Assembly: GCF_014191715.1 (NCBI RefSeq)
Contig: NZ_JACHWY010000001.1
Location: 806,001 to 870,000 of the forward strand
Direction of reading: 5' to 3'
From: Litorivivens lipolytica
Lineage (GTDB): Bacteria; Pseudomonadota; Gammaproteobacteria; Pseudomonadales; Spongiibacteraceae
DNA length: 64,000 nt
The translations under genes were made by a program, and so were the position numbers. Shown here piece after piece: positions 1-64,000 of this stretch. The stretch's first letter is position 1, and the number at the start of each line of letters is the position of its first letter. The notes beneath the pieces are model-generated. The model was not told the DNA's origin and did no database searches. It saw nothing but the letters and a program-made list of their open reading frames with translations.

Positions 1-73
1 ACTGACCGGTATTACCCTGGTACTGGTAGTTCTCGCCGGTCGCCTTGGGCGCACTCCGGGAGCCCTCACATGA
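1..73 (+). CDS. potH: Polyamine ABC transporter permease (PotH-like), C-terminal end only
   Basis: An open frame enters from the left edge and stops at the TGA at 71-73. About 23 residues remain: a hydrophobic stretch rich in Leu and Val, then a short basic tail, as at the end of a membrane permease. The next gene is PotI-like and the one after is a PotF-like binding protein, so this is most likely PotH, the partner permease of a putrescine or spermidine importer. The assignment rests on position; the fragment is too short to recognise alone. Confidence 0.6.
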   Translation, partial: LTGITLVLVVLAGRLGRTPGALT

Positions 74-92
74 TGGCGCAGGAGATTTGGGC

Positions 93-863
93 ATGAGGCG
101 TCGCAACCCCTTGGTTACCAGCGCTGCCGTCGGCGTTTACGCCTTCCTCTACATTCCGCTGATTGTGGTAGCGATCTTTTCGTTTAACGATTCGCGCCTC
201 AATGCGGAGTGGGTCGGCTTTACCATGAAATGGTATCGCCAGCTGATCGAGAATGATGCCATGCTGCAGGCCGCCGCCAATTCGTTGATTATTGCAAGCT
301 GTGCCGCTATTGCCGCTGGCGTTCTCGGCACACTGGCTGGCGTTGCCCTGCACCGTTTTCGCCAGAAATGGCTGACGGCACTGGTGCTCGGCCCGGTCGC
401 CATGCCCGACATCCTGATCGGTGTCAGCCTGCTGCTAACCTTTATGCTGATGAATATCAGCCTTGGCATGATGTCGATCATTCTGGCGCACGTCACCTTC
501 TGTATTGGCTTTGTCGCCATGGCGGTACAGTCCCGGATGGCCGGCATGGACGACAGTTTGCTGGAGGCCGCCCGCGATCTCGGCGCAAGCCAATGGCAGA
601 GTTTTCGCCTGATTACCCTGCCCCTGCTGATGCCTGGGATCGTGGCGGGCATGATGATGGCGTTCACGCTGTCGATTGATGACTTTGTCGTGACCTTTTT
701 CACTGCCGGCGTCGGCAGCTCTACCTTGCCGCTGGAGATTTACTCCATGGTCAAGATTGCTGTCACTCCGGAAGTTAACGCGGTATCAACCCTGCTGATG
801 TTGCTGACGCTGATATTGATTACCGCCCTGTCGCGTTTTTCACCGCAATCCCTTCGGAGCTGA
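93..863 (+). CDS. potI: Polyamine ABC transporter permease, PotI-like
   Basis: Inner-membrane permease of a putrescine/spermidine ABC importer; with PotH it forms the channel energised by the PotG/PotA ATPase. The protein of about 256 aa has several hydrophobic segments and a clear EAA loop (EAARDLGASQWQSF, near residues 158-171), the cytoplasmic contact for the ATPase. An in-frame ATG exists at 45, but the ATG at 93 is preferred because a GGAG lies about 8 nt before it and translation then starts just after the potH stop. It is followed after 5 bp by the binding-protein gene, so potH-potI-potF are co-transcribed. Substrate specificity (putrescine or spermidine) cannot be told from sequence. 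Confidence 0.9.
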   Translation: MRRRNPLVTSAAVGVYAFLYIPLIVVAIFSFNDSRLNAEWVGFTMKWYRQLIENDAMLQAAANSLIIASCAAIAAGVLGTLAGVALHRFRQKWLTALVLGPVAMPDILIGVSLLLTFMLMNISLGMMSIILAHVTFCIGFVAMAVQSRMAGMDDSLLEAARDLGASQWQSFRLITLPLLMPGIVAGMMMAFTLSIDDFVVTFFTAGVGSSTLPLEIYSMVKIAVTPEVNAVSTLLMLLTLILITALSRFSPQSLRS

Positions 864-868
864 AAGCC

Positions 869-1936
869 ATGAAGAAACTTGTCACCGCTGTGGTTTTGAG
901 TCTGACCGCGCTGGTCTCACCTGCGCAGGCCCAGAAAACGCTAAACCTGTTTAACTGGAACGACTATATTGCAGACGAAACCGTTGCCCGGTTCGAGCAG
1001 CAATGTGACTGCAAGGTTGTGCAGGACTATTTTTCTTCCACAGAAGAAATGATGGCCAAACTGCTCGCCGGCGGCGGTGATTATGATGTGGTCATTCCCA
1101 CCCAGAACGCGGTTGAAGCACTGATCAAGCAAGGCTTTCTGATGCCGCTGGATAAAAGCAAACTGGGAAATGTAAAAAACATGGGCCCGGGCTTTATGAA
1201 TCGCAGCTACGATCCAGGCAATCAGTACAGCCTGCCTTATGCATTCACCACAACCCTTATTGGCTACAACGAAAACAAGCTGCAGGAATTGGGCATTGAT
1301 CCGAGTGACTGGCGCGTGATCTTTGACCCCACGATACTGGCCAAAATCAAAGGCAAGGTGACCGTCATGGATGACTCGGAAGAACTGATAGCGGCCGCGC
1401 TTAAATATCTTGGTTACTCGGTGAATGACACTAACGAGCAACACCTCAAGGAAGCCCAAGCCGTTATTCTCAAAGCCAAACCTTTCTGGGCCGCGTTTAA
1501 TTCCTCAAGCTATATCAAGGAACTGACCGTCGGTAATATCTGGGTTGCCCACGGCTACTCCAGTGACATGTTTCAGGCACGTAGCGACGCCCAGGAAGCC
1601 GGTCGCCCGTTTACCGTTGGCTTTGTTCTGCCCAAACAGGGGGCGGTCTTGGCTCTGGATAACATGGTGATACCGAAAAAGGCCCGCAGCCCGGAACTGG
1701 CCCATCAGTTTATTAATTTCATGATGGCGCCGGAAAATGCCGCCGAGCTCACCAACATCGTTGGAACCGGCAACCCGAACGCCGAAGCCAAGCGCCTTAT
1801 CGAGCCTGAAATTCTCGCCATCAATGCAATTTTCCCCAGCGAAGAACAGCTCAAAACCCTGGAAACCATCAGCGCAAGAAATTCTAAAGAGCGCCGCTTC
1901 ACCAGTCGTCTGTGGACGGAAATCAAAGTTCGCTGA
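869..1936 (+). CDS. potF: Periplasmic polyamine-binding protein, PotF/PotD-like
   Basis: Periplasmic solute-binding protein that delivers putrescine or spermidine to the PotHI permease. The 355-aa product starts with a cleavable signal peptide ending in Ala-Gln-Ala near residue 21. It then has the family opening LNLFNWNDYI and a closed two-lobe extracellular-protein-type-1 fold, including the segment WVAHGYSSDMF and a late LDNMVIPK. It starts 5 bp after potI. A strong hairpin follows the stop, so it ends the operon. Here the binding-protein gene is last in the operon rather than first. Whether it prefers putrescine (PotF) or spermidine (PotD) is not resolved. Confidence 0.88.
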   Translation: MKKLVTAVVLSLTALVSPAQAQKTLNLFNWNDYIADETVARFEQQCDCKVVQDYFSSTEEMMAKLLAGGGDYDVVIPTQNAVEALIKQGFLMPLDKSKLGNVKNMGPGFMNRSYDPGNQYSLPYAFTTTLIGYNENKLQELGIDPSDWRVIFDPTILAKIKGKVTVMDDSEELIAAALKYLGYSVNDTNEQHLKEAQAVILKAKPFWAAFNSSSYIKELTVGNIWVAHGYSSDMFQARSDAQEAGRPFTVGFVLPKQGAVLALDNMVIPKKARSPELAHQFINFMMAPENAAELTNIVGTGNPNAEAKRLIEPEILAINAIFPSEEQLKTLETISARNSKERRFTSRLWTEIKVR

Positions 1937-1970
1937 TTCCAAGCATTTAGTTCTAGCCTTAACGTAAATA

Positions 1971-1996
1971 TCGCACACCTGCCGGTGTGCGATTTC
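1971..1996 (+). terminator. Intrinsic terminator after potF
   Basis: A perfect 9-bp stem (TCGCACACC / GGTGTGCGA) with a 4-nt loop spans 1971-1992. It is followed by TTTCGCATTTT on the plus strand, 35 bp downstream of the potF stop. Confidence 0.75.
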
Positions 1997-2108
1997 GCAT
2001 TTTCGTATTTCACCCAGTATAGCTGTGGCAAATTACCGCCATCCGATTTGAGATCGCCCCGCCGTCGATTTACTTTCTCCTCAAGCCAACTTAACAAGGA
2101 GAAACACC

Positions 2109-2591
2109 ATGAAGCGCACTCAACATTTCTTGATCGCTGCCGGTTTCACGCTGTTTTCTTCAGCCGCACTCGCAGTCGAATGTAACGCGCCCGAGTTGCC
2201 GAATGTTCCCGACGGCGATTCCGCCACACAGTCACAGATGGAACAGGCTAAAGCTGAGGTAAAAGACTTCGCTCAGGAAAGCGAAAACTATTTGAGCTGC
2301 TTGCAAGACAAAGCGGCCGATGCGACCGCGGATGAACGACGCGAGATCGCGCAGATGTACGACGCCATGCTGCGCAAAATGAATGAGGCTTCAGCCGAGA
2401 TGCAGGATGCGGCTCACGACTTTCAGGAGCGCGTGGCCGACAACATGCAAAAGGCTGACGCCGCCACGCAGGATGAGCAAGACGCCATTGCTGAAGTGTA
2501 TAGGGACATGATGGATACACTGCGCACAGCCTCTAACGAGGTGAAAGAAGCCTGGCAGGATTATCAGCAGGACACTGAAGAAGCCGAGTAA
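2109..2591 (+). CDS. Small secreted helical protein of unknown function
   Basis: The 160-aa product has a signal peptide ending in Ala-Leu-Ala near residue 22. The mature part starts with a Cys (VECNAP), then a short Pro-rich piece, then a long acidic helical region rich in Ala, Glu, Gln and Asp with a heptad-like pattern. A second Cys lies in the motif YLSCLQ, so one disulfide between the two is possible. Small secreted proteins with a similar layout (Cys near the mature N-terminus, a Pro-rich spacer, then a Tyr-x-x-Cys-Leu helix) are familiar from marine gammaproteobacteria, but no function is known to me. The start is well supported by AAGGAGA 7 nt upstream. It is monocistronic, flanked by terminators on both sides. 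Confidence 0.8.
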   Translation: MKRTQHFLIAAGFTLFSSAALAVECNAPELPNVPDGDSATQSQMEQAKAEVKDFAQESENYLSCLQDKAADATADERREIAQMYDAMLRKMNEASAEMQDAAHDFQERVADNMQKADAATQDEQDAIAEVYRDMMDTLRTASNEVKEAWQDYQQDTEEAE

Positions 2592-2599
2592 AACCAGCA

Positions 2600-2634
2600 G
2601 GCTGTCTCCGCCCGGAGACAGCCTTTTGTATTTC
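2600..2634. terminator. Terminator between the secreted protein and the VWA gene
   Basis: An 11-bp perfect stem (GGCTGTCTCCG / CGGAGACAGCC, 2600-2623) is followed by TTTTGTATTTCTTA on the plus strand. It lies between two convergent genes. The T-rich side favours termination of plus-strand transcription; the minus-strand side has few T residues. Confidence 0.8.
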
Positions 2635-3810
2635 TTATTTGGCCAAATAGGCCATCGCATCTTCCAGCCCTTTCAGCGTCAGCGGGTACATATGCCCCTC
2701 CATCTGCTTGTAGGCCAGATCAATGGACTGGGTCCAACCCCATTCGTCCTGAGGCACCGGGTTAATCCAAGCGACCTTGTCGTAAGTTGATTTAACGCGA
2801 TCAACCCAGACCTCACCGGCTTCGTCATTCCAGTGCTCAACACTGCCACCCGGCTGCAGAATTTCGTAGGGTGACATGGACGCATCCCCGACGAAGATCA
2901 CTTTATAATCCGCGCTGTACTTGTGCAGGATATCCAGCGTCGGCGTGCGCTCTGCGTGACGGCGAATATTGTTTTTCCAGACTGACTCGTACAGGTAGTT
3001 ATGGAAGTAAAAATATTCCATATGCTTGAACTCTGTGCGAGCTGCAGAAAACAACTCTTCGCAGGTTTTTACGTAAGGGTCCATCGAACCACCCACGTCG
3101 AAAAACAACAGCACTTTTACCGCATTGTGGCGCTCGGGCACCATCTTGATGTCCAGTAGGCCGGCATTGCGTGCGGTAGAGGTGATGGTGTCATCGAGAT
3201 CCAGCTCATCGGCAGCACCGGTGCGGGCAAACTTGCGCAGCCTTCTCAGCGCTATTTTGATATTGCGCGTGCCCAGCTCAACACTGTCGTCGAGGTTTTT
3301 GAAATCCCGCTTTTCCCAAACCTTAACCGCTTTTTTGTTTTTGCTCTCTCCGCCAACGCGAATCCCTTCCGGGTGATAACCGCTGTGACCAAAGGGTGAG
3401 GTGCCACCGGTTCCGATCCACTTGTTACCGCCTTCGTGACGCTCCTTTTGCTCCTCCAGACGCTTTTTGAATTCCTCAATCAGCTTGTCTAGCCCGCCGA
3501 GAGATTCAATTTTCGCCTTCTCTTCTTCGGTCAGCTGCTTAAGAAACTCGGTGCGCAACCAGTCATCCGGAATCATCGCCTCGATAACATCGTCCAGCGT
3601 TTCCAGATCACGAAAATAGCGCCCAAAGGCCAAGTCAAAACGATCGTAGTACTTTTCGTCCTTGACCATACAAATACGCGCGAGGTGGTAGAACTCGTCG
3701 ATGTCGGCAAACACCAGGCGTGCCTTCAAGGCCGAAATCAGATCCAGCAATTCACGGATACTGACCGGTACTCCGGATTCCTTGAGCGTATAGAAAAAGC
3801 TGACAAGCAT
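2635..3810 (-). CDS. VWA domain protein, CoxE-like, partner of the MoxR ATPase
   Basis: A 391-aa cytoplasmic protein with an N-terminal helical region, a charged linker (about 95-170) and a C-terminal von Willebrand A domain. The metal-site motif reads DVGGSMD at about 238-244 where the classic form is DxSxS, so the first Ser is Gly; this variant is what I recall for this subfamily. VWA proteins paired with MoxR AAA+ ATPases are thought to act as chaperones that insert metal or mature partner complexes; the target here is unknown. It starts 6 bp after the moxR-like stop, so the two are translationally close. There is no signal peptide or membrane segment. It is last in the minus-strand cluster that begins at dnaX. 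Confidence 0.85.
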   Translation of the reverse strand: MLVSFFYTLKESGVPVSIRELLDLISALKARLVFADIDEFYHLARICMVKDEKYYDRFDLAFGRYFRDLETLDDVIEAMIPDDWLRTEFLKQLTEEEKAKIESLGGLDKLIEEFKKRLEEQKERHEGGNKWIGTGGTSPFGHSGYHPEGIRVGGESKNKKAVKVWEKRDFKNLDDSVELGTRNIKIALRRLRKFARTGAADELDLDDTITSTARNAGLLDIKMVPERHNAVKVLLFFDVGGSMDPYVKTCEELFSAARTEFKHMEYFYFHNYLYESVWKNNIRRHAERTPTLDILHKYSADYKVIFVGDASMSPYEILQPGGSVEHWNDEAGEVWVDRVKSTYDKVAWINPVPQDEWGWTQSIDLAYKQMEGHMYPLTLKGLEDAMAYLAK

Positions 3811-3816
3811 AAGCGG

Positions 3817-4665
3817 TTAACCACGGCTCTCGCGACGGTGCATGAAGGCCAGGCGCTCCAGCAGGTGAACGTCCTGCTCGTTTTTCAGCAGCGCGCCATA
3901 CAAGGGCGGGATCGCCTTGCTGCCATCGCGGTTCTTGAGAATTTCATCTGGCACGTCATCGGCCATCAGGAGTTTCAGCCAGTCAATCAGCTCGGAGGTT
4001 GAAGGTTTTTTCTTCAGGCCAGGAATGCTGCGCACATCAAAAAAGACTTCCAGCGCCTCATTGACCAGTGTTTGCTTCGCATCCGGGTGGTGAACCGCCA
4101 CAATTTTCTGCATGGTTTCCCGGTCAGGGAAATTAATGAAGTGGAAGAAACAGCGACGCAGGAAGGCGTCGGGCAGTTCTTTTTCATTGTTACTGGTGAT
4201 AATAATGATGGGGCGATGCTTGGCTTTCACCGTCTCGCCGGTTTCATAGACGTGAAACTCCATCTTGTCGAGTTCGACCAGCAGGTCATTGGGGAATTCG
4301 ATATCGGCCTTGTCGATCTCGTCGATCAGCAGCACGACCTGCTCATCCGCATCAAAAGCTTCCCAGAGTTTGCCGCGTTTGATGTAGTTGCTGATATCGT
4401 GCACCTTGTCGTCACCCAGCTGGGAATCACGCAGGCGCGATACCGCGTCGTATTCATAGAGCCCCTGCTGCGCCTTGGTGGTGGACTTGATGTGCCACTG
4501 CAGCAGTTTTTTACCGAGGCCCTTGGCGACCTCTTCCGCCAGCATCGTTTTACCCGTGCCGGGCTCACCCTTGATCAGCAGCGGGCGCTGCAGCGCAACT
4601 GCAGAGTTAACCGCCAGACGAAGATCGTCTGTAGCGACGTAATTTTCAGTTCCTTCAAACTTCAT
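3817..4665 (-). CDS. MoxR-family AAA+ ATPase
   Basis: A 282-aa AAA+ ATPase of the MoxR group. Visible motifs are Walker A GEPGTGKT (33-40), Walker B VLLIDEIDKA (111-120), and a sensor-type segment ITSNNEKELPDAFLRRC around 157-173 containing an arginine-finger candidate. MoxR ATPases remodel partner proteins together with a VWA protein, which is exactly the next gene. Upstream is a small membrane protein gene 20 bp away. The start ATG at 4663-4665 gives the usual family length. The client complex is not visible in this window. Confidence 0.9.
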   Translation of the reverse strand: MKFEGTENYVATDDLRLAVNSAVALQRPLLIKGEPGTGKTMLAEEVAKGLGKKLLQWHIKSTTKAQQGLYEYDAVSRLRDSQLGDDKVHDISNYIKRGKLWEAFDADEQVVLLIDEIDKADIEFPNDLLVELDKMEFHVYETGETVKAKHRPIIIITSNNEKELPDAFLRRCFFHFINFPDRETMQKIVAVHHPDAKQTLVNEALEVFFDVRSIPGLKKKPSTSELIDWLKLLMADDVPDEILKNRDGSKAIPPLYGALLKNEQDVHLLERLAFMHRRESRG

Positions 4666-4685
4666 AGTTTTGTCCTTTCACTCAC

Positions 4686-5120
4686 TTATTCAGGTTGCGG
4701 CGTGCGCTCAGCGTCGCCGCTGTCATTCAGTGTTGGCGCTTGGCGTTGCTCGCTTTCATAAGCGCGACCGCGCTGCCGATTGGAAATAAACCAGCCAGCG
4801 ACCAGCGCCAGCATAAAGGCGCCGAGACAGGCACCGCCCAGGATGTTCATGGCTTCGATGGCTTCCTGGGTGTTACCAACAAAGGCACCCAGCGATACAA
4901 CCACCAGCGCGGGCACCAGAATCTCGTTGCTGCTTTCATGCACCACCGGCAACAACAGCAGAGTAATGGCCACAAAGCGAATTGCGGTGCGTGCGTAGGT
5001 ATTACCGATCACGCGGGTCCACAGCCAACCAATGGCAATCAGAACCAAACAGGCGCCTAGGTAAGCACCCCAAGCAGTCATATATTCTTGCCGTTCGATT
5101 AAGCCTTCCATATTTACCAA
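4686..5120 (-). CDS. Small integral membrane protein, unknown function
   Basis: A 144-aa protein with four likely membrane helices (near residues 16-34, 45-60, 69-84 and 93-112) and a charged C-terminal tail of about 30 residues. I do not recognise a named family. Its place between ycgN and the MoxR-VWA pair suggests a membrane partner of that pair. The start is uncertain: a TTG at 5118-5120 has AAGGA 5 nt upstream, an ATG lies three codons later, and a further ATG at 5081 (MTAWGAYLG) would start right before the first helix. The TTG/ATG pair near 5111-5120 is favoured by the ribosome-binding site. Confidence 0.7.
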   Translation of the reverse strand: MVNMEGLIERQEYMTAWGAYLGACLVLIAIGWLWTRVIGNTYARTAIRFVAITLLLLPVVHESSNEILVPALVVVSLGAFVGNTQEAIEAMNILGGACLGAFMLALVAGWFISNRQRGRAYESEQRQAPTLNDSGDAERTPQPE

Positions 5121-5128
5121 TCAGATCC

Positions 5129-5165
5129 TTAATTCACCCAGTGAATCTTTAATTTACCCAGTGAA
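5129..5165. repeat. Tandem 17-bp duplication of the ycgN 3' end
   Basis: The 17 bases at 5149-5165, which encode the last codons and stop of ycgN on the minus strand, recur at 5129-5145 with one mismatch (offset 20 bp). The extra copy lies outside the gene, in a different frame, so it has no coding effect. It looks like a slippage or micro-duplication event. Confidence 0.8.
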
Positions 5166-5589
5166 CAATGTGCTCTTCCAGACCATCCGGGTGTACATGA
5201 CGCTCGCTGACACAGAGCCCCATAATCGAATGCCCTTCTTCGTGAACCCGGTTGCGGTCACCGCATACCAGATGGTGCCACTCCGGTAATCCACGACCGT
5301 CCTGCAGCCGTCGATAGGAACAGCTCTCGGGCAACCACTGCAGATCATCTACGTCATTTGGCGTCAGTTTGACGCAGGTGGGCTCTTTTTCGAGGCGCTC
5401 AGCGTAATGGCTACACTGGCAGGTTTCAACATCCAGCCACTGGCAAGCCACCCGTGTGTAGTAGATATCGCCCGTATCCTCATCTTCCAGCTTGTGCAGA
5501 CAGCACTTGCCACAACCGTCGCAGAGTGACTCCCACTCGGTCGCAGTCATGTCAGACAAGGCTTTGGTTTCCCAGAATTTTTCCACCAT
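5149..5589 (-). CDS. ycgN: YcgN-family cysteine-cluster protein
   Basis: A 146-aa cytosolic protein of the UPF0153/YcgN family, whose conserved cysteines probably bind a metal or Fe-S cluster. Seen here: CDGCGKCC near residues 23-30, then ACQWLDVETCQC, PTC, ESC and later LVC and GLC. The function is not established. Its ATG (5587-5589) overlaps the ycgL stop as TGATG, so the two are translationally coupled; an upstream TTG at 5592 is the other in-frame possibility. The order rnd-ycgL-ycgN is a usual gammaproteobacterial arrangement. Confidence 0.9.
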   Translation of the reverse strand: MVEKFWETKALSDMTATEWESLCDGCGKCCLHKLEDEDTGDIYYTRVACQWLDVETCQCSHYAERLEKEPTCVKLTPNDVDDLQWLPESCSYRRLQDGRGLPEWHHLVCGDRNRVHEEGHSIMGLCVSERHVHPDGLEEHIVHWVN

Positions 5590-5846
5590 CAACTCCGGGC
5601 TGATGCGTCCGGGACCGGCGGCATCTGCAGGTAAAACCCCTGATCGGCAATCGACTCGAGGACTTTCGGTGCTTCCGCCCGGGCCAACTTGCGTTCCGGG
5701 GTCAACACCAGGGTCATGGCTAGCTCAGGAGCGCCGAACTGCTTTAGCAGAGGCTCCGGCACCCGCTCCAGCCCCTCACTCTTCTCGACATAAAGGTACA
5801 TGCCCTCTTTTTTGGGGCTGCGATAGATACTGACGATGACCTTCAT
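5589..5846 (-). CDS. ycgL: YcgL-domain protein
   Basis: An 85-aa cytosolic protein of the YcgL family, recognised from the N-terminal [20 protein letters not shown] and the [10 protein letters not shown] segment. The biochemical role is unknown; it is generally found next to rnd (minD-minE-ycgL-rnd in relatives of E. coli). Its start overlaps the rnd stop (ATGA) and its stop overlaps ycgN, so it lies inside a translationally coupled trio. Length is close to the family's usual 85-100 residues. Confidence 0.9.
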
Positions 5847-6943
5847 GCTTCTCGGCTTCCAAATAATGCGTGTAGAGTGTCGGCCAGCAATTCACTGCGC
5901 CAGCCGCGATAATCCGCGGGTAGTCCCTGCTGCCGGACGGTTTCTTCCAGCAGCTTCTTACTCATGATGACGTCGCGGGATATCCCCAGCGTTTCACTGA
6001 GTTTGTCGACCTGCTGACGCAGGGATTTCATCTGATCCCGCCCTTCACCGGCCGGGGGCGGTAACAATAGCTCGTTCTGAGTCAGCGGCGGCACATCCTC
6101 AATCGCCTCACAGATCGCATCCCCGAAGCGTCGAACGATCGACGGGGTAATATCCTTCAGTCGCGACAGGTCAGACGAACTCTGAGGCTGGCGCCGCACG
6201 ACATCCACGCACAGGGCATCTTTCAGAATGCGTCCGCGCGGCACATCCCGCTCACGGGCTTCGGTTTCCCGCCAGGTGCAAAGGGCCTTCAGCCGAGCCT
6301 GTTCGGACGCCGACAGTTTCCAACCGGACTTTACCCGCTGATAGTACTGCTCGGGCGCAAGCGGCTGCGCCGAGTTGACCTGACGCTCGCCCTCTTCTTG
6401 CCACCAGCCGAAACGACCGCTTTCTTCAAGTATCGACTGCAGTTTCCGGTATACCGGCAACAGGTGAACCACATCCAGAGCTGCATAAAGGCACTGGGAA
6501 TCACTCAGGGGGCGTTGCAACCAATTGGATCGGGTTTCGCCCTTGTCCACTTCGATATCCAGCAACTCGGCCACCAACCGCTGGTAGCCCATGCCGCTAT
6601 CCAGACTGGCAAGCGCTGCGCCGACCTGAGTATCCAGTAATGGCCGGGGCACAACACCGAACAAGCGCTGAAACACTTCAAAGTCTTCACTGACCGAATG
6701 CATGACCTTGACCGGCGAAGCGCAGGTCAGCAGTTGCTGAAGAGCTTGCCAGTCACTGATGGCCAGAGGGTCAACGAGATAGACCGCCTCGCCATCTGAC
6801 AACTGCAACAGCGCCGGAATCGGATAGAACGTATCCGTTCGCATGAACTCGGTATCGAGAGCCAGCACCTCTGCCTGCGCCAGCTGCTGGCACATGGTCT
6901 CTAGAACCGCATCGCTGTCTATATACTGGTAATCGACGCTCAT
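5843..6943 (-). CDS. rnd: Ribonuclease D
   Basis: A 3'-5' exoribonuclease that trims tRNA and other stable RNA precursors in the cytosol. The 366-aa protein has the DEDD exonuclease domain: LALDTEFM (Exo I, Asp and Glu near 30-32), SVSEDFEVF (Exo II) and a Tyr-x3-Asp Exo III (YAALDVVHL). This is followed by an HRDC-type helical domain around 205-290. The ATG at 6941-6943 overlaps the recR stop as TGATG; an in-frame GTG one codon earlier is less likely. It is coupled to recR upstream and ycgL downstream. Confidence 0.94.
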
Positions 6944-7545
6944 CACTCAACGACCCTGCGACCGCTCAGCGCATGGGCCAGCGTACCGCTGTCGACATAT
7001 TCCAGCTCACCCCCCAGCGGCACGCCGTGGGCAATGCGGGACACCTTGACCCCCATTTGCCGCAACTGTTCGGTGATGTAGTAGGCGGTCGCCTCGCCTT
7101 CCACCGTGGGATTGGTCGCCAGAATCAATTCACTGATCTGAAGGGACTGGGCGCGCTCGATCAGTCGGTCGATACCGATATCCTCGGGACCGATACCATC
7201 TATCGGAGACAGGTGTCCCATCAGCACAAAATATTGACCGTTGTAGCCGCCAGCCTGCTCGAAAGCGATCACATCCGCCGGGGACTCCACCACGCAGAGG
7301 GTGGTTTTGTCTCGCTTTTCACTGGCGCATAGATGGCAGACCGCCTGCTCGGTAAGACAGCGACAGTGTTGGCAGTGGCCGATATGCCCGACCGCTTTCT
7401 CCAGAGCCGCACTCAAGGCCAGTGCACCCTCTCGCTTGTGCTGCAGCAGGTTGAAGGCCATACGCTGGGCCGATTTGCGCCCCACCCCCTGCAACACCCG
7501 CAGAGCATCAATCAATTCTTCAATCAGAGGGCTGTAGTGACTCAT
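6943..7545 (-). CDS. recR: Recombination mediator RecR
   Basis: Part of the RecFOR pathway, loading RecA at single-strand gaps. The 200-aa protein shows the full family layout: an N-terminal helix-hairpin-helix ([17 protein letters not shown]), a four-Cys zinc finger ([16 protein letters not shown] near 58-73), a Toprim domain starting with [13 protein letters not shown], and the conserved C-terminal [13 protein letters not shown]. It sits in the classic dnaX-ebfC-recR order, 28 bp from ebfC. Confidence 0.97.
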
Positions 7546-7573
7546 TCAAGCGCGACTCATTAATTCGAAAGGC

Positions 7574-7885
7574 TTACTGAAACGGAAAACCGCCGGGCAC
7601 GCCGGAAAACATTTTTCCAAGCGCACTTTTGTTACTCTCCTCCACCCGGCGAACCGCATCGTTGACCGCAGCGGCCAGCAGATCCTCAAGCAGACTTTTG
7701 TCTTCACTCAACAGGCTTTCATCAAGCTGCACCGCACGCACGGAATGACGCCCGTTCATAGTGACCTTGACCATGCCGGCCCCCGATTCGCCGACCACTT
7801 CCTGCTTGGCCAGATCTTCCTGGGCCTTTTGCATCTGCTCCTGCATTTTGCCGGCTTGCTTCATTAAATCATTCAGGTCTTTCAT
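7574..7885 (-). CDS. ebfC: Nucleoid-associated protein, YbaB/EbfC family
   Basis: A 103-aa DNA-binding protein that forms dimers and coats the nucleoid. The N-terminal helix is rich in Met, Gln and Lys ([20 protein letters not shown]), followed by the family core [18 protein letters not shown] and a C-terminal helix, ending with the usual Pro/Gly/Phe tail. It lies between dnaX (16 bp upstream) and recR, as in most gammaproteobacteria. Confidence 0.95.
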
Positions 7886-7901
7886 GACGCTTCCTCAATA
7901 T

Positions 7902-9644
7902 TTATTTGTCGCTGGCAGGACGAATACTGTTTTCGTCTACCGTTGCCTGAAATTCTTGCATCAGCCGAAGCACGTGCGGATCTTCACGAATCAGCATTTT
8001 TAGCTGATCCAGATTTTCCTGCTCTCGTCTCAACTGATATTCCGCAGGGGTTTCCTGCTCGACTTCCTCAACCTGATTTACCGTCAGCGACAAGTCGTGC
8101 TCAAAATACGCCTGCAAGGCTTTTTCAAAGCGCTCGATGTGCGTGTCATTCAGAAGATGCGCATTGCTTTGCGCAATCGAGAACATCAATTTGCTGCCCT
8201 GCACGGAGTCCAATACACAGTGCGAACAGATGGAACGAAGTAAACCCGCCAAGCCAAAATCATCAAATCGTTCGCGCCATAACAGAGGCGTCAGATCTGA
8301 CAGTCCAACGACCGCACTGTGCGCCACACCCGCCGGCTTTATAACACTCTGTTCTGACCCGGGGGAAACGCCCGACGGCTCCGAAACCTGCTCGGGCTCA
8401 GGGGGCGCAGCTTGGGGCTGGCTTGCAACGCTTTGGGGCTGAGGTTTATTCTGCTGCTGCGACACGGGCGCAGCCTGTGCGGCTTCAGCCTGCGTCGCCG
8501 AGGGCTTTTTTGCCGGGGTACCGGCACCACCCGGGGCCGCTGCAGGTAGCTGGTGAACGCCGGCCGGTTTGAAAGCCAGCATGCGCAACAGAATCATTTC
8601 CAGGCCACTGCGCGCATCGGGCGCCAGCGGCAAATCCCGCCGCCCGGACAGTCCGACCTGATAGAAAAACTGCACATCTTCCGGGGCAATCGCGCCAGCC
8701 ATCTCGATGACCGTCGCACTATCCGGCAGCGTCTTATCAACCGCATCCGGCACCGCCTGAGCGATAGCAATTCTGTGCAGCAGCGATAACAGCTCACCGA
8801 GCACGGCCGCAAAATCCACACCCTGCTCTGACTGGCGTGCAATAACGTCTAACAGTTCGGGCGCATTGCCCTCGGCAAGACACCGAGCCAAATCTGCCAC
8901 GGCTGTGTGATCGATCGTGCCGAGCATGGACTCGACATCGGCGGCATTGAGCTTGCCGCCACCAAACGCAATCGCCTGATCGGTAAGGCTCAGCGCATCC
9001 CGCATACTACCCTGCGCAGACCGCGCTAACTGCCACAATGCCGCCTCGTCAAAGCCGATCATCTCCTGCCCGAGAATATGGGTCAGATGCTCGACGATCT
9101 TCTCCGGCGTCATATTTTTCAGGCTGAACTGCAGACAGCGCGACAGGATAGTGGCCGGAATCTTCTGAGGGTCAGTTGTCGCCAGCAGGAATTTTACGTG
9201 AGGTGGCGGCTCTTCCAGGGTCTTCAGCAGTGCATTAAAACTGTGGGTGGACAGCATGTGCACTTCGTCTATCAAATAAACCTTGTAGCGCCCGCGGGTG
9301 GGTGTGTACTGGACGTTTTCAAGCAGTTCGCGGGTATCATCTACCTTGGTTTTCGACGCCGCATCTACTTCAATAAGGTCAACAAAGCGCCCCTCACCGA
9401 TAGACACACAGGCATCGCAGGTACCGCAGGGTTCCGAGCTGACACCGGTCTCACAGTTGAGGCACTTGGCGAGAATGCGTGCAATGGTGGTTTTCCCGAC
9501 ACCGCGTGTGCCGGTAAACAAATAGGCATGGTGCAATCGATCGTGGTCAAGCGCATTGACCAGCGCCTTCAGAACATGAGCCTGCCCGGCCAGCTCACGA
9601 AAGCTTTTTGGCCGCCATTTTCGCGCAAGAACCTGATAACTCAT
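7902..9644 (-). CDS. dnaX: DNA polymerase III tau (and predicted gamma) subunit
   Basis: Clamp-loader ATPase and organiser of the replicative polymerase. The 580-aa tau form has Walker A GTRGVGKT (45-52), a zinc-binding set at Cys64, 73, 76 and 79, Walker B LIDEVH (124-129), the SRC sensor near 168-170, a Pro/Ala/Gln-rich linker (about 365-440) and the C-terminal alpha-binding domain. In the linker the codons for Ala-Lys-Lys form the heptamer A AAA AAG, and the -1 frame reaches TGA six codons later, so a gamma form of about 386 aa is predicted (separate entry). It is preceded by the 4.5S RNA gene and followed by ebfC-recR. Confidence 0.97.
   Translation of the reverse strand: MSYQVLARKWRPKSFRELAGQAHVLKALVNALDHDRLHHAYLFTGTRGVGKTTIARILAKCLNCETGVSSEPCGTCDACVSIGEGRFVDLIEVDAASKTKVDDTRELLENVQYTPTRGRYKVYLIDEVHMLSTHSFNALLKTLEEPPPHVKFLLATTDPQKIPATILSRCLQFSLKNMTPEKIVEHLTHILGQEMIGFDEAALWQLARSAQGSMRDALSLTDQAIAFGGGKLNAADVESMLGTIDHTAVADLARCLAEGNAPELLDVIARQSEQGVDFAAVLGELLSLLHRIAIAQAVPDAVDKTLPDSATVIEMAGAIAPEDVQFFYQVGLSGRRDLPLAPDARSGLEMILLRMLAFKPAGVHQLPAAAPGGAGTPAKKPSATQAEAAQAAPVSQQQNKPQPQSVASQPQAAPPEPEQVSEPSGVSPGSEQSVIKPAGVAHSAVVGLSDLTPLLWRERFDDFGLAGLLRSICSHCVLDSVQGSKLMFSIAQSNAHLLNDTHIERFEKALQAYFEHDLSLTVNQVEEVEQETPAEYQLRREQENLDQLKMLIREDPHVLRLMQEFQATVDENSIRPASDK
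8466..8511 (-). promoter_or_regulatory. dnaX: Predicted programmed -1 frameshift site in dnaX
   Basis: On the minus strand, A AAA AAG (8511-8505) falls in zero-frame phase GCA AAA AAG at codons 378-380, identical to the slippery codons of E. coli dnaX. After a -1 slip the reading is Ala-Leu-Gly-Asp-Ala-Gly and then TGA (8487-8485). A stem CGCAG/CTGCG extended by CTG/CAG across one mismatch lies about 10 nt after the heptamer and could stimulate slippage. The spacer is a little longer than in E. coli, and no strong upstream ribosome-binding-like stimulator is seen. Confidence 0.7.
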
Positions 9645-9744
9645 GGTTTTCCTGTGGACGTGAAATCAAGCGGTCTAGGATACACCAGCGCGGCCGTGAC
9701 TTGAACTTGCGGCTAGGCGGAGACTGGCTAAAAAGAAGAGGTTT

Positions 9745-9859
<115 letters not shown>

Positions 9860-9887
9860 TAACGAGCGACAGACCCTGTCTGCCGCG

Positions 9888-9923
9888 GCGCGGTATTGTC
9901 TGTTATCTGCTAATGAGATTCAA
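9888..9923 (-). promoter_or_regulatory. Candidate sigma-70 promoter of ffs
   Basis: On the minus strand TTGAAT (9923-9918) and GACAAT (9900-9895) are 17 bp apart, each matching consensus at 4 of 6 bases. The next bases are GC-rich (ACCGCGCCGCGG), a discriminator type common at stable-RNA promoters. Start would fall near 9888, giving a leader of about 29 nt before the mature 5' end, which would be removed by RNase P as in E. coli. Confidence 0.5.
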
Positions 9924-9947
9924 CCGCTAATGGCCGGGTTTATCCGC

Positions 9948-10538
9948 TTAATGCGTTTGATTGCCCGGCGGAAAGTGACTGAGCGTGTCACCCACGGTTT
10001 CCACAATAAACAGTCGGCGCTCTTCCGGCGTCTCCAGCTGCGGAATGCGTCGCTCCGAAATACCGCGCCACACCAGCTTGCGGGTGTCCGGAGAGATCAT
10101 ATCAATAAGGAGCCGGCCTTCATGATATTCGGTCTGCCAATGATCGTGGTTGATGCCTCCCGGATAGTAGGCGTGGCCATTGCTATCACAGTAGCGATTG
10201 AAACAGGGGTAGTAGCCAAAGTGGTCATGGAAATCATAGGTTTCCACCCTTTCGGTGATTCCCATATGAAAGGTAACCAGTAGATCCGGGCTGGCGCTAG
10301 GCTCTACCTTACGATAACCGCGCGCCGCCATCTGATCATCAATTGCCTTGCGCAGGCGGTCACGCATCAGATCATTGCGCCGGGCGGCAGGATCGGGCTC
10401 TTCCGCTGAGCCACTATCCAGCCAAGCGTAGCGTTTAACCGAAGCAAAGGGAAAGTCGGTATCGTAGTCGGTTGCGACCGGGGCGCCGGCGCAGGCCGTC
10501 AGCACTATCGTGAGCGCGAGAACCAACATCTTACCCAT
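9948..10538 (-). CDS. DUF4136-type lipoprotein
   Basis: A 196-aa predicted lipoprotein. The ATG at 10536-10538 is chosen over an upstream in-frame start at 10571 because AGAGAGGTGG precedes it and the signal peptide then starts at once. The lipobox LTAC places the lipidated Cys at about residue 16. The residue after it is Ala, so outer-membrane sorting is likely. The body resembles DUF4136 proteins (YDTDFPFASVKRYAWLD, then a DLLVTFHMG strand and a late LVWRGISERR). An unusual His/Tyr-rich stretch (FHDHFGYYPCFNRYCDSN and following) sits mid-protein. Function unknown. Confidence 0.85.
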   Translation of the reverse strand: MGKMLVLALTIVLTACAGAPVATDYDTDFPFASVKRYAWLDSGSAEEPDPAARRNDLMRDRLRKAIDDQMAARGYRKVEPSASPDLLVTFHMGITERVETYDFHDHFGYYPCFNRYCDSNGHAYYPGGINHDHWQTEYHEGRLLIDMISPDTRKLVWRGISERRIPQLETPEERRLFIVETVGDTLSHFPPGNQTH

Positions 10539-10591
10539 GGTGGCCACCTCTCTTGATGAATCTATCAACACAATACGCCCGCCAAATGAAC

Positions 10592-10620
10592 AACGGCTTA
10601 ACCCCGAGGGCCAAGCCGTT
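10592..10620 (-). terminator. Hairpin downstream of the DegQ/MucD gene
   Basis: AACGGCTT (10592-10599) pairs with AAGCCGTT (10613-10620) across a 13-nt loop, 37 bp past the protease stop. The minus-strand tail is only GTTCATTT, so it is a weak intrinsic terminator at best. Confidence 0.4.
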
Positions 10621-10656
10621 CACACTTTGCGCACAACTAGCGCATGAAGTACCGAA

Positions 10657-12039
10657 TTACTGCAGCACAATGTAGAGGGCTGCCCTGCCCCGCTTCACCT
10701 GCAATAACAGCCGTTTATCGGAGCCCTTGGCTGCCTTACGCAGTTCGGCAATGGTTTTCACCCGCTGTTTGTTGGCAGAGACAATTATATCGCCAGGACG
10801 CAGTCCGGAGCGCGCAGCCGCGGTACCCTGCTCAATCTCGGACACGAGCACGCCGTCCTTGTCATCGGCCTCTTGCAGTGAGGCGCCCTCGAGGAATCTG
10901 TGCACAGCTTCGTCCTTGCCGGCGACCAGTTTCGAAGGCTCACCAATCTTGGACTTGATCGTGCGCTGCTTACCGTCGCGAACAATCGTCAGCGTCAGCG
11001 TATCGCCGATCTTTCTCACACCGACGGCATTGCGCAGCTGAGCGGAGCTGAGAATATCCTTGCCATCAACGGCCACAACCACATCACCCGCTTCGAGCCC
11101 GGCTTTATCTGCAGCAGTGCCAGGCTGCACTTCTGCAATCAGCGCGCCCCGCTGACCGTTATCGATACCAAATGCATCAGCCAGCTCTGGTGTCAGGTCC
11201 TGAATAATTACGCCTAACTGACCGCGCTTAACCTCGCCATGTTCAAGGATCTGGGAAATACTGGCATTCGCCATATTGGTGGGAATCGCAAAGCCAATGC
11301 CGACGTTGCCGCCTGCGGGCGCAATAATGGCTGTATTGATACCGATCAACTCGCCCTGAAGATTTACCAGCGCCCCGCCAGAGTTGCCGGGGTTAATCGA
11401 GGCATCAGTCTGGATGAAATTCTCATAACCCTCGATACCTAACCCCGTGCGACCCAGTGCACTGACAATACCGGTAGTGACCGTTTGGCCCAAACCAAAG
11501 GGGTTGCCAATCGCCACGACAAAGTCACCGACTCTCAGTTTCTCTGAATCGGAAATCGGAACCTCACGCAGATTTTTGGCGTCGATCTTCAAGACTGCAA
11601 TATCGACATCAGGGTCGGAACCAATCAGTTCAGCAGTGTAGCTGCGACCGTCTTCCAGAGCGACCGTGATTTCGTCGGCTCCATCAATGACGTGGTGATT
11701 GGTGACTACGGTACCGTTCTTGGCGTCGATGATGACTCCCGACCCAGCACTGGTTGTACGCCGCTTTCTCTCGGGCATTTGCTGCTCAGGCATATTGAAG
11801 AAGCGGCGGAAAAACGGATCGCGCAACAGGGGGTTCTGCTGCACGGTGCGGGTGGTATAGGTGGAAATATTAACGACCGCCGGGTTAACCTTTTCCAGCA
11901 TGGGGGCCAGGCTGGGCAACGGTTTGTCGTCGCCGTCGGTCAGGGGCCACGCGGCATGCACCGCGCTACTCATGAAGACTGTCAGTGCCGTTAACAGCAC
12001 CAGGGACCAAAGATTTAACTGACTGCTAAATTGCCTCAC
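10657..12039 (-). CDS. mucD: Periplasmic serine protease, DegQ/MucD type
   Basis: HtrA-family protease and chaperone for misfolded envelope proteins; in Pseudomonas the MucD member restrains the AlgU (sigma-E) response. The 460-aa protein has a signal peptide ending near Ala30 and a trypsin-like domain with triad His116 (VVTNHHVIDG), Asp146 (DVDIAVLKID) and Ser220 (NPGNSGGALV). Two PDZ domains follow (about 270-360 and 375-455). Two PDZ domains separate it from the single-PDZ DegS/AlgW. The start is GTG at 12037-12039 with GGAG 8 nt upstream. No rseA/mucB-type genes are next to it. Confidence 0.92.
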   Translation of the reverse strand: MRQFSSQLNLWSLVLLTALTVFMSSAVHAAWPLTDGDDKPLPSLAPMLEKVNPAVVNISTYTTRTVQQNPLLRDPFFRRFFNMPEQQMPERKRRTTSAGSGVIIDAKNGTVVTNHHVIDGADEITVALEDGRSYTAELIGSDPDVDIAVLKIDAKNLREVPISDSEKLRVGDFVVAIGNPFGLGQTVTTGIVSALGRTGLGIEGYENFIQTDASINPGNSGGALVNLQGELIGINTAIIAPAGGNVGIGFAIPTNMANASISQILEHGEVKRGQLGVIIQDLTPELADAFGIDNGQRGALIAEVQPGTAADKAGLEAGDVVVAVDGKDILSSAQLRNAVGVRKIGDTLTLTIVRDGKQRTIKSKIGEPSKLVAGKDEAVHRFLEGASLQEADDKDGVLVSEIEQGTAAARSGLRPGDIIVSANKQRVKTIAELRKAAKGSDKRLLLQVKRGRAALYIVLQ

Positions 12040-12128
12040 AAAGCATCTCCATTATTAGCTAGTGCTGTTTAGAGCAGCAATCTCGAGAAATTCTCCCAAC
12101 TTTTTCGCTTTTTTACTGAAGAACAGGA

Positions 12129-12407
12129 TTAACTGAGCTTTTCGTCCAGGGCTTTTCTAAGCTCAGACTCGATCTTGCCCTTGAAAGCACCGGCCAGCAT
12201 GCCCAGTTTCACGTCGACACGCACCTCGCCCGGCAGAATATCCAGCCGACCGCTCAACCGCGAGTGATCGATTTTAACTGAGCTATCGCCTTCCCATACG
12301 GCTTTGGCGTCGTAGCGCCGGGCCAGTGACTCGACCAATTCACCTACCATGTGCCGAACGTCGCTCTCTGGCTTGTTATGCTTTTTGCTGAGAGAAATGC
12401 GAGACAT
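12129..12407 (-). CDS. Polyhydroxyalkanoate-system family protein
   Basis: A 92-aa protein matching the PHA_gran_rgn family: an N-terminal basic region, the core VKIDHSRLSGRLDILPGEV and a hydrophobic LGMLAGAFKGKIE before a helical C-terminus. Members are often annotated as polyhydroxyalkanoic-acid-system proteins, but their actual role is unproven, and no phaC or phasin gene is near here. The gene ends 90 bp before the protease start and begins 6 bp after the DUF1285 stop, so it is in one unit with that gene. Confidence 0.8.
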   Translation of the reverse strand: MSRISLSKKHNKPESDVRHMVGELVESLARRYDAKAVWEGDSSVKIDHSRLSGRLDILPGEVRVDVKLGMLAGAFKGKIESELRKALDEKLS

Positions 12408-12413
12408 CCTGAT

Positions 12414-12944
12414 CTACTCCATATAACCCAAGGAAAATCGCTGCCCCTGCGACTGCAGCCACAGCTGTCCATTTTCTTCTGTCGCTTGCTCGACGAGGCG
12501 GTAGAACACCGCTCGCCCAACGCGCGCGCTAAGACCGTGATTCAATTCGACACGCGGCCGTGGTTCTCCGGTGGCAGCGTCCGTCTCAACCACCAGCGGA
12601 ACCTGCTCCCCGAGAATATGCCAGTCATCAACGTTGGTCAGCACCGCCATCCGGTCAGGCGCTGTTTCGGCGTCAATAATCTGCAGGGGAAGGTCCTCGA
12701 CGCGAATGCGCCACTTTTCAACCGGCGTTACCAGATAGTATTCGCCATCATCTTCCCGGCGCAGGATGGAGGCAAAGAGTTTGACCAGCTCATGGCGTTT
12801 GATTTCACCGCCTTCGTGAACCCAGCGCCCGTCTGACTCTATGACGATATCAATATCACCACTGAGATCCGGGTGCCACTTATGGATGGGGGGCTTGCCT
12901 CGCTGATTGCTGATGAGATCGGCAATGGTATCCAGTCTGCTCAC
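12414..12944 (-). CDS. DUF1285 family protein
   Basis: A 176-aa cytosolic protein of the DUF1285 family, recognised by DIVIESDGRWVHEGGEIKR near residues 30-50, the LVTPVEKWRI strand, and LNHGLSARVGRAVFYRLVE toward the end. No function is established. It uses a GTG start (12942-12944) preceded by AAGGGGCGAGC. The gene sits 28 bp after the phosphoglycerate dehydrogenase stop and 6 bp before the PHA-family gene. Confidence 0.85.
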   Translation of the reverse strand: MSRLDTIADLISNQRGKPPIHKWHPDLSGDIDIVIESDGRWVHEGGEIKRHELVKLFASILRREDDGEYYLVTPVEKWRIRVEDLPLQIIDAETAPDRMAVLTNVDDWHILGEQVPLVVETDAATGEPRPRVELNHGLSARVGRAVFYRLVEQATEENGQLWLQSQGQRFSLGYME

Positions 12945-12972
12945 GCTCGCCCCTTTCCGGTTGGCGTGCGGA

Positions 12973-14145
12973 TCAGGCTATGACCCGCACGTTGATAACA
13001 CCTTCGATGCCGCGAATCCGCGCAATGACGTCATCGGATGGCGCCACGGCAACATCGATCAGATTGTAAGCCACATCATCGCGACTCTTGTTCAGCATAT
13101 CAATCACATTGAGATCTGCATCGGCCAGAGCCGACAACACGTGGCCAAGTATCTTGGGCACGTTATTGTTGCTGATCGCTATACGAGTACCTTCGCTGCG
13201 CTCGAGCGCCAGCGCGGGAAAATTGACAGAATTCTTGATATTGCCGTTTTCAAGAAAATCGCGAAGCTGCTCTGCCGCCATGATGGCACAGTTTTCTTCG
13301 GCTTCATCGGTGCTGGCACCGATATGCGGCATCAGAATCACATCGTCGCGACCAATCAGACCCGGTGCCGGGAAATCAGCGATGTAGCGCTCCAGACGCC
13401 CGGCGTCCAGCGCTTCAATGATCGCCGCATTGTCGACGATTTCTTCACGGGCAAAATTCAGCAGCTTCAGCGTCGGCTTACAGTTGGACAGCAGCTCCGC
13501 GTTGACCAGACCACGCGTTGCGTCCAGCACCGGCAAGTGCAGGCTGATATAGTCCGCGCGGGCAAACAGGCTGGCGATATTTTCCATCCGGCGAACCGAA
13601 CTTGGCAGACGCCAAGCCGCGTCGACCGACAAGGCCGGATCGTAGCCAATAACATCCATACCCAGATCCAAACCTGCACGGGCCACCAATGAGCCAATCG
13701 CGCCAAGGCCGACCACACCCAGGGTTTTACCCATGAGCTCTTGGCCCTTAAAGCGTTTTTTCTCTTTCTCGAGCAACTTGCTCATCTCAGCGCCATCGGT
13801 CATATCGCCAAGGGTGTTGACGTAGTCCATGCCGTTGAGAATACCGCGCGAACCGAGTGTCATGCCGGCGATAACCAGCTCTTTCACTGCGTTGGCATTG
13901 GCGCCGGGCGTATTGAAAACCGGGATACCGCGGCTGGTACAGTCCGCAACAGGAATATTGTTGACACCGGCACCGGCACGGGCAATCGCCATTACCGACG
14001 GGGAAACCTCTTCCATGGTCAACTTGTGACTGCGCAGCAGTATGGCATCCGGCGAGCTGAACTCACTGGCAATTTCATACTGCTGGCGCGGCAGGCGATC
14101 CAAACCTTTTACTGAAATCTGATTTCGCGTCAGTACCTTGAACAC
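12973..14145 (-). CDS. serA: D-3-phosphoglycerate dehydrogenase
   Basis: First step of serine synthesis: oxidation of 3-phosphoglycerate to 3-phosphohydroxypyruvate with NAD. The 390-aa protein has the 2-hydroxyacid dehydrogenase fold with the nucleotide motif GVVGLGAIGSLVA, the catalytic His in LMPHIGASTDEAEENC, and a C-terminal ACT domain (VINVRVIA at the end) for possible serine feedback. GTG at 14143-14145 is preferred because GGGGGA lies 4 nt upstream and homologues begin MFKVLT; an upstream TTG at 14157 is less likely. It lacks the longer extra domain of large PGDHs. A close hydroxyacid dehydrogenase role is possible but less likely. Confidence 0.9.
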   Translation of the reverse strand: MFKVLTRNQISVKGLDRLPRQQYEIASEFSSPDAILLRSHKLTMEEVSPSVMAIARAGAGVNNIPVADCTSRGIPVFNTPGANANAVKELVIAGMTLGSRGILNGMDYVNTLGDMTDGAEMSKLLEKEKKRFKGQELMGKTLGVVGLGAIGSLVARAGLDLGMDVIGYDPALSVDAAWRLPSSVRRMENIASLFARADYISLHLPVLDATRGLVNAELLSNCKPTLKLLNFAREEIVDNAAIIEALDAGRLERYIADFPAPGLIGRDDVILMPHIGASTDEAEENCAIMAAEQLRDFLENGNIKNSVNFPALALERSEGTRIAISNNNVPKILGHVLSALADADLNVIDMLNKSRDDVAYNLIDVAVAPSDDVIARIRGIEGVINVRVIA

Positions 14146-14187
14146 GTTTTCCCCCAATGGCTCTAGCTGTAAAAAAGTCGGGGGATT

Positions 14188-15030
14188 CTAACAGAAAGCC
14201 GCGTAAAGTGCGTCCTGATGGGCGTGTGTAAAGAGGCTCGAGGTATCCTGCACATCCACACAGCCAACCAGTGGAATGGATTCCCGCAGACAAATATGGT
14301 CGATGGTTTCGCCCATACTGACGGCGACCGTATAGTCACTACCCAAATCAAAGTAGCGAAAACTCCAGGCCTCTTCGCTTGGCAGAAATCCTTCGGCCAT
14401 GGATACCAGTTTGGCTTTCTGAGTACTGCCTTGCACGCCGGTCGCCGCCCGAAAGGAAAAACTATCCAGCGGAACCGACAAACCCTCTCCGCGCGCCTTG
14501 ATCAGCGACTCCTTGAGGGTCCAGTAGCGAAAAAAACCCGCACGTTGCTCCAGGGCCGGCAGCCGCTTCAACTCGGCAATTTCAAGGGATGAAAAATACT
14601 GATCGGCAACGTCCAGCATGGAACGGCCGTGGCCGTGGTACTCCACATCGATACCCAGCGGTGCATCACGGTTGATTGCGCACACCACAACACCGTCAGT
14701 GAGCGACAGGTTGAAGCGGGGAAGAAAAACTCCCTCGGGCAATGACTCACGATCCAACTTGGGCTTGCCCGACTCATTACGGGTAAAGCGATGCTGCTCA
14801 GGTGCAAGCCCGGTGTAGCAAGACAGCACCGTGCGCAACAGGGCTCGGCTTAAAAGGTAATCAAAGCGGTGTTCCGGGTACTGCAAGGAACGGTAGTGAT
14901 CCAGCTCACTGGCATCCAGCATGGCCTCATAGGCCGACTCACGATGATGATCGGCCACGTGGGCCGAAATCGCGATCCAGATATCCAACTGTCCACCGGG
15001 TAATGCACTTTCTGATCCCGGCTCTATCAT
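14188..15030 (-). CDS. 4'-phosphopantetheinyl transferase (Sfp superfamily)
   Basis: Transfers the phosphopantetheine arm of CoA to a carrier-protein serine. The 280-aa protein has the Sfp-type signatures: a (F)NLSLTDG strand, GIDVEY (Mg-binding Asp128 and Glu130) and WTLKESLIKARGEG (Glu174, Lys178). The start ATG at 15028-15030 has AAGGAA about 8 nt upstream; an earlier in-frame start at 15072 lies inside the ppiD-side hairpin and is rejected. No polyketide, peptide-synthetase or siderophore genes are in the window, so its target may lie elsewhere, or it may serve AcpP. It sits alone between serA and ppiD. Confidence 0.9.
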   Translation of the reverse strand: MIEPGSESALPGGQLDIWIAISAHVADHHRESAYEAMLDASELDHYRSLQYPEHRFDYLLSRALLRTVLSCYTGLAPEQHRFTRNESGKPKLDRESLPEGVFLPRFNLSLTDGVVVCAINRDAPLGIDVEYHGHGRSMLDVADQYFSSLEIAELKRLPALEQRAGFFRYWTLKESLIKARGEGLSVPLDSFSFRAATGVQGSTQKAKLVSMAEGFLPSEEAWSFRYFDLGSDYTVAVSMGETIDHICLRESIPLVGCVDVQDTSSLFTHAHQDALYAAFC

Positions 15031-15045
15031 TATTATATTTCCTTG

Positions 15046-15071
15046 TGCCGGTACAAAAATCTGTACCGGCA
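15046..15071 (-). terminator. Perfect 10-bp hairpin between ppiD and the transferase gene
   Basis: TGCCGGTACA (15046-15055) and TGTACCGGCA (15062-15071) form a perfect stem with a 6-nt loop, starting 8 bp after the ppiD stop. On the minus strand the stem is followed by CAAGGAAAT, the transferase ribosome-binding site, and not by a T tract. It is more likely an mRNA 3'-end or attenuation structure than a plain terminator. Confidence 0.5.
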
Positions 15072-15079
15072 ACAGCTAA

Positions 15080-16954
15080 TCAATTGTACTTAACCTCAGC
15101 GCGGCTCATCAGGCTGGCGAAGTAGGCGTTGTAGCTTTGGTTCGCCTGCACACGCTGGGCACCTGCCAAGAGTTCTCTGCGGCGATTTTCCGCCACCAGA
15201 CTGCGCTCTCCATCGTATACATTTGTGAGTTGAATAACCACCAGATTACCGCTCGCATCACTGGTTTCGGCAACATTCCCGCTGGCGCCTTCCTCTGGAC
15301 GAGCCATCTGGAAAACCTTACGGCGAATCGCCTCACCAATGCTGGAATCCTGACGTGAGGCGCGTACTGCCACCTGCCATTCCACGCCCTCGGTTTTCTT
15401 GGCTAATGATTCTGCTGAATCGCCATTACTCAGCGACGCCATCAGTTCATCCGCGGCAGCCTCAGCCAACTCGCGACCACCCTGCTGCTTCAGGCTGGCA
15501 ACGATCGTGTCGCGAACCTCTTCCAGAGGACGAACTTCAGGCGCTTTGTAATCTAGCGGATGCAATACCACAAAGTTACTGGGCGACACCTCGATTACTT
15601 CGGAGTTGTAACCCTGCTCACGCAAATCGACATTAAACGCTGCAGCCTTTACCGCAGGGTGCTCCAGCAAGCCTTTGTTCTGATCCGGCGTCAGCCAATC
15701 GCTCTGTTTCACCTCGAGATCCAGTGTCTTGGCAGGTTCATCCAGACCGTCTGCGTTGAACACCAAATCGCGCAGAGCTTCGACTTCGCTGATCAATCGC
15801 GGCTTGGCCGCGCGAACCTGAAGTTGTCGCTCAATATCGGCGCGGCGCGATTCGAGAGAGGCGACATCGGGAACTCGCACTTCCAGCAATTTTACAAGAT
15901 GCAGACCCGCATCGGTTTCTACCGGCTCGGAAACCTCTCCAACCTCCAACTCTGAAAGCGCACTTTCGAAAGCTTCCGGGAAGGTATCACCAGCGCTGAA
16001 ACCGAGATCGCCACCCTGCTCCGCGCTGCCGAAGTCATCGGAAATATCCTTGGCGACATCGGCAAAACTTTCACCCGAACGAATACGCTCTTGCGCCTCG
16101 GCCAGCTTGGCTTTTGCATCATCGCCAGCACCCTCAACCAGAATATGGGCTGCCCGGCGCTCAGTGCGCTCGTTTGCCGCCTCTAATTCCTGCTGATAGG
16201 CCGCACGAATATCCTCTTCCGCCACTGGCTCATAGAAATCCTCGATCTTCAGTTCGAGGTAGGCAACACGAACCGATTCGGGTGATTTGAAGCGACTTTC
16301 GTTTTCACGATAGTAGGCCTCAATCGCCTCATCAGATGGGCTGATTTGCTCGGCGAACTTCTGCGTATCGAGGGTAAGGTAGTGAAAGCTGCGCTTCTGA
16401 TCGCCAAGGCGGATCGCCGCGCTTTCCTGCACATCGGTAATAAAGGTTGAGCCGGCTACCCCCTGATTAAGCTGATCAATCAGGAGATCAGTCCGCAGCA
16501 GAGAGCGGAACAACTGAGGGGTAAATCCCTGAGCTGCCAGTATTTGACGAAAACGCTCTGATGAAAAGCGCCCCCCTTCCTGGAATTGCGGCATCTGCAT
16601 AATCGCCTGATTCAGCACGCTGTCTGGCACAGCAATACCCGCCTCATCAGCGGCTTGCAACAGAACCTTCTGTCGAATCAGGGAGTCCAGCGCCGGCCTT
16701 CGCAAAACAGCGTCATCGAGCAATCCGGGATCAATATTATTCCCCATCATGGCGAGCAGCTGGCGCTTCTGCATGGCGAGCGCCTGATCAAGTTCAAACT
16801 GACTGACTTTCTCACCATTCACCACAGCGACCGGTGTGTCACTGCTACCACTGAACAGGAAATCGATACCGTACAGCGCGAAGGGAACGATCATCAGACC
16901 GATAATTATTTTGGCGGCGACGCCTTGGATATTGTCGCGGATATTCTGAAGCAT
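15080..16954 (-). CDS. ppiD: Periplasmic folding chaperone PpiD
   Basis: Inner-membrane-anchored chaperone at the Sec translocon exit that helps fold secreted proteins. The 624-aa protein has a single N-terminal membrane anchor (IIIGLMIVPFALYGIDFLF, about 17-35), a SurA-like N-domain and one parvulin domain (AAHILVEGA at its start, GGDLGFSAGDTFPEAFE near its end), then a long C-domain. It follows hupB in the tig-clpP-clpX-lon-hupB-ppiD order conserved in gammaproteobacteria. The terminator at 16972-16996 separates it from hupB. Confidence 0.94.
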   Translation of the reverse strand: MLQNIRDNIQGVAAKIIIGLMIVPFALYGIDFLFSGSSDTPVAVVNGEKVSQFELDQALAMQKRQLLAMMGNNIDPGLLDDAVLRRPALDSLIRQKVLLQAADEAGIAVPDSVLNQAIMQMPQFQEGGRFSSERFRQILAAQGFTPQLFRSLLRTDLLIDQLNQGVAGSTFITDVQESAAIRLGDQKRSFHYLTLDTQKFAEQISPSDEAIEAYYRENESRFKSPESVRVAYLELKIEDFYEPVAEEDIRAAYQQELEAANERTERRAAHILVEGAGDDAKAKLAEAQERIRSGESFADVAKDISDDFGSAEQGGDLGFSAGDTFPEAFESALSELEVGEVSEPVETDAGLHLVKLLEVRVPDVASLESRRADIERQLQVRAAKPRLISEVEALRDLVFNADGLDEPAKTLDLEVKQSDWLTPDQNKGLLEHPAVKAAAFNVDLREQGYNSEVIEVSPSNFVVLHPLDYKAPEVRPLEEVRDTIVASLKQQGGRELAEAAADELMASLSNGDSAESLAKKTEGVEWQVAVRASRQDSSIGEAIRRKVFQMARPEEGASGNVAETSDASGNLVVIQLTNVYDGERSLVAENRRRELLAGAQRVQANQSYNAYFASLMSRAEVKYN

Positions 16955-16971
16955 GTTCTTCCACTACTTAC

Positions 16972-16996
16972 AAAAAAAGCGCATCTTTCGATGCGC
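16972..16996 (-). terminator. Intrinsic terminator after hupB
   Basis: On the minus strand a 7-bp stem GCGCATC/GATGCGC (16979-16996) with a 4-nt loop is followed by seven T residues. It lies 53 bp past the hupB stop and upstream of ppiD. Confidence 0.85.
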
Positions 16997-17048
16997 CTTT
17001 ATTATGGAGCGCTAAGGCCCCGAACGGTGTTACGAAGTAGGCGCCGTA

Positions 17049-17321
17049 TTAGTTAACAGCATCCTTCAGCGCTTTACCCGCTTTAAAGCTGGGGATCTTG
17101 GCCGCAGCAATGTTGATCGGCTCACCAGTTTGCGGGTTGCGACCAGTGCGAGCAGCACGCTCTTTAACACTGAACGTACCGAAACCAACCAGAGATACCG
17201 AATCGTCTTTTTTCAAAGCATCCGTAATTGAATCGACAACCGCGTCCAGTGCACGACCTGCGGCAGCTTTAGGCAGGTCCGCTGAAGCAGCGATGGCATC
17301 GATTAGCTCAGATTTATTCAC
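17049..17321 (-). CDS. hupB: DNA-binding protein HU-beta
   Basis: Histone-like protein that bends and packages DNA. The 90-aa protein starts [11 protein letters not shown] and carries the HU signature [20 protein letters not shown], with the DNA-intercalating proline arm NPQTGEPI (60s). The start codon is GTG (17319-17321), with AAGGGG 7 nt upstream. It has its own promoter (17368-17396) and terminator, so it can be expressed apart from lon as in E. coli. Confidence 0.97.
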
Positions 17322-17360
17322 TTATTATCCCCTTCGTTTGTAGGCAATGCGTAAAAAGAA

Positions 17361-17396
17361 AGTAATTAATAAACCACTCCCTGTTCTCAGTGACAA
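17361..17396 (-). promoter_or_regulatory. Sigma-70 promoter of hupB
   Basis: On the minus strand TTGTCA (17396-17391; 5 of 6) and TTTATT (17373-17368; 4 of 6) are separated by 17 bp. The start of transcription would be near 17361, about 40 nt before the GTG start. Confidence 0.55.
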
Positions 17397-17466
17397 CAGG
17401 CTTATCAACTGAATTAAGAGTGGGATTTATACCAACTGCATTTATGACGGTCAAGGAAGTGTCGCG

Positions 17467-19893
17467 TCAATGCGCACTATATCGCGAGCTCCCCTGACCT
17501 TCTGTCACATCCGCGTCCAATTTCTGCTGAGACAAGCCCGCAAGGTACTCTTCATCAGATATTGGCTTTGGTAAATGCTCGAGTGCTATCTCCAAAACCT
17601 CATCGATCCACTTGACCGGTTTAATCACTAGGTCAGCTTTAATGTCATCCGGAATCTCTTTCAGATCCGGCTCATTTTCAGCGGGAATAATGATGGTTGT
17701 GATACCACCCCGGTGCGCGGCAAGAAGTTTTTCCTTTAGCCCACCAATCTTCAGCACTTGACCACGAAGTGTAATCTCTCCGGTCATCGCAACTGAAGAC
17801 TTCACGGGTATACCCGTTATCACCGACACTAATGCCGTACACATTCCAATACCCGCAGACGGGCCGTCCTTCGGAGTCGCCCCCTCTGGAACGTGAATGT
17901 GTATGTCGTGGGTATCGTGATAATTGGCGGGAATCCCCAGCGCCTGAGAGCGACTTTTCACCACCGTCAGAGCAGCCTGAATGGATTCCTGCATCACGTC
18001 GCCCAACGAGCCCGTCTTAACGTGACGCCCCTTGCCCACTACGGACACGGCTTCGATCGTCAGCAGCTCACCACCTACCTGTGTCCAGGCGAGACCGGTC
18101 ACCTGACCAATGCGGTTTTCTTCTTCGGCTTTGCCAAAGCTGTACTTCGGCACACCCAGAAAATCACCCAGATTATCTGACGACACCACCAGCTGGGAGT
18201 CCTTACCCTGCTTTCTGGCAAGACTTTTCACCACCTTGCGACAGACTTTGGCGAGCTCACGCTCAAGTCCGCGTACACCCGCTTCGCGGGTATAGAAGCG
18301 AATCACGTCGCGGATCGCGCTTTCTTCGATGGTTAATTCGTTCTCAGCCAAACCATTGTTCTTCATCTGCTTGGGAATCAGATAACGGCGCGCAATATTG
18401 GTTTTTTCCGCTTCGGTATAACCGGGAATACGGATGACTTCCATACGGTCCAAGAGTGCCGGCGGAATATTGAGAGAGTTCGACGTGCAGACAAACATCA
18501 CGTCTGACAAATCGTAATCCACCTCCAGATAGTGATCACTGAAGCTGTTGTTCTGCTCCGGATCGAGCACCTCCAGCAAGGCTGAGGCTGGATCGCCCCG
18601 ATGATCCATACCCATTTTGTCGATTTCATCGAGCAGGAACAGGGGATTTCGCACACCGACTTTGGACAGCTTCTGAATGATCTTACCCGGCATCGAGCCG
18701 ATATACGTACGGCGATGACCGCGAATTTCTGCCTCATCGCGAACGCCGCCCAGCGCCATCCGCACAAACTTGCGATTGGTGGAGCGAGCAATCGATTCAC
18801 CCAGAGAGGTTTTACCTACCCCCGGTGGTCCCACCAGACAAAGCACCGGGCCCTTCACTTTCTTGACCCGTTTTTGCACCGCGAGATATTCAACAATACG
18901 GTCTTTAACTTCTTCCAGACCGTAGTGATCCGCGTTCAGTACTTCCTCGGCCTTGTCGAGGTTGTGTTTTACGCGAGAGCGTTTCTGCCAGGGAATGGAA
19001 ATCAGCCAGTCAATGTAACCGCGCACCACCGAGGCCTCGGCAGACATCGGCGACATCATCTTCAGCTTGGCAAGCTCCGACATGGCCTTTTCTTCGGCCT
19101 CAGCGCTCATACCCGCTTCTTTAATCTTGGCTTCGAGGGCTTCGAGCTCGTTACCACCCTCTTCCATGTCGCCCAGTTCGCGCTGAATGGCCTTCATTTG
19201 CTCATTCAGATAATACTCGCGCTGACTGCGCTCCATCTGCTTTTTGACCCGGCCGCGAATGCGCTTCTCGACCGCGAACAGGTCAATTTCAGATTCCATG
19301 ACCGTCATCAAATGCTCGAGGCGCTCGCGCTCGGACAGCATTTCGAGAATGGCCTGCTTCTGTTCCAGCTCCATACTCATGTGCGCCGCAACGCTGTCAG
19401 CCAGCCGGCCAACCTCGTCGATACCTGACAAAGACGTCAGAACTTCAGCCGGAATCTTCTTGCTGACGTTGACGTATTTTTCAAACTGGGTGATGGCACT
19501 GCGAATCAGGGATTCTGCTTCGCTGCTATCCACTTCCTCCGCATCCAGACCGGAGACCTGCGCCTGGAAAAATTCGCCGTTATCTTCGACCTGATGAATT
19601 TCGGCGCGATAAGCGCCTTCCACCAAAACCTTCACCGTACCGTCTGGCAGTCGTAGCAGTTGGAGGATATTGGAGACCGTACCAACATCGTACAGATCGT
19701 CTGTGCCCGGCTCGTCGACATTCGGGTCACGTTGCGCGACTAGCATAATTTCCTTATTCGATGCCATCGCGGTTTCGAGCGCACGGATTGATTTATCGCG
19801 CCCGACAAAAAGGGGTATCACCATATGAGGGTAGACAACCACATCCCTCAACGGCAGTAACGGAAAGTCCTTCATCTCGTTGGAATCACCCAT
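17467..19893 (-). CDS. lon: ATP-dependent protease Lon
   Basis: Cytosolic AAA+ protease that removes misfolded and regulatory proteins. With the ATG at 19891-19893 it is 808 aa; an in-frame GTG at 19929 exists, but GAGG sits 6 nt before the ATG. Domains: LON substrate-binding N-domain (to about 195), coiled helix (about 195-260), AAA+ with Walker A GPPGVGKT (355-362) and Walker B PLFLLDEIDKM, and the Ser-Lys protease domain with PKDGPSAGIGMCTA (catalytic Ser) and LKIGGLKEKLLAAHR (catalytic Lys). A sigma-32-type promoter lies just upstream. It is between clpX and hupB. Confidence 0.97.
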   Translation of the reverse strand: MGDSNEMKDFPLLPLRDVVVYPHMVIPLFVGRDKSIRALETAMASNKEIMLVAQRDPNVDEPGTDDLYDVGTVSNILQLLRLPDGTVKVLVEGAYRAEIHQVEDNGEFFQAQVSGLDAEEVDSSEAESLIRSAITQFEKYVNVSKKIPAEVLTSLSGIDEVGRLADSVAAHMSMELEQKQAILEMLSERERLEHLMTVMESEIDLFAVEKRIRGRVKKQMERSQREYYLNEQMKAIQRELGDMEEGGNELEALEAKIKEAGMSAEAEEKAMSELAKLKMMSPMSAEASVVRGYIDWLISIPWQKRSRVKHNLDKAEEVLNADHYGLEEVKDRIVEYLAVQKRVKKVKGPVLCLVGPPGVGKTSLGESIARSTNRKFVRMALGGVRDEAEIRGHRRTYIGSMPGKIIQKLSKVGVRNPLFLLDEIDKMGMDHRGDPASALLEVLDPEQNNSFSDHYLEVDYDLSDVMFVCTSNSLNIPPALLDRMEVIRIPGYTEAEKTNIARRYLIPKQMKNNGLAENELTIEESAIRDVIRFYTREAGVRGLERELAKVCRKVVKSLARKQGKDSQLVVSSDNLGDFLGVPKYSFGKAEEENRIGQVTGLAWTQVGGELLTIEAVSVVGKGRHVKTGSLGDVMQESIQAALTVVKSRSQALGIPANYHDTHDIHIHVPEGATPKDGPSAGIGMCTALVSVITGIPVKSSVAMTGEITLRGQVLKIGGLKEKLLAAHRGGITTIIIPAENEPDLKEIPDDIKADLVIKPVKWIDEVLEIALEHLPKPISDEEYLAGLSQQKLDADVTEGQGSSRYSAH

Positions 19894-19946
19894 TGGCAAC
19901 CTCGTAACAGGTGGAACGGAGGTCGGCACCTGTGTCCGACTCCCTT

Positions 19947-19977
19947 TAACATGGGGCGTAGACAGCGGAATTACAAG
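19947..19977 (-). promoter_or_regulatory. Heat-shock (sigma-32-like) promoter of lon
   Basis: On the minus strand CTTGTA (19977-19972), a 15-bp spacer, then CCCCATGTTA (19956-19947) match the RpoH consensus CTTGAA - 13 to 17 bp - CCCCATnT almost completely. Transcription would start near 19941, about 48 nt before the lon ATG. lon is a known member of the RpoH regulon in gammaproteobacteria. Confidence 0.75.
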
Positions 19978-19995
19978 GTATTGACAGAGAAATAA

Positions 19996-20021
19996 ATGAA
20001 AAAGGGCCGATAAATCGGCCC
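19996..20021 (-). terminator. Intrinsic terminator after clpX
   Basis: On the minus strand GGGCCGAT/ATCGGCCC (20004-20021) forms a tight stem followed by TTTTTCATTTATTT. It lies 25 bp past the clpX stop. Confidence 0.85.
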
Positions 20022-20045
20022 GTCCTGCTTGGTTCTGCTCAGATT

Positions 20046-21329
20046 TTAATCGTCTGGCGCGGCTTTCTTCTTGTCGCTGTTGTGGTACACCAGCATGGGC
20101 TCCGACTCGCCCTTGATCACGGATTCATCAATGACCACCTTGCTGACATTATCCAGCGACGGGATTTGGTACATGGTATCGAGTAGTACCGCCTCCAAAA
20201 TGGAGCGCAGCCCGCGGGCACCGGTTTTGCGTTCCATGGCCCGTTCAGCCACCGCACGCAGACCATCCTCACGGAAGTCGACATCCACCCCTTCCATCTC
20301 AAACAGTTTGCCGTACTGCTTGGTCAGAGAGTTCTTGGGCTCTGTCAGAATGCTGATCAGCGCATCCACGTCCAGCTCTTCCAGCGTGGCAATAACCGGC
20401 AGACGACCGACAAACTCGGGAATCAGACCGTAGCGAACCAGATCTTCCGGTTCCAGATCGGCCAGTACTTCCCCAACGTTGCGCTTGTCGTTCTTGCTTT
20501 TCACTTCCGCTGAGAAGCCAATACCACCGCGCTCGGAACGATCGCGAATCACTTTATCCAGGCCGGCAAACGCGCCGCCACAGATAAACAGGATATTGGC
20601 CGTATTCACTTGCAGGAATTCCTGCTGCGGATGCTTGCGGCCACCCTGCGGCGGAACCGAAGCCACGGTGCCTTCGATCAGTTTCAACAGAGCCTGCTGA
20701 ACACCCTCACCCGACACATCGCGGGTGATTGAGGGGTTATCCGACTTTCGGGAAATCTTGTCTATCTCATCGATATAGACAATACCCATCTGAGCCTTGT
20801 CGACATCGTAGTCGCATTTCTGCAGCAGTTTCTGAATGATGTTTTCGACGTCCTCACCCACGTAACCGGCTTCGGTCAGGGTAGTGGCGTCAGCAATAGT
20901 AAAGGGCACATCCAGCAGGCGCGCCAGAGTTTCGGCCAAAAGCGTTTTACCGCTACCGGTGGGGCCAACCAAGAGGATATTACTCTTGCCCAACTCAACG
21001 TCTTCTGCACTGGTATCCGCGTAACGAAGACGCTTGTAGTGGTTGTAAACCGCTACCGCCAATACCTTCTTAGCACGTTCCTGACCAATAACGTACTGGC
21101 CGAGGATGTCTTTGATTTCAGCGGGTGTGGGCAGGCGATCATGGCTACCTTCACTGCTGCTTTCCTGAATCTCTTCGCGAATAATGTCATTACAGAGATC
21201 AACACATTCGTCGCAGATAAATACAGACGGTCCCGCAATCAGTTTTCTGACTTCGTGCTGGCTTTTGCCACAGAACGAACAGTAAAGCAGTTTGCCACTG
21301 TCGTCCCCGTCTTTCGTGTGATCTGCCAT
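20046..21329 (-). CDS. clpX: ATP-dependent unfoldase ClpX
   Basis: Hexameric AAA+ unfoldase that feeds tagged substrates to ClpP. The 427-aa protein has the N-terminal zinc finger (CSFCGKSQ ... [10 protein letters not shown]), Walker A GPTGSGKT, Walker [11 protein letters not shown], and the ClpP-docking IGF loop (GGIGFSAE). The ATG at 21327-21329 has GGAG 6 nt upstream and gives the family start MADHTKDG; an earlier in-frame ATG at 21353 overlaps a small hairpin and is not preferred. It follows clpP by about 100 bp, consistent with co-transcription. Confidence 0.97.
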
Positions 21330-21344
21330 CAAGCTCTCCAACAG

Positions 21345-21363
21345 ATGCACCATAACGGTGCAT
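21345..21363 (-). other. Small hairpin in the clpX leader
   Basis: ATGCACC/GGTGCAT with a 5-nt loop lies 15 nt before the clpX start codon, just upstream of its ribosome-binding site. It could tune clpX translation relative to clpP. No T tract follows on the minus strand, so it is not a terminator. Confidence 0.4.
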
Positions 21364-21430
21364 TAAAAACTTTAACTCTCTAAAGATGCGGATTTTTGCC
21401 GCAATTTGCAAGCCTAGGGCATAATGAATA

Positions 21431-22078
21431 CTACGTATTCTCGGCCATTTTCCGCTGCGTCATCACCTCATCGACCAGACCATAAGCCTTGGACTGCTCT
21501 GCATTCATGAAATTGTCACGCTCAGTGTCCAGACGGATTTTTTCAATATCCTGACCTGTATGCTCAGCCATCAGTTCGTTCAGGCGCTCTCGAATGATCA
21601 GGATCTCACGAGCGTGAATATCAATATCGGTCGCCTGACCCTGAGCACCGCCGCTGGGCTGGTGGATCATGGTGCGGGCATTGGGCAGCATGAAGCGCTT
21701 GCCTTTGGTGCCGCCCGACAGCAAAAAGGCCCCCATGCTGGCCGCCTGGCCAATACACATGGTGCTGACATCCGGTTTGATAAACTGCATCGTGTCGTAA
21801 ATTGACAGCCCCGCAGTCACCGACCCACCGGGTGAATTGATATATAGGTGGATGTCCTTATCGGGGTTTTCAGACTCGAGGAAAAGCATCTGCGCCACGA
21901 TCAGGTTGGCCATATGGTCTTCAACAGGGCCAACACAGAAAATCACGCGCTCTTTCAGCATGCGGGAATAGATATCAAAGGAGCGTTCACCGCGGGCGGT
22001 CTGCTCGACGACCATCGGCACCAGGCCGAGATTGTTAATCTGTTGGGAGTTATAACCTTCTGAACTGTAGCGCGACAT
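21431..22078 (-). CDS. clpP: ATP-dependent Clp protease proteolytic subunit ClpP
   Basis: Tetradecameric serine protease chamber working with ClpX or ClpA. The 215-aa protein includes a short N-terminal propeptide-like extension ([14 protein letters not shown]). The triad is in [13 protein letters not shown] (Ser), [12 protein letters not shown] (His) and LDTERDNFM (Asp). It lies between tig and clpX in the standard order. Confidence 0.97.
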
Positions 22079-22137
22079 AGTTCCTCTTTTATATTCCGGC
22101 TTGCCAATTAATTAGCGCCGCCACATTTTCGGACCCA

Positions 22138-22175
22138 CAAAAAACAAAGCGACCGAATTTTCACCCGATCGCTTT
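22138..22175 (-). terminator. Intrinsic terminator after tig
   Basis: On the minus strand AGCGATCG pairs with CGGTCGCT (one mismatch) across a loop rich in A and T (22148-22173). It is followed by TTGTTTTTTG. It lies 27 bp beyond the tig stop and upstream of clpP. Confidence 0.65.
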
Positions 22176-22200
22176 AAGAGTCCACTACAGCTGAGACGGC

Positions 22201-23532
22201 TTATTCGTCTTCAGCAGCCTCTTCTTCGGGCGGCGACATCACTTTTTCGTAACTGGAAGTTTCCTCGCTAACCTGCGCTTTTTCAAGCAGATTATCAACA
22301 ACCTGATTTTCAACCACCAGAGACTCGATTCCCTGAAGCTGTTGCGGGTTGCTGTAGTACCAGTTTACCACCTGCTCCGCGTCATCATAGCTCGCCGCCA
22401 TTTTTTCGATAGTTTCGCGAACTTTGTCCGCATCGGCTTCGATGCCTTCCTTGCTGACCAGCTCATTCAGCACCAGACCCAGTTTAACGCGGCGCTCGGC
22501 ATTTTCCGCGAACACTTCATCGGGGAAGATGTCTTTGGCATTGATCTGCTTGGCCAGATCGCCAAACTGCTGCAGCTGTTGGTTGCGCAGAGCATCAATT
22601 TCCTGACTGATCAGTGCCTTGGGCACTTGCAGGTCGCTGTGCACATCCAGAACGCCGTCCATGATCTGCTGCTTGATACGGTTTTCCACCGCACTTTCCA
22701 GCTGACCATCCATGTTTTTCTTCACTTCAGCGCGGAAGGCATCCATACCGCCCTCTTCGACACCGAACAACTTGAAGAACTCGTCGTTCAGCTCTGGCTG
22801 AGCTTTTTCCTTCACTTCTTTTAGGTTGATCTTGAACTCAACTGCGGCACCTTTCAGCTCTTCGCTGTGGTAGTCCTCAGGGAAGCTCAATGACAGGACT
22901 TTCTCTTCACCGGCCTTCATGCCGACGATTCCATCCTCAAAGCCCGGAATCATTTGGCCACTGCCCAGCACCAGATTGGAATCTTCCGCAGCACCACCTT
23001 CAAAGGCTTCGCCGTCTTTGGTGCCCAGATAGTCGATAACCACCTGATCGCCGTCCTGAGCGGCACGCTCAACGGTCTCGTAGGTCGCGCGCTGCTCGCG
23101 CAGATTATCGATCATCTTGTCGATATCAGCGTCAGTCACTTCAGCCACCGGCTTGACAACCTTGATGCTGCTGTAGTCTTTCAGCTCAATTTCAGGGAAG
23201 ACTTCGAAGGTCGCCACGTATTCCAGATCACGGCCGGCTTCCATGGATTTAGGCTCAATCGCGGGCTGACCAGCCGGCTTGAGATCCTGCTGCTGAATGG
23301 CCTCGTAGAAGGATTCATTCATCACTTCGCCCAGCACTTCCATGCGCACAGACTCACCAAAACGCTGGCGCATAACCTTCATCGGCACTTTGCCGGGGCG
23401 GAAACCGTCCAGACGAACGGTTTTGGAAGCTTTCTGAAGTTTGGAGTTAACCGCGCTGTCGATGCGCTCGGCGGGTACACCAACGATTAAACGACGCTCC
23501 AGACCAGAAGTCGTTTCTACTGACACTTGCAT
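22201..23532 (-). CDS. tig: Trigger factor
   Basis: Ribosome-bound chaperone and prolyl isomerase that meets nascent chains at the exit tunnel. The 443-aa protein has the ribosome-binding N-domain with the signature GFRPGKVPMKVMRQRFG (near 44-60), the FKBP-type isomerase domain (AQDGDQVVIDYLGTKDG ... near 155-240) and the helical C-domain. It ends in a very acidic tail. It begins the chaperone-protease cluster, downstream of tRNA-Leu. Confidence 0.97.
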   Translation of the reverse strand: MQVSVETTSGLERRLIVGVPAERIDSAVNSKLQKASKTVRLDGFRPGKVPMKVMRQRFGESVRMEVLGEVMNESFYEAIQQQDLKPAGQPAIEPKSMEAGRDLEYVATFEVFPEIELKDYSSIKVVKPVAEVTDADIDKMIDNLREQRATYETVERAAQDGDQVVIDYLGTKDGEAFEGGAAEDSNLVLGSGQMIPGFEDGIVGMKAGEEKVLSLSFPEDYHSEELKGAAVEFKINLKEVKEKAQPELNDEFFKLFGVEEGGMDAFRAEVKKNMDGQLESAVENRIKQQIMDGVLDVHSDLQVPKALISQEIDALRNQQLQQFGDLAKQINAKDIFPDEVFAENAERRVKLGLVLNELVSKEGIEADADKVRETIEKMAASYDDAEQVVNWYYSNPQQLQGIESLVVENQVVDNLLEKAQVSEETSSYEKVMSPPEEEAAEDE

Positions 23533-23550
23533 GGGAATCCCTCTGAGGAA

Positions 23551-23569
23551 GCTGCGCGGAGCGCGCAGC
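23551..23569 (-). other. Hairpin between tRNA-Leu and tig
   Basis: GCTGCGC/GCGCAGC with a 5-nt loop lies 18 nt before the tig start and 32 nt past the tRNA 3' end. There is no T tract, so read-through from the tRNA into tig is possible; the hairpin may mark the tRNA-processing end or an attenuator. Confidence 0.4.
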
Positions 23570-23600
23570 CTGTCTGTCGAAAAAGTAGATTGTCAAAATA

Positions 23601-23685
23601 TGGTGCGAAAGGAGAGACTCGAACTCTCACGCCTTGCGGCGCTGGAACCTAAATCCAGTGCGTCTACCAATTCCGCCACTTTCGC
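23601..23685 (-). tRNA. tRNA-Leu (anticodon UAG)
   Basis: The minus strand reads GCGAAAGTGGCGGAATTGG and folds into a class II tRNA with a long variable arm and an encoded 3' CCA (23603-23601). The anticodon stem CTGGA/TCCAG holds the loop TTTAGGT, giving anticodon TAG, which reads CUA (and CUN with modification). The acceptor stem GCGAAAG pairs with CTTTCGC. It resembles E. coli leuW. It lies just upstream of tig. Confidence 0.97.
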
Positions 23686-23828
23686 AAATTCTTCAAAAGG
23701 CAGGTCTAAGCCTTTGTATTAGCAGGCTAAACAACATAAAGGTGCGATTGGGCCTGCAAATTTTGGTCGGCAATTGTGCCACAGCGCCCCGCGCCTCGCA
23801 AGCGAGGGCAGCGCGCTATCAAAGGGAT

Positions 23829-25145
23829 TTAGCGGGGCAAGGCGACAAGAAAAATCAGCGGCTTAGCGCCTTTGTGCTCAATCTCCAATCCCCTCCAGTT
23901 TTGCGGCAAGAGAACCGCCTGCTCGGCTTGCAGCGGGCACACGCCTAGCGGCAGCTCGCCCTGCACCTGCATAAGCACCGCATAGTCTGAAGGGCTCGGG
24001 ATCGAAACGGTGTATCCGGGCGCCACGGTATAACGCTGCACCTCAAAATCCGGAAAATCGACAATGCGTTCGACGCAGACACCCTCGCTCTCAACCAACA
24101 CCTCAAAAGGCGCCTCGGGCTCGGGCTCGAGATTCATCAGCTCGATGGCCTTGGCAGTATCCCAGTGCTTTTGTGTGAGCACTTTCTGGGCGAAGGCCAC
24201 AATCAAACGCTCATAGACGGGGGTCTGGAACTCGACCGTGCGCACGCCGTGCTGCAGGGAATGCGGCGTCAGGGTAGGCACCTTGACCACATCCCCCACC
24301 CGCAAGGGTTTGAGGGCGGTAAAGCGATTCATGGCGTCGCGCTGGGATTTCTCCTCCGCGGTCAGTTCTGCAGGCAGGTCCGCCAACCAGGCCTCCCTGT
24401 CCGCCGCCCTGCCCTCAGTTTCGGCTCGCCGATCAAGCTCCTCGTCAATTTTGCGACGAACCGCCTCATAATCTGCTACAGCGCTAGCAAAGGCGCTGCG
24501 AAATTCGCTGTCGCTGTCATATTGCGCACGAACCGCCGGATCAAAACCAAAGCGAATGGCACCGGTACCATCCGGCCAGGCGCTCTCATCTACTGCCGTA
24601 ACCACATAGACTTCCCGCTTTTCTTCGTGCAGCTCGAAATAGAGATCACCAAAGACCTCTTCCGGACGCGGCGCCAGTATTTTAAGGAGCACAATACCCC
24701 GCTCCCGACCCGCGACCAGCTGATCCGGCAAGGCGGAAAGCACCCACGGCAGTGGCACACTGCGTCCCGCATGGCCCGCTCCGGCCAGACCGCGATCTTC
24801 CATTCCGGTGTACCAGATCTCTCCCCCCCAGGGTTTGGGGATATGGACAGGATCAAGCGCAATCGCTGTGTTGGTGCTGAAAACGTCGGTTTGCAGTTCA
24901 CTCGCCAAGGTCGCGAGGTCGCCCGCATGCGCTTTCAGCGTTTCCCGCAACGGCTTCGAGTCAGATTGAACAATGAATGTGGTTCCCTGCTCCTGTCGTT
25001 GATAAACCGCTATCAAGCGCTCCTCACCGCCTTCCGATGACCAGAAGCGCTCAAGGCCATAGGCAATCGCCACCAAACCGCCTGGGGGTTGTGCGGCCAA
25101 CAGGGATTCCGGTGAATGCTGGGCGAGGAGTACGGGAACAGTCAT
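23829..25145 (-). CDS. Phosphomannose-isomerase-like cupin protein
   Basis: A 438-aa protein whose segment HIPKPWGGEIWYTGMEDRG (near 95-115) resembles the Lys-Pro-Trp-Gly-Gly signature of type I mannose-6-phosphate isomerases. It also has a late cupin-like TLTPHSLQHGVRTVEFQTP that could hold metal-binding His residues, and a helical insertion rich in Ala, Glu and Arg (about 215-290). I cannot confirm the full set of isomerase zinc ligands, so the reaction is unproven. The ATG at 25143-25145 is chosen; an open frame extends to 25340, but it would run through the fadA terminator. No other sugar-nucleotide genes adjoin it, so it may be a divergent or non-catalytic member. Confidence 0.65.
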   Translation of the reverse strand: MTVPVLLAQHSPESLLAAQPPGGLVAIAYGLERFWSSEGGEERLIAVYQRQEQGTTFIVQSDSKPLRETLKAHAGDLATLASELQTDVFSTNTAIALDPVHIPKPWGGEIWYTGMEDRGLAGAGHAGRSVPLPWVLSALPDQLVAGRERGIVLLKILAPRPEEVFGDLYFELHEEKREVYVVTAVDESAWPDGTGAIRFGFDPAVRAQYDSDSEFRSAFASAVADYEAVRRKIDEELDRRAETEGRAADREAWLADLPAELTAEEKSQRDAMNRFTALKPLRVGDVVKVPTLTPHSLQHGVRTVEFQTPVYERLIVAFAQKVLTQKHWDTAKAIELMNLEPEPEAPFEVLVESEGVCVERIVDFPDFEVQRYTVAPGYTVSIPSPSDYAVLMQVQGELPLGVCPLQAEQAVLLPQNWRGLEIEHKGAKPLIFLVALPR

Positions 25146-25220
25146 GAGCGGGAATGGGCTGTAAATAACAGGCTGATAGCTTCGGAAGCGCAATGGTAGC
25201 ACGGCCAACTGCCTGATCGC

Positions 25221-25249
25221 ACAAACAAAAACGGGCCCGAAGGCCCGTT
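25221..25249 (-). terminator. Intrinsic terminator after fadA
   Basis: On the minus strand AACGGGCC/GGCCCGTT (25230-25249) with a 4-nt loop is followed by TTTGTTTGTG. It lies 23 bp past the fadA stop. Confidence 0.85.
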
Positions 25250-25272
25250 TGCGACGTGCATCGAACGATGAA

Positions 25273-26451
<1,179 letters not shown>

Positions 26452-26469
26452 TTAAGCTCCTGCACCAGA

Positions 26470-28617
26470 TTATTTAAAGAAGGTTTCGCCGTTTTCGGCC
26501 ATTTTGCGAATGCTCTCAGTGGGCTCGTAGAGCTTACCGAGGTGGGCAAATTTATCTGCCATTTCGCAGAAGGCCTTGGCACCCATCTGGTCGATGTAGC
26601 GCAGCGCGCCGCCACGGAATACCGGGAAGCCGATACCCATGATCAGACCCATGTCCGCATCTTCCGGGCAGCTGACGATGTTCTCATCCAGACAGCGCAG
26701 AGTTTCGGTACACATGGGGATCATCATGCGGGCAACGATTTCTTCGTCAGTGATCTCGATGGACTTCTCGGCGCAATCGGCCGCCATTTTCAGGGCCGTT
26801 TCGTCTTCAGTCTTGCGCGGCTTGCCCTTCTTGTCCTTCTCGTAGCGGTAGAAGCCAACACCGTTCTTCTGACCGTAGCGATCAGCCTTGAACATCAGCT
26901 CGGAAATACCGGTGTAGTCGTGCTTCATGCGATCCGGGAAGCCTTCTGCCATCACTTCGGCAGCGTGGAAACCGGTATCGATACCCACCACGTCCATCAG
27001 GTAGGCAGGACCCATCGGCATGCCGAATTTTTCCATGACCTTGTCGATGCGGCGGAAATCCACACCGTCACGCACCATCATGTCGAAACCGGCAAAGTAC
27101 GGGAACAGAACACGGTTAACGAAGAATCCGGGGCAATCGTTGATAACAATCGGCGTCTTGCCCATTTGCGTGGCGTATTTCACAACGCGCGCAACGGTTT
27201 CATCGCTGGTCTTCTCACCGCGAATAACCTCAACCAGCGGCATCTGATGTACCGGGTTGAAGAAGTGCATGCCACAGAAGTTTTCCGGACGCTTCAGGGG
27301 CTCGGCCAGACGGGTGATCGAGATCGTTGAAGTGTTGGAAGCCAGCACCGCGTCTTCACGAATGTGCTGCTCGCACTCGGACAGTACCGCGTGTTTGACC
27401 TTCACGTTTTCAACAACCGCTTCAACGACAACGTCGGCTTTATCAAAACCGGTGTAGTCCAGCGTCGGACGGATGCTGCTCAGCACTTCACCCATTTGCA
27501 GGCCAGACATACGGCCGCGATCAACGCGCTTGGCCAGCAGTTTGGTGGCTTCGCTCATACCCAGATCCAGACCCGCGTCTGCGATGTCCTTCATCAGGAT
27601 CGGCGTGCCCTTGTAAGCGCTCTGGTAAGCAATACCGCCGCCCATGATGCCGGCACCCAGTACAGCCGCCTTGTTTACAGGCTCAGCCTTGTTTTCCCAC
27701 TGCTTGTTGCGCTTACCCAGAGTCTGCTGGTTCAGGAACAGACCAACCAGTGCAGCCGCTTCAGGTGTTTTGGCCAGCTTGGCGAAGTATTCAATTTCAA
27801 CTTCGATGGCTTCGTCACGACCCAGAGCCGCGTTTTTCTCCATGGATTTGCCAACGGTCAGCGGCGCGGGCATGTTCTTGCCAGCCTGCTGGGCGATCAT
27901 GGCTTTACCGGTGGTGAAAGACATCATGCGCTCGATGTCGTTCAGTTTAACCGGCTCCAGTTTTTCCTGACGGCGGGCTTTGTAATCGAAGGTGCCGTCG
28001 ATGGCTTTGGAGAGCAAATCCAGCGCCGCGTCGCGCAGGTTGTCAGGCTCAACAACCGCGTCCACACCGCCGTCTTTCAAAGCGGCATCAGGCTTTTGAT
28101 CATTGCCAGTAGCCGCCCACAGCATGGCGTTGTCGGGACCGATGACTCGCGGCAGGCGTACAGTGCCGCCGAAACCGGGGTTGATGCCCAGTTTAACTTC
28201 CGGCAGACCAACACGGGCCTTACTGGACATAACGCGGTAGTCACAGGCCAGACACATTTCAAAACCGCCACCCAGTGCGATGCCGTTAATGGCCGCTACA
28301 GTGGGAACCGGCAGGTCTTCGAAACGATTGAAGATGCCATTGGCCTCGCGAACCCAGCCCTTCAGCTCGTCGTCGGGCAGTTTGAACATGTCGGTGAATT
28401 CCATGATATCGGCACCGACGATAAAGACAGACTTGGCACTGGTGACCAGAACCCCTTTCAGGTCCTTTTCCTGGGCCAGCGCTTTGGTGGCTTCGTCCAG
28501 TTCGCGTAGCGTAAGCTGGTCGAATTTATTGACAGATTCGCCTTGCTGATCGAAACACAGCTCAGCGACACCGTTATCCAGGAACTTGGCCGAGATGGCC
28601 TTGCCTTCGTAAATCAT
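26470..28617 (-). CDS. fadB: Fatty-acid oxidation multienzyme FadB
   Basis: Enoyl-CoA hydratase, 3-hydroxyacyl-CoA dehydrogenase and isomerase of aerobic beta-oxidation. The 715-aa protein has an N-terminal crotonase domain ([20 protein letters not shown] near 110-130, and [20 protein letters not shown]) and a NAD-binding dehydrogenase domain with [16 protein letters not shown] near 318. The dehydrogenase signature includes [18 protein letters not shown] lies 8 nt before the ATG. A palindromic operator-like site is about 140 bp upstream. Confidence 0.96.
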
Positions 28618-28755
28618 GTGTTTTCCTCACATCACTTGAGTTATTGGCTGCAGTGCAGCGTGAACACATCGCCGGCGAACCGGCCATTGTCGAAAATCCG
28701 ACGGGCGTTCAAATCCTTCCTCGGCGCGGCGCCGGATGAGTACAGCTGACGCCAC

Positions 28756-28780
28756 AAACATGTTTACCATGTAAACATGG
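28756..28780. promoter_or_regulatory. Palindromic operator upstream of fadBA
   Basis: AAACATGTTT (28756-28765) is a perfect palindrome and overlaps GTTTAC-CAT-GTAAAC (28762-28776), a second inverted repeat. In Pseudomonas, the TetR-family regulator PsrA binds C/G-AAAC-(2-4 nt)-GTTT-G/C sites at fadBA and is released by long-chain acyl-CoA. CAAAC-AT-GTTT fits that pattern except for the last base. The match to PsrA is an inference; the palindrome itself is plain. I did not find a convincing -35/-10 pair here. Confidence 0.55.
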
Positions 28781-28831
28781 GGTGCAGACATTACCGTAAC
28801 CGGCCATTTTCCGCAACCGCTTAGGCCCGCC

Positions 28832-29881
28832 TCAGCCCGTCAAACACTCAGGATCAAAGGTATAGCCTCCTTCCAGCCAGTCGCAGACCTCTTTGGCCGC
28901 CGGATGGGGCAATGACCGATATTCATGCAGCAGAGCGCGTTTCTCCCGATCAGAAAGCCCGTCCAGCCCTTGGCGCTGGAATCGCGCCCAATCCCGCTCC
29001 AACACCTGCGACAAGTCTGCGGGAAGCCTATCCAGTGAGGCACGACGCAACTGATCCGCATCAGTGTAGTCGCTGTACAATTGCGGGAGGGTCATCAGTG
29101 GAATTTTTGACAGACTCGGCTGATTCATCGGATTGGCGAAATGCCCCGCCGCCGCCTGTTTAATCGCGGGATCACGACCGGTAAAGGCATTCAGATGAAG
29201 AAAGGGGCTAGTTTTGCGGCCATCGTTGACGGGGTAGTTGTCCCACAATAGCGGCTTACGCCCGGTAAGCTCGGTGAATTGGCGACAATCCTCGACCGTC
29301 AGCGTCTCGCAAATGACCTTCGCACCGGTCCAGAGAATATCAACACTGGCATCCAGCCCCGCATCGAGATCTTGCAGATAGTTCGCCGGGCGCTCACCAA
29401 AAACCTCATCCAACACCGGATCAAAACTGTAGTAGCCGGGGCAAACAGCCAACTCACCGTCAAAGACGTCACGCACATCGTGCATAACACGGGATTGACT
29501 GGCAGCAAGATCGGCGTGATCACCGCGCATATCGTCAAACAGTATCCACAGCGTATCGAGCCCAATCGCTGCAAGCTCGTTGAGACGATCTCTCAATACC
29601 GCCCGATCACGGTCTGAATAGGATAATTGCAGTCCCATGGGTGACAGGCCCACCCCGAATTTCAGGCCCAATCCACGGCAATACGCTGAAAAATGCGTCA
29701 GATTCTGGAGATCAACAAATGGCTCGCGCCATTGCGCGCGCAGGCTACCATCCCCTTTCGGCGCATAGACGTAGTGACTGTAGCCGGCGTCGGCGAGAAA
29801 AGACGCCATATCGTGACGTTCCGGCCAGGACCATTGGCGCCCGTAGAAGCCCTCTATTAATCCCAGCCGAAAGGTCGACAT
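28832..29881 (-). CDS. GH84-type beta-N-acetylglucosaminidase (O-GlcNAcase-like)
   Basis: A 349-aa glycoside hydrolase matching family GH84, which removes beta-linked N-acetylglucosamine by substrate-assisted catalysis. Seen: the start GLIEGFYGRQWSWPER, then YVYAPKGD (37-44), the catalytic Asp pair in LWILFDDM (Asp116-Asp117), ILWTGAKV (about 182-189) and the family signature LLWDNYPVND (211-220). It has no signal peptide or extra binding modules, so a cytoplasmic catalytic-domain-only enzyme is predicted; classic bacterial GH84 enzymes are secreted and larger. It starts 8 bp after gcvT, in the tatD-gcvT unit. Substrate could be a GlcNAc-modified protein, peptidoglycan fragment or chitin oligomer; none is shown by the sequence. 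Confidence 0.85.
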   Translation of the reverse strand: MSTFRLGLIEGFYGRQWSWPERHDMASFLADAGYSHYVYAPKGDGSLRAQWREPFVDLQNLTHFSAYCRGLGLKFGVGLSPMGLQLSYSDRDRAVLRDRLNELAAIGLDTLWILFDDMRGDHADLAASQSRVMHDVRDVFDGELAVCPGYYSFDPVLDEVFGERPANYLQDLDAGLDASVDILWTGAKVICETLTVEDCRQFTELTGRKPLLWDNYPVNDGRKTSPFLHLNAFTGRDPAIKQAAAGHFANPMNQPSLSKIPLMTLPQLYSDYTDADQLRRASLDRLPADLSQVLERDWARFQRQGLDGLSDREKRALLHEYRSLPHPAAKEVCDWLEGGYTFDPECLTG

Positions 29882-29889
29882 GCGTGGGA

Positions 29890-30993
29890 TTAGCCTCTGA
29901 AATAACGCTGTTCAACAAAGGGCTTGCTGCGCACGGCAATGGGGATTTTCTTTTTGCGTACCTCGGCGAAAATTTCCCCTTCCATCGCAGCAGAGGAAAC
30001 ATAGCCCATGGCAACGGGCTTGCTTACGCTGGGACCAAAACCACCGCTGGTTACCACGCCAACCGGCACATCGTTGGCATCCACTAGGCGCACGCCCTCA
30101 CGAACGGGCGCGCGACCTTCTATGTCCAGCAGCACCCGCTGGCTGTCCACCCCAGTAGACCACTGTGCAGCAATCACCTCAGAACCGGGATAGCCGCCGG
30201 CGCGCTCGCCATCAGGGCGGCGGGCCTTGTTGACCGCCCATTTCAGATTGGCGGTAACCGGAGTTTTGCTGGTGTCGATATCATGGCCATAGAGACAAAG
30301 TCCCGCTTCCAGTCGCAGGGAATCCCGTGCGCCGAGACCGATGGCGGAAACTTCATCGCAGGCCAGCAGAGCTTCGGCGAGCTCTGCGGCGCGTGTAGAC
30401 GGCACCGAGATTTCATAGCCGTCTTCACCGGTGTAGCCCGAGCAGCTGACCCAACAATCGATGCCGGCTACTGTCAGATCAGCGGTATCCATAAATACCA
30501 TCTTTTCCGCACCGGGTGCCAAGCGTTCCATCACCGCGCGGGCTTTCGGCCCCTGCAATGCGAGCAGAGCTTTGTCGTCCAGCAATTCGAACTGCAGTTG
30601 GGGAACCCGGGCGCGCAGCCAGGCCAGATCCTCGTGTTTACAGGCCGCGTTAACCACCAGCATGAAATGGTCACCACAGTTGGCAAACATCAGATCATCG
30701 AGAATACCGCCCTCTTCGTTGGTCAGCAGACCGTAGCGCTGGCGGTTCTCTGCCAGACCGATCACGTCCTGAGGCAAGGCGCTTTCCAGTGCCGCTGCGA
30801 TGTCCTCACCCGTAACGCGAATCTGCCCCATATGCGATACATCAAACAAGCCGGCGCTGTCGCGGGTGGCGAGATGTTCTTTCAATACGCCTTCCGGGTA
30901 TTGCACGGGCATGGCATAGCCTGCAAAGGGAACCATTTTCGCACCGAGTTTTTCGTGCAAATCAAACAGCGGGGTTTTCAACAGATCAGACAA
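29890..30993 (-). CDS. gcvT: Aminomethyltransferase GcvT (glycine cleavage T protein)
   Basis: Transfers the methylene group from aminomethyl-lipoyl H protein to tetrahydrofolate. The 367-aa protein starts [22 protein letters not shown], has [11 protein letters not shown], the folate-side [12 protein letters not shown] and [20 protein letters not shown]. Length is typical. The start codon appears to be TTG (30991-30993) with AGAGG about 9 nt upstream, overlapping the tatD stop; no suitable ATG is in frame before the conserved N-terminus. No gcvH or gcvP lies beside it in this window, and no glycine riboswitch is seen. Confidence 0.92.
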
Positions 30994-31005
30994 GGAGCAG
31001 GCCTC

Positions 31006-31782
31006 TTAAGCTGCCAGTTTAAACAGGCGATTAAAGTTTTCAGCGGTTTGCGCGACCACCTCTTCAAAGGAAATGCCCTTGATATCAGCCACGCATTGCG
31101 CCACTTCCACTACGTATTTGGGCTCGTTTTTCTTGCCGCGAAACGGCACCGGCGCCAGATAGGGAGAATCGGTTTCCACAAGCATACGATCCAGCGGCAC
31201 GCTGGCAACCACCTCGCGTAAATCTGCAGCATTTTTGAAGGTGATAATACCCGAGAAGGAAATATAGAAATTCATATCCAGCGCCGCATGAGCCATTTCC
31301 CGGCTCTCGGTAAAACAGTGCAGCACACCGGCCACGTCAGGATCGGATTCTTCGCGAATAATATCGAGGGTGTCCTGGCGAGCATTGCGGGTATGGACTA
31401 TTAACGGCTTGCGGATTTTGGCGGCAGCGCGAAGGTGATTGCGAAAACTGTCCTGTTGGGCGGCCTTGTTGTCTTCGGAGTAATAATAATCCAGACCGGT
31501 TTCACCGATGGCAATCACTCGCTGGTGATCCGCCAGTTCGATCAGTGCATCAGTTGCTTCAATGTCGTCAGCCAGGTCCAGTGGGTGGATACCGACGGAT
31601 GCGTAGATGTCCTCATGTTTTGAGGCAATATCCACCACAGTTTGCGCATTGCCGCGATCAATGCCGATGCACAACATCCGCTGCACACCGCGCTCGCGCG
31701 CCGCCTGCAGTGCCGCGTCGAGATTACCGTCATAGGGAGAAAGATCCAGTCTGTCGAGATGACAGTGGCTATCGATCAACAT
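31006..31782 (-). CDS. TatD-family deoxyribonuclease (YcfH-type)
   Basis: Metal-dependent hydrolase of the TatD family; members cut DNA or act in RNA and protein quality control. With the ATG at 31780-31782 it is 258 aa; a longer upstream open frame is spurious as it would overlap pilZ. Metal-site motifs: MLIDSHCHLD (1-10), GETGLDYYY, HTRNA, GVLHCFTES and VETDSPYLAPVPFRGK. In tmk-holB-pilZ-tatD order this matches the E. coli YcfH locus. It is coupled to gcvT downstream. Confidence 0.92.
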   Translation of the reverse strand: MLIDSHCHLDRLDLSPYDGNLDAALQAARERGVQRMLCIGIDRGNAQTVVDIASKHEDIYASVGIHPLDLADDIEATDALIELADHQRVIAIGETGLDYYYSEDNKAAQQDSFRNHLRAAAKIRKPLIVHTRNARQDTLDIIREESDPDVAGVLHCFTESREMAHAALDMNFYISFSGIITFKNAADLREVVASVPLDRMLVETDSPYLAPVPFRGKKNEPKYVVEVAQCVADIKGISFEEVVAQTAENFNRLFKLAA

Positions 31783-31843
31783 AATACCTGTTCCGTATTT
31801 ACTGATACCCGAATGGGCTAAGTTGCGATGCGGCGCCCGACCG

Positions 31844-32194
31844 TTACATCGTATGAGTCGCGCGATCGGAATCCAGCATACCCGCCAGATATTCCTCGAT
31901 CTTGCGATTGGCAGTATCGTCATCGCCAATAAACTGAACGCCGATACCGGGGCTGCGGTTACCCTGCGCACCACGCGGCGTAATCCAGACAACCTTGCCA
32001 GCTACCGGAATCTTTTCGGGCTCTTCCATCAGCGTAAGAAGCATGAAAACCTCATCACCGATCTGATAAGGTTTATTGGTCGGAATAAACAGACCGCCAC
32101 CGCTCACAAAGGGCATATACGCACTGAACAGCACAGACTTATCCTTGATGTTCAGTGACAGCATGCCACCTTTGCCACCCGGGTTCAGCGCCAT
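31844..32194 (-). CDS. pilZ: PilZ-domain protein, type IV pilus-linked
   Basis: A 116-aa single PilZ domain between holB and tatD, the position of the original Pseudomonas pilZ gene needed for type IV pilus assembly. The body is LSLNIKDKSVLFSAYMPFV ... GGLFIPTNKPYQIGDEVFM ... VPVAGKVVWITPRG ... GIGVQFIGDD. The RxxxR and (D/N)xSxxG residues that bind cyclic-di-GMP in canonical PilZ domains are not seen, as expected for this subgroup, which acts through PilB/FimX contacts. AAGAGA precedes the ATG. No pilus genes are adjacent here. Confidence 0.88.
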   Translation of the reverse strand: MALNPGGKGGMLSLNIKDKSVLFSAYMPFVSGGGLFIPTNKPYQIGDEVFMLLTLMEEPEKIPVAGKVVWITPRGAQGNRSPGIGVQFIGDDDTANRKIEEYLAGMLDSDRATHTM

Positions 32195-32258
32195 TCTCTT
32201 TTTGCTCCGTTGTCGACGTTCGTGTCAGTCAGTATGCGCAAGCATAACGGGATGACCA

Positions 32259-33242
32259 CTATAGGCCAAGCCCTACCCGCCTTGCCGGCATATTCCAGCT
32301 CAGCAACAAAGACTCCAGCGTCAGCTGGCGGTTCACTGCCACACCGCGCTGAACCTGCGCGCGCAGTTCCAGAACTTGCTGCTGAAACGCGAGGATGTCC
32401 TGCGCCGGACGCTGCCGCCAGCTTTGCCAAATCGTGTTTACTGCAGACTCATCGCCCCCCATCACGGCACGCAACAAGTGATGAGTGCGCTGCGACAGCC
32501 ATTCCAGCAGAAAATCGAGTTCGCAGTCTTTCAACGCATCTGAAGCCTGCGACAAACTGATCTCGCCGGCAACCCACGCTTGCAAGGTCTCATCACAACG
32601 CTGGCGCGCAGCGAGACCATCACTCTCAAACAAAAACTGGGCGGCTAGCGGACGCCCCCCCGTTTCATGGAGGCAAACCTCACATTGCTCGCGATCGGTG
32701 ACAATCATCTTCAACCAATCCTGTGCCAGCGATTTTGGCGGCACGGGAAAGGGCAACCGCTGGCAGCGTGATCGAATGGTCGGCAGCAATCTGGCTGGCT
32801 CGTCACTGATTAGAATCAATACGGTATCACCCGTCGGCTCTTCCAGCGTTTTCAACAGCGCATTGGCGGTGTTGGTGTTCATCGCATCCGCAGGTTGAAT
32901 CAAAATCACTTTACGGCCGCCACTGCGATGGGCCGTTTGCGCTGAGATACCCACCAGCTCGCGCACCTGATCCACGCCAATCTGACGCTTGCCCTCAGGT
33001 GGCTCAATAATATGAATATCCGGGTTTTCCAGACCGAAATGACAAGCTCTGCAGGTACCGCATGCCCCTTGTGCAGAAGGCTGCTCACAGGCTAACCAGT
33101 GCATCAAGGCTTTGGCAAAACGCTGTTTGCCAATGCCCGACGGGCCGGACAACAACAGCGCGTGACCCAAACGCCCCTCTTCTTCAGCGCGTACCAGCTG
33201 ATCCCACTGACTCACCTGCCAGGGCAATATGGTCTCAGCCAT
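32259..33242 (-). CDS. holB: DNA polymerase III delta-prime subunit HolB
   Basis: Clamp-loader stator subunit. The 327-aa AAA+ protein has LLSGPSGIGKQRFAKALM (degenerate P-loop, near 31-48), a Cys cluster (CEQPSAQGACGTCRAC) for zinc, and the SRC motif (IRSRCQRL). It overlaps the tmk stop by 8 bp, so translation is coupled, and sits before pilZ in the usual order. Confidence 0.94.
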   Translation of the reverse strand: MAETILPWQVSQWDQLVRAEEEGRLGHALLLSGPSGIGKQRFAKALMHWLACEQPSAQGACGTCRACHFGLENPDIHIIEPPEGKRQIGVDQVRELVGISAQTAHRSGGRKVILIQPADAMNTNTANALLKTLEEPTGDTVLILISDEPARLLPTIRSRCQRLPFPVPPKSLAQDWLKMIVTDREQCEVCLHETGGRPLAAQFLFESDGLAARQRCDETLQAWVAGEISLSQASDALKDCELDFLLEWLSQRTHHLLRAVMGGDESAVNTIWQSWRQRPAQDILAFQQQVLELRAQVQRGVAVNRQLTLESLLLSWNMPARRVGLGL

Positions 33243-33870
33243 TGCCCGCTCCCGTCAGTTCACTGTCCAGAACCTTGCGAATATCTGACGCTACCGCCTC
33301 GATACTCTGGGCGGCGTCGATAACATGAAACCGCTCGGGGTCGGCCTTGGCGCGACTGAGATAGGCATCGCGCACGCGCTCGAAAAATTCCTGGGCCTCG
33401 GTTTCAAAACGATCCAGTTCACCACGTTCCTGCGCGCGGGACAGCCCGACTTCCGGGCAAAGATCGAGCAACAAAGTACAGTCAGGCTGCAGCCCTTCTT
33501 GCACCAACGCTTCCAGCTCTTCAATCAAAGTCGTTGGCAACTGCCGGCCGCCGCCCTGATAGGCAAAGGTCGCATCGGTAAAACGATCACAGAGTACCCA
33601 CTCGCCCCGCGCCAGAGCCGGCTTTACCACTTCGGCAAGGTGTTGGGCGCGGGCGGCAAACACCATCAGGAGTTCCGCTTTGGGATCTACCGCTTCTTCA
33701 CGCGGTGCCAACAGCAGTTCGCGCAGCTGCTCCGCCAGCGGCGTACCGCCGGGCTCCCGCGTTTGAATAAAGGGAATATTGTGGCTCTCAAGCCACTGCA
33801 CAATCACGGCAAGGTTGGTTGACTTCCCAACGCCCTCAGTGCCTTCCAGTGTAATAAATTTTCCGCTCAC
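33235..33870 (-). CDS. tmk: Thymidylate kinase
   Basis: Converts dTMP to dTDP with ATP in DNA precursor synthesis. The 211-aa protein starts with SGKFITLEGTEGVGKST (P-loop 9-18), has the dTMP-binding REPGGTPLAEQLR and the DRFTDATFAYQGGGRQ segment. The start is GTG at 33868-33870 with AAGG upstream, 13 bp after mltG. A much longer in-frame extension to 34071 overlaps mltG and is rejected. Confidence 0.95.
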   Translation of the reverse strand: MSGKFITLEGTEGVGKSTNLAVIVQWLESHNIPFIQTREPGGTPLAEQLRELLLAPREEAVDPKAELLMVFAARAQHLAEVVKPALARGEWVLCDRFTDATFAYQGGGRQLPTTLIEELEALVQEGLQPDCTLLLDLCPEVGLSRAQERGELDRFETEAQEFFERVRDAYLSRAKADPERFHVIDAAQSIEAVASDIRKVLDSELTGAGNG

Positions 33871-33883
33871 GACTGACCTTGAT

Positions 33884-34930
33884 TCAGGGTTTTGTCGGCG
33901 AGGATCGATAATCCTTGCGACGCTTGAGCTGGTAGTCTCGCACTGCCTGCTGGTGCTGTTCCAGTGTTTCCGAGAACTGATGACTGCCATCCCCCTTCGC
34001 GACAAAGAACAAAGCCCCATCCTGCACCGGGTGCAACGCCGCGTGAATGGCCGCTCGACCCGGCAAGGCAATGGGCGTTGGCGGCAGACCTTTGTGTCGG
34101 TAGGTGTTGTAGGGGTTACTGTCGTCTTTCAGGTGACGCGATCGAAGATTCTTTTTTTCCGCCGCAGGCAAACCATAAATGACCGTCGGGTCTGTCTGCA
34201 GCCGCATGTTCTTCTCCAGCCGACTGACAAAAACACCGGCAATACGCTGGCGCTCATGGGGTTGACCGGTTTCCTTCTCAACGATCGACGCCATGATCAG
34301 TGCTTCATAGGGCGAATCATAGGGCAAATTGTCACTGCGCTTGGGCCACTCCTGATTCAGCACAGCCTGCATGCGACGGTAAGCCCGCTTCATGATTCCC
34401 GTATCCGTCGCGCCTTTGACAAAGCTGTAGGTATCCGGAAAAAAGAGCCCCTCGGGGTTTTCGTGCAGAGGCGCTGTCACTTCCAGTTGCGCCCACAGCG
34501 GCTGAGCGGGATCAAAACGTTTGTCGAGCTCCGGGTGCTCGGCCAGATAAGACACCATCTCCGCAAAGGTCCAACCCTCAATCAGGGTCGCCCTATAGCG
34601 AACCACATCGCCACTGACCAGTAAGGCCAGCAGATCGTAACTGTTGAGCCCCGAAGGCAAGCGATATTCACCGGACTGGATCGCGCCAGCCGAGCCGGTG
34701 AGACGAGCGTAGACATTCAGGATATCCGCCGGATAGGCGATTACGCCATCGGCGGCGAGACTGGCGGCCATTGCGGAAAACCCAGTGCCGGGCCGCAAAT
34801 CCAGCAGGTAGTCATCGTCGACCAGATTCAAGGGCTCACTAAGTTTCTGATCAGCCCATAATACCGTCAGGGCCGCCAGCGTAATCGCTACCAGACTGAA
34901 CGGCAAAAGCCGTTTTAACCACTTAACCAT
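33884..34930 (-). CDS. mltG: Endolytic murein transglycosylase MltG
   Basis: Inner-membrane lytic transglycosylase that ends nascent glycan strands. The 348-aa protein has an N-terminal anchor (about 7-26), a LysM-like region, and the catalytic YceG domain with the active-site Glu in IMASIVEKETGQ, followed by LQTDPTVIYGL and YNTYRHKGLPPTPI. It starts 8 bp inside the end of pabC, and runs into tmk: the fabF-pabC-mltG-tmk-holB order. Confidence 0.95.
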   Translation of the reverse strand: MVKWLKRLLPFSLVAITLAALTVLWADQKLSEPLNLVDDDYLLDLRPGTGFSAMAASLAADGVIAYPADILNVYARLTGSAGAIQSGEYRLPSGLNSYDLLALLVSGDVVRYRATLIEGWTFAEMVSYLAEHPELDKRFDPAQPLWAQLEVTAPLHENPEGLFFPDTYSFVKGATDTGIMKRAYRRMQAVLNQEWPKRSDNLPYDSPYEALIMASIVEKETGQPHERQRIAGVFVSRLEKNMRLQTDPTVIYGLPAAEKKNLRSRHLKDDSNPYNTYRHKGLPPTPIALPGRAAIHAALHPVQDGALFFVAKGDGSHQFSETLEQHQQAVRDYQLKRRKDYRSSPTKP

Positions 34931-35744
34931 ACCAGACGGATTCCAGGTCCCTCTGCACCCACTGGCACAGCTTGAAAGATGAATAAGACAGGCAGTCTAG
35001 CTGCCGCACCGGCCAGAGCCCAATCAAACTGTTGCAGAAAAACAGCTCATCGGCCGCAGTGATATCCGCCATTGTCAGTCTCCGCTCTATCACGGGTACA
35101 CCAGCCACCTGGGCACTTTGAATTACTTTCTTCCGTGCGATACCAGCCACACCAGCCTGATCCAGCAATGGCGTAAATAGCACTTCGTTCTTCGCGATAA
35201 AACAGTTAGAGGCTATGCCTTCAATCACCAACCCGCTAACCGACAGCATCAGCCCTTCGGAAAAGTCACTCTGAGGGCGCTCAGCTCGCGCCAGCACATG
35301 CGGCAGACGGTTGGTGTGTTTGATACCTGCCAATTGCCCCTGCTCGGGTAACCTTGTTTGCGCCACGAACGCGCGAACCCCTTGCTCCCAGTATTCGCGA
35401 ACTGGCTCTGGCACGGGAACAATCTGACAGTAGCGATGAGGCGTGCGAGTAGCCGCCGCGTAGCCGCGCAGTCCGAGGCTGTCGCGACTCAGGCAAAGTC
35501 TTAACACCGCGCGCTCTGAGGGGTGGGATTTCAGCAGCGCATCAATCTCAGTGCGCAGCGCTTTCTCGGGAAAATCCAATTGAATTTGCGCACAGCCCTG
35601 CTGCAAACGCTGCAGGTGTTCATCCAGCCACACCGCTCTACCCTGTCGTACCAACAGGGTTTCGAACAGCGCATCGCCGAGCGCCCAACCTCTGTCCTCA
35701 AAGGGAAGTGATTGGGCCGGCTTTCCATTATGCAGGGTTTGCAT
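34923..35744 (-). CDS. pabC: Aminodeoxychorismate lyase PabC
   Basis: PLP enzyme that makes 4-aminobenzoate from aminodeoxychorismate for folate synthesis. The 273-aa protein is a class IV aminotransferase: FEDRGWALGDALFETL (near 15-30), the Lys-bearing GIKHTNRLPHVLARA, LSVSGLVIEGIASNCFI and a terminal LFFCNSLIGLWPV. It sits 29 bp after fabF. Confidence 0.92.
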   Translation of the reverse strand: MQTLHNGKPAQSLPFEDRGWALGDALFETLLVRQGRAVWLDEHLQRLQQGCAQIQLDFPEKALRTEIDALLKSHPSERAVLRLCLSRDSLGLRGYAAATRTPHRYCQIVPVPEPVREYWEQGVRAFVAQTRLPEQGQLAGIKHTNRLPHVLARAERPQSDFSEGLMLSVSGLVIEGIASNCFIAKNEVLFTPLLDQAGVAGIARKKVIQSAQVAGVPVIERRLTMADITAADELFFCNSLIGLWPVRQLDCLSYSSFKLCQWVQRDLESVWYG

Positions 35745-35773
35745 CCCCGGTGTCTGAGCTCTTGTGCCGGCGA

Positions 35774-37015
35774 TCAGTCGACTTTACCGAACAGCAAACT
35801 GCCGTTGGTTCCGCCAAAACCGAAGGAGTTTGACAATGCTCGGGTGATGGTCATTTTCTGCGCGGTATGCGGCACAAAATTCAGATCGCACTCATCGTCC
35901 GGGTTATCCAGGTTAATGGTCGGCGGCGCGATCTGGTCGCGAATCGCCAACACCGAAAAGATGGCTTCTACCGCGCCAGCAGCACCCAGCAAGTGGCCAA
36001 CCATGGATTTGGTGGAGCTGACCGCCAGTTGATTGGCCGCGTCGCCGAACACAGATTTCACTGCCCGGGCTTCAGCAACATCACCCGCGGGCGTCGACGT
36101 ACCATGAGCGTTTATATATTGAACATCCGCCGCGGCGACCCCGGCATCACTAAGCGCGGCTTGCATCGCCCGCGCCGCACCGTTGCCGTCTTCCGGTGGC
36201 GAGGTCATATGGAAGGCGTCGGCACTCATGCCAAAGCCTTGCAATTCAGCGTAAATCGTCGCGCCGCGCGCCCGCGCACTTTCCAGTTCTTCAAGAACCA
36301 GAACGCCGGCCCCGTCACTGAGCACAAAACCATCGCGATCCTTATCCCAGGGGCGCGATGCGGCTTGCGGATCATCGTTGCGGGTCGACATCGCTCGCGC
36401 CGCCGCAAAACCGCCGAGGCCAACCGGTGTCGTGGCCAGCTCGGCGCCGCCGACAATCATGGCATCGGCATCGCCATAAGCAATCATGCGCCCGGCCATG
36501 CCGATATTGTGGGTACCTGTAGTACAGGCTGTGGTGATAGCAATGTTTGGGCCGCGCATGTTGTAGCGAATGGACAACAGCCCGCCCAGCATATTGATGA
36601 TCGCGCCGGGGACAGTAAAGGGAGACAGTTTGCGCGGGCCCGATTTGTCGATGATATGACGGCTTTTCTCAATCAGACCAATACCGCCGATACCGGAGCC
36701 AATAGCCGCACCGACGCGATCCGCGTTGGCCTCGGCAATTTCCAGACCACTGTCTTCCAGCGCCTGAATAGCCGCAGCCATACCGTAGTGAATAAAGGGG
36801 TCAAAGCGCTTGGCTTCTTTTGGCTCCATGTAGGGGCTGACATCGAAGTCGCGAATGGAACCACCGAATTGAGTACTGAACGCGCTGACATCAAAACTTT
36901 CTATAGGGCCAATACCGCTCTTGCCCGCACAGATGTTCTTCCAGGTTTCATCCAGGTTATTACCCAGTGGGGTCACCATGCCCATTCCGGTAACAACGAC
37001 TCTTCTTTTCGACAT
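35774..37015 (-). CDS. fabF: 3-oxoacyl-ACP synthase II FabF
   Basis: Condensing enzyme for fatty-acid elongation. The 413-aa protein has the Cys-His-His triad: Cys164 in [15 protein letters not shown], His in [15 protein letters not shown] and His in [15 protein letters not shown]. The ATG at 37013-37015 has AGGGG 6 nt upstream; a longer frame to 37063 is rejected because it has no better ribosome-binding site and homologues begin [10 protein letters not shown]. An attenuating terminator separates it from acpP. Confidence 0.96.
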
Positions 37016-37085
37016 TATCAGCCCCTGTCTATCCCAACGCAGCAGCGCCCACTTTTCGTACAACTGAAATACAAAGGGAGCGCCA

Positions 37086-37126
37086 AAAAAAAAGCCGCTC
37101 TATTAAACAATAGAAACGGCTTTTTG
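37086..37126 (-). terminator. Terminator between acpP and fabF
   Basis: GCCG...CGGC with an inner CTATT/AATAG stem (37094-37120), flanked by A and T runs on both sides. On the minus strand it is followed by TTTTTTTTTGGCG. It lies 30 bp past the acpP stop and would let acpP be made in excess over fabF, as in E. coli. Confidence 0.8.
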
Positions 37127-37155
37127 TAGACCAGTTACGCCGCTAAGGCGTGTGA

Positions 37156-37392
37156 TTACTGCAGGTTTTCCTTGATGTAATCGATGGCCAGCTTAACTGT
37201 GGTGATTTTTTCAGCTTCTTCGTCAGGAATTTCAGTCTCGAATTCCTCTTCCAGCGCCATCACCAGCTCAACGGTATCCAGAGAATCCGCGCCCAGGTCT
37301 TCGACGAAAGATGCTGACTCCTGTACGTCTTCTTCTTTAACGCCCAGTTGCTCGGCAACAATCTTCTTGACGCGTTCTTCAATGCTACTCAT
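37156..37392 (-). CDS. acpP: Acyl carrier protein AcpP
   Basis: Carrier of growing acyl chains in fatty-acid synthesis. The 78-aa acidic protein starts [20 protein letters not shown], and Ser37 in [18 protein letters not shown] receives the phosphopantetheine arm. A longer upstream open frame (to 37539) is rejected, as homologues start here. It has its own promoter and terminator. The phosphopantetheinyl transferase at 14188-15030 could act on it, although AcpS is the usual enzyme. Confidence 0.97.
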
Positions 37393-37502
37393 GTCGTTAT
37401 TGACTCCTAGTTTAATGAATCGGTATTTGTCGGTTCGTTGGGCCTGCCTGTCGGGGACAAAAGCCGCGTTCGAAAACCTGTATAAAGTACCACCCCAAAT
37501 CA

Positions 37503-37538
37503 GGTCGGCATTGTACCCCGTGATTTGAAATTTGTGCA
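37503..37538 (-). promoter_or_regulatory. Candidate sigma-70 promoter of acpP
   Basis: On the minus strand TGCACA (37538-37533; 4 of 6) and TACAAT (37515-37510; 5 of 6) are separated by 17 bp in the fabG-acpP gap. A start near 37503 gives a leader of about 110 nt. Confidence 0.5.
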
Positions 37539-37594
37539 CAGGATTTTACTGAATTCACCCCATTTCTGGCAAAAATATCCCGCACAACAAATGT

Positions 37595-38332
37595 TTACGC
37601 CATATACATGCCGCCGTTCACGTGGATGGTATCACCCGTCACGTAGGCCGCAGCATCACTGACGAGGAAGGCCACCACGCCGGCAATTTCCTCGGGTTGA
37701 CCGAGTCTTGCCAGCGGAATTTGGGCCGCCAGCGCTTGGCGCTGCTCTTCCGGCAGTTTGGCAGTCATATCAGTATCGATAAAGCCCGGCGCCACACTGT
37801 TTACGGTGATATTGCGCGAACCCACTTCTCGAGCCAAAGCACGGGAAAAACCGTCCATACCGCCCTTGGAAGCGGCGTAGTTGGCCTGGCCGGCATTTCC
37901 CATGGAGCCGACCACGGAGCTGATATTAACGATTCGCCCCCAACGCGCCTTGGTCATGCCGCGCAAGCAGGCCTTGGTCAGACGATAGAGGGAGTTGAGG
38001 TTGGTATCGATGACATCGAACCACTCCTCGTCTTTCATGCGCATCATGATGTTGTCTTTGGTGATGCCGGCATTATTGACCAATACCGTCGGCGCACCGA
38101 ACTGCTCATTGATGGCTTTGATAACGCTGTCGACAGACTCCGCCTCTGACACATTCAGCGCCATACCGCAGCCGGCGTTGCCCGCCTCTTTCAGATAGGC
38201 GGTGATAGCCTCAGCACCACCCTCTGTGGTGGCGGTACCGATAACCGTCATCCCCTGCCCGGAAAGGGCCATCGCGATGGCCTTGCCAATACCCCGGCTC
38301 GCGCCCGTTACCAGTGCGATTTTGTCGCTCAT
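37595..38332 (-). CDS. fabG: 3-oxoacyl-ACP reductase FabG
   Basis: NADPH-dependent reduction of 3-oxoacyl-ACP. The 245-aa short-chain dehydrogenase has the nucleotide motif VTGASRGIGKAIA (8-20), NNAGITKDN, the Ser in NISSVVGSMGN, and YAASKGG with the catalytic Tyr and Lys about 152 and 156. It lies between fabD (27 bp upstream) and acpP. Confidence 0.96.
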   Translation of the reverse strand: MSDKIALVTGASRGIGKAIAMALSGQGMTVIGTATTEGGAEAITAYLKEAGNAGCGMALNVSEAESVDSVIKAINEQFGAPTVLVNNAGITKDNIMMRMKDEEWFDVIDTNLNSLYRLTKACLRGMTKARWGRIVNISSVVGSMGNAGQANYAASKGGMDGFSRALAREVGSRNITVNSVAPGFIDTDMTAKLPEEQRQALAAQIPLARLGQPEEIAGVVAFLVSDAAAYVTGDTIHVNGGMYMA

Positions 38333-38359
38333 TATGCTCTCCAGTTGTTCTATTCGTTA

Positions 38360-39298
38360 TCAGCCGCAGGCTTCCATTGCTTTTTCAAGGCTTGCGGGGT
38401 CTTCAATATTGAGGCAGTTAAGCGGCTTGTGAATGCGCTTGTTCAGACCACTGAGCACCTTGCCAGGGCCACATTCGAGGGTCGTTTCCACGCCTGCATC
38501 CACCATGGTCTGTACGCAATCCACCCATTTCACCGGGCTGTAGAGCTGTTTGATCAGAATCTCGCGGATTGCCGCCTCACTATTTTCTGGTTTGGCATGC
38601 ACGTTATGTACCACAGGTACGCTTGGCGCCTGCCATTGAATAGCGTTGATGGCTTCGCTCAGTTTTTCCGCCGCGGGCTGCATCAAAGACGTATGGAAAG
38701 GTGCGCTGACGGGCAGCGGCATGGCACGCTTGGCACCCGCCTCCTTCAGTGCCTCAATGGCCTTGTCCACGGCAGCTACTTTACCCGCGATAACCACCTG
38801 ACCGGGGGCGTTGAAGTTAACCGCTTCCACCACGCCGGCATCGCTGCATTGAGCGCAGATATCCAGAATCACCTGATCATCCAGACCCAGCACGGCGGCC
38901 ATGGAACCCTCACCCACCGGTACGGCGGTTTGCATAAACTGGCCGCGCGAGCGCACCAGTTTCACGCCATCGGCAAAGCTCAGGCTGCCGGCGCAGACCA
39001 GCGCCGAGAATTCACCCAGGCTGTGACCCGCCATATAAGAAGGCGCCGCGCCGCCGCGAGCCTGCCATACGCGCCACATGGCCACGCTGGAGGTCAGCAG
39101 TATCGGCTGGGTATTTTCCGTCAGATTCAGGGTTTCCTGCTCGCCGTTCTGGACCATGTCCCACATGTCATAACCGAGGGCATCTGAGGCTTCCTGGAAG
39201 GTTTCGCGAACCACAGCTTCCTGCTCGGCAATCTCTGCCAGCATACCGACCTTCTGCGAGCCCTGACCGGGAAATACAAAAGCCAATCCTTTCGTCAT
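38360..39298 (-). CDS. fabD: Malonyl-CoA:ACP transacylase FabD
   Basis: Loads malonate onto ACP. The 312-aa protein starts FVFPGQGSQKVGML, has the nucleophile Ser in AGHSLGEFSALVCAG (about 92) and the His in VSAPFHTSLM (about 201). It follows plsX directly (26 bp); there is no fabH between them, unlike the E. coli cluster but like Pseudomonas. Confidence 0.96.
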   Translation of the reverse strand: MTKGLAFVFPGQGSQKVGMLAEIAEQEAVVRETFQEASDALGYDMWDMVQNGEQETLNLTENTQPILLTSSVAMWRVWQARGGAAPSYMAGHSLGEFSALVCAGSLSFADGVKLVRSRGQFMQTAVPVGEGSMAAVLGLDDQVILDICAQCSDAGVVEAVNFNAPGQVVIAGKVAAVDKAIEALKEAGAKRAMPLPVSAPFHTSLMQPAAEKLSEAINAIQWQAPSVPVVHNVHAKPENSEAAIREILIKQLYSPVKWVDCVQTMVDAGVETTLECGPGKVLSGLNKRIHKPLNCLNIEDPASLEKAMEACG

Positions 39299-39324
39299 TG
39301 TTATACCTATCCTGTGTTAATGAT

Positions 39325-40323
39325 TTAAGTCAGTGTGAGTTGTTGCGCTATGCGCCGTGGCAAATCCTGCTCTGCCGCCTTGGCGGCGTGGCGGATTGCG
39401 CTATAAAAGCTTTTTTTGCTGGAACCGCCGTGGCTTTTCACCACCACGCCACTGAGTCCCAGCAAGGCGGCTCCGTTATATTCGTCGGGGTTGATGTCGT
39501 CTTTGAAGTTTTTCAGGAGCGGCTGCACAAAGAGCCCGCTGATCAGGCCATACCAGCTGCGGCGAAACCGGCCCTTGAGCTGTCGGCTGATGTAGGATGC
39601 AGTACCCTCGCAGACCTTGAGCGCGATATTGCCCACAAAGCCATCGCACACAATCACATCGGCCTTGTGGGTAAACAGGTCGAAACCTTCGATAAAACCG
39701 ATGTAGTTCAGGCTGGGCTCGGCGGCCAGCAGCTCAGCGGTCTGACGCACGAGCTCCGTGCCTTTGCTCGCCTCTTCACCAATATTCAGCAGCGCCACTC
39801 GGGGAGCTTCAATCCCCTTCAGGCAGGTAACCAGCGCTGAGCCCATCTCGGCAAACTGCACCAGCTCCTCGGCCTTGCAATCCACATTGGCGCCGAGATC
39901 GAGCATATAGGTATCGCCACCATCCCCCGGCAGCGGTGCACACATGGCCGGGCGGCGAATACCCGGTGAGCGCTCCAGCAGAAAGCGGCTCAGCGCGACC
40001 AGTGCGCCGGTGTTACCCGCACTGACCACACCTTCCACCTGGCCATCGCGCAGCAGCTCGATGGCTTTATACATGGAAGAATCCTGTTTTTTGCGCAAAG
40101 CAACCGCAGGCGATTCGTCCATGCCGATAACATCGGGAACGTCGACTAGGGTAAATTGAGAAGGGTCGATGGCGCGACGCTGACACTCATCCAACATGGC
40201 CTGTTTCTGACCAAGCAGTGTCAACTTTAGATGGGGGATTTCAGCGATGGCCTTGGCGGCGGCCGGAAGTGAAGAGCGGAGACCGTGGTCTCCGCTCATG
40301 GCGTCAATCGCTAGGGTTGGCAT
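39325..40323 (-). CDS. plsX: Phosphate acyltransferase PlsX
   Basis: Makes acyl-phosphate from acyl-ACP for phospholipid synthesis. The 332-aa protein begins LAIDAMSGDHGLRSSLPA and has SAGNTGALVALSRFLLER, LDLGANVDCKAEELVQFA and CDGFVGNIALKVCEGTA, the expected PlsX blocks. It sits 12 bp after rpmF; this yceD-rpmF-plsX-fabD order couples ribosome, membrane and fatty-acid supply. Confidence 0.95.
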   Translation of the reverse strand: MPTLAIDAMSGDHGLRSSLPAAAKAIAEIPHLKLTLLGQKQAMLDECQRRAIDPSQFTLVDVPDVIGMDESPAVALRKKQDSSMYKAIELLRDGQVEGVVSAGNTGALVALSRFLLERSPGIRRPAMCAPLPGDGGDTYMLDLGANVDCKAEELVQFAEMGSALVTCLKGIEAPRVALLNIGEEASKGTELVRQTAELLAAEPSLNYIGFIEGFDLFTHKADVIVCDGFVGNIALKVCEGTASYISRQLKGRFRRSWYGLISGLFVQPLLKNFKDDINPDEYNGAALLGLSGVVVKSHGGSSKKSFYSAIRHAAKAAEQDLPRRIAQQLTLT

Positions 40324-40335
40324 TGCTGCCCAATG

Positions 40336-40518
40336 TTACTCGTCGTCTTTGCCGGCAACAACTTTGCGGCCACGGTAGAAACCGTCAGCAGTCACGTGGT
40401 GACGACGGTGCTTCTCACCGCTGGTCGAATCCACAGACAGCGCGGGACCGCTCAGCGCATCGTGTGAACGACGCATATCCCGGCGAGACCGGGTCTTTTT
40501 GCTCTTCTGTACAGCCAT
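40336..40518 (-). CDS. rpmF: 50S ribosomal protein L32
   Basis: A 60-aa basic ribosomal protein. It starts [20 protein letters not shown], typical of L32, then [18 protein letters not shown]. The Cys zinc ribbon of some L32 versions is absent, as is common in gammaproteobacteria. It lies 20 bp after yceD and 12 bp before plsX. Confidence 0.97.
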
Positions 40519-40538
40519 GGCTAAATGCTCCTCAGCGT

Positions 40539-41063
40539 TTAATCGCTAGATTTCAAATCTTTCAATACCGCGAAGGGGTTGTCCCTCTCCTCGGCAGTCT
40601 CGGGTTGTTCCTCACCGTAGGCCACAGGGCCCGCCGGCTGACATTCGCCCACCGGGTGAAAATTGGTGAACGGTGTCTCGATAATCAGTTCATCCTCTAT
40701 AAGAGGAAGCAGTTCCAGTGGCTCTTCACCCAGAATCACCGAATCCAGTTCGCGAGGTAGCGCTTTGGCCTGAGCTTCTGTCCAGACGATACCGAGCTCG
40801 AACTCCGAGCGAATATCGATGGGCATGCCCTGCATACAGCGCTGACAGACCACGGAAACCCGGGTTGCCAGACTCGCACTAAGCCGGTGGATCGAAGAAT
40901 CGTCCCGGAAAAAGTGCAGTTTAACGTCTACTTCTCCGCCGTTATCGCAGAGTCCCGCAGCAAATCGTGGGAAATCGCTGACTGGCTGACATCCGGAAAT
41001 TTCAACATCAGTGGATGTTAACTTCCGAGCGTCCACCTGTCGGGGCAGAGGCTGTCTTCGCAT
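40539..41063 (-). CDS. yceD: YceD/DUF177 family protein (large-subunit rRNA-linked)
   Basis: A 174-aa protein of the DUF177 family, always found beside rpmF; plant and bacterial members are linked to 23S rRNA accumulation. Seen: [14 protein letters not shown] near the start, [14 protein letters not shown] with the CxxC pair near 80, and the ending [10 protein letters not shown]. Homologues start at the same distance from the VDxRKL motif, so the ATG at 41061-41063 is right. No ribosome-binding site precedes it. A near-perfect promoter ends 9 nt before it (separate entry). Confidence 0.92.
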
Positions 41064-41065
41064 AG

Positions 41066-41101
41066 GCGCGCAATCATAGGGCCGAGGTGGCAGTTTGTCA
41101 A
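41066..41101 (-). promoter_or_regulatory. Strong sigma-70 promoter abutting yceD
   Basis: On the minus strand TTGACA (41101-41096; 6 of 6), 17 bp, TATGAT (41078-41073; 5 of 6). Only 9 nt separate the -10 box from the yceD ATG, so transcription would start about 1-3 nt before the start codon, giving a leaderless or nearly leaderless mRNA for yceD-rpmF-plsX. Confidence 0.75.
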
Positions 41102-41156
41102 AGCAAAATCCGCTAAACTGCCCGCAAATCAGTATGTTTAGACTTGATAACGACTT

Positions 41157-41744
41157 ATGCCATCTGCAACGACACCCGAAATCGTTCTCGCTTCCGGTTC
41201 TAGCTACCGCGCCGAGCTATTGCACCGCCTCGGCATCAGCTTTGCCCGGCACAGCCCGGATATCGATGAAAGCGCAAAACCCGGCGAGAAACCACAGGAT
41301 CTGGCGCTGCGATTGGCCGAAGAGAAAGCCGCAGCCATCGCCCGCCAGCACCCCAAGGCCCTGGTGATTGGCTCTGATCAGGTGGCCTCACTGGATGGCA
41401 AGCCTCTAGGCAAGCCCGGCACCGCTGAGCGTGCATGCGAGCAACTGGCGGCCTGCAGCGGCAAGACCGTTTCCTTTTATACAGGGCTTTGCTTAACAGG
41501 ACCTGATGGCACGGACAGCCTAGTCGACCTTTATACCGTAACGTTTCGCACGCTCAGCACCGAACAGATTCAGCGCTACGTCGAGAAAGAGCTGCCGCTG
41601 GACTGCGCGGGGAGCTTTAAAATGGAGGGCTTAGGCATTTCACTCTTTGAAAAGACGGAAGGAAATGACCCTAACACTTTGATTGGATTACCTTTGATAG
41701 AACTGACGACATTGCTTAACAAGCGTGGTGTTACTATACCCTGA
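41157..41744 (+). CDS. yceF: Maf-family nucleotide pyrophosphatase, YceF type
   Basis: Maf-family enzymes of the YceF branch hydrolyse 7-methyl-GTP and related modified nucleotides, probably to keep them out of RNA. The 195-aa protein has LASGSSYRAELLHRLGI, DIDESAKPGEKPQDLALRLA, VIGSDQVASLDGKPLGKPGT and the late CAGSFKMEGLGISLFE and GNDPNTLIGLPLIEL, matching YceF rather than the dTTP-specific YhdE branch. It is divergent from yceD across 93 bp, as in E. coli. Confidence 0.9.
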   Translation: MPSATTPEIVLASGSSYRAELLHRLGISFARHSPDIDESAKPGEKPQDLALRLAEEKAAAIARQHPKALVIGSDQVASLDGKPLGKPGTAERACEQLAACSGKTVSFYTGLCLTGPDGTDSLVDLYTVTFRTLSTEQIQRYVEKELPLDCAGSFKMEGLGISLFEKTEGNDPNTLIGLPLIELTTLLNKRGVTIP

Positions 41745-41755
41745 AGATGCCACCT

Positions 41756-41860
41756 GTCGTTGCGAACGAAGTGAAGCAATCTCGTAACGCCTCTGCCACA
41801 CCCGAAGAGATTGCCGCGTCGCTGCGCTCCTCGCAATGACCGCGGTTTCGCAATGACGAG
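41756..41860. repeat. Palindromic dispersed-repeat-type element
   Basis: The left arm begins GTCGTTGCGAACGAAG and ends AATCTC (41756-41782). The right arm, GAGATTGCC ... TCGCAATGAC (41807-41840), is its imperfect inverted copy. A partial extra end, TTTCGCAATGACGAG, follows at 41846-41860. This GTCATTGCGAG...CAATCTC type of palindrome is familiar from intergenic regions of many bacteria as a MITE or REP-like element. It lies between convergent genes and could act as a transcription barrier. Confidence 0.7.
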
Positions 41861-41862
41861 GG

Positions 41863-42519
41863 TTACTGGGCAATACTGTAGTGGCGACCTAGAACACCTT
41901 CCAGCTCGCCAAATGCATCAATAATCTGCAAGGGCTCCCACTGCGCCAGCCGCTCTGGCGCATGCGCCCCGTAACTCACCCCCACACTGGGCATGGCAAT
42001 GCGCTTTGCCATCTCAAGATCGTATTCGGTATCACCCACCATAACCGCCTCTTCCGGGCTGATACGGAACTCCTCACACAACTCATGAAGCATCAGAGGG
42101 TCGGGTTTTGACGCGGTCTCATCCGCGCAGCGGGTAGCCGCAAAGAAATGTTCGAACCCCGAATTACCCAGCACCCGCAATAAGCCCTTCCGGCTTTTGC
42201 CCGTTGCGACTGCCAATACCGCACCCTGCGCCTTTAGCGAGGACAGCAATTCGGTAACACCGGGAAAGAATTCGCAAGGAGTTTGATCAGCGGCGATAAA
42301 ATTACGCGAATAGTGCTCCCGCAGCGCACCGCGGGTTGTCACACTCGCCTCCGGGAACAATTGGTGGATCGCCAAATCTAGCCCCAAACCGATGATGTTG
42401 CGCACCTCGGCATCACTGGGCGGTGGCAAATCCGCATCCCGCGCCGCCTGCTGCATACAGGCAACGATCTTGCCCGCAGAATCAATCAGGGTTCCATCCC
42501 AGTCAAAGATTACAACCAT
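41863..42519 (-). CDS. HAD-family hydrolase, phosphoglycolate-phosphatase-like
   Basis: A 218-aa HAD-superfamily phosphatase. Motifs: VIFDWDGTLIDSAG with the nucleophile Asp (5-9), a cap domain, VLAVATGKSRKGL (motif II), the Lys in DETASKPDP, and VMVGDTEYDLEMAKRI (motif IV). The Gph-like cap suggests a small phosphorylated substrate; which one is not shown. It begins 9 bp after rluC stops, in the rluC-HAD order known in Pseudomonas. Confidence 0.88.
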   Translation of the reverse strand: MVVIFDWDGTLIDSAGKIVACMQQAARDADLPPPSDAEVRNIIGLGLDLAIHQLFPEASVTTRGALREHYSRNFIAADQTPCEFFPGVTELLSSLKAQGAVLAVATGKSRKGLLRVLGNSGFEHFFAATRCADETASKPDPLMLHELCEEFRISPEEAVMVGDTEYDLEMAKRIAMPSVGVSYGAHAPERLAQWEPLQIIDAFGELEGVLGRHYSIAQ

Positions 42520-42528
42520 AGCAATAAC

Positions 42529-43473
42529 TTATGACTCACTCTCGACAAAAGACTGGAGGTCTTTACTAAGCGGCGCGCGCACTTCAATCCACTCCCCCTC
42601 CAGCTCAAATCGCAGGGAATGGGCGTGCAGGAACAATCGCTGGACGCCCCGCTCGCGAAAACGCTGATTAACCTCATCCTTGCCGTACTTGTCATCGCCA
42701 ATAATGGGATGGCCCGCCGCCTGACAGTGAACCCGTATCTGATGGGTTCGACCCGTAACTGGCTTGGCCTCAACCAGGGTGGCGCCGGCAAATCGCTGCA
42801 CCACCTGATATCGCGTCAGGGCATATTTGCCCTCTGGGGTGGTTTTTACCATTCGCTCACCGGAGCGCAACACGTTCTTTTCCAGTGGCAGCTTGACCTG
42901 CTCCTTGCGGTGGGACCAACGCCCCTCCACCAAGGCGAGATAGCGCTTGTCGACACCGTCTCCTCGAAGAAGCCCGTGCAAGGTTTTGAGCGTGCTACGC
43001 TTTTTGGCCAGCATAACGCAACCGGAGGTATCCCGGTCGAGGCGGTGAACCAATTCAAGAAACTTCGCCTCCGGGCGCATTTTACGCAGAGCTTCGATCA
43101 ATCCCAGGCTGACACCGCTGCCGCCGTGCACTGCCAGACCTGAAGGCTTATCGATAATAAGGAGACGATCATCTTCGAAGAGAATGGCCTTCTGCAGGGT
43201 ATCGGCCAGCGAATCGGAAACAAAGGCGCTAGCTTTTTCGCCAGGATCACTGACCCGAACCGGCGGAATCCGCACTACATCCCCCACCTCCAGCTTGTAC
43301 TCCGGTTTGACCCGGGACTTGTTGACCCTCACCTCGCCCTTGCGGAGAATCCGGTAAATGCGCGATTTCGGGACACCTTTCAATACCTTGAGCAAGTAAT
43401 TGTCGATGCGCTGACCATCCGCACCCTCGTCCACGGTAACTAATTGAACAGCCTGAGGCCGCCCGGATTCCAT
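42529..43473 (-). CDS. rluC: 23S rRNA pseudouridine synthase RluC
   Basis: Makes pseudouridine at 955, 2504 and 2580 (E. coli numbering) of 23S rRNA. The 314-aa protein has an N-terminal S4 domain (DNYLLKVLKGVPKSRIYRIL), the catalytic Asp in LVHRLDRDTSGCVMLA, and the terminal KPVTGRTHQIRVHCQ. ATG at 43471-43473 is preferred over a further-upstream frame start at 43578, because that extension would overlap the rne promoter. It is divergent from rne, as in E. coli. Confidence 0.92.
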   Translation of the reverse strand: MESGRPQAVQLVTVDEGADGQRIDNYLLKVLKGVPKSRIYRILRKGEVRVNKSRVKPEYKLEVGDVVRIPPVRVSDPGEKASAFVSDSLADTLQKAILFEDDRLLIIDKPSGLAVHGGSGVSLGLIEALRKMRPEAKFLELVHRLDRDTSGCVMLAKKRSTLKTLHGLLRGDGVDKRYLALVEGRWSHRKEQVKLPLEKNVLRSGERMVKTTPEGKYALTRYQVVQRFAGATLVEAKPVTGRTHQIRVHCQAAGHPIIGDDKYGKDEVNQRFRERGVQRLFLHAHSLRFELEGEWIEVRAPLSKDLQSFVESES

Positions 43474-43501
43474 ACCCAAGCCACACTTCCCATCTAACTG
43501 A

Positions 43502-43537
43502 TTGATCGAACAGAACTTAACTGCTATATTCGCGCCA
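43502..43537 (+). promoter_or_regulatory. Candidate sigma-70 promoter of rne
   Basis: TTGATC (43502-43507; 4 of 6), 17 bp, TATATT (43525-43530; 5 of 6). The start would be near 43537, about 530 nt before the rne ATG, giving a leader even longer than the 361-nt autoregulatory leader of E. coli rne. Confidence 0.6.
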
Positions 43538-44068
43538 GTAGCCGCTTGGTCTCTCGCGACAACCCACAGGCTGCGCACCTTTTTACAAAAGAGGCAAAGA
43601 GATCAGGGGCTCCGCAGGTTTGTCGACAGCGTCCCGTAGGATGTGTCCGAACCCGCAAAACTGTAGAGAACAAGCCCGTGCACGCGCGAATAAATCGTCG
43701 CTGGCACCCATGTTAACCATGCGAGTGGATTTTACCGCATCGTTACCACGAGAGATATGAGAATTGAGCAAGCGGTGCCAAAGGCATCGCCGATAAGTTA
43801 AGCGATCGTTCGAGCAGCCGACCAGTCTGTAGAAATGAAAATTGAAGTGAAGAAAACCGCTCTCGCCGATCTTAGCAATCAAGCCTTTCAAACAGTAATC
43901 AGGGAGTTTTCGCCAAGCCATTTCAGTTCGTCCCAAGCCGTAGAAGCGCGATCCGCCTCCGGGAAAGGGCCTGAAACACTGCGTTATAACGCGGGTTTGA
44001 CGCCACTGTAAGCTGTTCTCAGCTCGAGTAACACTGCGGTAAGTCCTTCATAATCAAGGATTTACCAA
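43538..44068 (+). promoter_or_regulatory. Long rne leader without a gene
   Basis: About 530 bp upstream of rne hold no convincing gene; a 117-aa minus-strand frame (43583-43936) has no family features. In E. coli the rne leader is cut by RNase E itself to set enzyme level, so this leader probably has the same role, by position and length. I did not identify defined hairpins equal to the E. coli hp2/hp3 elements. Confidence 0.5.
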
Positions 44069-46807
44069 ATGAAAAGAATGCTCATTAATGCCACGCAGCC
44101 CGAAGAGTTGCGTGTCGCCCTCGTCGACGGTCAACGGCTGTACGACCTCGACATCGAAAACCGCACCCGCATCCAGAAAAAAGCCAACATCTACAAGGGC
44201 ACCATTACCCGCGTAGAGCCCAGCCTTGAAGCCGCCTTTGTCGACTTCGGCGCCGAGCGCCACGGCTTTCTCCCCCTGAAAGAAATTTCCAAAGAATACT
44301 TCTACCGCTCACCCTCCGAGGTGGATGGCCGCGTCAAAATCAAGGATGTGGTCAAGGAAGGCACCCAGGTTATCGTTCAGGTAGAAAAGGAAGAACGCGG
44401 CAACAAAGGTGCGGCACTGACTACCTTTATCAGCCTCGCCGGCCGCTACATGGTGCTGATGCCGAACAACCCCCGCGCTGGTGGGATTTCCCGTCGCATT
44501 GAAGGTGAAGAGCGCACCCAACTGCGCGAAGCCCTGAGCAACATCAATATTCCTGACGGTATGGGCGTCATTGTGCGCACCGCCGGTATCGGCCGCTCCT
44601 CAGAAGAGCTGCAGTGGGACCTGGACTACCTCCTCCACCTGTGGAGCGCGGTGACCAAGGCCTCGGAAGAAAACAAAGCCCCCCTGCTGATCCTGCAGGA
44701 AAGCAACGTCATTATCCGCGCGATTCGCGATTACCTGCGCGACGATATTGATCAAGTTTTGATCGACAACGAAACCTCCTTCGAAGAAGCCAAAACCTTC
44801 GTCGAGCAGGTGATGCCCCAGTACAAGAACAAGATCCGCCTCTACAAAGACCCGGTTCCCCTGTTCAACCGCTACCAGATTGAAAGCCAGATCGAGTCGG
44901 CCTTCCAGCGCGAAGTCAGCCTGCCTTCCGGCGGTTCCATCGTGATTGACCCGACCGAAGCGCTGGTGTCTATCGATATCAACTCCGCCCGTGCCACCAA
45001 AGGCGGTGATATTGAAGAAACCGCACTGCAAACCAACCTGGAAGCCGCCGACGAGATCGCCCGTCAGCTACGCCTGCGCGATATCGGCGGCCTGATCGTC
45101 ATCGACTTTATCGACATGATGGCGCCGCGTAACCAGCGCGAAGTAGAAAATCGCATGCGCGATGCGCTTGAGCCGGATCGCGCCCGTGTTCAGCTGGGTC
45201 GCATCTCCCGCTTTGGTCTGCTGGAAATGTCCCGTCAGCGCCTGCGCCCCTCACTGGGCGAAACCAGCGCCAAGGTCTGCCCGCGCTGTGAAGGTCACGG
45301 CACCATTCGCGACACCAAATCTCTGGCCCTCTCCATCCTGCGCCTGCTGGAAGAAGAGGCCAACAAAGAGAAAAGCGCAGAAGTCCGCGCCATCGTGCCG
45401 GTCACCGTCGCCTCTTACCTGTTGAACGAAAAGCGCCAGCCGATTCACGATATCGAAAAGCGCTCCGACGTTCGCGTAGTGGTGATTCCGTCAATCAATC
45501 TGGAAACGCCCCACTTTGAAGTTCAGCGCCTGCGCGAAAGCGATGTAGGTGAAGAAGAATTGGTGAGCTACAAAATCACCAGCGAACTGGAAAACGCTCA
45601 GGAAGAACAGGAAGCCAAGGACGAAGAGCTGCCACCGATCCAACAAGCTGCTGTTTCCGGTTTGTCACCTCGCGCTCCGGCGCCCCAGCGCACCGAAGCT
45701 CCTGCTGCTCAGCAGCCTGCTGCCGCTGCGCCAGCGCCGTCCGCAGCTCCGCAGGAAAGCAGCTCCGGACTGTTCAAGAAAATCGTTTCCAGCCTGAGCA
45801 CCTTCTTCCAGGCCGAAGAGATCGACGTTCGCTCTGCCCCGGTCGCTAAAGCCCAGCCTGAGCCGGAACCCGAGCAGGAATCCAGCAAGCCACAACAGCG
45901 TAACCGCAACCGTAATCGCAACCGTAATCGCAACCGTCGTGACGGTGGTGACAACCAGAACCGCAATCGCAGCCGTGATCAGGAAAACGAAGGTCGTTCT
46001 GATAATCGCCGTGGCGGCAATCGCGACAACAATGCGGAGAATCGTCAGAACGACGACAACGCATCCAAGGCTAACAACCGCAATGACAACGCGGGCGAAA
46101 ACAACTCTCGCGACGAAAATCGTCCGCAGCGCCGCCCGAGCAACCGCAAGCCACGTCAAAAAGGCGAGCGCAAGCGCGAAGAAGCGATCGCCCTGCCCGC
46201 AGATGCAGTTGCCGAAGTTGAACAGCCCAAAGCTGACAACACAACTGCCGAAGCCCCTGCAAAAGAAGCGGTAGAGCCTAAAGCGGCTGCGCCTGCTGTT
46301 GAAACAACAGCAGAAGCAAAAACTGAGGCCAAGCAAGAACAAGCTGCTTCAGAAAACACGTCTTCTGAAAGCAAGCCTGCCGAGAGCAAGGCTGAGCAAG
46401 TCGAGAAGCCCGCAGTCACAGAAGCACCCGCAGCAAGCGAAGCAGAAACCGCTAAAGCTGAAGCACCAGCTGAGACTGCAGAAGCAAAACCGGCTGCCAG
46501 CGAAGCGGCTCCCGCTGCAGAGGCTCCCAAACCCGCTCAGCAGGAACAACCTGCTCCAGCGGCAAAAGCCAAACCGACCGTTAGCGAAACAGCCAGTGAA
46601 CCTGCACCAAGCAGCAAACCGGTTGTTCCGCCGAGCGCTCGCGGCCGCGCCGCCAACGATCCACGGGAAAACCCCAAGCCGGTGACCAGTGTCGATATCG
46701 CCACCACCTCACCCTTGCCCGCCGAGCTGGATCGCAGCCTAGTGGCTTCACCCGACCCCGATCGCGTAATTCCACCCCGAGCCAGCAACGATCCAAGAAA
46801 TCGTTAA
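44069..46807 (+). CDS. rne: Ribonuclease E
   Basis: Essential endonuclease and degradosome scaffold on the inner membrane. The 912-aa protein has an S1 domain (about 36-118), the DNase-I-like catalytic site Asp303 ([12 protein letters not shown]) and Asp346 (IVIDFIDM), and the zinc link Cys404-Cys407 (VCPRCEGHG), all at the E. coli numbering. An amphipathic membrane anchor [14 protein letters not shown] lies about 567-580. The C-terminal half is disordered: an Arg-Asn repeat, then Ala/Glu/Pro-rich sequence, ending with two NDPR motifs ([16 protein letters not shown]). These could be partner-binding short motifs. Confidence 0.97.
45898..45940 (+). repeat. Tandem 12-bp Asn-Arg repeat in rne
   Basis: About three copies of CGCAACCGTAAT-type 12-mers code for alternating Arg and Asn (about residues 611-623), part of an arginine-rich RNA-binding region of the RNase E scaffold. 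Copies differ by only a base or two, so copy number may vary between strains. Confidence 0.7.
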
Positions 46808-46817
46808 AAGCAAAAAG

Positions 46818-46856
46818 AAAAGGCCAGCTAATAAAGGAGCTGGCCTTTTTTATTTT
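46818..46856 (+). terminator. Intrinsic terminator of rne
   Basis: GGCCAGCT/AGCTGGCC (46822-46845) with an 8-nt loop, followed by TTTTTTATTTTAT, starts 11 bp after the rne stop. Confidence 0.9.
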
Positions 46857-46883
46857 ATGAACCAAAATTCCGCACCCAGTCTA

Positions 46884-47047
46884 GGGCCGCGCCGGGCGCA
46901 GGCCGCGAATCAGTCAGGGCATGCAGTCTCACGGCCGAAAACGTCAGGGTTGTCGCGAGGACTGTCTGAGCGCACCGCGCGAGTTCCGCAGCGCTGGCGT
47001 TTTCGGCCGTGAGATGCCCGATTCGCGGCCTGCGCCCGACGCGGCCC
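46884..47047. repeat. Long GC-rich imperfect inverted repeat
   Basis: The left arm (46884-46947, 64 nt, starting GGGCCGCGCC) and right arm (46994-47047, 54 nt) are near-perfect reverse complements: about 52 of 54 positions pair once two 5-nt insertions in the left arm are bulged out. The loop is about 46 nt. It lies between two convergent genes, with no open frame. Candidate MITE, REP-like mobile element, or cruciform/transcription-blocking structure. Copy number elsewhere in the genome is unknown. Confidence 0.8.
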
Positions 47048-47079
47048 GGACTACGAAGCTCTATATCGTCCCACCCTAA

Positions 47080-48078
47080 TCAAAGCCCCGCCAAAAACGT
47101 CAATATCTTCTCATTGACCAAAAGCGGCTGCTCCTGCTGCACCCAATGTCCCGCCTCAGGCAGCAACTCACACACCCGAAGGTCCGGCACTCGATCCTTC
47201 ATAACCGACCAACAGTCCGGTGCGCTCATTGCAATCACCGGATCCTGCTCACCGGCAAGAAAACACACCGGCACAGCAACATTTTGGCCGAGATAACGCG
47301 CATTCAACTGCCAATTGATATCAGACACTCGATACCAGTTCAGTCCACCTCGAAACCCGGTTCGCGAAAAAGCCTCCGCATAAACCGCAAATTCCGCCTG
47401 ACTCAACCAGGGCCACGGCAGCATTTCATTCACGGGCGGCAAGATCTCGATATAACCTTGACCATCCTTGCCCGAGCCAAAACTCGACAGCAGATCACCC
47501 TTGGCGCTCAAGGCCCAGTAAAGCCGCCGCAAAAACGTACTGCTATTGTCATCCAACTCGGATTCCGCGAGACCCGGTTCCTGAAAATAGTGGCCGTGCA
47601 AAAAGTGCGATTCGGCTACCTTGGCAAACTGCACAGAGGGCAACACATTCGCCGACAGATCTCCGCGCCGCCCGTAGTAATCAAAATCGTAAGGCACACT
47701 AAGCACAACCAAGCCATCAACACAGTCGGGCTCGTGCAAGGCCATATTCCACACCACCGGCGCCCCAAAATCCTGACCGACAAAAACCGCTGAGGATTTT
47801 CCGAAATGCGAGAGCACCGCAAGAAGATCCCCGCGAATATGATCCAGCGAATAATCGGCAATCGCCTGTGGCGCATCGCTGTCACCGTAACCGCGCATAT
47901 CCAGAGCCACAGCAAGATAACCCCGCTTGGAAAAATACCGCAGCTGATGACGCCAGCTATAGGCCAGACCGGGAAAGCCATGACAGAAAATCATCATAGG
48001 CCCTTCGCCGCCGGATTCGTCTGACACCAGACAGGAAAGCTTTACCCCGTCCTTTGAGTTGATCGTTTTTCGTTCCAT
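47080..48078 (-). CDS. Alpha/beta hydrolase, epoxide-hydrolase-like
   Basis: A cytosolic alpha/beta-hydrolase of about 332 aa. Seen: the oxyanion motif FCHGFPGLAYSWRHQLRYF (His-Gly-x-Pro), ALDMRGYGDSDAP, the nucleophile in VFVGQDFGAPVVW (Asp, as in epoxide hydrolases and haloalkane dehalogenases) and a C-terminal His in LPEAGHWVQQEQP. Asp nucleophile plus the Gly-Phe-Pro loop favours epoxide hydrolase; the lid Tyr pair cannot be checked with certainty. The ATG at 48076-48078 gives the usual N-terminus; a TTG at 48129 is an alternative. Monocistronic on the minus strand. Confidence 0.82.
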   Translation of the reverse strand: MERKTINSKDGVKLSCLVSDESGGEGPMMIFCHGFPGLAYSWRHQLRYFSKRGYLAVALDMRGYGDSDAPQAIADYSLDHIRGDLLAVLSHFGKSSAVFVGQDFGAPVVWNMALHEPDCVDGLVVLSVPYDFDYYGRRGDLSANVLPSVQFAKVAESHFLHGHYFQEPGLAESELDDNSSTFLRRLYWALSAKGDLLSSFGSGKDGQGYIEILPPVNEMLPWPWLSQAEFAVYAEAFSRTGFRGGLNWYRVSDINWQLNARYLGQNVAVPVCFLAGEQDPVIAMSAPDCWSVMKDRVPDLRVCELLPEAGHWVQQEQPLLVNEKILTFLAGL

Positions 48079-48197
48079 GAAAGGACTCGCTACGCAATTG
48101 TCTAAGCCAAACTCTACTTTATGCTCCAAAAGTCACTGAATCGTCTGTTCTTATGCTTGTTTGTAAAAACGAGCTCTGTATAATTGCCGACTGCCGC

Positions 48198-48287
48198 GGA
48201 GGGGTGGCAGAGTGGTTGAATGCACCGGTCTTGAAAACCGGCGTGGGTTAACGCCCACCCAGGGTTCAAATCCCTGCCCCTCCGCCA
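48198..48287 (+). tRNA. tRNA-Ser (anticodon UGA)
   Basis: GGAGGGG at 48198 pairs with CCCCTCC before the encoded GCCA at the 3' end. The anticodon stem CCGGT/ACCGG (CGGTC-TTGAAA-ACCG region) holds the loop CTTGAAA, giving TGA, which reads UCA. The long variable arm (GTGGGTTAACGCCCACC) is typical of a class II serine tRNA. Total 90 nt with CCA. Confidence 0.97.
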
Positions 48288-48320
48288 TTCTTCTCCTGGT
48301 TTCCCCCCTTTTTCTCGCTA

Positions 48321-48348
48321 GAACTTCCTTGCAAATCAAGCGTCTAAA
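48321..48348 (+). promoter_or_regulatory. Sigma-E/AlgU-like promoter of the yccA homologue
   Basis: GAACTT (48321-48326), 16 bp, TCTAAA (48343-48348); written with its full context, AGAACTT-15-GTCTAA differs from the E. coli sigma-E consensus GGAACTT-15/16-GTCTAA at one base. The start would be near 48355, about 80 nt before the yccA ATG. Confidence 0.7.
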
Positions 48349-48375
48349 CTATCGCTCGGGTTATGCCAATTAACC

Positions 48376-48403
48376 TTGCTTTTGGCGTCCTGCGCAGTAT
48401 GAT
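48376..48403 (+). promoter_or_regulatory. Candidate second (sigma-70) promoter of the yccA homologue
   Basis: TTGCTT (48376-48381), 16 bp, TATGAT (48398-48403; 5 of 6) lies downstream of the sigma-E-like site. It would give a basal start near 48410 with a leader of about 27 nt. Confidence 0.45.
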
Positions 48404-48436
48404 TTGGCTTAGTTGAAACCTATTTCGGAGACTGCA

Positions 48437-49105
48437 ATGCAAGACAGAACCGTTGCCCAAGCTCATAGCCCCGCCGGTATTGAAGCGGTTGGGACCAACA
48501 AGGTACTGAAGAACACCTACCTGCTGCTGGCGATGACACTCGCTTTCAGCGCCTTTACCGCCTTCCTGTCTCGCGGTATGGCACCGATTAACCCCTGGGT
48601 ATTTCTGGGCGGCTTTATCGGCCTGTCCTTTCTGACTCAGATGCTGGCTAACAGCGCCTGGGGGCTGCTGGCTGTCTTCGGCTTTACCGGATTTGTCGGC
48701 TTCGCTATTGGCCCCCTGATGGGCGCCCTGATGCAAAGCAGCGTCGGTGCAGAACTGGTCATGCAAGCGCTAGGCGGCACTGCCGCGATCTTCCTCGGCC
48801 TGTCAGCTTACGCGGTCACCACCAAGAAGGACTTCTCCTTCCTGTCGGGCTTTATCGTCGCTGGCGGTATCATCCTGATGCTGGGTGTTGTCGCTGCGCT
48901 GGTATTTGAAATGCCGACCCTGCGCCTGGCTCTGTCTGCCGGCTTTATGCTGTTCGCCAGCGCTGCAATTCTGTTCCAGACTGGACAGATCGTGAACGGC
49001 GGTGAGCGCAACTACATTCTGGCGACCATTACCCTGTATGCCTCTATCTACAACCTGTTTATGAGCCTGCTACACCTGCTTATGGCTTTCTCAGGTGACG
49101 ATTGA
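48437..49105 (+). CDS. yccA: Bax-inhibitor-1/YccA family membrane protein
   Basis: A 222-aa inner-membrane protein with seven hydrophobic segments and the family end (YASIYNLFMSLLHLLMAFSGDD, acidic last residues). In E. coli YccA is a substrate and modulator of the membrane protease FtsH and protects SecY when translocons jam. The ATG at 48437 has GGAG 7 nt upstream; an in-frame ATG at 48413 is rejected. A sigma-E-like promoter upstream fits a membrane-stress role. It is followed by a strong terminator and tusD, the yccA-tus order being familiar in Pseudomonas relatives. Confidence 0.9.
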   Translation: MQDRTVAQAHSPAGIEAVGTNKVLKNTYLLLAMTLAFSAFTAFLSRGMAPINPWVFLGGFIGLSFLTQMLANSAWGLLAVFGFTGFVGFAIGPLMGALMQSSVGAELVMQALGGTAAIFLGLSAYAVTTKKDFSFLSGFIVAGGIILMLGVVAALVFEMPTLRLALSAGFMLFASAAILFQTGQIVNGGERNYILATITLYASIYNLFMSLLHLLMAFSGDD

Positions 49106-49127
49106 TTCTTATCGCAGAATCCTGATT

Positions 49128-49154
49128 AAAGCCCCGGCACGCCGGGGCTTTTTA
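49128..49154 (+). terminator. Terminator between yccA and tusD
   Basis: GCCCCGGC/GCCGGGGC (49131-49148) with a 2-nt loop, followed by TTTTTA. It ends only 11 nt before the tusD ATG. Confidence 0.85.
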
Positions 49155-49159
49155 CTTGC

Positions 49160-49552
49160 ATGAAATATTCCCTACTCGTTCTCGGCTCCCCTCAATCCAC
49201 ACCGGCGGTCCGCTCGGCCTTACGCTTTGCGGAAGCGGCGGTTGCCAGTGGCCATGAGTTATTTCGCGTGTTCTTCTTTCATGACGCGGTAACGACCGGC
49301 AATGGCTACACCGTCACCCCTCAGGATCAGGAAAGCCTGCCACAGGCCTGGCAGACCTTCGGCCAGGCTCACAACGTGGATATGGTGCTATGCATCTCCA
49401 GCGCACTGCGACGGGGCGTGGTTAACACCCGGGAATCCGATCGCTACAAGCTTCAGGGCGCAAATGCCCTCGAAGGCTTTGACCTTTCCGGTTTGGGACA
49501 GTGGGTTGAAGCCATGCTGGTCTCTGATCGCATCGTGACCTTCGGAGGCTGA
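49160..49552 (+). CDS. tusD: Sulfurtransferase TusD
   Basis: Sulfur-relay subunit that takes persulfide sulfur from TusA for 2-thiouridine synthesis on tRNA (with MnmA). The 130-aa DsrE-type protein has SLLVLGSPQSTPAVRSALRFA, FFFHDAVTTGNG and the conserved sulfur-carrier Cys in MVLCISSALRRG (about 78). It starts the tusDCB-tusE unit, two bases before tusC. No ribosome-binding site lies between the terminator stem and the ATG. Confidence 0.92.
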   Translation: MKYSLLVLGSPQSTPAVRSALRFAEAAVASGHELFRVFFFHDAVTTGNGYTVTPQDQESLPQAWQTFGQAHNVDMVLCISSALRRGVVNTRESDRYKLQGANALEGFDLSGLGQWVEAMLVSDRIVTFGG

Positions 49553-49554
49553 GC

Positions 49555-49911
49555 ATGGCATCGCTGTTAATGATCTGTCGCAAAGCCCCCTACGGCACCA
49601 GCTATGCCCGTGAAGCGATTGATATCGCCCTCGCCGCCAGCGCCTTTGACGTAGACGTTGCCATGCTGTTTACCGATGACGGTGTATTGCAGTTAGTAAA
49701 GGGGCAGAACACCGACAATACCGGCAGCAAGAATGTGGAGTCGGTACTCAGCTCATTACCGCTATACGACGTGGCACCAATCCTGGTGAATGAAGCGGCG
49801 CTGTCTGAACGCCATCTGACGACGGGAGATTTAAACCTGCCTGTAGAGCTTTGCCAGCCGGGCGAATTGCCAACCCTTTGCGCGAAGTATGACCGGGTGC
49901 TGACCATCTGA
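49555..49911 (+). CDS. tusC: Sulfur-relay protein TusC
   Basis: Structural partner of TusB and TusD in the TusBCD heterohexamer. The 118-aa DsrF-type protein has ICRKAPYGTSYAREAIDIALAASAFDV and AMLFTDDGVLQLVKGQNTDN. GGAGG precedes the ATG by 6 nt. It overlaps tusB by TGATG. Confidence 0.92.
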   Translation: MASLLMICRKAPYGTSYAREAIDIALAASAFDVDVAMLFTDDGVLQLVKGQNTDNTGSKNVESVLSSLPLYDVAPILVNEAALSERHLTTGDLNLPVELCQPGELPTLCAKYDRVLTI

Positions 49912-50192
49912 TGACTGACGCGATCCTCCACCTCGTTCAACAATCCCCGACCGCCAGCTCGGCCTTACGAGACTGCCTCGCAGTCGCCGGCCCCGCAGAC
50001 AGCATTGTACTGATGCACGATGGGGTGTACGCCGCCATGGAAAAACCCAGTGCCCACACCTGCTATGCGCTGCAATCCGATCTTGAGGAACGCGGCCTAC
50101 AGGGACGAACAGACCCGGCCGTTACCCTTATTGATTACAGCGGCCTCGTCGAACTCTGCGATCAGCATCGCCACAATCTGAGCTGGTTCTGA
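49911..50192 (+). CDS. tusB: Sulfur-relay protein TusB
   Basis: A 93-aa DsrH-type third component of TusBCD. It has ILHLVQQSPTASSALRDCLA, IVLMHDGVYAA and the late ALQSDLEERGLQGR. It overlaps tusC and tusE by TGATG-type junctions, so translation of the three is coupled. Confidence 0.9.
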   Translation: MTDAILHLVQQSPTASSALRDCLAVAGPADSIVLMHDGVYAAMEKPSAHTCYALQSDLEERGLQGRTDPAVTLIDYSGLVELCDQHRHNLSWF

Positions 50193-50503
50193 TGGCTCTC
50201 GCGACCGATGAAGAAGGCTACCTGCTCGATTTGACCGACTGGAACCCGACGGTTGCAGAGCAGCTCGCCGACGAAGAAGGTATCAGCCTCAGCGAGGCCC
50301 ACTGGGAGCTGATCGAATTGATTCAAGCCTTTTATAAAGAGTTCGACCACTCCCCCGCCATGCGGCCTCTGATAAAATATGCCAAGCTCAAACTGGGCGC
50401 CGACAAGGGTAACAGCCTGTATTTTCTCAGCCTGTTTCCCGGCAGCCCGGCCAAGCTTCTGAGCAGAATTGCCGGACTGCCACGCCCGGAAAACTGCCTT
50501 TAA
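50192..50503 (+). CDS. tusE: Sulfur-relay acceptor TusE (DsrC family)
   Basis: Takes the persulfide from TusD and delivers it to MnmA. The 103-aa DsrC-like protein has EGYLLDLTDWNPTVAEQLA, HWELIELIQAFYKEFDHSP, and the C-terminal swinging Cys in PENCL, the penultimate residue. The second Cys of true DsrC is absent, so it is TusE and not sulfite-reductase DsrC. Confidence 0.92.
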   Translation: MALATDEEGYLLDLTDWNPTVAEQLADEEGISLSEAHWELIELIQAFYKEFDHSPAMRPLIKYAKLKLGADKGNSLYFLSLFPGSPAKLLSRIAGLPRPENCL

Positions 50504-50533
50504 CGTCCTAACCCTATCCGCAGCAGAGCATTT

Positions 50534-51505
50534 ATGTCTGAACATCCTTTTGCACAGTACGTTCGCATTCTCGGCAAGGGCAAAACCGGTTCGCGCTCGC
50601 TCGATTTCGATGAAGCCCGCACCGCCTTTGGCATGATTCTGCGCGACGAAGTGGAGCAGGTTCAGCTCGGGGCATTTCTCATGCTGCTGCGAGTTAAAGA
50701 GGAAAGCCCCGAAGAGCTGGCGGGCTTTGTTTCAGCCGTTCGCGACTTTATCGACAAGCCGAACATCACCGTAGATGTTGATTGGGCCAGCTATGCCGGC
50801 AAACGCCGCCAGCACCCCTGGTATTTGCTGGCCGCGCTAACACTGGCCAAGGCGGGCCATCGCGTGGTGATGCACGGTGCCGCCGGGCATACAGAAGGCC
50901 GCATTTATTCCGAAGAGGTACTAGCTGAACTTGGCCACTCAGCCTGTGAGAATTGGCAAGCCGCGCAAACCGCCCTCGACCAAAAAAACTTTGCCTTTGT
51001 GCCTCTGAGAGCTTTCTGCGCCCCGCTGCAGGAGATTATCGATCTGCGCAACGTATTTGGCTTGCGCTCACCGGTTCACACCTTAACGAGGCTGATCAAT
51101 CCAACCGCCGCGCCCTACTCCCTTCAGAGTATTTTTCATCCGGCCTATGCCGACAGCCATCAACGCGCTGCCCAATTACTCGGCCAGAAACATGCGGTGG
51201 TGTTTAAAGGTGAAGCGGGCGAAGTTGAGCGTCGCCCGGAAGCTGACTTGAAACTGCACCTGATTGAAAACGGCGAAGCCTCAATTGAAGAGTGGCCACG
51301 TCTGCTTTCCGGCAAGCAGGAAAAACTGGAAGAATTGCCCATCGCGCATCTGCGCGCATTTTGGGAAAGCAAAACTGCCGATGAATACGGCGAGCTTGCG
51401 GTTACCGGCACCCTGGCCATTGCACTCAGACTGATGGGCAAAGCTCAAAACGCCGATGACGCCCACGCACTAGCCAGCGAGCTCTGGCAAAACCGCCACC
51501 ACTGA
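50534..51505 (+). CDS. ybiB: YbiB-type (TrpD2-like) phosphoribosyltransferase-fold protein
   Basis: A 323-aa protein with the anthranilate phosphoribosyltransferase fold: helical N-domain (LDFDEARTAFGMILRDEVEQVQLGAFLMLLR), and VVMHGAAGHTEGRIYSEEVLAELGH. The YbiB/TrpD2 branch binds nucleic acids rather than making tryptophan. trpD identity is unlikely as no other trp genes adjoin and the phosphoribosyl-binding loop is altered. It lies 30 bp after tusE. Confidence 0.85.
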   Translation: MSEHPFAQYVRILGKGKTGSRSLDFDEARTAFGMILRDEVEQVQLGAFLMLLRVKEESPEELAGFVSAVRDFIDKPNITVDVDWASYAGKRRQHPWYLLAALTLAKAGHRVVMHGAAGHTEGRIYSEEVLAELGHSACENWQAAQTALDQKNFAFVPLRAFCAPLQEIIDLRNVFGLRSPVHTLTRLINPTAAPYSLQSIFHPAYADSHQRAAQLLGQKHAVVFKGEAGEVERRPEADLKLHLIENGEASIEEWPRLLSGKQEKLEELPIAHLRAFWESKTADEYGELAVTGTLAIALRLMGKAQNADDAHALASELWQNRHH

Positions 51506-51527
51506 GTGGCTACTTTACGAGAACCTC

Positions 51528-52622
51528 ATGCCCCTAAGTAATTTCAAACCGGCGGAGTACCGCGCTCAGTTGCAACAGAAAGTCGACCGCTTGAAGCCCG
51601 CCTTCGCCGAACTTGGTGCAGCCACTGCCGAAGTGTTTTCGTCCAGCGAAACCCACTACCGTATGCGCGCCGAATTTCGGATTCAGCATATCGATGACGA
51701 ACCCCAGTACGTCATGTTCCGCAAGGATGGCGATCGCAAAGCTGTGGTGATTGACGAGTTTCCCGTGGCCTGCAAACCGATTGCCGAGTTGATGCAGCCC
51801 TTGCGTCGCGCCATTGCCCAATCAGACACGTTGAAGCGCCGGCTTTTTCAGATCGAATTTCTATCCGGCCTCAGCGGCGAAGTATTGGTCAGCCTGATCT
51901 ATCACCGACCATTAGATGAAGACTGGGAGCGTGAAGCCCGCGCACTGATGGAGCAGTTTTCCATTGGTATTGTCGGCCGCAGCCGTAAGCAGCGATTGGT
52001 GCTGGCGCAGCCCTATATCACCGAAACACTGAACGCCGATGGTCAGGCATTCACGTTTCGCCACTACGAAAACAGTTTTACCCAGCCAAATGCCGGGGTA
52101 AACGAGCAGATGATCAGCTGGGCCTGTAAGCAGCTTCCAAAACTCTCTGACGACCTGCTTGAACTATATTGTGGTTGCGGTAACTTCACCCTGCCCCTGT
52201 CGCGTTATTTCAACAAGGTGCTGGCCACAGAGGTTTCGAAAACCTCTACCCAGGCCGCCAAGGAAAACTGCACGCTTAACGATATAAGCAATATTGAGTT
52301 CGCCCGTCTCTCGGCGGAGGAAATTTCACAGGCCCTCCAAGGGGTTCGCCCTTTCCGGCGCCTGGCACACCTCGATCTTGCGGATTACCAGCTCAATACG
52401 GTGTTTGTTGATCCCCCCCGCGCCGGGCTGGACGATTTCAGTCGCACCTTTGTCGGGCAGTTCAAGCGTATCCTGTATATCTCCTGCAACCCGGAAACCC
52501 TACTCAGGGATTTAGAGTATTTATGCCAAAATCATCACATTCGCTCACTGGCATTTTTTGATCAATTTCCTTATACAACACATATGGAATGTGGCGTTTT
52601 CCTGGAGGAAAAATCTGTATGA
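51528..52622 (+). CDS. trmA: tRNA (uracil-5-)-methyltransferase TrmA
   Basis: Makes ribothymidine (m5U54) in the T loop of tRNA. The 364-aa protein has the SAM motif [26 protein letters not shown], the catalytic Cys320 in [12 protein letters not shown], and the general-base Glu354 in [10 protein letters not shown]. It has no TRAM domain or [4Fe-4S] Cys set, which separates it from RlmC and RlmD. Its stop overlaps phhB as ATGA. Confidence 0.95.
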
Positions 52623-52915
52623 CCACGCGATTCAGCGAATCTCAATTGAAAGATGTGATGGCAGAGTTGCCAGATTGGACAGTGCGGGAAGACAAACTCT
52701 ATCGACAACTGACCTTCAAGGATTTTGTCAGCGCCTTTGGCTTTATGAGTCAGGTGGCGATTCTGGCAGAGAAGATGGATCACCATCCAGAATGGTCCAA
52801 CGTCTACAACCGCGTCGATATCAAACTGACAACTCATGACCTTGGCGGGATTTCGATGCGTGATATCACACTCGCCAAGCAGATTGAGGAGCATTTTTCC
52901 GCAGCAAACTCATAG
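52619..52915 (+). CDS. phhB: 4a-hydroxytetrahydrobiopterin dehydratase PhhB
   Basis: Recycles pterin cofactor of phenylalanine hydroxylase. The 98-aa protein has [21 protein letters not shown] (the HHP motif) and [20 protein letters not shown]. The ATG overlaps the trmA stop; GGAGG lies 9 nt upstream. No phhA gene is beside it here. An alternative moonlighting DCoH-like role is possible. Confidence 0.92.
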
Positions 52916-52944
52916 CGCCCTGCCATCGAAAACGGCAGACAATA

Positions 52945-52972
52945 AAAAAGGCGGCCTAAGCCGCCTTTCTCC
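52945..52972. terminator. Bidirectional terminator between phhB and sucD
   Basis: AAAGGCGGC/GCCGCCTTT (52947-52968) with a 4-nt loop. The plus-strand side continues TTTCTCC and the minus-strand side TTTTTTATTG, so it serves both convergent units, the minus side better. Confidence 0.85.
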
Positions 52973-52986
52973 AACAACCTGCCAGC

Positions 52987-53859
52987 TTACCAGCCAGTTG
53001 CTTCCTGCAGTGCCTTGCCGATATCGGCCAGTGAACGCACGGTTTTAACGCCCGCGTCTTGCAGGGCAGCGAATTTCTCGTCCGCCGTACCTTTACCACC
53101 GGAGATGATCGCACCGGCGTGACCCATGCGCTTGCCCGGAGGTGCAGTCACACCCGCGATGTAAGAAACCACCGGCTTGGTGACGTTGGCTTTGATGTAG
53201 GCAGCCGCTTCTTCTTCCGCAGTCCCACCAATCTCACCGATCATCACGATAGCTTCGGTCTTCTCATCTTTCTCGAACATTTCCAGAATGTCGATAAAGT
53301 TGGAGCCCGGAATCGGGTCACCACCGATGCCCACACAGGTGGACTGGCCGAAGCCGTAGTCAGTGGTTTGTTTAACCGCTTCATAGGTCAGCGTACCGGA
53401 GCGGGAAACGATGCCCACTTTGCCAGGCAGGTGGATGTGACCGGGCATGATGCCGATCTTGCACTCGCCGGGAGTGATAACGCCGGGGCAGTTGGGGCCG
53501 ATCAGGCGCACGCCCAGTTCGTCACACTTGACCTTGCACTCCAGCATATCCAACGTCGGAATACCTTCGGTGATGCAGACGATCAGTTTGATGCCAGCGT
53601 TGGCCGCTTCCAGGATGGAATCCTTACAGAAGGGAGCCGGAACGTAGATGACAGAGGCTTCCGCGCCAGTCGCTTCAACGGCGTCGGCAACGGTGTTGAA
53701 AACGGGCAGGCCCAGATGCTCCTGACCGCCTTTGCCCGGGGTTACACCGCCGACCATTTTAGTGCCGTAGGCAATCGCCTGCTCAGAGTGGAAAGTACCC
53801 TGAGAACCGGTGAAGCCCTGACAGATGACTTTAGTGTCTTTATTGATAAGGATACTCAT
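52987..53859 (-). CDS. sucD: Succinyl-CoA synthetase alpha subunit
   Basis: Substrate-level phosphorylation step of the TCA cycle. The 290-aa protein has the CoA-binding [36 protein letters not shown] and the phosphorylated His in [16 protein letters not shown] (about 246). It begins 3 bp after sucC, so the two are coupled, and ends the suc cluster. Confidence 0.97.
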
Positions 53860-53862
53860 TGA

Positions 53863-55029
53863 TTAACCCTCCGCCGCTGCTTTAACAACTGCATCAGCAG
53901 CTTCGGTCAAGCCGTTTGCAGCAATGATGTTCAGACCGGATTCCGCCAGCAGTTTGGCACCCAGATCAGCGTTGTTACCTTCCAGGCGAACAACAACGGG
54001 CACTTTAACGCCAACTTTTTCTACCGCGCCGATAATACCTTCGGCAATCAGGTCACAGCGAACAATACCGCCGAAGATGTTAACCAGAACGGCTTTAACA
54101 CTTTCGTCGGAGAGGATGATCTTGAAGGCCTCGGAAACGCGCTCTTTGGTCGCACCGCCACCTACGTCAAGGAAGTTGGCCGGAGCACCGCCGTGCAGCT
54201 TGACGATATCCATAGTGCCCATGGCCAGGCCAGCACCGTTAACCATACAGCCGATGTTGCCATCCAGAGCTACGTAGTTCAGTTCCCACGCCGCCGCATG
54301 CGCTTCGCGCTCGTCTTCCTGTGAAGGATCATGCATTTCCTTCAGCTGAGGCTGACGGTACATGGCGTTGCTATCGATGTTCAGCTTGGCATCCAGGCAG
54401 TGCAGGTTGCCTTCGCTGGTGATAACCAGAGGGTTGATTTCCAGCAGAGCCAGGTCTTTTTCTTGGAACAGTTTAGCCAGTCCCAGGAAGATATTAACGA
54501 ACTGCTTCACCTGAGTGCCGTTCAGGCCCAGTTTGAAGGCCAGCTCGCGACCTTGGTAAGGCTGAGCGCCTGTCAGCGGATCAATGATGGCTTTCAGGAT
54601 TTTCTCGGGAGTCTCTTCCGCGACTTTCTCGATTTCAACGCCGCCCTCGGTAGAGGCCATGAAAACGATCTTGCGCGTGGAGCGGTCTACTACCGCACCC
54701 AAGTAGAGTTCCTGATCGATGTCGGTGCAGGATTCAACCAGAATTTTGGAAACCGGCTGACCGTTTTCGTCTGTTTGATAGGTCACCAGGTTTTTGCCCA
54801 GCCACTGTTCGGCAAATGCTTTGATGTCGTCAGTATTGCTGACCAGTTTCACACCACCAGCTTTACCGCGGCCACCGGCGTGTACCTGTGCTTTTACTAC
54901 CCACTGATCTCCACCAATTTTCTTGGCGGCTTCTACTGCTTCTTCTGGTGTATCGCAGGCAAAACCCTTGGATACAGGCAGGCCGTACTCGGCAAAGAGT
55001 TGTTTGCCCTGGTACTCGTGAAGGTTCAT
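53863..55029 (-). CDS. sucC: Succinyl-CoA synthetase beta subunit
   Basis: Nucleotide-binding subunit with an ATP-grasp fold. The 388-aa protein starts [20 protein letters not shown], has [18 protein letters not shown] (about 45-62), LLEINPLV and the late [18 protein letters not shown]. Length equals E. coli SucC (388). It lies 223 bp downstream of lpd. Confidence 0.97.
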
Positions 55030-55220
55030 GTTTTTTTACCGTCTCGGTCTGTGGAACTTCAAGCAGATCTCATCCTGTCAGTGTGTGACCTGCTCCCTCG
55101 AAAATATTGCGAAAACCGCAAAATTTGGGCGCGTATTTTCCCTGAATTTAGCGGTTACCGCAAATTAAAGCCCAAGCTGCTGATCAATAATCAACCAGCC
55201 CAAACCCCTCTCCCCCTTTC

Positions 55221-55247
55221 TTTGCCCGGGCTGCATACCCGGGCAAA
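55221..55247. other. Perfect palindromic hairpin after lpd
   Basis: TTTGCCCGGG (55221-55230) and CCCGGGCAAA (55238-55247) form a 10-bp stem with a 7-nt loop, ending 5 bp past the lpd stop on the minus strand. Neither side has a T tract after the stem, so it may protect the 3' end of lpd mRNA or mark an attenuated boundary before sucCD. Confidence 0.6.
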
Positions 55248-55252
55248 AAAGT

Positions 55253-56725
<1,473 letters not shown>

Positions 56726-56778
56726 TCATCGGGCGCAGCCATTTCGGCTAAGCGCCCACACCACTGACCGGCAGAGAA

Positions 56779-58011
56779 TCAGACTTCCAGCAGAATACGT
56801 GCCGGGTCTTCGATCAGGTCTTTGATGGTGACGAGGAACTGCACCGCTTCCTTGCCATCGATCAGGCGGTGATCGTAGGACAGCGCCAGATACATCATCG
56901 GCAGGATTTCCACCTGGCCATTGACTGCCATCGGACGCTCCTGAATTTTATGCATGCCCAGAATCGCTGTTTGCGGCGGATTCAGGATCGGCGTTGACAG
57001 CAGTGAACCAAACACACCGCCGTTGGTGATGGTAAAGGTGCCACCCTGAATATCGTCAATACCCAGCTTGCCGTCGCGGGCGCGCAGACCGAAGTCGCGG
57101 ATCTTGTCTTCCACATTGGCCAGCCCCAGAGAATCCGCATCACGCAGTACGGGTACTACCAGACCCTTGTCGGTCGAAACCGCTACGCCGATGTCCTGAT
57201 AGCCGTGGTAGACAATGTCATTGCCGTCGATAGACGCATTCACCGCCGGGAAGCGCTTCAGTGCCTCACAGGCTGCCTTGACGAAAAAGCCCATGAAACC
57301 CAAGCGGGTACCGTTGTGGGTTTTCTCAAACAGCTCCTTGTACTGGCTGCGCAGTTCCATAACCGGCTTCATGTTGACCTCGTTAAAGGTGGTCAACATC
57401 GCCGTGCTTTGACTGGCATCCAGCAGACGCTCGGCAATACGGGCACGCAGACGGGTCATTGGAACGCGTTTCTCAACGCGCTCACCCACGACCAGATTTT
57501 CCAGCGAGGCTTTCTCCGGAGCCTGAGATGCGCTGGCCTTGGCCGGCGCTGCCGCCTTGTCACTTGCCTTGGGCTGCGCCATGTGGGCCACGACGTCTTC
57601 TTTGGTGATCAGACCACCTTTGCCGGTGCCGCTGATATTGCCGGCTTCCAGGCCGTTCTCTTCAATCATTTTGCGGGCCGCCGGGCTGATTTTCAGATCC
57701 TCGGCTGCCGCGGGTGCCGCCGCGCCATCATCCTTGGAGTCAGATTTTGCAGCAGGAGCACTGCTGGCTTTAGCACCTTCCTTGAAGCGACCGATCAGCT
57801 CGTCGCTGAGGACCGTTTCGCCCTCGCCCTTCACAATTTCTTCGAGCACGCCGTCAGCAGGAGCGACCACTTCCAGCACAACCTTGTCGGTCTCAATATC
57901 GACAATCAGCTCGTCGCGCGAGCAAGCCTCGCCGGGCTGTTTGTGCCAGGTTGCGATGGTGCCATCGGCCACTGACTCGGGAAAAGTGGGTGCCTTGATT
58001 TCGGTTGTCAT
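56779..58011 (-). CDS. sucB: 2-oxoglutarate dehydrogenase E2 (dihydrolipoyl succinyltransferase)
   Basis: Core of the 2-oxoglutarate dehydrogenase complex. The 410-aa protein has one lipoyl domain (lipoyl Lys in [12 protein letters not shown], about 44), an E1/E3-binding domain ([16 protein letters not shown] near 109-124), and a catalytic domain ending with the active His in [16 protein letters not shown]. It lies 45 bp after sucA. Confidence 0.96.
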
Positions 58012-58056
58012 CAGAATTCCTTAATACCAATACCGGTTTGTCAGTGTGGTTTTCTG

Positions 58057-60900
58057 TTAATTGGTTTCAATGCGCAGGGCTTCGTGAATGAAGCGAGTCT
58101 GCTGTTCCATATGCAGTGCAGCATAGCCCGCCGCCGGTGATGCCGAAGGATCGCGGCCGACATAACCAAGCAGCAGATTCTTCTCCGGACGGAAGCTGTG
58201 CACTACCCGCAACATACGGTGACGACTGTTATACCAGGCGCCCTGGTTGCGCGGCTCTTCCTGACACCACACCACCTTCTTCAGGTTGGGGTAGCCCGCG
58301 ATCACTTCTTTCAGGCGATCGTAGGGGAAGGGATAGAGCTGCTCCAGGCGCACAATGGCAATGTCGTTCTTCTCGTGTTCGCGGCGTTTTTCCAGCAGCT
58401 CGTAATAAACCTTGCCGCTGCAAAGCACCAGCCGCTTCACCTTGCTCTTGTCGAGATTATCGACTTCGTCAATCACCGTCTGGAAGCTGCCGTTGGCAAG
58501 CTCTTCCATGGTGGATACGGCATCCTTGTGACGCAGCAAACTCTTCGGTGACATAACGATCAGCGGGCGACGCATCGGACGAATCATCTGCCGACGCAGC
58601 ATGTGGTAAACCTGAGCCGGGGTCGACGGTACGCAGACCTGCATATTGTGCTCAGCACAGAGCTGCATAAAGCGCTCCAGACGCGCTGAGGAGTGCTCAG
58701 GCCCCTGCCCTTCATAGCCGTGTGGCAGCAACATGGTCAGGCCACACAGGCGCTGCCACTTGTATTCACCGCTGCTGATAAACTGGTCTATTACCACCTG
58801 AGCGCCGTTGGCAAAGTCACCAAACTGGGCTTCCCAGATCACCAGCGTTCTGGGCGTCGTCGTGGCATAGCCGTATTCAAACGCCAATACCGCTTCTTCC
58901 GACAGCAAGGAATCGTGAATGGTGAAGCGTGGCTGATCTTCCGACAGATTCTTCAGCGGCGTGTAGGTGTGACCATCCTTCTGACTGTGCAGAACCGCGT
59001 GGCGATGCGAGAAGGTGCCGCGACCGACATCCTGTCCCGTAATACGTACGCTGTAGTCCTGATCCAGCAGGGTCGCGTAGGCCAGCGTTTCTGCAAAACC
59101 CCAGTTGATGGGCATCGCGCCGGCGGCCATCTTGCGGCGGTCTTCGTAGATCTTGCTGACCTGACGCTGCAGCGAAAAACCTTCGGGAATCGTGTTGATG
59201 GTGCTGGCCAGTTCGCGCAGACGCTTCTCGTCGTACGTCGTATCGCCCGGTGCTTGCCAGTCGTGACCGATAAAAGGCCGCCAGTCGACGAACATGCCGC
59301 TGTTGGGCTCCATCACCAGACTTTTCACTACGTGCTTGCCTTCGTCCAGCGCAGCGCGGTATTCGGTCTCGATATTGTCGGCTTCTTCCTTGTCGACAAT
59401 ACCCTGCTCAATCAGCGCCTTGGCGTAAAGCTCGCGAGTCGTCTTCTGGTTCTTGATCTGGGCGTACATCAGCGGCTGGGTGCCCGAGGGCTCATCCGCT
59501 TCGTTGTGGCCACGACGGCGGTAACAGATCAGGTCAATTACCACGTCTTTCTTGAATTCCTGCCGGTAATCCACCGCCAGCTGGCTTACGAACAATACCG
59601 CTTCCGGATCATCGCCGTTCACGTGGAAGATCGGCGCCTGCACCATCTTCGCAACGTCGGTACAGTATTCGGTCGAGCGCGCATCAGCCTGGAAGCTGGT
59701 GGTAAAGCCAACCTGGTTATTGATAACGATGTGCACAGTGCCGCCGGTGCGATAGCCGCGGGTCTGTGACATCTGGAAGGTTTCCATCACCACGCCCTGA
59801 CCGGCAAAGGCCGCATCACCGTGCATAACGATCGGCATAACACTGTCGCCAATCGGGTCATCGCGGCGATCCTGGCGAGCGCGAACCGAGCCCTCAACCA
59901 CCGGTGAAACGATCTCAAGGTGAGACGGGTTGAAGGCCAGCGCCAGATGCACCTCACCACCACTGGTCATCACATTGGATGAAAAGCCCTGATGGTATTT
60001 AACATCGGCAGAGCCCTGATACTGGGCCTTGCCCTCGAACTCGTCGAACAGCTCTCCCGGGTTCTTACCGAGGATGTTCACCAGTACGTTCAGCCGGCCC
60101 CGGTGAGCCATGCCGATCACGATTTCCTTGTTACCGTAGGCACCACCGCGCTGGATCATCGCGTCCATCATCGGAATCAGGCTCTCGCCCCCTTCCAGAC
60201 CGAAACGCTTGGTACCCGGATATTTCGAGCCCAGTGATTTTTCCAGGCCTTCAGCAGCGGTCAAACGCTCCAGCAAATGACGCTTCACGTCTGATCCGTA
60301 TTCCGGCCGCGAACGTACACTCTCCATACGCTGCTGGATCCACTGGCGCTCTTCGGTGTTCACAATATGCATGAACTCCGCGCCAACGGTGCCGCAGTAG
60401 GTGCGCTCCAGCGCATCGTGGATCTCGCCCAGCGTGGCCTGATCCTTGCCGATATAGAGGCTACCGGTCTGAAAAACGGTATCGCGGTCGGCATCGCTTA
60501 GCTGGTGGTAGTGCAGATCCAAATCGGCAACCGGTGGCCGCTTCCAGAGATTCAGCGGATCGAGGCTGGCCTTCTGGTGGCCGCGCTGGCGATAGGCACT
60601 AACCAGCTGGATAACGCGAACCTGCTTGCGCTCGTGGTCAGAGACGGGACTGGCAGCGGCGGCTGAGGGGCGAACCTTGACCTTGGCCAGATTAGCGAAA
60701 TGCTCGCGTACCGGAGAATGAGGAATGTCACGAACGACCTGTTCGGTAACGCGCGGGAGTTGTTCAAAATAGCTTCGCCATACCTCTGGTACGGCATTGG
60801 GGTCTGTGAGGAATGTTTCGTACATCATTTCGACGTACTCGGCATTGCCACCCGAGATATGGGAACTGCTCCAGAGCAATTCCATCGAGCCTTTCTGCAT
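58057..60900 (-). CDS. sucA: 2-oxoglutarate dehydrogenase E1
   Basis: Thiamine-diphosphate decarboxylase of the complex. The 947-aa protein has the N-terminal SucB-binding segment (MQKGSMELLWSSSHISGGNA), RFGLEGGESLIPMMD, VIGMAHRGRLNVLVNILGK, MHGDAAFAGQGVVMETFQM and the TPP-Mg site HVNGDDPEAVLFVSQLA. Length matches the 930-950 family norm. It follows sdhB after 275 bp that hold a possible attenuator hairpin. Confidence 0.97.
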   Translation of the reverse strand: MQKGSMELLWSSSHISGGNAEYVEMMYETFLTDPNAVPEVWRSYFEQLPRVTEQVVRDIPHSPVREHFANLAKVKVRPSAAAASPVSDHERKQVRVIQLVSAYRQRGHQKASLDPLNLWKRPPVADLDLHYHQLSDADRDTVFQTGSLYIGKDQATLGEIHDALERTYCGTVGAEFMHIVNTEERQWIQQRMESVRSRPEYGSDVKRHLLERLTAAEGLEKSLGSKYPGTKRFGLEGGESLIPMMDAMIQRGGAYGNKEIVIGMAHRGRLNVLVNILGKNPGELFDEFEGKAQYQGSADVKYHQGFSSNVMTSGGEVHLALAFNPSHLEIVSPVVEGSVRARQDRRDDPIGDSVMPIVMHGDAAFAGQGVVMETFQMSQTRGYRTGGTVHIVINNQVGFTTSFQADARSTEYCTDVAKMVQAPIFHVNGDDPEAVLFVSQLAVDYRQEFKKDVVIDLICYRRRGHNEADEPSGTQPLMYAQIKNQKTTRELYAKALIEQGIVDKEEADNIETEYRAALDEGKHVVKSLVMEPNSGMFVDWRPFIGHDWQAPGDTTYDEKRLRELASTINTIPEGFSLQRQVSKIYEDRRKMAAGAMPINWGFAETLAYATLLDQDYSVRITGQDVGRGTFSHRHAVLHSQKDGHTYTPLKNLSEDQPRFTIHDSLLSEEAVLAFEYGYATTTPRTLVIWEAQFGDFANGAQVVIDQFISSGEYKWQRLCGLTMLLPHGYEGQGPEHSSARLERFMQLCAEHNMQVCVPSTPAQVYHMLRRQMIRPMRRPLIVMSPKSLLRHKDAVSTMEELANGSFQTVIDEVDNLDKSKVKRLVLCSGKVYYELLEKRREHEKNDIAIVRLEQLYPFPYDRLKEVIAGYPNLKKVVWCQEEPRNQGAWYNSRHRMLRVVHSFRPEKNLLLGYVGRDPSASPAAGYAALHMEQQTRFIHEALRIETN

Positions 60901-61093
60901 GGATTTTCACCTGCTTCAAATGCGGCATCCGCTTTGAACCGCTTCGCGCAACACCCACCGCTCTCCCCCGAAATGCGGAACGGGCTATCACGAGAACCGA
61001 CTGCATCATACAGATAACCGCTGGGGTTATTCGGTTCCTCTTTCTATTGTAGACGTACTGCGCTTGCTCGACTGAAACCAGTCAAGACAGGCG

Positions 61094-61131
61094 TTCCGGC
61101 CCAAGACCCACAATGACACCTTGAGCCGGAA
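61094..61131 (-). other. Hairpin between sdhB and sucA
   Basis: TTCCGGC-x-CAAG (61094-61105) pairs with CTTG-x-GCCGGAA (61120-61131): 11 pairs with one mismatch and a 14-nt loop. It starts about 45 bp past the sdhB stop. No T tract follows on the minus strand, so it could separate sdh and suc mRNA levels by processing. The rest of the 275-bp gap shows no clear promoter. Confidence 0.45.
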
Positions 61132-61175
61132 TTTCAAGTATTACAATAAAATACCTGACTTACTTAACTGCCAAC

Positions 61176-61883
61176 TCAGGTTGCGTTAGTCAGCAGCATG
61201 TTGCGGATGTGGCCAATGGCTCGGGTCGGGTTAAGACCTTTGGGGCACACATTCACACAGTTCTGGATACCGTGACAGCGGAATACGCTGAATGGATCAT
61301 CCAAGTTGGCCAGACGCTCACGCTGGGCCGTGTCACGACTGTCCGCCAGGAAGCGGTAGGCCTGCAACAGACCGGCCGGGCCGATAAAGCGGTCCGGATT
61401 CCACCAGAACGAGGGGCACGAGGTTGAACAGCAGGCACAGAGAATACACTCGTACAGACCATCCAGCTTGGCGCGATCTTCCGGCGATTGCAGACGCTCG
61501 ATAGCGGGCGCCGGCGTGTCATTGATCAGGTAAGGTTTAACCTTCTCGTACTGCTTGTAGAACAGTGACATATCAACGACGAGGTCACGGATAACCGGCA
61601 GACCGGGCAGCGGACGCAGGATCAGCTTGTTGCCACCCTTCAGCGCCTCGGACAAAGGCATGATACAGGCCAGACCGTTCTTGCCGTTGATGTTCATGCC
61701 GTCAGAGCCACACACACCTTCGCGGCAGGAGCGGCGGTAACCCAGGCTTGGATCCTGTGCTTTCAACAGCTCCAGCACATCCAGAACCATCAGGTCTTTA
61801 CCGCCGGTATCGACCTCAACGTCCTGCATGTACGGCTCCTGATCAGTCTCAGGGTTGTAGCGGTACAGACTTACTTGCAACAT
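61176..61883 (-). CDS. sdhB: Succinate dehydrogenase iron-sulfur subunit
   Basis: Carries electrons from FAD to quinone in complex II. The 235-aa protein has the [2Fe-2S] motif SCREGVCGSDGMNING with the later GLAC, the [4Fe-4S] motif CILCACCSTSC, and the [3Fe-4S]/[4Fe-4S] motif CHGIQNCVNVCPKGLNP. It begins 17 bp after sdhA. Confidence 0.97.
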   Translation of the reverse strand: MLQVSLYRYNPETDQEPYMQDVEVDTGGKDLMVLDVLELLKAQDPSLGYRRSCREGVCGSDGMNINGKNGLACIMPLSEALKGGNKLILRPLPGLPVIRDLVVDMSLFYKQYEKVKPYLINDTPAPAIERLQSPEDRAKLDGLYECILCACCSTSCPSFWWNPDRFIGPAGLLQAYRFLADSRDTAQRERLANLDDPFSVFRCHGIQNCVNVCPKGLNPTRAIGHIRNMLLTNAT

Positions 61884-61900
61884 TCTTTGATCTCCCCGAC

Positions 61901-63673
61901 TTAATAAGTACGTGTTTTCGGCTCAAACGCATCGCGGGTTTTCGGCGCAAAGTTTACTGCGCGTTTGCCCACACGTTTGTCACCGGGGAAGTACATGGAG
62001 TGGCACAGCCAGTTTTCATCGTCACGCTCGGTGTAATCTTCACGGGCGTGGGCACCGCGGCTTTCCTTGCGCTCTTCAGCGGCAATCGCCGTGGCTTCGG
62101 CCACTTCAAACAGGTTGTGCAGCTCCAACGCCTCGATGCGAGCGGTGTTGAAGGCCATGCTCTTGTCTTCGAGGTGGGCGTTATCGATACGCTCACGCAG
62201 CTCGGCCAGTTTCTTGATGCCTTCCTGCATGAATTTCTCGTTGCGGAATACGCCGAAGTGGTTCTGCATGGTGTTTTGCAGTTCCTTGCGCAGGGCTGCC
62301 ACACTTTCGCCGCCAGTGGTGTTATCCAGGGCGTGAATGCGAGAAGCGGCTGCATCGATATCGGTCTCTGTAGCGTCGCGCATTTCGATGCCTTCGCGCA
62401 GAGCCTTCTCGATGTAGAGGCCAGAGGCGCGGCCAAAGACCACCAGATCGAGCAGCGAGTTGCCGCCCAGACGGTTGGCGCCGTGAACAGACACACAGGC
62501 AACCTCACCACAGGCATACAGACCCGGGATAACTTTGTCATTGCCGTTCTCGTCCAGAGTCAGGGCCTGACCGTGGATGTTGGTCGGGATACCACCCATC
62601 ATGTAGTGACAGGTCGGTACAACCGGAATCGGCTCTTTGACCGGATCGGCGTGAGCAAAGGTGCGGCTCAGCTCGCAGATACCGGGCAGACGGCTTTCCA
62701 GAACTTCTTCACCCAGGTGATCAAGCTTCAGATAAACGTGGTCGCCTTCGGGGCCACAGCCGCGGCCGTCGAGGATTTCAAGAACCATAGAGCGGGCAAC
62801 AACATCACGGCCCGCCAGATCTTTGGCGTTGGGCGCGTAGCGCTCCATGAAACGCTCGCCGTCTTTGTTGACCAGATAACCACCCTCACCGCGGCAGCCT
62901 TCTGTTACCAGAACGCCCGCGCCGGCAATACCGGTCGGGTGGAACTGCCACATTTCGATGTCCTGCACCGGGAAGCCGGCACGCAGGGCCATACCGATAC
63001 CGTCACCGGTATTGATGTGAGCGTTGGTCGTAGAGGCGTAGATGCGGCCTGCACCACCGGTGGCGAATACCGTGGCTTTCGATTTAACGTAAACCACTTC
63101 GCCGGTTTCAATACAGATAGCGATAACACCGACAACCGCACCGTCCTGGTTCTTGACGATATCGGTGGCGTACCACTCATTAAAGAAGACCGTGTTGTTC
63201 TTAAGGTTACCCTGATACAGGGTGTGCAGCAGCGCGTGACCAGTACGGTCAGCCGCCGCGCAGGTACGGGCAGCCTGACCACCCTCACCGTATTCCTTGG
63301 ACTGACCACCGAACGGACGCTGGTAAATCCGGCCTTCTTCGGTACGGGAGAACGGCAGGCCCATGTGGTCCAGCTCAAATACCGCTTCGGGGCCCACAGA
63401 ACACATATACTCGATCGCGTCCTGGTCACCGATGTAATCAGAACCTTTAACAGTGTCATACATGTGCCACTGCCACTGGTCATTGGGATCAGCACTGGCG
63501 ATGGCGCAGGTGATACCACCCTGAGCAGACACCGTGTGCGAACGGGTCGGGAAAACCTTAGAGATTACCGCAGTCTTGTAACCGGACTGGGCCAGCTGCA
63601 GGGCCGCGCGCATACCGGCGCCGCCGCCACCGACGATAACGCCGTCGAAAGAAATTGTACGAATCTTACTCAT
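61901..63673 (-). CDS. sdhA: Succinate dehydrogenase flavoprotein subunit
   Basis: Oxidises succinate to fumarate. The 590-aa protein has the FAD motif [18 protein letters not shown], the FAD-linked His in [12 protein letters not shown] (about 45), the substrate loop [21 protein letters not shown] and [11 protein letters not shown]. It lies 3 bp after sdhD and 17 bp before sdhB. Confidence 0.97.
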
Positions 63674-63676
63674 TGA

Positions 63677-64000
63677 TCAGCTCCACAGAATCCGCAAACC
63701 CCAGATGAGGTAGGTAAACAGCACGACCGCGCATACCGCCTGAAAGGCCAGACGAATTACGGTGCCTTTGGTGCCCATCAGGCGCTCGGTGAAGTAGTCT
63801 GTGGAGATGGCCCACATACCGATCCAGCCGTGTGCTACCAGGGACAACAGGGTTGCTGTGGTCAGTACCTGCATACAGATACCGTCGAAAAATGCCTTCC
63901 AGCTTTCGTAGGTCAGTTCGCCGCCGAAACCCAGCTTGCAAACCATCACCAGCGCAAAAGCCAGCATGATAACGCCGCTGACACGCTGCACGAGCCAGTC
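63677..64000 (-). CDS. sdhD: Succinate dehydrogenase membrane anchor SdhD, 5' end cut off
   Basis: The minus-strand frame enters from the right edge (DWLVQRVSGVIMLAFALV...) and stops at 63677; about 107 residues are visible out of a usual 115. It has three membrane helices and the quinone/heme-side HGWIGMWAISTDYF, with the conserved ELTYESWKAFF between helices 1 and 2. sdhC is beyond the window. Confidence 0.92.
   Translation of the reverse strand, partial: DWLVQRVSGVIMLAFALVMVCKLGFGGELTYESWKAFFDGICMQVLTTATLLSLVAHGWIGMWAISTDYFTERLMGTKGTVIRLAFQAVCAVVLFTYLIWGLRILWS

Follow-up and report, generated by a model that had tools for sequence, protein, structure and literature searches.

A long hairpin downstream of rne in Litorivivens lipolytica as a probable solo member of a patchily distributed chromosomal foldback family whose tip is constant and whose arms vary

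Integron attC sites lie in direct order beside the integrase, and copies of ERIC, YPAL and NEMIS have a common arm sequence. The latter three are named as MITEs or palindromic repeats in the part of PMC3733652 covered here, where REP elements are given as 20–40 bp long, with a GTAG or CGTC tag in most of them, and TIRtrons as TIRYT (RAYT-like) genes situated between long, repeated and sometimes self-complementary TIRs. RAYT genes flanked by inverted palindromes have also been described (PMC2817692, part covered), as have intrastrand triplex motifs, the main one of which is G/C-rich and of a sequence other than ours (PMC4666352, part covered).

The hairpin considered here lies in a 64,000-nt stretch of the Litorivivens lipolytica genome (contig NZ_JACHWY010000001.1, positions 806,001–870,000; hereafter the window), between two convergent genes named from inspection of their translations, rne (44069–46807, + strand) and an alpha/beta-hydrolase-like ORF (47080–48129, − strand). 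A previous reading of the DNA made without database searches (the sequence-only reading) had pointed to a long inverted repeat between these genes, well beyond a terminator in size, and both the repeat search and RNAfold bear this out. The near-perfect repeat extends over 46878–47052 in the fold; the inverted-repeat search returns one arm pair of 33 nt (46884–46916/47015–47047, 91% complementary) and another of 26 nt (46927–46952/46989–47014, 88% complementary), and in the RNAfold structure 46878–46882 also pairs with 47048–47052. Folding of the region 46860–47070 yields −135.7 kcal/mol; dinucleotide shuffles average −86 (sd 4.58; z −10.85), and none of 200 folds as well. An intrinsic terminator was rejected as the identity of the element, whose stem exceeds 50 bp and which has no T run after 47052; an intrinsic-terminator-like hairpin of rne with a T run can be read in the sequence immediately 5′ of it (approximately 46820–46852, + strand). 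A tRNA gene is located just past the hydrolase ORF (48198–48284; Rfam RF00005, 61.9 bits).

Along the + strand, the element comprises an outer 5′ arm (46878–46911), a 5-nt bulge AGTCA (46912–46916) that recurs in all four further copies of the genome, a segment made of GGGCA, a second 5-nt bulge (about 46922–46926) and the inner 5′ arm (46917–46954), the tip GCGAGGACTGTCTGAGCGCACCGCGCGAGTTCCGCAGC (46955–46992), the inner 3′ arm (46993–47014), and a TGCCCGATTC segment with the outer 3′ arm (47015–47052). These arms are defined by the fold and the inverted-repeat pairs and, in the case of both inner arms, by covariation as well. A short flank with TACGAAGCTC, read from the sequence (47053–47079, + strand), reaches the end of the intergenic region and resembles the outer flank GAGCTTCGTAGCTC of another copy (L031). 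The two 5-nt bulges noticed earlier both exist, with the correction that they are on the 5′ side only; the 46-nt loop that had been drawn contains some pairing of its own and is what stays conserved from one copy to the next. Pairing is maintained in the segment 46917–46954 and its sequence varies from copy to copy. The constant part lies in the former loop and has the form GCGAGGACTGTYTGAGCG-N-GCGAGTTYCGCAGC; its core conserved between copies (46960–46992) was identified by an exact match, and the same pattern in other genomes makes the tip the hallmark of the family. The AGTC of the bulge could pair with the GACT of the tip as a pseudoknot.

Blastn against the same genome finds five related hairpins including that of the window, the others being at 626 kb of C1, at 42 kb of C2 and, twice, at 366 kb of C3; these four relatives exclude a single-copy host feature. 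A further weak match (L032) has no inverted repeat and was dropped. All five share a plan of outer arm, 5-nt 5′-side bulge AGTCA, inner arm and common tip, the last being exact in four of them and carrying one mismatch in the other (L029), and their arms are largely complementary within a copy and differ in sequence between copies. At the same rne–hydrolase site, the congener G002 has both outward-facing elements and no cargo, whereas the congener G001 has no exact tip genome-wide, and the 861 nt read before its hydrolase contain a different ORF and no element. The repeated element suggested by the sequence-only reading is confirmed, and the finding that it had named as contrary, a single copy conserved in all relatives, is not what we see, since the element is repeated in the genome and variable between relatives. 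That reading did not notice the constant tip, the covariation of the arms, the outward pairs or, in other bacteria, the exchangeable cargo. The window copy, whose inner arm marks it as right-hand in type, is a single element with no cargo and is probably one half of a former pair.

Several further features accompany these copies. A second palindromic repeat, GTCATTGCGA...TCGCAATGAC, presumably of a type common in several bacteria, adjoins copies at L029:1395–1480 and L030:1571–1655, and in L030 it occupies the space separating two hairpins. In comparison with L029:1505–1705 and L030:1675–1875, flanks like GAGGGTGGAGGGGG...GTAGTGGCACCC lie close together in L031:1545–1605, so that L031 looks from its sequence like an empty counterpart, as if devoid of the right-hand hairpin. 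In G002, TIR-like ends TTCGCARAT..GAGTGGAAGG bracket the double element in inverted orientation (L216), and none were seen around the window copy.

In form, the element is similar to REP/BIME in being extragenic and palindromic, in retaining the palindrome despite sequence change and in its frequent inverted pairs; it differs from them, as described in the covered part of the literature, in its much longer hairpins, in a constant tip in place of the tag and in its 1–19 copies among the matches listed. A GTAG/CGTC REP was rejected, as neither tag is common to the copies and what they share is the apical tip. The REP-like nature previously suggested was not sustained in that form either, there being no such tag and no linkage to a RAYT/Y1 transposase. 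With MITEs and ERIC, YPAL and NEMIS our element shares the form of an intergenic imperfect palindrome of 100–200 bp, but here it is the tip that is common and the arms that differ.

The element has the clear covariation of a conserved nucleic-acid structure, one absent from Rfam 15. Both sides have changed with pairing kept in 12 of the 61 pairs predicted for the five copies from the window's genus. A larger set of 57 gap-free copies comes nearly all from the family, presumably Gallionellaceae, of the Candidatus Ferrigenium MAG G024 (the G024 family below). In this set 97.9% of cells are paired, 7 of 11 arm pairs show both-side changes, and 37 cells are changed on both sides, compared with 6.6 ± 2.2 after shuffling (0/500); when the partner is shifted by 1–3 columns, paired cells drop to 26–40%. 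These copies were chosen for one common arm offset from 99 sequences with the 33-nt core, which excludes other spacings, among them that of the window's genus, covered by the 12/61 count. Tip pairs are invariant in the 57 copies, but the copies had been found by their tip. In this regard, a fixed-length tip search of four genomes with up to three mismatches allowed gave 20 perfect tips out of 21, and one with 2 mismatches, in two genomes, and nothing in the two others, because their tips are of 33 nt and the search tip was of fixed length. Imperfect tips have one mismatch in L029 and in one G002 copy and three in L272 and L355, and the tip of G177 is degenerate.

Isolated stem mismatches on the tip strand are G.T in 23 cases and A.C in 6 (p 0.0023; 201 elements, distinct contexts). 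A looser count gives 99 G.T and 74 A.C but is raised artificially by near-identical copies and an internal loop that is conserved, so that the G.T/A.C ratio depends on the filter. The excess of G.T suggests that one strand, that with GGACTG, acts when folded, although strand-specific mutation might mimic the effect.

At gathering score, none of 4227 Rfam families matches over the element in the window stretch, in a set of 15 loci or in another of 4 loci, and sub-threshold matches to it are weak and of microRNA type only. A search of the PMC literature, which largely leaves aside subscription journals and preprints, with tip strings and element descriptions returned no paper on the element by title or abstract; the papers among the matches listed for six second-hairpin strings are unrelated by title. 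The hairpin family is thus apparently undescribed.

Its occurrence across bacteria is patchy. An exact scan with the pattern GACTGTYTGAGCGN{0,20}GCGAGTTYCGCAGC over 84,980 species genomes matched at least 118 stretches. Whole-genome searches gave 1–19 exact copies per motif-bearing genome among the matches listed, where the reversed pattern used as a control does not appear; exact-tip searches overlook divergent members, and most of the genomes are drafts. Record titles among the listed matches include Gamma- and Betaproteobacteria, Nitrospira, Bacteroidales, Coriobacteria, Campylobacteraceae, Endomicrobium, Uhrbacteria and Desulfobulbaceae, labels that we take to represent about eight phyla. 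Most matching records are MAGs, hence some taxon labels may be wrong, and matches with no MAG label include Thauera, Sulfuricella, Chitiniphilus, Iodobacter BJB302, Aquabacterium CECT 9606, Niveibacterium and Barnesiella An22. Nearly all copies among those listed carry the tip at the end of a long hairpin whose arms are its own. The tip is present in 8/21 genomes of the window's family, in 78/150 of the G024 family and in 2/398 of the phylum, own genome included. The window copy finds no match in E. coli genomes. Spread by phages or plasmids was rejected, since these searches came up near-empty: a viral contig collection contains no stretch with the exact tip pattern, a 391-nt copy from G013 matches no plasmid or phage, and with a 91-nt copy 50,697 phages give nothing and 72,556 plasmids a single partial match of 26 nt.

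The apical stem is longer in some taxa (G205, G209, G200, G208), in some with alternating GA/GC steps (GAGCGAGCTTGCGAGCGAG) from which tandem sheared G.A pairs could arise. GCGAAGC, a very stable DNA mini-hairpin, is part of the short tips.

Copies are frequently arranged in pairs that point away from each other. By-eye counts of the matches listed give 36 outward pairs among 43 with neighbours less than 3 kb apart and none facing; all 25 listed pairs of the G024 family within this distance are outward, and elsewhere there are 11 outward, 7 same-strand and no facing pairs. Spacings are either about 190–330 nt, with no room for a gene, or 0.8–2.3 kb, and the two ends of one pair can have differing arms. 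Outside the G024 family most copies are solo, and pairs are gene-less (about 190–330 nt) or enclose ordinary genes, such as AFG1_ATPase in L371 and an FTCD-like gene, recognised by eye, in L065. No family recurs among 92 neighbour genes in other taxa (Radical_SAM leads with 4/92, and there is one Phage_integrase); these 92 were drawn from 121 script-selected neighbours, the 29 omitted being very large, very small or dropped by no rule. On the same 92 genes PADLOC matched 57 models, nearly all with one member each and some clearly housekeeping relatives.

On their outer side, elements of the G024 family finish with a terminator-like hairpin that has a T-rich stretch. Behind the main hairpin they carry a second one, GGTTACTTTTTCTTGG...AAGAAAAAGTGAC (e.g., L051:1460–1510). 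Of 240 downstream segments examined over all taxa, 147 have a pyrimidine stem, 74 of them with an exact mirror of the arm upstream, and such mirror copies make an intrastrand pyrimidine triplex possible. This potential, given by mirror plus inverted repeats, is what the second hairpin shares with described triplex motifs, yet neither it nor the tip appears in the covered parts of PMC4666352. The left outer flank of L111 (about 560–780) and the right outer flank of L315 break at the same second-hairpin point (CTTGGCAAGACCGG) and continue with other sequence, and these breaks may be insertion-sequence junctions.

One site studied in the G024 family lies between sucB and a yhdH-like gene. We compared 20 regions upstream of the yhdH-like gene, of which 6 are loaded, 7 empty and 7 unclassifiable. 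The six loaded species carry six different cargos beside hairpins (G024, G027, G138, G191, G177, G026), mutually unrelated by blastp (best match of 19 residues, E 0.5–0.7); in G191 and G026 the contig ends before sucB, and their cargo was placed as upstream of yhdH, the right element is degenerate in G177, and only the left element is seen in G026. Seven species are free of tip and cargo, with sucB and yhdH matches 3–455 nt apart (G146, G189, G160, G152, G173, G096, G148); G148 retains remnants of the outer parts, and G146, G160 and G152 have one terminator-like hairpin, as found at both outer edges of loaded sites. Among the unclassified regions, G162 and G190 have one tip each, G108 is tip-free over 922 nt, and G080, G194, G195 and G181 have no recognisable sucB in the stretch. 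At other loci mutY adjoins the cassette (L085, L111, L266).

In the G024 family, 24 pairs are loaded, with one ORF in 18 and two in 6, as called by a simple longest-ORF rule. Cargo ORFs number 32, namely 30 in loaded pairs and two at sucB–yhdH, and 30 of them were scanned with Pfam and PADLOC, those outside the scan being L084:3436–3789 and L314:1660–2208. The cargo of L268 matches AAA_21 and RloB in Pfam and AbiLi and AbiLii in PADLOC, a PARIS-like pair; other Pfam matches are Mrr (L311), Mrr_N (L085), Abi_alpha (L306), DUF4145 (L308), T5orf172 (L309), RES (L316), DUF3800 (L103 and, at one further site, L365), 8xMP (L051) and DUF4236 (L305). Many cargos are orphans with no Pfam match, and no transposase, integrase or recombinase appears among the Pfam matches of the 30 scanned ORFs. 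PADLOC matches 9/30 cargo ORFs (E ≤ 1e-3), several of the models being candidate defence families only, compared with 3/10 genes flanking the pairs, all three of them MutY-like proteins that match one endonuclease model. By Pfam, these ten flanking genes are mostly housekeeping ones: three MutY-like, panC, plsY, tsaD, lnt, ilvD, a phospholipase, and one matchless at 1e-10. Some cargos are of defence type (AbiL, Mrr, Abi_alpha), but the raw PADLOC rates of cargo and flanks are equal, so that an enrichment in defence, which is not proven, rests on family identity and not on the count. A 25-nt leader box, ATAGGCAAAACAATTCGACTCCGGT (≤5 mismatches), is found in 15 of the 24 cassettes (e.g., L051, L085, L313), in all 15 upstream of the cargo gene and nowhere else in those loci; it could be a promoter, a regulator site or a recombination site. 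Unrelated genes with a common leader favour a cassette platform over chance neighbours.

Against this background, our element resembles TIRtrons, as far as their description was covered, in its long, sometimes self-complementary inverted repeats and moderately abundant families, but the genes between the repeats are unrelated cargos, and no Y1 gene was found there. It resembles integron cassettes and attC sites in its small accessory-gene units and in hairpins conserved in structure, variable in sequence and folded from a single strand, but the hairpins are inverted, occupy several fixed loci and have no integrase among the cargo Pfam matches. The element resembles a cassette border somewhat, but is assigned here to none of the REP/RAYT, TIRtron and integron families.

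Among the alternatives to a border function, a cis-acting RNA structure would be a two-sided terminator, insulator, mRNA stabiliser or RNase III substrate that protects the regions between genes, and pairs of it would insulate foreign genes with no role in movement. The G.T versus A.C polarity agrees with this notion, as do the outer terminator-like hairpins with a T-rich stretch in the G024 family and the small number of copies flanked by divergent genes (12 of the 98 for which both neighbours were called). Neighbour orientation, however, shows no clear preference: the upstream gene is on the same strand in 63 cases and on the opposite one in 49, and in co-directional regions 27 elements run with the genes and 34 against, all on crude ORF calls that place 25 of 133 tips inside called ORFs of more than 450 nt. 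As a pure terminator needs no constant tip, and occurrence is as patchy as 2/398, we regard an exclusively RNA-level role as unlikely.

Inverted arrangement, small cargos and filled plus empty sites could also be produced by a non-autonomous transposon or mobile insertion cassette with long TIRs, moved in trans by a DDE-type transposase to which the tip would offer a duplex binding site; the GAGTGGAAGG ends around one G002 copy would fit as well. Nevertheless, the arms covary and may differ within one pair, neither of which is needed for duplex recognition. Inverted ends and filled and empty sites are thus seen, but no transposase was found, the target-site duplications that the sequence-only reading advised looking for were not established, and the element is missing from viral contigs and represented by a single 26-nt partial match in 72,556 plasmids. 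We consider such a transposon decidedly unlikely.

A REP-like or TIRtron-like miniature element would be mobilised by a Y1/HUH transposase (RAYT, TIRYT) recognising the folded tip, with the pair as ends of the unit. RAYT genes with inverted palindromes and RAYT-like genes with long TIRs provide precedents in the covered parts of PMC2817692 and PMC3733652, and a folded single strand of fixed polarity suits HUH recognition. Against it, G009 and G013, both of the window's family and 99–100% complete, carry the motif with no PF01797 match at E ≤ 0.001, and 0 of 10 Y1 loci examined (20 matches listed) have the tip within about 1.5 kb on either side. Tblastn with 11 Y1-locus ORFs of the window's family, which may miss remote Y1 relatives, hits 1 of 272 element loci, a set in which loci partly overlap one another. 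This sole match lies outside the L302 pair, and no RAYT-like gene is among the cargo Pfam matches, on which grounds a TIRtron was rejected. Two genomes, assessed by eye with sampled GC skew, show no replichore bias (4/7 and about 7–8/14), and the GTAG tag is missing; mobilisation by a Y1 enzyme therefore appears very improbable. The least probable of the explanations weighed is passive flanking homology, modelled on the minimal mobile elements of Neisseria, in which natural transformation and homologous recombination in conserved host genes would exchange the cassettes: different cargos between the same host genes (sucB–yhdH; mutY beside L085, L111 and L266) agree with it, but the constant tip, the covarying arms and the outward pairing would be left unexplained.

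The findings presented here lead us to propose, as a reading just on the probable side, that the window hairpin is a solo member of a chromosomal foldback family with an invariant tip and complementary, free arms, whose outward pairs edge gene slots. According to this model, the tip would be held nearly invariant while the arms change freely yet remain complementary, and the element would work through one strand, that bearing GGACTG, folded as RNA or single-stranded DNA. Outward-facing pairs would mark the edges of a slot which, in the G024 family, would hold accessory genes, one or two at a time and exchangeable, in many cases downstream of a common leader, at fixed sites between housekeeping genes, and the hairpins might serve as borders for cassette gain and loss. 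The window would then hold a slot with no cargo, in which one hairpin of an earlier pair is left. Family membership by the tip, arm covariation, outward pairs, variable cargo at fixed sites and empty sites are directly observed. Only the shared tip connects the window copy with the cassettes, since the arms are not homologous, and the lack of a transposase in our searches, together with pairs elsewhere that are gene-less or surround ordinary genes, counts against the role of borders.

More tentatively, and short of an even chance in our judgement, the whole may constitute a previously undescribed gene-cassette platform, in which outward hairpins with a fixed tip would bound constant slots where accessory genes, several of defence type, are exchanged behind a leader, the hairpin being patchy over several phyla and found in no viral contig, and the window holding an emptied, half-lost slot. 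If the hairpins are indeed borders of swappable slots, the tip of about 33 nt would provide a sequence handle for small gene cassettes, orphan cargos included, and would find cassettes that searches for defence islands and prophage hotspots may miss. It would also raise the testable question of which enzyme, if any, reads a hairpin of constant tip and free arms. Even on a plainer reading, our results add a covarying conserved structure outside Rfam 15.
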